Below, piece after piece: positions 1 to 33,215 of a stretch of 33,215 nt of DNA. The stretch lies in the NCBI GenBank assembly GCA_020721045.1, contig DYNN01000023.1:1-33215 (forward strand). Reading direction: 5' to 3'. The position numbers and the translations under genes are program-made. Position 1 is the first letter of the stretch; each line of letters begins with the position of its first letter. Under the pieces are notes generated by a model, which was not told the DNA's origin, made no database searches, and saw only the letters and a program-made list of their open reading frames with translations. Source of the stretch: Thiomargarita sp. (lineage in GTDB: Bacteria > Pseudomonadota > Gammaproteobacteria > Beggiatoales > Beggiatoaceae).

Positions 1-112
1 CGTTTTCAATTTACTTATTTATTATTACATACATTTAAATATATGTAAAGCAATCTAGTTAAACTCTTGTATTAATTTGTCGCATTGTTTATTGCATTGT
101 ATACTATGGATC

Positions 113-778
113 ATGAACAATACATTAAGCTTATTAAAACAACATCACAATGGTGGTACTGAGTTTGTTGAATTAATGAAAAATTCGGCAAGCGATCGGT
201 TTAATCCTGATTTTTGGCAATCATGGGCAACTTGGATTGCACCTGTATTAAGTGATGTGCCAAAAATTGCAGATTTTGGGTGTGGACCCGGTATGTTATT
301 ACAGATGTTACGTCAACGTTATCCACATTCCCATCTAATTGGTGTAGAGTACGCGCCTTATATGCTGGAAGTCTTAACGCCTGAATTATACGATGTAATA
401 GCACACGATTTACACGAAACACAGATGCCTATTGTCGCAAATAGTTTAGATGCTATCACTTTGATTTATTGTCTACATGAATTAAATCAACCAATTACCG
501 CATTAAAAACTGTTTATGACACCTTAAAATTCGGTGGACGTTGTTTTATTATGGATTGGGTTCGTGTGCCGCTGCCTGTTTATTTAACATCACAAGTTAC
601 GCAAGACGTTTTTTCAGCAGATAATAAGACGCTTAGAGACATCTTTACACATTTTATTGAACATAATCGCTATCTTGCCAATGATGTGAGTTGGTTGCTA
701 GAAGAAATTGGTTTTACTATTTTAGAACAAACACAGACTAAATCTGAACAATTTGTTCATTGGATTGTTGAAAAGTAA
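113..778 (+). CDS. Class I SAM-dependent methyltransferase
   Basis: Likely transfers a methyl group from S-adenosylmethionine to an unidentified small substrate in the cytoplasm. The Rossmann-fold motif I is clear (DFGCGPG, near residue 55), followed by an acidic residue at the end of strand 2 (GVEYAPYM). A later ITLIYCLHELNQP segment matches the motif IV region of methyltransferase domain families. There is no membrane segment or signal peptide. The frame stays open back to a TTG at 77, but the 12 extra residues look unlike a family N-terminus, so I chose the ATG at 113. No strong Shine-Dalgarno is visible there. It ends 43 nt before uppP on the same strand and may be co-transcribed with it. 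The substrate cannot be inferred. Confidence 0.8.
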   Translation: MNNTLSLLKQHHNGGTEFVELMKNSASDRFNPDFWQSWATWIAPVLSDVPKIADFGCGPGMLLQMLRQRYPHSHLIGVEYAPYMLEVLTPELYDVIAHDLHETQMPIVANSLDAITLIYCLHELNQPITALKTVYDTLKFGGRCFIMDWVRVPLPVYLTSQVTQDVFSADNKTLRDIFTHFIEHNRYLANDVSWLLEEIGFTILEQTQTKSEQFVHWIVEK

Positions 779-821
779 CCATTTTTCAATATTATTTTTT
801 TATTTAACGGTAGATTATCTT

Positions 822-1622
822 TTGGAAACTTCTCATATTATTATTTTGGCACTTGTGCAAGGAATTACTGAATTTTTACCTATTTCCAGTTCTGCACATT
901 TGATTCTGCTCCCTCAAATCGCCGGTTGGACAGACCAAGGATTGGCTTTTGATATTGCTTTACATGTGGGCACACTCAGTGCTGTACTGATGTACTTTCG
1001 TCACGAATTACGTCCACTTTTTCATAGTTGGACAACCTCTATCGCAACCCGTCAATTAACTGCTGAAAGCCGTTTGGTTTGGGGAGTAGCAATCGCAACG
1101 ATTCCCGTTGGTATAGCTGGTTTGACGGTTACCCATTTTGGATGGGAAGATTCACTACGAAGCCCGTTGCTCATTGCTTGCACAACGATAGGATATGGTT
1201 TGTTATTAGGTTGGGCTGATATACGAGGTAGCAAACAACGTGATGAATATACACTGACTTGGCGTGACATTACTATCATTGGTTTAGCGCAAGCTTTGGC
1301 GTTAGTACCGGGCACATCTCGTTCGGGAATTACCATGACAGCGGCATTATTCTTGGGTTTACATTCAAAAGGCGCTGTTAGATTTTCCTTTTTATTATCA
1401 ATTCCAGTGATTATTCTTGCAGGCATTGATGAAACAACTCATTTAGTTATGCAAGACACAGTTATTCTGTGGATACCACTACTATTAGCTGTTATTTTTT
1501 CAGCATTAAGTGCTTATTTATGTATTTATGCATTCTTAGGAATACTCAATAAAATGGGTATGATGCCGTTTGTCGTTTATCGCATTGGATTAGGTATTGC
1601 GTTACTTTTTTGGGGATTATAA
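822..1622 (+). CDS. uppP: Undecaprenyl-diphosphatase UppP (BacA)
   Basis: Inner-membrane enzyme that dephosphorylates undecaprenyl diphosphate to regenerate the lipid carrier for peptidoglycan and polysaccharide synthesis; it also underlies bacitracin resistance. Both family signatures are present: the N-terminal ITEFLPISSSAHL motif and the PGTSRSGITM motif in the second half. Several hydrophobic spans surround them. The frame is open from 753, but the first 23 residues are not family-like. A TTG at 822 gives a product of 266 aa, the usual family length, beginning directly before the first helix. Its 3' end lies 7 nt before the VanZ-like gene, suggesting one transcript. Confidence 0.93.
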   Translation: METSHIIILALVQGITEFLPISSSAHLILLPQIAGWTDQGLAFDIALHVGTLSAVLMYFRHELRPLFHSWTTSIATRQLTAESRLVWGVAIATIPVGIAGLTVTHFGWEDSLRSPLLIACTTIGYGLLLGWADIRGSKQRDEYTLTWRDITIIGLAQALALVPGTSRSGITMTAALFLGLHSKGAVRFSFLLSIPVIILAGIDETTHLVMQDTVILWIPLLLAVIFSALSAYLCIYAFLGILNKMGMMPFVVYRIGLGIALLFWGL

Positions 1623-1629
1623 TTTACAT

Positions 1630-2034
1630 ATGGCTTGTACAGCTCGACTGCGTTGGATCAATAAATGGTTATTAATTGGATGGTTGCTTGTCTTTGCTGT
1701 CGTTATTTTATCGTTAATCCCACCTGTTTCTGCTGATATAATACCTTTATTTTTATTAACCTATAAAGATAAAATCGCGCATTTTATCGCTTATTTTGTA
1801 TTAATGGGATGGTTTGTACAAATTTATCATGATCATAGTCAACGAATTTATTTCGCTTTTGGCTTTTTATTACTAGGAATTACCATAGAGATTTTACAGG
1901 GTTTAGGTGGTATAAGAGAAAGTGATTGGCGCGATGTTGTGGCAAATAGTAGTGGTATTATATTCGCCTATTTATTAAGTAAAACAAGTTTTGCCAATAT
2001 GTTGATTTGGATTGAAAAAAAATTAATTCGCTGA
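1630..2034 (+). CDS. VanZ-like family membrane protein
   Basis: Small integral membrane protein of about 134 aa. Family landmarks are visible: a first hydrophobic helix (WLLIGWLLVFAVVILSLIPP), then DKIAHFIAYFVLMGW, then EILQGL...RESDWRDVVANSSG. The last is the conserved E..Q...R..D..D...N..G pattern of the VanZ-like superfamily. Its exact function outside the teicoplanin-resistance VanZ proteins is unknown, and resistance should not be assumed. The ATG at 1630 is preferred over an in-frame upstream start at 1597, which would overlap uppP. The roughly 300 nt between this gene and the YfiR-like gene show no recognisable feature. Confidence 0.8.
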   Translation: MACTARLRWINKWLLIGWLLVFAVVILSLIPPVSADIIPLFLLTYKDKIAHFIAYFVLMGWFVQIYHDHSQRIYFAFGFLLLGITIEILQGLGGIRESDWRDVVANSSGIIFAYLLSKTSFANMLIWIEKKLIR

Positions 2035-2333
2035 ACTATAGAACTCTATCACTTTATAAATGATTGCTAGTCCATAAAAATTATTGTGATTATTAATAAA
2101 CCAAGCTAGATATATCTTTTTCACTTTGATACTATAAGTCAATTATCGGATTATTAGAGGTTTTGGAATAGATTAGTTTGAGTATCATTTAGAAAAATAT
2201 GGTCAGTTTGCAATTATTTTTACTTAAATTTATCAAATGACAACAAAATTTTATGGTATGGATTTAATATATATAATTGTATATGATGACAAAAAGTGTT
2301 AAAAAATCGTTAGTCATTCTTCAATGTAATGTG

Positions 2334-2885
2334 ATGAAAATAATGCCCGTTAATTCATTCAATTTAGTTTTTTTAACAATTCTTGGGATTGTTATATTTT
2401 CACACAGTTATGCAGCACCTGCTGCGGGCGAATATCAAATTAAATCGGTCTTCGTATACAATTTTGTGAATTTTGTGACTTGGCCTGAAACTACTTTTAG
2501 TAGTAGTGATAGTGATTTTAATATTTGTCTATTAGGCGATGATCCTTTTGGTATGCTGCTTGACGTGACAACTGAAGGGCAAAGAGCGGGTGATCGTCCT
2601 ATTGTTGTACAACGCATAAGAAAAATTTCCGATATTCGTCCTTGTCAAATATTATTCGTGAGCGACTCAGAAAAGGAACGTTTAGCAGATATATTTGCAT
2701 TTACCGAACGTTATACCATCCTAACTGTCAGTGATATAGAAAATTTTATTGAACAAGGTGGTATGGTTGAGTTTTTTAATAGTAATAATAAAGTACGTTT
2801 GGGTATCAACCCTAAACTAGCGCGTAAAGCCGACTTACACATTGATGCTAATTTAATCCAATTGTCCACTGTGATTGAACCTTAA
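2334..2885 (+). CDS. YfiR-like periplasmic protein (DUF4154)
   Basis: Secreted YfiR/DUF4154 family protein. In Pseudomonas, YfiR binds the periplasmic CHASE8 domain of the diguanylate cyclase YfiN and represses it. The mature part begins AAPAAGEYQIKSVFVYNFVNFVTWP, which matches the family's opening (YxVKAAFLYNFAKFVEWP type). Two family cysteines are seen, in FNICLLGDDPFG and IRPCQILFVS, and the C-terminal VEFF...KVRLGINPKLARKA segment is typical. A signal peptide (hydrophobic FNLVFLTILGIVIF then SHSYA) is clear. The frame is open from 2277 (TTG) with ATGs at 2283 and 2286; I chose the ATG at 2334 because it gives a compact signal peptide and a 183-aa product. The neighbouring CHASE8 kinase is the obvious partner. 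Confidence 0.8.
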   Translation: MKIMPVNSFNLVFLTILGIVIFSHSYAAPAAGEYQIKSVFVYNFVNFVTWPETTFSSSDSDFNICLLGDDPFGMLLDVTTEGQRAGDRPIVVQRIRKISDIRPCQILFVSDSEKERLADIFAFTERYTILTVSDIENFIEQGGMVEFFNSNNKVRLGINPKLARKADLHIDANLIQLSTVIEP

Positions 2886-2902
2886 ATAATTTTACTTCAA
2901 CA

Positions 2903-2911
2903 TGTTATAAT
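2903..2911 (+). promoter_or_regulatory. Extended -10 promoter candidate for the hybrid kinase gene
   Basis: The sequence TGTTATAAT reads as an extended -10 (TGn plus a perfect TATAAT), 64 nt before the kinase ATG. No good -35 lies at the proper distance, which is usual for extended -10 promoters. It would let the kinase be transcribed separately from the YfiR-like gene. This is seen by eye only, in AT-rich sequence. Confidence 0.4.
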
Positions 2912-2975
2912 ATCTCTATCCAAATAAATTATTATCGTGTAGCCCTTCATCAGCCCACATCGAATCGGATTTATT

Positions 2976-5900
2976 ATGAAAGCTTTTGCCGATCTTTCCA
3001 TCAAGCGTAAGCTGATTTTTATCACTATGCTGATTAACTTAATTACTTTGTTAGCAGCATCCGCTTTTTTCGCTTTAAACGAAGTCAATAACTTACATAC
3101 TGCAATGGTGAGAGATCATCAAGTATTAGCAGTCGTTATTGGAAAAAATATTGCTGCTTCACTACTATTTTATGATTCTGCCAATGCTGAAAAAACGCTG
3201 ACAACGCTAAATGTCGAACCTCATGTGATGATGGCTGTCGTTTACGATGAATTAGGCAGCGTTTTTGCGAGTTATACACGCCCCGACAGTGCTGATATTA
3301 AGCCACCAGAAGTACGAGATACTAGCTATGAGTTTACCAGCACTAATTTAGAATTATACGAAGAAATTATCTTTAAAAACAAAAAGATTGGTACAGTTTA
3401 TATTCAATCAGATTTAGGTAGAATCAATCAACTTATTAGAGAATATGTTGGTATTATTATTATAATTTTAGTTATTGCATCTCTGTTAGCACTTATCTTA
3501 TCGACAAAATTACAAACGATTATCTCAAACCCTATTTTACACTTAGTTGAAACCACCAATGCAGTGACTAAAAAGGGAGATTACAGTATTAGGGCAAAAA
3601 AATATGGTTTAGATGAATTGGGTATGCTCGTGGAAGGCTTTAACGAAATGCTTTCAAGGATTCAAGAACGAGATGAGAAATTAGCCCAACAACGAGAAAA
3701 TTTAGAAGAAGAAGTCAAATTACGCACGGCAGAACTCTATCAAACCAATCAAAATTTAAAAGAAACTATTGAAGATTTACAAGAAGCAAAAGAAGCCGCA
3801 GAAGTTGCCAGTTTAGCAAAAAGCGAATTCTTAGCTAATATGAGCCATGAGATTCGCACACCAATGAATGCTATTATCGGTATGACGGGTCTATTGTTAG
3901 ACACAGAATTAAATGCAGAACAAAGAGATTTTGTAGAAACAGTACGGCACAGCGGTGATTCACTCTTAGCCTTAATCAATGATATATTGGATTTTTCTAA
4001 AATTGATGCGGGCAAAATGGAATTAGAAAACCATCCCTTCAATATTAGAGAATGCATAGAAGCTTCATTAGATTTAATTGCCTCACGCGCAGCTGAAAAA
4101 GAATTAGAATTAGCCGCTTACTTTGATAAACAAGTGCCTTATTATTTATCTGGTGATGTGACGCGCTTGCGCCAAATTTTAGTGAATTTACTGAGTAATG
4201 CGGTTAAATTTACTGAAACAGGCGAAATTATCGTTTTAGTTTCCACCAGATTGCTTGATAATCATAAGGTAGAAATCTATTTTGCAGTAAAAGATACTGG
4301 AATTGGTATACCGACTGATAGAATGGACCGTTTATTTCAATCATTCAGTCAAGTGGATACCTCAATGACCCGCAAATATGGTGGATCAGGTTTAGGGCTT
4401 GCCATCAGTCGACATCTTTGTGAACTCATGGATGGACGTATGTGGGTTGAAAGTGAAATTAATAAAGGTTCAACTTTCCATTTCACCACAATTGTTGATG
4501 CGGTTGATACTTCTTATGATGAACAGTTTGAAGTTTCACAAACTAATTTAGCGAAAAAGCGTGTCTTGATCATTGATGATAATCATACTAACCGTCGCAT
4601 CTTAAGTTTACAGATTCGTGCATGGGGTATGGAAACCGAAGAAGCCGCTTCTGGTGAAGAAGCACTGTATAAAATATCACATCAACCACCGTTTAATTTA
4701 GCGATTTTAGATATGCAAATGCCCGTCATGGACGGCGTATCTTTGGCTAAAGAAATTCGTCGGACATTTAATAACGATCAAATTCCTTTGATAATGTTGA
4801 CATCTTTGGGCAGACAGCAAATCGAGTTGAATATTAATATTTTTGCTGCTTATTTGACCAAACCAGTAAAATCATCACAACTATTTAATTGCTTAGTAGA
4901 AATATTTACTGAACGTCACAATGTAACCCTATCTAAAAAAACCACTATCAAAAAAGTGGATGTCAGCGCAGATTTAGCCCATCAACATCCTTTACGTATT
5001 TTATTAGCAGAAGACAATGTTACCAATCAAAAAGTAGCCACATTAATCCTCAAACGCATGGGCTATACGATTGATATTGCTTCCAATGGTGCAGAAGCGG
5101 TACAAGCGGTGATGCGGCAAACCTACGATGTCGTCTTGATGGATGTGCAAATGCCAGAAATGGATGGTTTTGAAGCAACTAAGCGTATTATTGAACATTG
5201 GCCAAACCGAGAACAACGTCCCTATATCATTGCAATGACTGCGCATGCTTTAAAAGGCTATCGTGAAAAATGTCTTGAAGCGGGTATGGAAGATTATGTG
5301 ACTAAACCAGTGCGTCCTGAAGAATTAGCCACGGCATTAATGCGTGCGCCACACTACCAACGTATTGTTACAAATACAGAAAATTGTCAGCAAACACAAT
5401 CAGACTCATTGCCAAAAGCGTCGCATATGAAGCCACAGATTAACGCGACCACAACCGCTAAAAAAGATGAATCACTTTCTATAGAATCACTACAAAAACA
5501 GATTCAACAAGCTTTAGCTGCCTTGATTGGCGTTGATGATATTGATATTTATCGAGAATTGATTGAAACTTATTTAGATTGTAGTGGTAAATTAATTGAT
5601 AATTTACAAATGGCTATTGAGAATAATGATGCCAATTTACTAGAACAAGCAGCGCACAGCTTAAAATCGAGTAGTGCCAGTTTGGGGGCTGTACGATTAG
5701 CTGAACTATGTAAACAGCTAGAAATACAAGGACGTGCCCAAGATATGCAAGATGCTGCATCTAAGGTCACTTATGCTATTACCGAATTTAATCAAATTAA
5801 ACAAGCACTTAATAATATCCTCAATGCCTCGCCCCAAGAAGTTTCAGATACAGCTTCAAATAATCAAATAATGCCGCAGAGTCAACCTATCGTTGATGCA

Positions 5901-8255
5901 ATACTTATCGAAGTATCTGATGTAATAGAATTGGAACAACAAATACGTGAAGCCTTAATCGCTTTAATAGGTGCTGATGATGCAGACATTTGTCAGGAAT
6001 TGATTGAAACTTATTTGCAAGGTAGCGTTGCCCTAACCAACAACTTGCGAGCAGCAGTTACGGAACATTCACCGGATAAATTAGAACAAAGTGCGCACAG
6101 TTTAAAATCCAGTAGCGCGAGTTTAGGGGCAAAAAAATTAGCTGAATTGTGCAAACAGTTGGAAACGCAAGGGCGTGCTAAAGATATGACTGCAGTAGAT
6201 GAAAGGGTATCATGCACGCTGGCTGAATTTGCTCAAGTACGGTCAGCACTGGAAAAAATTATCGGCAAAACATCGACAGTGCCAGTTGTTGAAGTGAGTG
6301 ATGCGCAATTACAAACTGATATTGAAAACACTTTATACGCCCTAATTGGTAAGGACGAACCAGAAATTATTTGCGATCTGATAACAGCTTATATAGATGA
6401 GGGTGAGCAATTGATGATAACTTTGCGACAAGCCCTTGCTGAACAAAATAATAGTTCTATGGTATCGGTAGCACATAGCTTAAAATCAAGCGCCAGTAAT
6501 TTAGGTGTAAAAGAGTTAGCCGATTTATTTCAAATATTAGAAAGTCACGATGAAGCAAATGACTTTAAACAAATAAAATCAACATGGGCACAAATCGAAA
6601 TTCAGTATCAACAATTAGTGACAGTATTAACTCAGATTAGAAAGAAATACGACACAAATAATATCGACGCTCCGCCTAATAATATTCAAAATCACAATAC
6701 GATTGTCACATCTATTGATAGTACTGACATTGTTCAAATGGCAAAAATAATTGAAACGACTTTAATCGAACTTGTGGGCGGCGAAGAAACTGAAATTATT
6801 CAAGAATTATTAAATACTTACTATCAAGATGCTGAAAAATTAGCCATTAATTTACGTGAAGCAATTACACAACAAAATGGACAATTGCTTTCAGAAACTG
6901 CACATACACTGAAATCAAGTAGCGGTAATTTGGGCGTAAATCAATTATCTGCTGTTTGTGCAACGTTGGAACAAGTCGGTAAAGATAACAATTTCAATGA
7001 TCATAACTCTATACTATCCACATTTGAACAAGAATATACTAATACTCGCTTAGCGATTGAGCACTTATTGGGTATCACTCACACAACAGAATCAGAGACA
7101 ATACAAGCGATTACCGAAACAACGACACTTCCCGATAAAAGAGAAATTAATTCTGGTACTTTAGTAATGCCATTACAAGAACCGAGTAAAGTTAAATTGC
7201 TTGTGGTTGACGATCAACCTTACGATACCTTACTAGTGAGTACTTACCTACGCGAAGAAGGTTATCAAGTTGTCACTGCCAATTCGGGTGAAGAAGCCCT
7301 AAAATTAGTCATGCAAGAATCACCTGACATCGTTCTATCAGATGTCATGATGCCGGGTATGGATGGATTTGAAGTCTGTCAACGAATTAAAGAACATGAA
7401 AGAAGTGTGCTCACGCCAGTCGTATTAATTACCGCTTTAGACGGACAACGTGATCGAATTAGAGGAATTCAAGCCGGTGCAGATGAATTTTTATCCAAAC
7501 CCATTAATCGTGAAGAACTTATGGCGCGCGTACGTTCTTTACTACGTTATCAACAAGCGCGTGGCTTATTAGAAAATGCCCAAAAAGAACATCTCAAAGG
7601 CATGTTTAAACGCTACGTTTCACCTAAACTTGTCGATGAAATTTTAATTCACCCAGACCAATTGGATTTTGCCTTAGTCGATCAGCAAAATCGTCAAGAA
7701 TCAGTGATTTTATTTGCCGATTTACGTGGATTTACCGCCATGTCTGAAATGTTAAAACCGCGTGATGTAGTGGCTTTATTAAATGAATTTTTCACCATGC
7801 TAACAGAAGTCGCCTACCGTTTTGACGGCACTATTTTCAATATGGCAGGAGATTGTTTATTAATTGGTTATAGCGTGCCTTTTTATCAAGCGGATGCGTC
7901 ACAACGAGCGATTGACGCCGCTATCAACATGCAACAAGAATTTATTCAACTGGATCAAACTTGGCAAAAAACTTATGGCGTTGATGTGGGTTTAGGTATC
8001 GGTATTAATAAAGGAGAAACCATTGTCGGTAATGTGGGTTCACCTAACTATATGAATTATACAGTGATTGGAGATACAGTGAATGTCGCTTCACGTCTAG
8101 TTAATATTGCAGGACGCGGCGAAATTATTCTTTCACAATCAGTACTTGATAATCTTAATAAAGACGCCGAATTAATTCAAAAGGTAGAATCTTTAAAACC
8201 TGTGCTCTTAAAAGGTAAAGCGCAACCTCAACAGATTTATCGTATTACCTGCTGA
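2976..8255 (+). CDS. CHASE8 hybrid histidine kinase with three REC, four Hpt and a class III cyclase domain
   Basis: Membrane receptor of 1759 aa that likely turns a periplasmic signal into a phosphorelay and a cyclic nucleotide. In order: TM1 (~12-32); CHASE8-like periplasmic domain (~33-150); TM2 (~155-178); HAMP (~180-245); coiled coil; HisKA with phospho-acceptor H291 ([10 protein letters not shown]); HATPase_c (N408, D440, GGSGLGL); REC1 (D579); REC2 (D723); four Hpt domains with HxLKSS motifs at H894, H1041, H1167 and H1310; REC3 (D1456); and a class III nucleotide cyclase (~1570-1759). The cyclase has metal-site aspartates D1582 and D1626, spaced 44 residues as usual, plus D1700 in the purine-specificity position and N1703/R1707 of the catalytic NvasR motif. 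The usual purine-binding Lys, four residues before D1626, is Asn. Hpt1 and Hpt2 are similar even at DNA level. The YfiR-like gene upstream suggests the input. Confidence 0.93.
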
Positions 8256-8269
8256 TTTTTCTAAATTAA

Positions 8270-8938
8270 ATGAAACTACTTGCATTAGACACCTCAACAG
8301 AAGCCTGTTCTTGTGCGTTATCAATTGACGGAGAAATTCGTTTTCGTTCAGTCGTTGCGCCCCAAAAACATGCCGAACTTATTTTACCAATGGCAGATGA
8401 ATTACTCGCAGAAGCGGATTTATTACCCATTCAACTCGATGGTATTGCTTTTGGGCGAGGACCTGGCAGTTTTACTGGTTTAAGGATTGCTTGCGGCGTT
8501 GTGCAAGGCATTGCTTTAGGTGCAGACATCCCAGTTGCACCTATTTCTTCATTAGCCACTTTAGCACAAGCGGCTTATTTAGATGAGGGACATCAACGCG
8601 TATTGACAGCGATTGATGCACGGATGCAAGAAATTTATTGGGGCATTTATTTGCTAGATAATCAAGCTATTATGCAATGTCAAGGACAAGAACTCGTGTG
8701 TTCACCCGATGCCATTACGATACCTGAAAACGATAATTGGCAGGGTGTAGGTAGTGGTTGGGGCAGTTATGCCGACAGATTACACGTACAATTGATGCAA
8801 AAAATTAATAGTTATCAAGCAATTCGCTATCCTCAAGCCAATGCTATGATCCCGCTTGCACTCGCAGCTTTTGCCAAAAATCAAGTGGTTGCAGCCGAAC
8901 AAGCTTTACCCATTTATCTGCGTAATAAAGTTGTATAA
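8270..8938 (+). CDS. tsaB: tRNA threonylcarbamoyladenosine biosynthesis protein TsaB
   Basis: Partner of TsaD and TsaE in making the t6A37 modification on ANN-decoding tRNAs; cytoplasmic. The protein starts MKLLALDTSTEACSCAL, the ASKHA-fold phosphate-1 loop. It has the family motif QKHAELILPM and the conserved GRGPGSFTGLRIACG. At 222 aa it is the normal TsaB length, shorter than TsaD and lacking TsaD's metal-binding histidine pair. It starts 14 nt after the kinase gene and ends 9 nt before recX, so the three probably share a transcript. Confidence 0.93.
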   Translation: MKLLALDTSTEACSCALSIDGEIRFRSVVAPQKHAELILPMADELLAEADLLPIQLDGIAFGRGPGSFTGLRIACGVVQGIALGADIPVAPISSLATLAQAAYLDEGHQRVLTAIDARMQEIYWGIYLLDNQAIMQCQGQELVCSPDAITIPENDNWQGVGSGWGSYADRLHVQLMQKINSYQAIRYPQANAMIPLALAAFAKNQVVAAEQALPIYLRNKVV

Positions 8939-8947
8939 TTCAACCAA

Positions 8948-9400
8948 ATGACCAATCAACTCCTTCAAATTCGTGCCAGAGCAATTGATATTTTATCGCG
9001 TCGTGAACATAGCCGTTTGGAATTGCGTCAAAAATTACTGACCAAAGGTTTTCCTTCAGAATTGATTGAAACGATTTTACAACAATTAATCCAAGATAAC
9101 CTATTGAGTGAAGAGCGTTTTATTGACAATTTTATTCATTCGCGCACCAATAAAGGTTACGGACCACTACGTATTCAACAAGAACTGCGGCAACGTGGCA
9201 TCGAAAAAGAAATGATACAGCAAGCCATTGATAATAATGATGAAAAATGGCAACAATCCGCTATTCAAGTGCGACAAAAACGTTTTGGTACATCTTTACC
9301 TAAAACACCGTTGGAACATCAAAAGCAAAGCCGATTTTTACTTTATCGTGGTTTTACTGGTAGCCAAATAAAAACAGCCCTATCGCAACAAGTTGAATAA
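8948..9400 (+). CDS. recX: RecX family regulatory protein
   Basis: Modulator of RecA filament growth. The 150-aa protein is built of helical RecX repeats. The first is ARAIDILSRREHSRLELRQKL with the LLTKGFPSELIETIL continuation. The second holds the hallmark LSEERFIDNFIHSRTNKGYGPLRIQQELRQRGI. The third is the C-terminal QSRFLLYRGFTGSQIKTAL. recX often follows recA; here it follows tsaB and no recA is in the window. Confidence 0.92.
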   Translation: MTNQLLQIRARAIDILSRREHSRLELRQKLLTKGFPSELIETILQQLIQDNLLSEERFIDNFIHSRTNKGYGPLRIQQELRQRGIEKEMIQQAIDNNDEKWQQSAIQVRQKRFGTSLPKTPLEHQKQSRFLLYRGFTGSQIKTALSQQVE

Positions 9401-9424
9401 CACATTTTTAATTAAACTGCCAAA

Positions 9425-9447
9425 AGGTGGGATGACAAAACCCACCT
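9425..9447. terminator. Hairpin between convergent recX and dksA
   Basis: A 7-bp perfect stem (AGGTGGG / CCCACCT) with a 9-nt loop lies between the 3' ends of recX and dksA. On the minus strand it is followed by a TTTT run, fitting a terminator for dksA. The plus-strand tail is not T-rich. The sequence also resembles short GGTGGG...CCCACC dispersed repeats seen in many genomes, so it may double as a repeat copy. Confidence 0.5.
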
Positions 9448-9469
9448 ACGATTAATTTATAAAATGTGC

Positions 9470-9898
9470 TCATGCATGTTGCTTTTCACGAATTTCATCT
9501 AATGTTTTGCAATCAATACACTGGGTGGCTGTCGGTCTTGCTTCTAAACGTCTAATACCAATTTCAGCACCGCACGATTCACAAAAGCCGTAATCTCCAG
9601 CTTTAACTGCCAGCAATGATTCATCAATTTTTTTGATCAATTTGCGTTCGCGATCACGGGTGCGTAATTCTATGGTAAATTCTTCTTCCTGTGAAGCGCG
9701 ATCATTGGGGTCTGGAAAATTAGCCGCCTCATCTTGCATATGATGAACAGTGCGTTCGACATCGTTGACTAATTCATGTCTCCAATGCAACAAGATTTTT
9801 TTGAAATGTTCTAGTTGCTTTGAATTCATATATTCTTCATTTTCATCAGCAATATACGGTGGTACTTTAGCCTCAGGGGCGGTACTCGTTTCTGACAT
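9470..9898 (-). CDS. dksA: RNA polymerase-binding transcription factor DksA
   Basis: Binds the secondary channel of RNA polymerase and, with ppGpp, adjusts transcription of rRNA and amino-acid genes. The 142-aa protein has the coiled-coil tip motif [12 protein letters not shown] with the two key aspartates and alanine, and the [15 protein letters not shown] helix. The C4 zinc finger (CESCGAEIG...CIDC) is complete. The ATG at 9898 is preceded by a GGAG Shine-Dalgarno about 9 nt upstream and by a strong promoter candidate. It is transcribed convergently with recX. Confidence 0.96.
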
Positions 9899-9938
9899 CA
9901 GAGGGCACTCCCATAAAAAAATCAGTATCTAGATAACA

Positions 9939-9966
9939 ATTCTATTGACATCTATTAACGTGTCAA
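9939..9966 (-). promoter_or_regulatory. dksA: Sigma-70 promoter for dksA, containing an inverted repeat
   Basis: On the minus strand a perfect -35 TTGACA (9966-9961) is followed after 16 nt by TAGAAT (9944-9939), a 5/6 match to the -10. This predicts a leader of about 35 nt. The -35 TTGACA also forms a perfect inverted repeat with TGTCAA 10 nt further on, inside the spacer, so a repressor could bind there. The operator idea is inference. Confidence 0.6.
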
Positions 9967-10270
9967 CAAATGAGTTAACACTTTAATGATGTGAATAAGG
10001 GAGTATCAACCCTTCATCCCCTCGCCTCATGAAAGCTTAGGGTTGCTTGGTTTTAGGTTTACGAAAAACGAATCCGCTGAGTTGGATGTAACCATACCAA
10101 AAAACATCACGAGACGCAACAAAAAATTAAATAAAGCAAATGTAGATGTGATAGCACCTGCATCATTTCCATACGGCGTATGAGGCTGTGCTTATACGCC
10201 CTATGTCGATTGTTGTCAATGAGTAACTTCTAACTTATTTTAATTAAAACAGTTTTCCACAGTCCACTCT
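9967..10270. other. Intergenic region between dksA and pyk
   Basis: About 300 nt without a convincing gene. It contains a small hairpin (AAGGG/CCCTT, 9997-10014), a better one (GGCGTAT 10175-10181 with ATACGCC 10194-10200, 12-nt loop), and an AT palindrome (TTTTAATTAAAA near 10238). The second hairpin has no T-tract after it, so it is not a standard terminator for pyk. I see no tRNA or riboswitch here. Confidence 0.4.
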
Positions 10271-11704
10271 TTACTTTTCCCCTACACAAACGATTTTCAT
10301 TAAATTAGTTTGCCCAGCAACGCCCCTTAAATCGCCTTTGGTAATAATAATAATATCGCCTTCACTTACCGCGCCACGCTGTAGTAATTCTTTGATTAAT
10401 ATCTGATTTGCTTGAACTGTATCCACCAACTGTGTATCATCAAAATTAGTCGAATAAACACCACGATACAAAGTTACTCGTCGTCTAGTACTAATATGGC
10501 GTGATAAGGCAAAAATCGGTATACCTGAACTAATACGCGACATCCATAAAGGTGTAGAACCCGATTCTGTTAATGCTGCAATCGCTTTTACATTCAAATG
10601 GTTAGCAGAATACATCGCTGCCATCGCAATTGCTTCATCAATCCGCCCAAATTGATTAGTCATGCGGTGATCTGAACTACGTGCAGCCGGTTGTTTTTCA
10701 GCTTCACGACAAACGCGATCCATTGCAATAACAGCTTTATCTGGATAATTTCCCATTGCCGTTTCACCCGATAACATCACGGCATCTGTGCCATCAAAAA
10801 CAGCGTTAGCGACATCAGAAACTTCGGCACGTGTTGGAATAGGGCTGTCTATCATCGATTCCATCATTTGCGTTGCAGTAATCACTACTTTATTTAAATC
10901 ACGGGCTTTCTTAATTAAAAATTTCTGCGCTGTAGGCAAAGTCGCATCACCAATTTCTACACCCAAATCACCACGTGCAACCATGATCGCATCAGATGCT
11001 TTGATAATTTCTTCATAATTAACCAACGCTTCTGCTCGTTCGATTTTTGCAATAATGCCACCATTACCGCCTGCGATTTGAAATAAGCGTCGTGCTTCTT
11101 GAATATCTTCTGCTGTACGTGGAAAAGAAACTGCTAAATAATCCACATTCATTGCGGCTGCGGCTGCGATATCTTCTCGATCTTTATGGGTTAATGCGCC
11201 TGCGGATAATCCACCTCCTTGGCGATTAATACCCTTATGATTAGAAAGTACACCGCCCACTGTCACTTCGCAATGTACCCGTCCTCCTTCGATTTTTTTG
11301 ACTTTTAGCGTGATTCTGCCATCATCTAACAATAGTAAATCGTCGGCTCGTACATCGCCGGGTAATTGTTTATAGGTAATACCGACTTGTTGTTGATCGC
11401 CATCATTACTCGGTAAAGTGGCGTTTAAAGTGAAAAGATCGCCTTCGCATAGAGTAATTTCACCCTCTTTAAAGCATTCAATACGAATTTTAGGACCTTG
11501 CAAATCGGCGATAATACCAATTTCACGCCCACATTTTTCAGCACATTCACGCACGGCTTTGGCGCGACGTTGTTGAGCAGTATGTGTTTCATGAGAAAAA
11601 TTGAGCCGTACCACATCAACACCCGCACAAATTAATTTTTCCAACATTGCAGGTGCGTCGGTCGCTGGTCCTAAAGTCGCAATGATTTTAGTTCTTCTAA
11701 ACAT
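10271..11704 (-). CDS. pyk: Pyruvate kinase
   Basis: Converts phosphoenolpyruvate and ADP to pyruvate and ATP at the end of glycolysis. The 477-aa protein is a PykA-like (type II) enzyme: FRRTKIIATLGPATD start, RLNFSHE, DLQGPKIR, the active-site lysine region IIAKIERAEAL, the metal-binding VMVARGDLGVEIG, the signature ITATQMMESM, and SPIPTRAEVSDVANAVFDGTDAVMLSGETA. The C-terminal allosteric domain is complete, ending with GDLRGVAGQTNLMKIV. The length is normal. It is preceded by an AT-rich 170-nt gap before the reductase gene, so it probably has its own promoter, though none is clear by eye. Confidence 0.97.
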   Translation of the reverse strand: MFRRTKIIATLGPATDAPAMLEKLICAGVDVVRLNFSHETHTAQQRRAKAVRECAEKCGREIGIIADLQGPKIRIECFKEGEITLCEGDLFTLNATLPSNDGDQQQVGITYKQLPGDVRADDLLLLDDGRITLKVKKIEGGRVHCEVTVGGVLSNHKGINRQGGGLSAGALTHKDREDIAAAAAMNVDYLAVSFPRTAEDIQEARRLFQIAGGNGGIIAKIERAEALVNYEEIIKASDAIMVARGDLGVEIGDATLPTAQKFLIKKARDLNKVVITATQMMESMIDSPIPTRAEVSDVANAVFDGTDAVMLSGETAMGNYPDKAVIAMDRVCREAEKQPAARSSDHRMTNQFGRIDEAIAMAAMYSANHLNVKAIAALTESGSTPLWMSRISSGIPIFALSRHISTRRRVTLYRGVYSTNFDDTQLVDTVQANQILIKELLQRGAVSEGDIIIITKGDLRGVAGQTNLMKIVCVGEK

Positions 11705-11874
11705 TAAGATAACCTATAAAAGTAGAATCAATTCGTTATGTTATACCATTTTTCATTGACTTTATACAGTATTTTTATGGTTTAATTCAGCGTTAACAGC
11801 CTAGTATCATCAAATATGGGAAGCAAGAAAATAATACGGTGCAAATGTTGATCGAAATTTAAATGTAATAGCAC

Positions 11875-12894
11875 TTAATGTTGAGCAGTTGCAAATTCAA
11901 ATGAATCATAGAAAAAGCGATCCTTATCTAATCCTTTCCCCATAAAACTATTTTGGGTTGCTGTGATCATAACTGGTGGTCCGCAGGCATAGACTTCATA
12001 GTGAGTAAAATCAGGGATGTCTTGTAACACAACTTCATGCACAAAACCTGTTTTACCCTGCCAATTATCTTCAGGCAAAGGTGCTGATAACACTGGAATA
12101 TAGTGAATCTGTGGATGTTGATCTGCCCATTGTTGAGCTAAATCATGCATATATAAATCACGTTTTGCGCGCACTCCCCAATATAAGTGAATGGGACGTT
12201 GCATTTTTTCGGTAATCGCTTGTTCGATAATACCTTTAACTGGCGCGAATCCAGTGCCGCCAGCAACAAAGATAATAGGTAATTGTGTTTCCTGACGTAG
12301 ATAAAATTGTCCAAAAGGTCCCTCAATACGCAAAATATCTTTCTCATGCATCGTTTCAAACACGGTAGTGGTAAAAAAACCGCCTTCTACTTTACGCACA
12401 TGTAATTCTAATAATTCATCATGTGTTGGCGCATTTGCAAGGGAAAAACTCCGCCGTCGCCCATCTGGTAAAATAAAATCAATATATTGTCCTGCTTTGA
12501 ATTGCAAACGTTCATTGTCGGGTAATTTTAAGAAAATTTCCATAACATCATGAGATAATCGCTGCATTTTAGCAATGCGACACGGTGTTTTTTTTACTTC
12601 AACCTCTTCTTTTCTCTCAATTTCTCTGACTGTGAGCGTCAAATTACTTTCTGCGTAAGCTTGACATAATAAAATTTCGCCTTGGTCAGAATCAATTTTA
12701 TTCAAACCAATAGTGGGCACTTTTTCATATCTAGTTGAACCTGCAACTAATTTCCCCTTACACATACCACATTTACCAGAGCGACAACCGTAAGGAATCA
12801 TATAACCCTGTCTTAGTCCGGCATCTAATAGGGTTTCATTGTTTTCTACATCAAATTCATGATGACTGGGTGTTATTAAAACTTTATAAGACAT
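11875..12894 (-). CDS. 2Fe-2S ferredoxin/NAD(P)H-flavin oxidoreductase (CDP-glucoseen-reductase-like)
   Basis: Soluble electron-transfer flavoprotein of 339 aa. The N-terminal plant-type ferredoxin domain carries the Cys cluster in YGCRSGKCGMC plus a fourth Cys in ILLCQAYA. It is followed by a ferredoxin-NADP reductase module with an FAD-binding RRRSFSLANAP motif, an NAD(P)-binding GGTGFAPVKGI motif and a C-terminal YEVYACGPPVMI. The family is usually labelled CDP-6-deoxy-delta-3,4-glucoseen reductase. No CDP-dideoxysugar genes are nearby, so a general reductase role is more likely. It follows smpB by 40 nt on the same strand and is probably co-transcribed. Confidence 0.85.
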   Translation of the reverse strand: MSYKVLITPSHHEFDVENNETLLDAGLRQGYMIPYGCRSGKCGMCKGKLVAGSTRYEKVPTIGLNKIDSDQGEILLCQAYAESNLTLTVREIERKEEVEVKKTPCRIAKMQRLSHDVMEIFLKLPDNERLQFKAGQYIDFILPDGRRRSFSLANAPTHDELLELHVRKVEGGFFTTTVFETMHEKDILRIEGPFGQFYLRQETQLPIIFVAGGTGFAPVKGIIEQAITEKMQRPIHLYWGVRAKRDLYMHDLAQQWADQHPQIHYIPVLSAPLPEDNWQGKTGFVHEVVLQDIPDFTHYEVYACGPPVMITATQNSFMGKGLDKDRFFYDSFEFATAQH

Positions 12895-12934
12895 AATTGT
12901 AACGACTCTTTAAATAATTTCATTAAAATCAATA

Positions 12935-13408
12935 TTATGCGTGCTTAAACAAACGTTCTTTTTCACGCTTCCAATCCCTATCTTTTTGGGTATCACGTTT
13001 GTCAAATTCTTTTTTACCTTTGCCCAAAGCAATTTCTAACTTGGCACGTCCCCGTTTCCAATACATCGCAGTGGGAATTAAGGCTTGTCCTTTGCGTTCG
13101 ACTGCACCGATTAATTTATTTAATTCAAAGCGATTTAACAATAGTTTACGGGTGCGTTGAGGATCAGGCACAATATGAGTAGAGGCTGTTTGTAAAGGCG
13201 TGATAACTGAACCAAGCAAAAACGCTTCCCCATTTTTTATAAAAACATATGAATCACGAATTTGCACCTTACCCGCCCGCAAACTCTTCACTTCCCAACC
13301 TTCTAACATTAAACCACATTCAAACCGATCCAGTAAAAAATAATCAAAACCCGCTTTTTTATTTAAACAAATTGTACTACTTGTATTTTCAGATTTTTTC
13401 TTTGTCAT
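12935..13408 (-). CDS. smpB: SsrA-binding protein SmpB
   Basis: Binds tmRNA and delivers it to stalled ribosomes in trans-translation. The roughly 157-aa protein has the OB-fold core [26 protein letters not shown], the [13 protein letters not shown] segment and the basic tail [26 protein letters not shown] typical of SmpB. The ATG at 13408 is preferred; a TTG two codons upstream (13414) is also possible. The ssrA tmRNA gene is not visible in this window. Confidence 0.96.
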
Positions 13409-13601
13409 ACTCAATTACACGCTTTCTTACGAAAGAAACAATTTTAAAGTGATGAGCATACCATGTCTATTGATTTTCGCACACCCCTATGCTTAAAATC
13501 TATACTTCACCATCTGAATTCAACCGCTTTGATCAACGAAATGGTTACAACCATTCCAGCTTACTTTTACTAAACTTATAAATGAATTATATCTTTGCTC
13601 C

Positions 13602-13630
13602 GTAGTGCAATCACTGTGATTTATCACTAC
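13602..13630. promoter_or_regulatory. Nested inverted repeat upstream of the giant surface-protein gene
   Basis: An outer 6-bp stem (GTAGTG / CACTAC) encloses a second perfect 6-bp inverted repeat (AATCAC T GTGATT). It ends 32 nt before the predicted start. It could be an operator or an RNA hairpin in the leader. It superficially recalls a CRP site, but half-site order and spacing do not fit. The rest of the 13409-13662 gap shows nothing recognisable. Confidence 0.35.
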
Positions 13631-13662
13631 TTAAAGTGGAATTTTATTGGCATTAGAATATT

Positions 13663-16600
13663 ATGAAATGGCTAAAAATCGATTTAATTTTTTTCAAAAC
13701 TGAACGTAAAATGCGATACTTTATTTTTTTATTTTTCAGTACCTTATGTCAAGCTGACACAATGGCTATATGGTATGTTTCGCCGCAAGGAAATGACAGC
13801 AATGAAGGTTCGTTAAATGCGCCTTTCGCCACTATTCAACAGGGTATCGAAGCCGCTCATGAAAATGATATGGTATTAGTACAAGCCGGTATTTATTCAG
13901 AACAAATTAATTTTATTGGTAAAAATATTACCGTTGCTTCACTTTTTTTCACCACAAACAAAACTGAATATATTGAACAAACAATTATTCATGGTAGTGA
14001 TAACGGGCATGTTGTCACTTTTGCTAATAATGAAAAAGAAACAGCTTTGTTGACGGGTTTTACTATTACTCATGGTAAAACAACAGAAAATGGTGGAGGT
14101 ATTTATCTTACCAATAATGCACAACCCCGCCTAGAAAATCTAATTATTACTCAAAATCAAGCAGTTAATGGCGGTGGTATTGCTATTTTACGCGCAAAAC
14201 CAACATTAAATCATTTAATAATTAAAGAAAATATAGCTTATAATGGTGGCGGAATATATGTGGACGAAAATAATAAAATCGACTTAAAAAACAATACGAT
14301 CAAAGATAATCATGCCAGTCATTTGGGTGGTGGGATTTATAGTCAAAAACCACTTAATTTACAGCTCATTCAAAATCTTATTGCCAATAACACTGCCGAA
14401 ATGGGTGGCGGTTTATATGTAGTCAATACGCGCGGCTCATTTCTGTTGGATAAGGTGCAACGCAATAGTATTTATGATAATTATGCCACGCAAGGACGTG
14501 ATATATATTTAATTCAAAATGTTACATCACAACCTACCGCACTTTATTTTGATACTTTTTCAGTGAAAGAACCAACCAGTTATCATATTTTTTCTAATCA
14601 ACCGCTTGCTTTTGACATTATAAATGCCATTCACAACCAAATAGATAGTGATTTATATGTTTCGCCACAAGGTAGTGATCAAAATGACGGTATAACGGCA
14701 AATAAACCATTAAAAACAATCAGTAATGCTATTTCAAAATTGTTAGTAACTGCACCGCGCACTATTTATTTGCAAGCAGGTATTTATAGTCCTGATAGTA
14801 ATGGGGAAAAATATCCTTTAGTATTACCTAATAATGTTTCTTTACAAGGAGATAGCGAAAATACGACAATTTTAGATGCGCAGCAACAGGCATCTGTGAT
14901 TTATTTGAAAGATGTGCAAAATACCGTTTTAGCCGATATGACCCTCACAAATGGTTATGCAAAGTTAGGTGGCGGAATTTATATTGAAAATGCGAATCCA
15001 ACATTACAAAATTTAACGATTACTCATAATATTGCGATTGATGATGAAAAACAAGGAAAAGGCGGCGGAATTTTTAATTTTAACAATCAGTTAGTTATTT
15101 TAAGAAATAGCAGTTTAGTTGCTAATCAATCTATACAAGGGGGTGGAATTTATTTAGAAAATAGTAGTGAATCCAATCAGATAATAATAGAAAATAGCGT
15201 ATTGGTTGATAATAAAAGCGAAATGGGCAGTGGAATTTTTAATCAAAATAGCGCGTTAGATTTAATAAATGTCACTTTAGCTAATAATAACACAAATCAA
15301 GTAGATGGCGGATTATATTGTACTGATTGTAAAATAGATATTCAGAATTCCGTGATTTGGCATGAAACACTTTTACCTATTATTATTGCTAATGTTAATA
15401 CAACGAGCACATTAACAATTGATTATTCTGCAATACACTGGGGGCAAGGAGGTATTCAAACTGATAAAACTAATCTTATCAATTGGTTATCACATAATAT
15501 TGATGCTGATCCGCAATTTATTAATCCGGCTATGGGTAACTATCAATTGCAGCCTACCAGTCCGTTGCTTGATGCAGGTAGTTCAGAAAATGCGGCTTTA
15601 TTCGATCGCCTAGGCAACAAGCGTCTGCCGCCCATTGATATTGGCGCTTATGAATATCAACCATTGCCTGCGTGTTATTATAATATTACTTTACCAACAA
15701 ATACTTACACAGCAATCGGTGGTACAGGTACGATGACAGTGACCACTTTTGATTATTGCGATTGGGTTATTGATTTACCTGATGATACTTGGATTAGATT
15801 TAATGAAGCCAAAATCAACCGTGGTACTCATACAGTACATTATACGATTGATGAAAATTCAACGGCTTATCAGCGTAATTTACAATTTACGATCGCAGAA
15901 AAATCTATCAATATTATTCAAACTGGTTTAAGTTGTGATTATACGATTCAACCGAATATTGTTGAATATACAGCAAAATCAACCACGGATAAAGTCACAG
16001 TCACTGCACCAGAAGGCTGTAAATGGACTGCAGGTAGTAATGATGCTTGGATTAGTTTAATTTCTGGAAATAGTGGCAATAGTACGGATGTAGTGAATTA
16101 TTTTGTTACAGAAAATAATAGCCCTTATCCGCGTCAAGGCACAATTAAAATCGCCGATAATTTATTGATCATTAAGCAGTTAGCTGCTTCTCAGTGTCAC
16201 TATCAGTTAGAGCCGACGACATATGAAGTCAATGCAAGTGGTGGCGTTGCAACCGTTTCAGTATTGACTGAAGATAATTGTCAATGGACTGCTGGTAGTA
16301 GTGATATATGGTTAAGTATTCTTAGCGGCAATATTGGGCAAGGTCAGGGAAATGTTGAATATTTTATTGCGAGCAATCCAAATGAAATTTACCGATATGG
16401 TACGCTAAAAATTGCTGATACTTTTTTTACAGTCATGCAAACCGATTTTAAGTGTAATTATCAATTGAATATGCAGACGAATTATTACGATGCGAAAACA
16501 CATGAAGGCAGTTTTAATATTATCACACCTCATGATTGTCGCTGGAATATTATGAGTGATGCCACTTGGATTAATTTGATTTCTAGTAATACGGGATTAG

Positions 16601-19380
16601 GTAATGCCACTGTGCGTTATACGATTGAGGAAAATGATGGGCAAGAAAAGAGAACTGCTGTTTTAGCTGTTGAAGATCAGACAGTTAAAGTAACACAATT
16701 AGGCAAAGGACCCAGTTATTTATTAACAGTAACCCCAACTGAAGGCGGTCATATTATTTCTACAGAGGTTGAACATTTTATTGATTGCAGTGAAGCGGAA
16801 TCACTCAATTGTAGTGCGCATTATGATAACAATGAAGTAGTGACTTTAATTGCGCAAAATAAACCCAATTGGGCATTTAAAGAATGGATAGGCGATTGCC
16901 AAGTAGCGATTAAAAATCCATGTATTCTAACGATGAACAGCGATAAGCAAGTTACTGCACGGTTTGAATCGTTGCAAACCTATACAAATCTATATTTGGA
17001 AGTCAGCAATCCCACGATTTTGCACAAGGGACAATTGACCTTAACTGGCAAATTAAACCGTTTTCCTAATCGAGGTGAAGATTTATCTAACTTGCTGATT
17101 CAATTGACTATTACTGCACCTGACAGTTCTGTAGTGACACGACAAACAACGACAGAATCGGATACTGGACAATATGTTTTTGACAATAAGACATTGCCAC
17201 CATTTGATCAAGAAGGAAATTATACTTTTCAAACCCACTTTACTGAAACAGAAACATTGTATGCCTCAAATTCATTGCCACAATCGGTATTAGTTGATAA
17301 ATCAGCAGGTTATGTGATTTTAATTCAAGGAAAAATTGCAACTGAAGAAGGATTAGACGCACATGCAAAAACGCTTTCTCGAATACGCAAAACACTAGTG
17401 GCACGTGGATTTGAACCAAATAATATTTATGATTTTGGTTACGGTAACGAGCAAATTATACCTAATGAAACCGCTATTCAAGATGCATTTAATAGCTTAC
17501 AAAAGAAAGCCAATGGATCACCGGCACCTGTCTATTTGATCATGGTAGATCACGGCGGTAAAGAGGGAGAATTTTATATTGATAATGGTCACGATGAAAA
17601 AATAACGCTTGATTTATTAGATAGTTGGATTAAAAATTTTGAAATGGGTTTAACCAGTAAAGCCTTTATTGAAGCCCCACGCATCATTATCATCGGCACT
17701 TGTTATTCTGGTGCATTTATTCCCGCATTATCTGGGCGTGAACGCATTGTTATCACCAGTGCTGCTGCTAATGAAGCTTCTTACAAGGGATTATTAGAAG
17801 TTGATGGAATTCGGAGCGGAGAATTTTTCATTGATGCTTTATTTCAACAGTTAGGTATTGGAAAATCCTTGAAAAATGCCTTTGAGTTTGCCACACAACG
17901 CACAGAAATTTATACGCGACAAGGTGGAATCGCAACAAATACCAATGCCTTATATCATGATGATGCAGTGCAACATCCATTACTTGATGATAACGGCGAC
18001 CAACGGGGTAGTAATCGATTGGAAAAAATAGTGGCGACGACCAATTTTAACGATGGTTTCGGTCGTGCGCAAGATTTATATTTAGGCGTGGGTGCTGACA
18101 CTGAAACTAATACCAATGAATTACCGGCTGATATTATTTCAGTCACTCATACTTTGTATTTGAAAGAAAATCAAAACAAAGCCGATTTGCTAATCACAGT
18201 TAATAATGCGACAAGAATCAATTCGGCATCCGTCGATATTCGTTCACCGACAATCACATTACCCAATGATAATAATAAAGAATATACCGAACAGTTAGAA
18301 ATTCAAGATATGCAGCGTGTATTTCTTTCTTGTAGCCAAGAAACGCAAACTTGCCATGCGACCACTGATGATTTATTTATAGAAGCGGGTAAATATGAAT
18401 TGTTTTATTTCGTTCGCGACAATCAAACTAACGACATTTCTCCTATTCAACGCTCAATTATTTATAAAAATCATCATGATAATCATTCGCCTAATAATAA
18501 TTTTCGCTTGCTGGCTCCAAAAAATAGAGCGGAAACACAAACCGTTTTGGTGTTTGATTGGGAAAATACCACTGATCCAGATGGTGATCCAGTGACTTAT
18601 AATTTATTAATTGGTCAATGTAATTCTGAATACAATCAAATAGATAACGTTATTTATCAACAAGAAGAATTAACGCAATCGATGAGTGCACTCACTACAG
18701 AATCCTTTATTAAAATAGAGGATAATTGGCATAAAGGCTTACAAGATCAAACTCGATATTGTTGGCAAATAGAAGCCGTCGATCATTTTGGCGGCATCAG
18801 TCAAAGTGAAGTATGGACATTTAAAACCAATAATCCTAATGCGCCTTTTGGTGTACAATCTATTAATGTCGTTGATATTCTCAGTAATGAAGCCGTCAAA
18901 ACTGCTAATTTTTCTAGTTCTGATGCTTCAATTATGATTTATGAAGAACAAGAACAAGCATTATTAACTGCACCACAAGGTATTGAAGCTTTACAAATAG
19001 AAATTTCAGCACCGAACTATCAAACAGCAACTGTTATGATTGATGCCACGCCTACTTTAACTGAACAAGTAGTGACATTGACACCCTTAGCAACTTATTC
19101 AATTGAAACGGGTATTGCTTATTTACCGATTGTGCAGGTGATTGGTGGCGGATATTATACGGTAACTTTGCAAGCGATTGATAATGATTCGTTTCGTTTA
19201 ATAGATTACCAAGCAATTTATCAAACATTATCGCCACAAGCCACATTTAACAGTCAAAATGGTGAATTGTCGATTCCGTTGATTACGGTGAAAGAAACAC
19301 CACAAATGACTTATCAAGTTTTATTGCAACAACAGCAAGATGTATTTAATTTACTCAATCTGACATCTATAAAAAAATAA
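13663..19380 (+). CDS. Giant secreted beta-helix/BACON protein with a C13 (caspase-like) peptidase domain
   Basis: Probably exported cell-surface or extracellular protein of 1905 aa. A signal peptide (MRYFIFLFFSTLCQA) starts at residue 17, so the ATG at 13711 may be the true start. Two parallel beta-helix blocks follow, each opening with YVSPQGxDxNxG (~37 and ~331) and carrying repeated GGGIY turns. They close with a DADPQF...DIGAYEY segment like choice-of-anchor domains. Next come four BACON-like modules (~671-1015) with regularly placed Cys, an InlB/Flg-type repeat (~1018-1100) and an Ig-like module. A peptidase C13/legumain-type domain (~1216-1425) has catalytic His1297 (MVDHG) and Cys1347 (IGTCYSGAF). 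An FN3-like segment (~1614-1735) and a tail follow. No C-terminal sorting motif is recognised. The peptidase may cleave this protein or a neighbour; that is inference. Confidence 0.85.
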   Translation: MKWLKIDLIFFKTERKMRYFIFLFFSTLCQADTMAIWYVSPQGNDSNEGSLNAPFATIQQGIEAAHENDMVLVQAGIYSEQINFIGKNITVASLFFTTNKTEYIEQTIIHGSDNGHVVTFANNEKETALLTGFTITHGKTTENGGGIYLTNNAQPRLENLIITQNQAVNGGGIAILRAKPTLNHLIIKENIAYNGGGIYVDENNKIDLKNNTIKDNHASHLGGGIYSQKPLNLQLIQNLIANNTAEMGGGLYVVNTRGSFLLDKVQRNSIYDNYATQGRDIYLIQNVTSQPTALYFDTFSVKEPTSYHIFSNQPLAFDIINAIHNQIDSDLYVSPQGSDQNDGITANKPLKTISNAISKLLVTAPRTIYLQAGIYSPDSNGEKYPLVLPNNVSLQGDSENTTILDAQQQASVIYLKDVQNTVLADMTLTNGYAKLGGGIYIENANPTLQNLTITHNIAIDDEKQGKGGGIFNFNNQLVILRNSSLVANQSIQGGGIYLENSSESNQIIIENSVLVDNKSEMGSGIFNQNSALDLINVTLANNNTNQVDGGLYCTDCKIDIQNSVIWHETLLPIIIANVNTTSTLTIDYSAIHWGQGGIQTDKTNLINWLSHNIDADPQFINPAMGNYQLQPTSPLLDAGSSENAALFDRLGNKRLPPIDIGAYEYQPLPACYYNITLPTNTYTAIGGTGTMTVTTFDYCDWVIDLPDDTWIRFNEAKINRGTHTVHYTIDENSTAYQRNLQFTIAEKSINIIQTGLSCDYTIQPNIVEYTAKSTTDKVTVTAPEGCKWTAGSNDAWISLISGNSGNSTDVVNYFVTENNSPYPRQGTIKIADNLLIIKQLAASQCHYQLEPTTYEVNASGGVATVSVLTEDNCQWTAGSSDIWLSILSGNIGQGQGNVEYFIASNPNEIYRYGTLKIADTFFTVMQTDFKCNYQLNMQTNYYDAKTHEGSFNIITPHDCRWNIMSDATWINLISSNTGLGNATVRYTIEENDGQEKRTAVLAVEDQTVKVTQLGKGPSYLLTVTPTEGGHIISTEVEHFIDCSEAESLNCSAHYDNNEVVTLIAQNKPNWAFKEWIGDCQVAIKNPCILTMNSDKQVTARFESLQTYTNLYLEVSNPTILHKGQLTLTGKLNRFPNRGEDLSNLLIQLTITAPDSSVVTRQTTTESDTGQYVFDNKTLPPFDQEGNYTFQTHFTETETLYASNSLPQSVLVDKSAGYVILIQGKIATEEGLDAHAKTLSRIRKTLVARGFEPNNIYDFGYGNEQIIPNETAIQDAFNSLQKKANGSPAPVYLIMVDHGGKEGEFYIDNGHDEKITLDLLDSWIKNFEMGLTSKAFIEAPRIIIIGTCYSGAFIPALSGRERIVITSAAANEASYKGLLEVDGIRSGEFFIDALFQQLGIGKSLKNAFEFATQRTEIYTRQGGIATNTNALYHDDAVQHPLLDDNGDQRGSNRLEKIVATTNFNDGFGRAQDLYLGVGADTETNTNELPADIISVTHTLYLKENQNKADLLITVNNATRINSASVDIRSPTITLPNDNNKEYTEQLEIQDMQRVFLSCSQETQTCHATTDDLFIEAGKYELFYFVRDNQTNDISPIQRSIIYKNHHDNHSPNNNFRLLAPKNRAETQTVLVFDWENTTDPDGDPVTYNLLIGQCNSEYNQIDNVIYQQEELTQSMSALTTESFIKIEDNWHKGLQDQTRYCWQIEAVDHFGGISQSEVWTFKTNNPNAPFGVQSINVVDILSNEAVKTANFSSSDASIMIYEEQEQALLTAPQGIEALQIEISAPNYQTATVMIDATPTLTEQVVTLTPLATYSIETGIAYLPIVQVIGGGYYTVTLQAIDNDSFRLIDYQAIYQTLSPQATFNSQNGELSIPLITVKETPQMTYQVLLQQQQDVFNLLNLTSIKK

Positions 19381-19476
19381 AATTAATCAATACTATTAAA
19401 CGACTCCTTACACTCTACGAACTTTATTTAATCATTTTATAGTTCATTAATCCGAATAGTTTATGATACCACTTTT

Positions 19477-20544
19477 TCATAAAATTGCCTGCATCTGCTC
19501 TATAAATAGTGATAAACTAAACCGTTGCGCTTGCTGTTCGCAGGCTGTACGCATTGTTTGGGCATAATCTGCATTCATAGAACGCACAGCATTAACTAAC
19601 TCTTCTACTTGCAAAGGTGCGGATAATAAGAGACCAGTTTGTTGGTCAATAATCGTTTCTAATAACCCGCCTTCTGCCAAGCCAATGACTGGTTTACCGG
19701 CTGCCATAGATTCAACGGGCGACATACCAAAATCTTCGGCTTGTGGTACATAAATCGTGGCAATCGCTTTACCAATGAGTTGTTGCAATTGCGTATCACT
19801 AATCCAGTCAGTAAATTGAATATGAGTGGCATGATTTGCCAATTGACGCAGACGCGCTAATTCTGTGCCACCAGAGGCAATAATCAATTTTTTATCCGGT
19901 AATTGTAAAAAAGCGCGAATAATTTTATCAACTTGTTTTAATGGGTCTAATCGCGCAGTTGATAAATAATAATCGCCTTGTCCTAACCATTGATATTTTT
20001 CTATATCACAAGGCGGATAAATAACGCTAGCAGATTGATTAAGATGAGTTTTAATCCGATTACGGACATTTTTTGAATTAGCAATAATTTGATCCATTGC
20101 TTGCACCGCTACTTCATAACGCGGTTGTAAATAATCGATAAATGCTTGTAAAGCCGGACGTTGCCAACGTGGCAGTTGCTGCAAGTAAAAATCACGCTGA
20201 TCATAAATAAAACGGGGCGGCGTATGACAATATAAAATATTACGCCCTATTCTATGTTGTTGAATTGCAAGCGGACTATAAAAACCACTGTATAAAACTG
20301 TGTGATAATTTGATAAAAAATCAGTGTGTTGAGCAAAAGCGCGAGATAATTTAAATTGTCGCCATAATGGTATGCGACTAAATGCATTAAGAGTGTGTGT
20401 CTGTGCAATGTGGGCGAGAAAAGGGTGTGCTGCGCGGGCAAAGCCAAAACCTAAACTAGCACCTAAGTGTTGAGCTAACAAACTGCTGAGTCGTCCGCCC
20501 CCTTCTAACGATTCAAAATAATCATGTAATACGATAATTGACAT
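19477..20544 (-). CDS. Glycosyltransferase family 4 protein
   Basis: Likely transfers a sugar from an NDP-sugar during surface-glycan or glycolipid assembly. The 355-aa protein has a GT-B fold. The N-terminal acceptor domain begins MSIIVLHDYFESLEGGGR and includes ILYCHTPPRFIYD, typical of mannosyltransferase-like GT4 enzymes. The C-terminal donor domain has YYLSTARLDPLKQVDKII and the EX7E motif in EDFGMSPVESMAAGKPVIG. It starts 2 nt after the pheA stop codon, so translation is probably coupled, although the functions are unrelated. Acceptor and donor are unknown. Confidence 0.88.
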   Translation of the reverse strand: MSIIVLHDYFESLEGGGRLSSLLAQHLGASLGFGFARAAHPFLAHIAQTHTLNAFSRIPLWRQFKLSRAFAQHTDFLSNYHTVLYSGFYSPLAIQQHRIGRNILYCHTPPRFIYDQRDFYLQQLPRWQRPALQAFIDYLQPRYEVAVQAMDQIIANSKNVRNRIKTHLNQSASVIYPPCDIEKYQWLGQGDYYLSTARLDPLKQVDKIIRAFLQLPDKKLIIASGGTELARLRQLANHATHIQFTDWISDTQLQQLIGKAIATIYVPQAEDFGMSPVESMAAGKPVIGLAEGGLLETIIDQQTGLLLSAPLQVEELVNAVRSMNADYAQTMRTACEQQAQRFSLSLFIEQMQAIL

Positions 20545-20546
20545 TG

Positions 20547-21626
20547 TTAAACAAAGGCTTGTGGATAGGAACCTAAATGTTTAATTAAAGAAGCGCGTTC
20601 TGCTAAGGTTTGCATGGCTTTTTTAACTGCACTGTCTTCAATATGTCCTTCAAAATCAATGAAAAAAACGTATTCCCAAATACCTTGTCGTGACGGGCGC
20701 GATTCAATACGTGTCATACTCACTTCGTTTTCAGCAAAGGGATACAGTAGTTGATATAAAGCACCGGCTGAGTTGTTAGTCGCTAATAATAAAGAAGTTT
20801 TATCTTTACCAGTCGGCGCAACTGCTTGATGACCCAAAATGGCAAAACGTGTAGTATTGTTAACATAATCTTCAATATGGTTAGCTATAATATTTAACTG
20901 GTAGATTTCAGCAGCAGTTAGACCGGCAATAGCTGCACTATCAAGCTGTTGACTGACAGAAACAGCCGCTTCAGCATTGCTATTGACTGTAATGCGTTCG
21001 GCTTGTGGGAGATGCGTATTTAACCAAATTCGACATTGAGCCAATGATTGTGGGTGTGCATAAATTTTTTTAATTTCATCAAGTTGTGTTGCTTTGCTTA
21101 ATAAATTATGATGAATGGCTAAATTGACTTCACCGCAGATTTTTAAAGATGTACTGACAAAACGATCTAAAGTTTGATTAACGCTGCCTTCAGTAGAATT
21201 TTCAACCGGTACAACACCATAGTGGGCAATACCCGTTTCCACTTGATGAAAAACATCATCGATTGTTTGTACAGCTAATTGATTGATTTCATGTCCAAAA
21301 TATTTTAAAGTGGCGGCTTGTGAATAAGTTCCTATCGGTCCTAAGAAGGCAATTTTCAGTGGATTTTGCAATGCTAAACACGCGGACATAATTTCTTTAA
21401 ACAAGCGCGTCAATACTGCATTGGGTAATCGCCCGTTTTTATTACGTTGTATCACTCTTTGCAATACTTCTGCTTCTCGTTCTGGACGATAAAAAACGGG
21501 ATTTTTCTCTTCACCACGTTTGGCATTGGCAACTTGAATAGCTAATTCAGCCCGTTTCATTATGAGTGTTTGAATTTCTTCATCAATTTTATCAATTTGT
21601 TGACGTATTTCTGCTAAAGTTTGCAT
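20547..21626 (-). CDS. pheA: Bifunctional chorismate mutase / prephenate dehydratase (P-protein)
   Basis: Makes prephenate from chorismate and then phenylpyruvate for phenylalanine synthesis. The 359-aa protein has an N-terminal AroQ-type chorismate mutase helix bundle (IRQQIDKIDEEIQTLIMKRAELA, with YRPEREAEVL). Prephenate dehydratase follows (IAFLGPIGTYSQAA, VPVENSTEGSVNQTLD, and TRFAILG with the TRF catalytic motif). A C-terminal ACT domain contains ESRPSRQGIWEYVFFIDFEGH, the usual phenylalanine-feedback site. It is intact and of family length. The GT4 gene follows directly. The restriction cassette ends 85 nt upstream on the same strand. Confidence 0.96.
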   Translation of the reverse strand: MQTLAEIRQQIDKIDEEIQTLIMKRAELAIQVANAKRGEEKNPVFYRPEREAEVLQRVIQRNKNGRLPNAVLTRLFKEIMSACLALQNPLKIAFLGPIGTYSQAATLKYFGHEINQLAVQTIDDVFHQVETGIAHYGVVPVENSTEGSVNQTLDRFVSTSLKICGEVNLAIHHNLLSKATQLDEIKKIYAHPQSLAQCRIWLNTHLPQAERITVNSNAEAAVSVSQQLDSAAIAGLTAAEIYQLNIIANHIEDYVNNTTRFAILGHQAVAPTGKDKTSLLLATNNSAGALYQLLYPFAENEVSMTRIESRPSRQGIWEYVFFIDFEGHIEDSAVKKAMQTLAERASLIKHLGSYPQAFV

Positions 21627-21711
21627 ATGATTTTCTTTAGTATTAGCTTAAAATTTGATTTTACATCTTCTGAAATAATTTGTCAGTTTGTGAGGTAGGC
21701 ATTTAGCAATT

Positions 21712-23037
21712 CTACTGTTCAAAAGAGATGTTATCGAGTTGTTCAGCTAAATCAACAGTTGCAATACTTACGGTGATGATTTTTCTAATCAAATCAATAA
21801 TATATCTTTTATTATCGACTTGATTGGGATCGTTAATAATGCCGCTGCGTTCATCTGTTTTGATTCGATATTGATCGATAACCCATTCTAATGCCGAACG
21901 ATTTCCTAATTTGTAATCAAATGTTTTTTCTGGAATGTTTAAAAAGGTAATGCTTTGATTATAAACAAGTGTTTTCTTATCTTTTGATAAACGCATTTTG
22001 TCAACTTTCCAATCGATCGGTTCGTTAATTTTGCTTTCTAAATCAAAAAGTTGTGCGTTTTCATAATTCAAATGTAAATCGGCTAATTGTTCTCCGATTT
22101 TTGAAACCGTCCAGAAATCTTTGACAAATGGAATGCGCGGTAATTCTTTTTTGAGATTTTGCGCATATTTTTCTCGATAGTTTTTCGCGTGCAACAAACC
22201 ATACACATAATAAAAAATAGCTCTTTTAGTTATTTTTAGATCATTATAGTGTTTTTGATAATTTTCTAATGCCCAATCGGTAATATTTTCTTGTCGATTA
22301 TTTCCTTCTTCATCATAAACATAGAAAGGAAATGATTGTTGCGGATCACCGTAAAAATTTAAATTTGGAATTAAATTAGTTATTAAAATAGAAAAAGGTT
22401 TTCTTCCATAACCACCAATGCAAATAATTAAATTTTCCTTTTCAATTTCTATTGTAGGAAAAATTTGAGGAAACCGATAAATTGCTTCATTCATCATTTT
22501 ATCAAAGTACAAATATTTTTTTGTAAAAGGTCGATATAAAGATGTTCTAATTTTTTGATTTGAAAAGATAGCTTCTTGTTGGCGTTCTAAAGTTGTTTTT
22601 AATGTATAACTCCAACTAATGTTTTTATCATTATTTTCAACAAAACGGTCGGTTAGTTCTCGTTCCTGCGCTCGAGAAAGTGTAAATTCTCTTTTAAATT
22701 TAAGAACTTGAAGATTATAAAAATCAATCGTTCTTTGCATATTTTCTGCTAAGATTTTTTGATTAAAATTATATGCCCAAACATCTCTATTTGTACTTAC
22801 TCCTAGACTGTATATTTTAAAAATAACATTTTCAGTTTTATCGGCTTTTCCTTCTTTTGAACCCATTGCAATAAAATTATCAAATTCAGAATGCAACCCT
22901 TCGGTTAGCCAATTTTGTTTGCTATCAGGAGAAATCAGTTTCCAATCCAAATTTCCAATATTTTTCTTTTGAATAAGAAAATTAAATTTTTGATATTTTG
23001 TCCAAAATTCATCTAATCGACAGTAATGAATCGCCAT
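21712..23037 (-). CDS. Rear part of a split type ISP/IIG-like restriction-modification enzyme (target-recognition region)
   Basis: A 441-aa protein matching the C-terminal specificity portion of type ISP restriction-modification enzymes. It begins AIHYCRLDEFWTKYQKFNFL, which in unsplit relatives follows directly after the methyltransferase core. It continues with SLYRPFTKKYLYFD, NLIICIGGYGRKPFSILI and the C-terminal YKLGNRSALEWVIDQYRIKTDERSGIINDPN, a recognisable family block. It has no methyltransferase or nuclease motif of its own. The ATG at 23037 lies 3 nt after the toxin stop codon and is in the same frame as the toxin, so it is probably reached by translational coupling. It could work with the front piece much as an S subunit works with an M subunit, or be a relic; both halves are otherwise intact. 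Confidence 0.85.
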   Translation of the reverse strand: MAIHYCRLDEFWTKYQKFNFLIQKKNIGNLDWKLISPDSKQNWLTEGLHSEFDNFIAMGSKEGKADKTENVIFKIYSLGVSTNRDVWAYNFNQKILAENMQRTIDFYNLQVLKFKREFTLSRAQERELTDRFVENNDKNISWSYTLKTTLERQQEAIFSNQKIRTSLYRPFTKKYLYFDKMMNEAIYRFPQIFPTIEIEKENLIICIGGYGRKPFSILITNLIPNLNFYGDPQQSFPFYVYDEEGNNRQENITDWALENYQKHYNDLKITKRAIFYYVYGLLHAKNYREKYAQNLKKELPRIPFVKDFWTVSKIGEQLADLHLNYENAQLFDLESKINEPIDWKVDKMRLSKDKKTLVYNQSITFLNIPEKTFDYKLGNRSALEWVIDQYRIKTDERSGIINDPNQVDNKRYIIDLIRKIITVSIATVDLAEQLDNISFEQ

Positions 23038-23040
23038 GTT

Positions 23041-23466
23041 TTATTCCACTAAAAGATTTTCAAAAGGATACTGTTGTTTCCAACGATAAGTATTAAAATC
23101 ACGTTGATCGGTAGAAAGAATCCGACCATGACCTAATTCCTCCGCTAATATAACTAATGACGCATCAGCTAAATCCATAGGTAAATTACTATATTTATCA
23201 ATTAAATAGACAATTCTATTGGTATGCTTTATCTGAATTTCAAATACGACAAATGCTCCTTTTTTATAACTATCAAGAAAGCGTTTTTGCGCGTGATTTC
23301 CTATCCGTTGTAATAATAAATGACAGGTCTCTGTCATCACGGCGCACGTCGTAATAATTTCTTCTTTTTGAAATACAATTTTCTCGAAGGATTTTTTTGC
23401 CATCAAATGATATTTATCTTTAGGATTCAGCAATGCCAACCAAAAACCTGTATCAGCTATAATCAT
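23041..23466 (-). CDS. PIN-domain (VapC-like) toxin
   Basis: Probable ribonuclease toxin of a type II toxin-antitoxin pair, 141 aa. The PIN acidic residues are present: D in MIIADTGFWLALL, E in VMTETCHLLL, D in MDLADASLVILAEE and D in ILSTDQRDF. I chose the ATG at 23466, where the PIN fold begins. The frame is open upstream to 23532, but those residues lie over the antitoxin and are not PIN-like. The start overlaps the antitoxin's end by 14 nt, a usual arrangement. No Shine-Dalgarno is seen, consistent with coupling. Its stop codon is 3 nt before the rear restriction-enzyme piece. The RNA target is unknown. Confidence 0.87.
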   Translation of the reverse strand: MIIADTGFWLALLNPKDKYHLMAKKSFEKIVFQKEEIITTCAVMTETCHLLLQRIGNHAQKRFLDSYKKGAFVVFEIQIKHTNRIVYLIDKYSNLPMDLADASLVILAEELGHGRILSTDQRDFNTYRWKQQYPFENLLVE

Positions 23467-23689
23467 ATTTCTGATGCCAACTGTTTGTGAGTAAATGTTT
23501 GTACTGTTCAGATAAATTTTCCTCACCTTCAAATGCCCCGACCAATTCTTTCAATAAAGCAGGATTAGAAATGGGTTTCATAGATAAAACAATATCCACT
23601 TCTTGATTAGCGAAATCAAATGGTAATTGTATTTGTATTTGTAAAATCCCCTGTTCATTGACATGAGACGTTAATTGAAAACTGTGCAT
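23453..23689 (-). CDS. Antitoxin of the PIN-toxin pair
   Basis: Small 78-aa protein encoded just before the PIN toxin and overlapping it by 14 nt. The N-terminal half is beta-rich (SHVNEQGILQIQIQLPFDFANQEVDIVLSMKPI). It looks like the small beta-hairpin antitoxins paired with PIN proteins in cyanobacteria and sulfur bacteria. The C-terminal half is helical and would wrap the toxin. A strong AGGAG Shine-Dalgarno, 7 nt before its ATG, lies inside the last codons of the front restriction-enzyme piece, whose TAA is only 1 nt upstream. The role is inferred from size, context and partner; I do not recognise a named family with certainty. Confidence 0.75.
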   Translation of the reverse strand: MHSFQLTSHVNEQGILQIQIQLPFDFANQEVDIVLSMKPISNPALLKELVGAFEGEENLSEQYKHLLTNSWHQKYDYS

Positions 23690-23690
23690 T

Positions 23691-25454
23691 TTATATCTCC
23701 TGTCTTTTTTTAACTAAAATGACAACACTTACGCCCACTTGAATTCCAAAAACGTTATGCGTTGTTCCAGATAGTTTAGGATTTTTTCTCACATTTCCAC
23801 CTAAATCTAAAATATAAAGATTGGTAAAATTGTCATTTAAATGTTTTCTCATTCCATCGAATGCAATGCTTTCAAGAAAACTATTATTAGAAACAAATGC
23901 AACAATGCCATTATCTTGTTTTTCCAAGCGTTTTGTTGCCCACGCAAAAGCTTTCACATAAGGATCAGAAAGCGCATTTTTATTAGTTGCTTTAGAGGTT
24001 TTTGCATAATTTGCTCTTACGAAATCATCGACAACTTTATGCGGTTTGTTTTTATTATTATCGTTTTCATTTTGCTGCCCAGCGTTATAAGGCGGATTTC
24101 CAATAATTACAAAAATCGGCGCAACCTTTTGTTTTTTAACGCGTTCGGTATTTTCAGAATTAAACAATTGAATTTGCGCTGAATCTAAAGTTTCAAAGGT
24201 ATCGACTAAACAAATTCCTTCAAACGGCAAATACTCATTTGTTCTCTCAAAATAAGCGTGTTCAATATTAATCGTTGCAATGTAATAAGGTAACAAATTG
24301 ATTTCATTGCAATGTAATTGATGTTGATATTTTTCTTTCAAATGAAACGAATCAATTTTGTTTAAAATATGCACCATAAAATTACCCGTTCCAACAAATG
24401 GGTCTAAAATATGAACATTGGGCGAAGAAAGCGAAAGTTTTTTCTCAAAAGAAGTAGTGAGCAAATGCTCAACCGAATTAATCATAAATTCAACAATGGG
24501 TTGCGGCGTATAAACAATGCCGTGTTTGTCCGCTGTTTTAATTGCAAAACCTTGAAAAAATCGCTCGTAAATATTATTCAAAAATGATTGTTTTCGATGA
24601 AAATCTTTGAAAGTTTTTGCTGCCATTTCTATCGTTTCATAATAATGATCTAAATCTTTTAAGAAATGTTCCCGATTAAAAGATGTTGAAATCAATGCAG
24701 AAATTACTTTTTCAATTTCTCTCGCAATGATATTTCTATTCACAAAATCCGAATTATTAAACACATTTCTAAACAAACGTTCGGTTAAAAGATGCTGTGC
24801 TAACATTTCCATGACTAAATTATTTGAAATCGACGGATTAATCGATTGTTGACATAAAGTTTTAAAATCTTCAAATGCTTTAATAAATGCTTTATTTTTC
24901 TGTAATTCTTGATGAATATGTTCAATTAAACCTTTACCTAATCCTTCGACTTTTTCTTTAAAAGCGATCGAAGCCTTTTCCCAATCTTCATACGCGGGTT
25001 TGCTATAATTAAAAAAGATTTCTAATCCATCAATTAAATTAGTCGGCGAATCCTTGATATTTTTATCAAAACACAAATCCCCATTTTGAAACAACATCAA
25101 ACGATGCGGCGTTTGAAATAAAATATTATCTTTTGGATAACCTTTCTTAAATTTGCTATCGACTTCTTTCTCTAAATTATCTTTTAAATCCTTGGCTTCC
25201 CAAATCCCATACACCATTGAATCATTAAATTTATTGAAAATCGCGCCGTCAAATACTAAACGCTTTTTGTTCTCAATGTATTCAAATTGAGTTCTAAACT
25301 CTCGATTAGGATTTTTCTTCACACAATGTTGTAAAATATTTGCAAAATAGTTTGATAAATTCCCTTCATTATCATGACCTTGCAAAATAGCTGCTGTCGT
25401 TTCTTCATAGAAACTTTTAATCACTTTATGCTCTGGTTTTAATCCACAATCCAT
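23691..25454 (-). CDS. Front part of a split type ISP/IIG-like restriction-modification enzyme (nuclease and methyltransferase)
   Basis: A 587-aa protein with an N-terminal PD-(D/E)XK-like nuclease pattern: D69 (LVFDGAIF) followed by E86-A-K88 (GIWEAKD). A helical linker follows, then an N6-adenine methyltransferase core with motif I DPFVGTGNF (351-359) and catalytic motif IV NPPY (453-456). It stops after SVVILVKKRQEI, exactly where unsplit type ISP enzymes continue into the specificity region. That region is found 653 nt downstream on the same strand, beyond the toxin-antitoxin pair. An AAGGAA Shine-Dalgarno precedes the ATG at 25454. The gene starts 46 nt after parA and is probably in one operon with it. 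The DNA target is unknown. Confidence 0.87.
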   Translation of the reverse strand: MDCGLKPEHKVIKSFYEETTAAILQGHDNEGNLSNYFANILQHCVKKNPNREFRTQFEYIENKKRLVFDGAIFNKFNDSMVYGIWEAKDLKDNLEKEVDSKFKKGYPKDNILFQTPHRLMLFQNGDLCFDKNIKDSPTNLIDGLEIFFNYSKPAYEDWEKASIAFKEKVEGLGKGLIEHIHQELQKNKAFIKAFEDFKTLCQQSINPSISNNLVMEMLAQHLLTERLFRNVFNNSDFVNRNIIAREIEKVISALISTSFNREHFLKDLDHYYETIEMAAKTFKDFHRKQSFLNNIYERFFQGFAIKTADKHGIVYTPQPIVEFMINSVEHLLTTSFEKKLSLSSPNVHILDPFVGTGNFMVHILNKIDSFHLKEKYQHQLHCNEINLLPYYIATINIEHAYFERTNEYLPFEGICLVDTFETLDSAQIQLFNSENTERVKKQKVAPIFVIIGNPPYNAGQQNENDNNKNKPHKVVDDFVRANYAKTSKATNKNALSDPYVKAFAWATKRLEKQDNGIVAFVSNNSFLESIAFDGMRKHLNDNFTNLYILDLGGNVRKNPKLSGTTHNVFGIQVGVSVVILVKKRQEI

Positions 25455-25500
25455 TTTATTTTCCTTGATAAAGTTGATTATTTATTGACGATCATGTCCA

Positions 25501-26514
25501 CTATTTAACAGGCTTGGCATTTGCGCGACTGGCTTTACAATTTTTTGAAATATTACGTGCAAGCTGTTCAAAATCTTGGCGTGCATGTTCAACAGCCTGA
25601 ATATTCGCGCCTTTGACCCCATCTGCGCCAGTCAAATGGAATACAGGCTTACGTGCCTCTTGGGCTAAAGGCATTAAACTTTTGTAGTGTTTTAATAAAG
25701 TCAGACAATGTGGATCATCATTGACGATCAAATTTTCTTCAATTGGTTGATTTAAAACGGCTTGTCTATAAGTATTAGGAATACGAGCAATCCACTGATG
25801 GTAGGCTTTAATTGGACGATTAGCCGCTTCTTGGTGTTGCAACAAAACATAACCAATAGGTCGCATAAAACCACGCGGCAATAACAAATCAGCAACCACG
25901 TTACGCTTGATTCGTTCATGCCATTCAAATTTCCATTGTCTTAACGTAGGACCTAAATTTTTCAGCCCTTGCAGTGAAAATAAATCAGGCGATAAGGGTA
26001 CCACAATATAATCGGCGGCAATGAGTGCAGCACGATTGATTGAACCTAAATTTGGACCTAAATCCATTAAAATAACGTCAGCGTTACATGAATACATGCT
26101 TTCTTGTAACAATCTGCCAAACGCAGACACGATGCGGAAAGAGCGTTCTTTGCTGTCAATGCAACCAGACCATTCGGTCGCTAACAAGCCTTCAAAGCTA
26201 GATAACAATAAATCTCCAACCAACAGAGATAAACGCGGTTTGATTTTTTGTAAATGCGGCTTGGCGATATCGCCTGTTCCCCTAATTAACGGAGCGACAC
26301 AGCGAAAAACAGTATTCGTCAATGTATTTGATAACCATAACTTTTCTAACTGTTCAAACTCTAAAAAAGCGGCGGTCAAATTTGCTTGTGGGTCTAAATC
26401 AACCGCCACTACACGTAATCCTAAATCATGGTACATCCAAGCAAGGTGATAAACTAAAGTGGTCTTACCCACACCACCTTTATTGTTGAAAAACGCAATA
26501 ACTGGGACTCTCAT
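25501..26514 (-). CDS. ParA/MinD-type ATPase, orphan
   Basis: A 337-aa deviant Walker A ATPase. FFNNKGGVGKTTLVYHLAWM holds the Walker A with the signature lysine. VVAVDLDPQANLT (A') and DVILMDLGPNLGSINRAAL (Walker B region) follow. The C-terminal half (GYVLLQHQEAANRPIKAYHQWIARIPNTY) resembles chromosomal ParA-like proteins that lack a ParB partner. No parB gene or obvious parS lies in the window, so plasmid-style partition is not supported. It is the first gene of the restriction/toxin-antitoxin cassette and may position or regulate it, but that is inference. Two copies of a structured repeat lie 57-255 nt upstream of its start. Confidence 0.85.
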   Translation of the reverse strand: MRVPVIAFFNNKGGVGKTTLVYHLAWMYHDLGLRVVAVDLDPQANLTAAFLEFEQLEKLWLSNTLTNTVFRCVAPLIRGTGDIAKPHLQKIKPRLSLLVGDLLLSSFEGLLATEWSGCIDSKERSFRIVSAFGRLLQESMYSCNADVILMDLGPNLGSINRAALIAADYIVVPLSPDLFSLQGLKNLGPTLRQWKFEWHERIKRNVVADLLLPRGFMRPIGYVLLQHQEAANRPIKAYHQWIARIPNTYRQAVLNQPIEENLIVNDDPHCLTLLKHYKSLMPLAQEARKPVFHLTGADGVKGANIQAVEHARQDFEQLARNISKNCKASRANAKPVK

Positions 26515-26570
26515 ATCTTAAAAATAATGTGGGAATTTAAAGTTGGCATTACTCTTGCTCTAGGGAATGT

Positions 26571-26648
26571 AGCTATAATTCAAATTACTCCTACCTTGTT
26601 GAACTTATGGTTAGGTGACTTGGGTGTTGGTCGCGCCCAAGTTTGCCG
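26571..26648. repeat. Structured tandem element, copy 1
   Basis: A 78-nt element that recurs at 26693-26769 with mismatches and one 1-nt gap. It starts AGCTATAATT and contains ACTCCTACCT and then a hairpin at 26619-26641: stem CTTGGGTG / CGCCCAAG, loop TTGGTCG. The direction of action is unknown. On the minus strand it would sit in the parA leader. It could be a non-coding RNA motif, a protein-binding site or a dispersed repeat. Confidence 0.7.
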
Positions 26649-26692
26649 TGCTACAGATTTTCATCGAATTTAAAACAGTTCTTTTTTAACAC

Positions 26693-26769
26693 AGCTATAA
26701 TTTAAACTACTCCTACCTGTTTAAATTTGGTGAGGTAGCTTGAGTGTTGGTCACATTCAAGTTTACCGC
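26693..26769. repeat. Structured tandem element, copy 2
   Basis: Second copy of the element, start-to-start distance 122 nt. Its hairpin (26739-26761: CTTGAGTG / CATTCAAG, loop TTGGTCA) keeps every base pair although three stem positions changed (GC to AT, GC to GT, TG to TA), and the TTGGTC loop core is unchanged. A second stem, CTACCT / AGGTAG, is 6 bp here and weaker in copy 1. Between this copy and the promoter at 27011 I see nothing further. Confidence 0.7.
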
Positions 26770-27010
26770 CTAAAATACAGCATCATACGAAATCATCACC
26801 CTCATCTCGCAAAACGCTATTCAGTCAATTATACCGAAAATATTCTCATAATGTTAGAAGTTGTCACTTCATATTTATTTATCAAAAAATTCAAATAGCT
26901 GCATACAGCAATATTGCAATGATTATCAGTGTCTTTAAACTGACAGTTATTACTTTATTTCGCCAGTCCCAAAAAAACAATTACTCACAGATTTAAGTGA
27001 CTATTCTATC

Positions 27011-27040
27011 TTGACAAATCAATCACTTATACTTCATAAT
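27011..27040 (+). promoter_or_regulatory. Sigma-70 promoter of the sulfotransferase-glycosyltransferase gene
   Basis: A perfect -35 TTGACA (27011-27016), an 18-nt spacer and CATAAT (27035-27040, 5/6 match) point to a transcription start near 27047 and a leader of about 58 nt. It is the best promoter match on the plus strand of this window. Confidence 0.6.
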
Positions 27041-27104
27041 TTAACACTGTGAAATACGTTTAAATATTTTTCCTTTTCAATCAATCTAATGGGAAACTCA
27101 ATTA

Positions 27105-30100
27105 ATGCAAATCATTGTACTCGGTATGCATCGTTCCGGCACATCAGTTGTTGCACGGTTGTTAAATATGATGGGGGCATATTTCGCACCAGAAAACGTA
27201 ATGATGCCGCCGACTCCTGAAAATCCAAAGGGTTATTGGGAAAGAAACGATATCGTCTTGTTAAATGAAGGAATTTTAGCCAATTTAGGCGCAACTTGGA
27301 ATCGCATGAGTACGCTTGATTTGAGTAGAATTTCTGAAGATTTACAGCAAGAATTTAATAAACAAGCTTTGGCAATTTTACAAGGACTGGATGCTAATCG
27401 TCCTTGGATGGCGAAAGACCCACGTTTTTGTTTATTATTACCGTTATGGTTAAAATTATTAGAAGTCCCTGTTTTTGTTTATGTTTATCGTAATCCTATT
27501 CAAACTGCTCAATCTTTGCGATCACGCGACAATTTTTCTATACACTATGGTATTGCTTTATGGGAAAAATATAATTTACACGCTTTAACCCATTCTGCTG
27601 GTTTACCGCGTATTTTAATCTCTTTTCATGAATTAATGGCTGATCCAGTCAACACTGTAAAATTTCTTTATGAACAATTAATTAACTGCGATGTACAAGG
27701 ATTACGTTTACCCAGTCAGAAAGAAATTTTATCTTTTATTGATCCGCAACTGTTTCACAAAAAAGGCAATAAAGACCTAGAAAAATCCTATGTCAATCAA
27801 CAACAAAATGTTTTAGTTAAAGCATTTGAAGAAAAAACCATTTTTGAGCTGGAAAAATTACCTTTACTATCCACAGGCGCAGCGGATATTTTACAAGAAT
27901 ATGAACAGCATTTTTTTACTAAATTAGAATATGAACAACAACTTGTAACTCATCGACAAACCATTGAGCACACACAAACGCAATTGCAGCAAGAACGATT
28001 AAATTATCAAGAAAAATTAGAAAATCTCCACGCTGAATATGAGCAAAAACTAGCGGAAGAAGAACAAGAACGCATCAAACATTGGCAAAATTGGTTAGCG
28101 GCTGAAGAAAGAGAAAGTCAATTACAACAACAAATTGCCCAATTAGACACCTTGCGCGACCATCTATTACAACAAGTAGAACAAGCCACTCAAGGTTTAA
28201 CCCATAATCATCATGAATTGACCCAACTACGTGAAGAAAATCGACATCAATACGAAGACTTACATAAATTAATTCACTGGTTAGAAATGTTAAATCATGA
28301 TGTAGTGGCTTTGTTTAATTCGCAAACTTGGCGTAGTGGCGATTTTATTACGCGCATGGTGTTGAAATTGATGTTACGTGCGCCGGGTTTAACGGCAAAA
28401 GATCATATCAATAAGATCATTAACAACTTTTTTAATTGGCGCATTCATCAGTTGCGAACTGATCATCATGACAGTCGTTTTATCTCGGCAGAATCGCTAG
28501 AACAGGCTGATTATTCTAAAAAAAAAGTTAACGTCGCCGCCTTAGTTGCACTGCACAATGGCGAACCCTCAGCATCTGCAAGCATCCGTTTGATTCAACC
28601 CTTGCAGCATCCCAGTGTACAAACGATTGTGCAATTTACCCTATATACAGCAGTTGAATATTTGTACACTGTGCAACCCGATGTCATCGTCGTTCAACGC
28701 CACATGCTGCCCAATAAAACTGTTGCAGAACAATTAGTTAATTATTGTCAACATAATGGTATTAAGCTGGTTTATGAAACTGACGATGATTTGTACAATA
28801 TTTTCAAAAAACGCGATGCTTATGGCAGTTATCACAAAGATGCGTTAGATGCGCTCACAGTGATCACAGAAAAAGCTGACCAAGTAATTACTTCTTCTCC
28901 GCTATTACAACAACAAATTCAATCGATTAACCCTAATACTTTATGTATTCCAAACGCTTTAGATGAACAACTCTGGTTAACCCAACAAAATGGACAGTTT
29001 TCTTTACCTCAACCTGTACAACTAGATGATAAGATTAGAATTTTATATATGGGAACTAAAACCCATACAGAAGATTTAAAACTCGTCAAAAAAGCCTATC
29101 AACAAGTCAAAGAAAAATACGGTGATCGAGTTATTTTGGAAATCGTGGGCGGTGTGCCAGATGGTACGGCGATGTTTGATGATGTGGTGATAATAAGTGA
29201 TTTTGGTGATGGGCAATTGGACGATTATTCTCAATTTGTCAAATGGATACGTGATAACAATCGTTGGCAATTAGGGATTATTCCGCTGCAAATCAACGAA
29301 TTTAATCGAAAGAAGACTTATATTAAGTTTTTAGATTATGCTGCTTTGGGGATTGCCGCGATTTGTACCGATATAGACCCTTATCAAGAAGTCGTGCGTA
29401 ACGGTGAAAATGGCTTATTAGTGAGTAATGACACGCAAGCTTGGTATCAAGCCCTATGTCAGTTAATTGATGATGGTGCGTTGCGTCAAAATCTTGCTAC
29501 ACAAGCATTTCAGGATTTAACACAACACTATATTTTGCAACACACCGCACGCCAATTTGCCCAACCTTACCTTGATCTATGTGATGTATCATCACCGCAA
29601 CAGATTGATTCAAAATCATTTTTAACAATCGGCAATGAATATAATCGTTGGCTACGGTCATACGATAATGTGGATAATAAGTCTATTCAATTTATGCAAC
29701 AACAGATTGCAAAATGGGAAAATCCACCGCTTATTTCCATCGTTATGCCAACTTATAATATTGCAGAAAAGTGGTTATGTGCAGCAATTGATTCGGTGTG
29801 TCAACAAATTTATCCGCATTGGGAATTATGTATTGCTGATGATGCTTCTACCCTGCCACAAGTACGCAAAGTACTAGAAAGTTATGCACAAAAGGATAAA
29901 CGAATCAAAGTGCATTTTAGAAGCAAAAATGGACATATTTCTGCAGCCTCTAATGATGCTTTAAAATTAGCGACAGGTGACTATATTGCTTTGTTAGATC
30001 ATGATGATATGTTATCACGTCATGCATTATATTGGGTTGTAGAAGAAATAATTGCTTATCCTGAAAGTGCTTTGATTTATTCAGATGAAGATAAGATTAA

Positions 30101-32135
30101 TGAAAATAATGAGCGGTTTGGTGCTTATTTTAAATCAGATTGGAATTTTGATCTGTTTTTATCCCATAATTTGATTACTCATTTAGCGGTTTATAAAGCC
30201 AGTATTTTGCGCGAAATCGGTGGTTTTAGAGAAGGTTATGAAGGCGCGCAAGATTATGATTTAGCCTTGCGTGTAATCGAAAAAATTGCACCGCAACAAA
30301 TTCGTCATATCCCGCGTATCTTGTACCATTGGCGCACTTTGGAAACCAGCACGTCGGCAAATCCTGATGCAAAACCTTATGCGATTCAAGCCGCTATTAA
30401 AGCAATCAGTGAATTTTGGCAACGACAAAACGTCGGTGTTCGGGTTGCCGAATCGTTGACCATGACTGGTATGATTCGTGTGCAATATCAATTACCTAGC
30501 AATCCGCCGTTGGTGAGTATTATTATTCCCACTTACAATCAGGTGAAGTTGTTACGTCAATGTGTTGATAGTATTTTACAAAAAACAGATTACCAACCAA
30601 TTGAAATTATTATTGTTGATAACCGTAGTGACGATGCAGCAACGTTAGCTTATCTTGAAAAAATACAGGGGCAAGTTAAAGTTATTCGTTACGATCAACC
30701 GTTTAATTATGCGGCGATCAACAATTTTGCGGTTGCACAAGCACAAGGTGAATTGATCTGTTTATTAAATAATGATATTGAAGTAATTAGTCGAGGTTGG
30801 TTGTCAGAAATGGTGAGCCATGCGTTGCGAGAAGGCGTTGGTGCTGTGGGTGCGCGCTTGTGGTATCCTTCGCATACTTTACAACATGCAGGGATTTTAT
30901 TGGGTGTGGGCGGTATTGCAGAACATGCGCATAAAGGCTTGCGTTACGGTGAAGGCGGCTATTTTGGACGTGCGCAAGTGATTCAAAATTTTTCAGCAGT
31001 TACCGGTGCTTGTATGGTTTTGCGTAAAGCCGCATTTTTAGAGGTTGATGGATTGGATTCACAGCATTTAAGTGTGGCATTTAATGACATCGATTTGTGT
31101 TTAAAATTGGCAGAAAAATGCTTGCGTATTGTATGGACACCTTATGCAGAATTGTATCATCATGAATCAGCAAGTCGCGGTTATGAGGATACGCCCGAAA
31201 AACGTAAACGATTGGAAAATGAAAGTGCTTACATGCAGAAACGTTGGGGACAATTATTAAACCACGATCCTGCGTATAATCCTAATTTAAACAATCAGAA
31301 AGGTGATTTTTCTTTAGCATTTCCGCCACGCATTTCATCACAACAACGTTGGAATAATCACGCTATGTTCTTTAATTTCAAGAAACCTAAATCTAAACAA
31401 TTACCTACTGATATGCCCACTACGGACAGAGAAATTCCGCCCGCTATTTTGCATCGTTGGCAAGGATATAAATTGTTGAAAGGAAAAGGGTTAGAAATTG
31501 GAGCCTTGCACGAGCCGGCACAAATTCCCAAAGAGTGTTCCATTGAATATTGCGATGCACAAACTAAAGAAGAGTTGACGCAAAATTTTCCAGAATTGCA
31601 AGGAAAAACACTCGTAGAGGTGGATCATATTTGTGATTTGGATAAGCAAGGCTTGTCAATTTTTGCTAAAGACAGTTACGATTTTGTGATTTTAAATCAT
31701 GTCATTGAGCATGTAGCAAATCCAATTAAAACAATCAGTGAATTATTTCGTGTCGTGAAACCCAATGGATTGGTTATATTGTCAGCACCTGATAAAGATT
31801 TCACGTTTGATAAAAAGCGGGCTTTGACTAGTTTTGAACATTTACAAGCTGAATACAATAATAATGTCATGGAAGTTTCTAATGAACATTATATGGATTT
31901 TTTAACAGTTGTGCATCCAGAATTATTACGTTTAGAACCTGCTGAAATTCAAGCGCATTTTAACAGTATTAAACAACGGCGTGAACATGCCCATGTTTGG
32001 AATTCTCGCAGTTTCAAGGATTTTTTGCAAAAAACATTTACTTTACTCAATTTACCCGTCAAATGTGTTTTAGAAATCAACAGTCAGCAAAGTGGTTTTG
32101 AGTATTTTTCTGTGTGGCAAAAAACTGAGAATTAA
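27105..32135 (+). CDS. Sulfotransferase / triple glycosyltransferase / methyltransferase fusion protein
   Basis: A 1676-aa cytoplasmic multienzyme, probably for a surface glycan. In order: sulfotransferase-family P-loop domain (~1-250; LGMHRSGTSVVARLL binds the PAPS 5'-phosphosulfate in this family); charged coiled coil (~270-400); a GT-B, family-4-like glycosyltransferase (~475-840; VNVAALVALHNGEPSASASIR, ETDDDLYN, FLDYAALGIAAICTD). Then two GT2 domains: the first (~875-1110) has PTYNIAEKW and the DHDD metal site at 965-968, the second (~1135-1375) has PTYNQVKLL and NND at 1222-1224. A class I methyltransferase (~1455-1676; GLEIGALHEP, FVILNHVIEHV) ends the chain. No membrane segment is seen. 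Such fusions could build a short sulfated or methylated oligosaccharide on one scaffold. Substrates are unknown. There are no biosynthetic neighbours in the window. Confidence 0.9.
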   Translation: MQIIVLGMHRSGTSVVARLLNMMGAYFAPENVMMPPTPENPKGYWERNDIVLLNEGILANLGATWNRMSTLDLSRISEDLQQEFNKQALAILQGLDANRPWMAKDPRFCLLLPLWLKLLEVPVFVYVYRNPIQTAQSLRSRDNFSIHYGIALWEKYNLHALTHSAGLPRILISFHELMADPVNTVKFLYEQLINCDVQGLRLPSQKEILSFIDPQLFHKKGNKDLEKSYVNQQQNVLVKAFEEKTIFELEKLPLLSTGAADILQEYEQHFFTKLEYEQQLVTHRQTIEHTQTQLQQERLNYQEKLENLHAEYEQKLAEEEQERIKHWQNWLAAEERESQLQQQIAQLDTLRDHLLQQVEQATQGLTHNHHELTQLREENRHQYEDLHKLIHWLEMLNHDVVALFNSQTWRSGDFITRMVLKLMLRAPGLTAKDHINKIINNFFNWRIHQLRTDHHDSRFISAESLEQADYSKKKVNVAALVALHNGEPSASASIRLIQPLQHPSVQTIVQFTLYTAVEYLYTVQPDVIVVQRHMLPNKTVAEQLVNYCQHNGIKLVYETDDDLYNIFKKRDAYGSYHKDALDALTVITEKADQVITSSPLLQQQIQSINPNTLCIPNALDEQLWLTQQNGQFSLPQPVQLDDKIRILYMGTKTHTEDLKLVKKAYQQVKEKYGDRVILEIVGGVPDGTAMFDDVVIISDFGDGQLDDYSQFVKWIRDNNRWQLGIIPLQINEFNRKKTYIKFLDYAALGIAAICTDIDPYQEVVRNGENGLLVSNDTQAWYQALCQLIDDGALRQNLATQAFQDLTQHYILQHTARQFAQPYLDLCDVSSPQQIDSKSFLTIGNEYNRWLRSYDNVDNKSIQFMQQQIAKWENPPLISIVMPTYNIAEKWLCAAIDSVCQQIYPHWELCIADDASTLPQVRKVLESYAQKDKRIKVHFRSKNGHISAASNDALKLATGDYIALLDHDDMLSRHALYWVVEEIIAYPESALIYSDEDKINENNERFGAYFKSDWNFDLFLSHNLITHLAVYKASILREIGGFREGYEGAQDYDLALRVIEKIAPQQIRHIPRILYHWRTLETSTSANPDAKPYAIQAAIKAISEFWQRQNVGVRVAESLTMTGMIRVQYQLPSNPPLVSIIIPTYNQVKLLRQCVDSILQKTDYQPIEIIIVDNRSDDAATLAYLEKIQGQVKVIRYDQPFNYAAINNFAVAQAQGELICLLNNDIEVISRGWLSEMVSHALREGVGAVGARLWYPSHTLQHAGILLGVGGIAEHAHKGLRYGEGGYFGRAQVIQNFSAVTGACMVLRKAAFLEVDGLDSQHLSVAFNDIDLCLKLAEKCLRIVWTPYAELYHHESASRGYEDTPEKRKRLENESAYMQKRWGQLLNHDPAYNPNLNNQKGDFSLAFPPRISSQQRWNNHAMFFNFKKPKSKQLPTDMPTTDREIPPAILHRWQGYKLLKGKGLEIGALHEPAQIPKECSIEYCDAQTKEELTQNFPELQGKTLVEVDHICDLDKQGLSIFAKDSYDFVILNHVIEHVANPIKTISELFRVVKPNGLVILSAPDKDFTFDKKRALTSFEHLQAEYNNNVMEVSNEHYMDFLTVVHPELLRLEPAEIQAHFNSIKQRREHAHVWNSRSFKDFLQKTFTLLNLPVKCVLEINSQQSGFEYFSVWQKTEN

Positions 32136-32407
32136 CTCTTAGAAGCAAGCGGAGAAAAACAACTCTATCGCTGGGAGCATCAAGATGTGATAGAAAGCCA
32201 GAAATGAGGCTAATTAAACTCGGTAGAGGCTGAGTAGGGTGCGTCTTTTACAGACTCAGCACTTGGGAACGAGATCAACACCTTTTAGAATGTCATCCAT
32301 GACAAGCTATTTTGCTATTTACTCCTTAAAAGGCATGGAAATTCACTCATGGATAACTGTATGCTACGCTTGCTACATCCTTAAATGCCGCAATTCTGAG
32401 ACAAACA
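32136..32407. other. Intergenic region between the megasynthase and the DGR template
   Basis: No complete gene. The first 24 codons (32136-32207) stay open in the frame of the upstream gene after its stop and read like protein (EASGEKQLYRWEHQDVIESQ, then TGA); this may be the 3' remnant of a lost gene. A hairpin follows at 32229-32260. The remainder carries nothing I recognise. Confidence 0.35.
32229..32260. repeat. Inverted repeat downstream of the DGR template
   Basis: A perfect 7-bp stem (GCTGAGT / ACTCAGC) with an 18-nt interval. Inside and overlapping it is an alternative hairpin, GTCT-TTTAC-AGAC (32243-32255). It lies about 150 nt beyond the template repeat in the reading direction of the reverse transcriptase. 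It might be a terminator, a structure of the DGR RNA, or chance. Confidence 0.35.
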
Positions 32408-32520
32408 GCCAGACTGGAAAGACGAAAACCCCTGTTGTTGTTCCTGTTAGTTGTATCGTTCCTATTACGGTTGGCACAACGCAAGTTATTATCATTGTTG
32501 TTCCAAGAACCACCACGAAG
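32408..32520 (-). repeat. DGR template repeat (TR), C-type-lectin/FGE type
   Basis: Read on the minus strand, this 113-nt stretch spells RGGSWNNND...ANRNRND...NRNNNRGFRLSS, the variable-repeat consensus of formylglycine-generating-enzyme/C-type-lectin-fold DGR target proteins. Twelve Asn codons (nine AAC, three AAT) occur within 24 codons of the tract, as expected for a template whose adenines are mutagenised during reverse transcription. It has no start codon or gene body and begins 11 nt after the stop of the DGR-type reverse transcriptase, so it is a template, not the C-terminus of a real gene. The matching variable repeat must lie outside the window. Confidence 0.87.
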
Positions 32521-32531
32521 GAGATGCGCTT

Positions 32532-33163
32532 TTAGGTGAATTCCTCAACTAACATGTTAGCAGAAAAGATTTTTTTACACAAACCTTCAGTATCAGCATG
32601 TTTTGCATGACCTATCCAACTTTGGATACTTGAATTCACAGTTTTCCAAGTTACTTTATTTTGTTGATAAGCATGAGAAAGATAACGTAATCGACGGGCA
32701 AAACGATGTCTATTGTCATTACGTAAACGTCGGAAGGTAGGAAAGACTCGGTAGCCAAGAAAATCTAAACCTTGACTAGTAGGTGTAATATGAGCTTTAC
32801 GAGGATGTAATCGTAAACGCTGAGAAGCAAGGCAATCTCGAATTTTTTCTCGAATCAGGTGTAATTCTTTTTTATCGTCACTCAGTACCACGAAATCATC
32901 AACATAACGTATATAAGCATCAATTTTTAGCGTTTCTGTCATATAATAATCAAAATCATCTAAATATAAATTCGCAAGAAATTGACTGGTGAGATTGCCA
33001 ATCGGAATGCCTTTGCGACGCTCAATCGGTGTTAATAAATCATCTCCAAGGTACCATTGAGGATCGGTAGAAATCACAGGCGAAGTGTCTATGATTTTAT
33101 TGAATAAATTCAGTGTTTCAGCTTCTTGAATATAATTTTTTATCTTATTTTTTAATATAGTAT
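32532..33163 (-). pseudogene. 5'-truncated DGR-type reverse transcriptase
   Basis: C-terminal portion of a reverse transcriptase that copies the template repeat. Visible blocks: ILKNKIKNYIQEAETLNLFNKIIDTSP (upstream of any start codon), KGIPIGNLTSQFLANLYLDDF with the IGxxxSQ signature typical of DGR enzymes, the catalytic YVDD box (32895-32906), LHPRKAHITP, DFLGYRVFP, and a C-terminal SWIGHAKHADT. The first palm block with the other catalytic Asp (KADIxxYF type) is missing. The frame runs into unrelated sequence at about 33163, with no ATG, where an insertion-sequence-like end begins. A GTG at 33077 opens only a partial product. As shown here it should be inactive, unless the missing part is joined beyond the window. 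Confidence 0.82.
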
Positions 33164-33215
33164 TAGGACTTACGCATTGACGGCAGTCCGAAATTGTGGA
33201 TTGAGATAATCTTTA
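33164..33215. mobile_element. Probable insertion-sequence end
   Basis: The reverse-transcriptase similarity stops abruptly and is followed by TAGGACTTACGCA, which resembles terminal inverted repeats I recall from insertion sequences of cyanobacteria and sulfur bacteria. No transposase is visible, because the window ends 52 nt later. The insertion reading rests on the broken gene plus this terminal motif. Confidence 0.45.

Follow-up and report, generated by a model that had tools for sequence, protein, structure and literature searches.

Does the reverse transcriptase (RT) at the edge of contig C147 belong to a genuine diversity-generating retroelement (DGR), and if so, which genes does it vary and can it still vary them? 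The window, i.e., the whole stretch of DNA that was analysed, is this entire contig (33,215 bases) from an assembly of 3,394,625 bases in 253 contigs. An earlier note on it had read a repeat next to the RT as the template repeat of a DGR whose diversified targets might lie at a distance. The features on which this reading is based are the following.

32532-33163, minus strand: C-terminal part of the RT with the blocks GIPIGNLTSQ and RYVDDFVVL (Pfam RVT_1, 1.1e-12; from the ORF list)
32414-32529, minus strand: template repeat TR1 (116 bp), with own-genome matches on contigs C211, C113, C44 and C21 and mismatches at template adenines
32293-32413, minus strand: template-RNA segment 3' of TR1, alike in TR1, in the template TR2 of a second DGR and in relatives, holding TCCATGAGTGAATTTCC at 32337-32353 (from the DNA match to contig C60, alignment and motif count)

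Both RT blocks named in the earlier note (IGNLTSQ, YVDD) are present, and its count of 12 Asn codons rich in AAC is reproduced (9 AAC, 3 AAT). TR1 is composed of 34 adenines and 82 other sites, and its translation, AHLLRGGSWNNNDNNLRCANRNRNDTTNRNNNRGFRLS, gives a weak Pfam FGE-sulfatase match of 22.8 bits, just below the cut-off of 23.3. The reported distance of 11 nt between RT and repeat is correct as far as the gap 32531-32521 is concerned; the match between template and variable repeats (VRs) already begins at 32529, however, such that 2 nt separate TR1 from the RT stop codon (32534-32532, minus strand). Rfam models gave nothing up to E 1 for 31000-33215. We rejected the alternative that the RT belongs to another class (retron, group II intron, Abi), given the IGNLTSQ block and the adenine-specific repeats described below. 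Beside the locus, 27105-32135 encodes a 1676-aa protein in which, judged by eye from the translation, sulfotransferase-, glycosyltransferase- and methyltransferase-like parts are joined in one chain.

We searched the own genome with 32380-32535 for copies that differ at template adenines, as the earlier note had proposed. Four matches over 116-119 bp were obtained (C211 94%, C113 91%, C44 90%, C21 85%), i.e., four more copies over the 116 bp of TR1, besides a weaker match to the second template repeat on C60 and three short matches (E 0.46-5.6) that we take as chance. Their mismatches to TR1 are distributed as follows.

VR on C211: 7 mismatches at A, 0 elsewhere
VR on C113: 9 mismatches at A, 1 elsewhere
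VR on C44: 12 mismatches at A, 0 elsewhere
VR on C21: 17 mismatches at A, 0 elsewhere

Pooled over the four VRs, 45/46 mismatches fall on TR1 adenines, which occupy 34 of the 116 positions (hypergeometric p 9e-26), and only one of 328 non-adenine sites differs (in C113). That is, the repeat has further copies and these differ at template adenines, the opposite of what the earlier note had named as evidence against its reading. The changed adenines became G (32) or T (13) and are found mainly at first (28) and second (15) codon positions, with 2 at third positions. No change to C is observed among 61 adenine changes here (the four VRs of TR1 plus the C60 VR of the second DGR), compared to 148/1127 in the 79 pairs that 60 other loci provide (binomial p 0.0002); the remaining VR of the second DGR, on C179, was left out since its alignment needs a gap. 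We nevertheless dropped the idea of a restricted error spectrum: the sites are not independent, a Thiomargarita relative (SulCav_FS08) shows 7/111 such changes, and C is reported as the rarest adenine change in DGRs at large, with single VRs differing widely (PMC3521204).

Given the RT blocks and the adenine-specific copies, it is highly probable that the locus is a genuine cellular DGR, hereafter DGR1, which serves local and trans targets from one template. In accordance with the distance proposed in the earlier note, the VRs are located on other contigs, and all four are the 3' ends of FGE-sulfatase, i.e., lectin-fold, genes (domain 170-221 bits at the C-terminus, assigned via Pfam).

Target on C113: 470 aa, coiled-coil-like N-terminus and FGE-sulfatase domain; beside bAvd and RT
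Target on C211: 718 aa, protein kinase domain and FGE-sulfatase domain; remote
Target on C44: 357 aa, TPR and FGE-sulfatase domain; remote, starts less than 50 bp from the contig end and may be incomplete
Target on C21: 408 aa, rear of a caspase domain (positions 112-225 of 233) and FGE-sulfatase domain; remote, starts less than 50 bp from the contig end and may be incomplete

The genome holds eight full-length FGE matches; six of them have a VR, which belongs to DGR1 in four cases and to the second DGR in two. The FGE genes on C127 and C110 are matched by neither the TR1 nor the TR2 search. The targets may act as sensors with a varied binding face.

We also compared the four target genes with each other. 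The 333 bp 5' of the VR differ by 9-34% between pairs, and the 60 bp 3' of it by 3-8%. Within the VR, pairs differ at 0-1 of the 82 non-adenine sites but at 12-22 of the 34 adenine sites. Uniform non-adenine sites within diverged genes are a pattern predicted by repeated overwriting from one TR, which suggests, within the one assembly at hand, recent homing in all four target genes and thus recent activity of DGR1. DGR1 comprises, in this order, a target gene with VR, bAvd, RT and TR. In the proposed mechanism, the RT would misread adenines while copying the TR transcript, and the resulting cDNA would overwrite the corresponding 3' end in at least four genes of the lectin-fold (FGE-sulfatase) type, namely one neighbour and three remote ones with kinase, TPR and caspase-type fusions.

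With regard to the current state of DGR1, the window alone is not sufficient, since the RT is split in a way that is invisible within it. The additional features involved are located at the window edge and on C113.

33159-33163, minus strand: one copy (ATACT, 5 bp) of a target-site duplication, the other copy being on C113
33164-33215, no strand assigned: end of a multicopy insertion sequence with terminal repeat TAGGACTTACGCATTGAC at 33164-33181, which splits the RT and at which the contig stops
C113:52-492, minus strand: N-terminal 146 codons of the RT, running up to MDVLQYFPSIDHT and carrying the first catalytic block MDVLQYFPSIDH
C113:492-842, minus strand: bAvd gene (PF22296, 63.9 bits at a cut-off of 40, 2.2e-17)

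From its start, C113 shows an insertion-sequence end, the N-terminal part of the RT, bAvd and the C113 target, while C147 terminates in the opposite end of this element. The insertion lies between the catalytic blocks of the RT, i.e., MDVLQYFPSIDH is on the C113 side and IGNLTSQ/YVDD on the C147 side. The accessory gene and the variable repeat that the earlier note had listed as absent are thus present upstream of the RT, past the insertion sequence; they seemed to be lacking because the assembly breaks at this element at the window edge. Position 33163, with which the earlier note had ended the locus, is the exact end of the RT piece, and the insertion-sequence end starts at 33164.

The terminal repeat TAGGASTTACGCATTGAC has 25 exact matches in the genome, compared to 0 for the reversed pattern; for 21 of the 25, a contig end is no more than 220 bases away. 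The interior of the element was not found in the assembly, where its two ends are represented by 160 bp on C143 and by 216 bp on C28/C44. On C80 (7115-7251), two terminal repeats of the element face each other at a distance of only 137 bp, an arrangement that resembles a miniature non-autonomous copy. The first 60 bases of both C147 and C44 carry ACATACATTTAAATAT, perhaps the end of another assembly-breaking repeat.

We infer the join of C147 and C113 from the insertion-sequence ends, the 5-bp duplication, the reading frame and synteny. The reconstructed empty site encodes a stop-free RT of 354 aa. No single open frame of the assembly spans both catalytic blocks of the DGR1 RT, and a search of the own genome for DGR-type RTs yielded its two halves plus the C60 RT, with no contig carrying an intact copy. 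Based on the interruption between the catalytic blocks, the DGR1 RT is quite probably inactive in the sequenced chromosome that the assembly represents; the insertion sequence would stop the RT, and the variants would now be frozen unless a substitute acts. Compared to the genome of Thiomargarita sp. SulCav_FS08, dN/dS is 0.115 for the C-terminal half of the RT and 0.071 for Avd, which points to genes under selection until recently; synonymous sites of the N-terminal half are saturated.

A potential substitute is the second DGR (DGR2) of the same genome.

C60:5724-8400: DGR2 with FGE target, bAvd, uninterrupted 338-aa RT and TR2
C179:64234-64369: second VR of DGR2, in a remote FGE target

The local VR of DGR2 differs from TR2 at 16/38 adenines and at 0/95 other sites, and its local and remote targets are 93% alike over 900 bp. 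DGR1 and DGR2 share 212/333 RT residues (64% identical) and 77/113 Avd residues. An identical TCCATGAGTGAATTTCC follows both TR1 and TR2 at a distance of 60-61 nt, and the DNA downstream on C60 matches 32293-32353. Across the loci compared, the motif is found with at most 4 mismatches in 16/63 (three rows being one genome) compared to 1/63 in a control stretch. Such stretches, including variants like TCCATGAGTCCGTTTCC, are mostly located about 60 nt behind the TR and occur in sulfur bacteria, methanotrophs and Nitrospira (L046, L048, L056, L076, L077, L082, L092, L105, L110, L079, L081, L087, L098 and L153). We consider the TCCATGAGTGAATTTCC stretch a candidate recognition element of the template RNA; if it is one, it would be the basis of cross-talk between DGR1 and DGR2.

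Next, we compared DGR1 with related loci. The best named match to the window piece (84%) is locus L076 (DYNP01000008.1) of the SulCav_FS08 MAG, and the host of DGR1 is a gammaproteobacterium of the family to which this MAG belongs. L076 shows the order of DGR1, i.e., a caspase-FGE target, Avd, an intact 354-aa RT and the TR, and 16/16 of its TR/VR mismatches are at A. C113 aligns with positions 1591-2917 of the L076 piece and C147 with 2926-3796, that is, C147 resumes 9 bases on. RT and Avd of both loci agree in 304/354 and 97/112 residues, respectively. In a tree of 87 RT rows the two RTs are sisters (100/100), with a Thiohalocapsa MAG and filamentous cyanobacteria among their neighbours; the bootstrap of this tree is not fully settled, the DGR1 row joins two halves, and L055 and L075 were dropped.

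The TR of the SulCav_FS08 MAG has matches in seven of its genes, of which one is local and six are remote. All six remote repeats end FGE-sulfatase genes, kinase and TPR fusions among them, and 5/6 show 0-1 non-adenine mismatches in ungapped comparison. The sixth (L183) has 15 such mismatches and needs a 3-nt gap; it is outside these clean five, although its A changes are inside the 111 counted above. Similarity to the targets of DGR1 extends to the N-terminal parts, with 46% over 417 aa for the C211 kinase, 78% over 137 aa for the C44 TPR part and, versus the local SulCav_FS08 target, 30% over 135 aa for the caspase part of C21. For the N-terminus of the C113 target, no match was found among the seven SulCav_FS08 targets. 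Since target parts are shared by both genomes, the layout of one template with dispersed targets would go back at least to the time when the two genera diverged, or it was transferred together with the targets. One of the remote targets (L179; G015:C133:5500-9500) is a protein of 778 aa with a long N-terminal part that has no Pfam match up to E 1e-4.

Given these observations, different explanations of the near-identical repeats and of the split RT can be weighed. The five near-identical stretches could be recent duplicates of one lectin-fold gene end under selection on the binding face, with no homing involved. The targets are indeed all homologous FGE domains, and even the roughly 60 bp behind their stop codons are alike (the 3-8% given above). 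But protein selection does not explain the adenine specificity, and recent duplication is contradicted by diverged flanks around uniform non-adenine sites, by a non-coding template behind the RT and by the same pattern in a second genus, such that we rejected this explanation as practically without probability. Slightly more room, yet still very little, is left for the view that the RT halves are not one gene, i.e., that the true neighbours of the two contigs are others, the RT being a leftover fragment of another element. The assembly breaks at a repeat with about a dozen copies (25 ends), so the join had to be deduced; the matching 5-bp duplication, the opposite terminal-repeat types on the two sides, the unbroken frame and the synteny with the Thiomargarita locus argue against this view.

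If DGR1 is accepted as a DGR with an interrupted RT, it could nevertheless still work. DGR2 might act in trans on the TR1 transcript with its own RT and Avd, for which its uninterrupted 338-aa RT, its bAvd, the adenine-only differences between TR2 and the local VR, the RT and Avd similarity and the identical TCCATGAGTGAATTTCC behind both TRs can be put forward. The VR sets keep to their own templates, however: the TR2 search reaches TR1 at 78% and the C113 VR at 71%, and nothing better. Furthermore, a merely recent interruption would leave the same-looking VRs, and we regard rescue by DGR2 as unlikely. Somewhat less doubtful, though still improbable, is an interruption that only some members of the population or some copies of the chromosome carry, where cells with an intact RT sustain DGR1. 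Such coexistence of intact-RT and transposon-interrupted-RT strains is described for Thiohalocapsa sp. PB-PSB1 (PMC10907252), the empty site reads through without other damage, and a single differing non-adenine site among the 328 indicates that decay is slight. On the other hand, the DGR-type matches of the RT search are confined to the C60 RT and the DGR1 halves, i.e., a contig with intact DGR1 RT is absent from the assembly. Our preferred reading is thus a genuine DGR that was recently active on local and trans targets and whose RT is now cut by the insertion sequence.

This reading can be related to known systems. Trans targets and insertion-cut RTs are both known from other bacteria, and DGR1 is a new example rather than a new kind. 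Thiohalocapsa sp. PB-PSB1 has nine DGR loci with kinase and caspase-like targets and transposon-interrupted RTs beside intact variants (PMC10907252). As described there for PB-PSB1 and for 'clade 5' cellular DGRs, the genome studied here holds several DGRs whose lectin-fold targets are fused to domains of the kinase, caspase-like and other conflict-system types, and it shares with them the RT interrupted by a transposon and targets spread via duplication and domain shuffling. Unlike what the accessible text of that source describes, one template here is shared by one local and three remote genes, the number of DGRs is limited to two, and the uniformity of the VRs is measured against their diverged flanks. 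Cyanobacterial DGRs likewise have remote lectin-fold targets identified at the 3' end by TR/VR similarity, often with serine/threonine kinase domains, and transposases nearby (PMC7517822). In the part of that source available, transposase genes are found near targets or flanking the RT of a degraded cassette, whereas the insertion sequence here is inside the RT, and the phylum is a different one. SulCav_FS08 shares the orthologous Avd-RT-TR block and kinase- and TPR-type remote targets with related N-termini; in contrast to DGR1, its RT is intact, its local target is a caspase fusion, and it has six instead of three remote genes. A literature search joining DGRs with Thiomargarita or Beggiatoa returned no DGR term among the matches listed.

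Bordetella phage BPP-1 resembles DGR1 in A-to-N mutagenesis, Avd, RT and homing to a lectin-fold 3' end, and its GC-rich hairpin behind the VR has candidate counterparts here, but its single target is a phage tail protein (PMC3240598, PMC12875486). Its homing is reported to require the hairpin (PMC3240598). For DGR1, the hairpin CCCCCGCTTGCGGGGG has only three exact copies in the genome, each 64-65 bp behind a VR (C44, C113, C211) and with the loop CTTG, whereas hairpins of phage DGRs have a GRNA loop and follow the VR at 4-34 bp (PMC3240598, PMC12875486). Among relatives, a GC-rich hairpin is found within 120 bp behind the VR in 23/75 pairs compared to 0/75 in front of it and a mean of 0.35 for shuffled sequences (L055 and L075, from the genome of L076, dropped). 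On the other hand, CCCCCGCTTGCGGGGG was not found 3' of the C21 VR, a search for GC-rich hairpins 3' of both DGR2 VRs found none, and the 14-base core CCCCGCTTGCGGGG is present in 3/6 remote SulCav_FS08 repeats and absent in the other 3/6. These exceptions weaken a strict role of the hairpin.

A global DGR survey states that remote targets would escape it (PMC8144416); here, remote diversified targets can be found by their adenine pattern. Since homing keeps the VR sites uniform while the surrounding genes diverge by up to a third, trans homing becomes measurable from the genome alone. The cut RT beside an intact paralogous DGR also allows one to ask whether DGRs replace each other within one cell, which bears on the survival of such systems against the transposons that break them. 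Tentatively, and with low probability, one template might vary a dispersed receptor set (four genes here, seven in the related genus) that stays in step off the adenines, with this broadcast switched off by the insertion sequence or carried in trans by the DGR2 RT, given that DGR2 shares the candidate recognition element. If true, a diversified receptor family would be fixed or released together, via a mobile element or DGR cross-talk.

Finally, we assessed how common the arrangement is. The earlier note had regarded the order of RT followed by TR as worth follow-up; it is the usual one, with the TR starting behind the RT's IGN..Q block in 55/60 relatives' loci with a TR/VR pair. This is based on 110 loci tried, among which 19 were without a located RT block and 27 without a pair, while L046 (the own locus), L055 and L075 (same genome as L076) and L121 (only on the opposite strand) were dropped from the counts. 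Beggiatoaceae are described as comprising 25 GTDB genera (PMC11172852), and the genome listing of the surveyed family likewise contains 25, such that this family is probably Beggiatoaceae. An RT match is found in 27/42 genomes and is DGR-like in 16/42 at an identity cut of 42%. Among these 16 best DGR-like rows, 4 contain in-frame stops (G025, G029, G030, G031), i.e., RT decay is not rare in the family.
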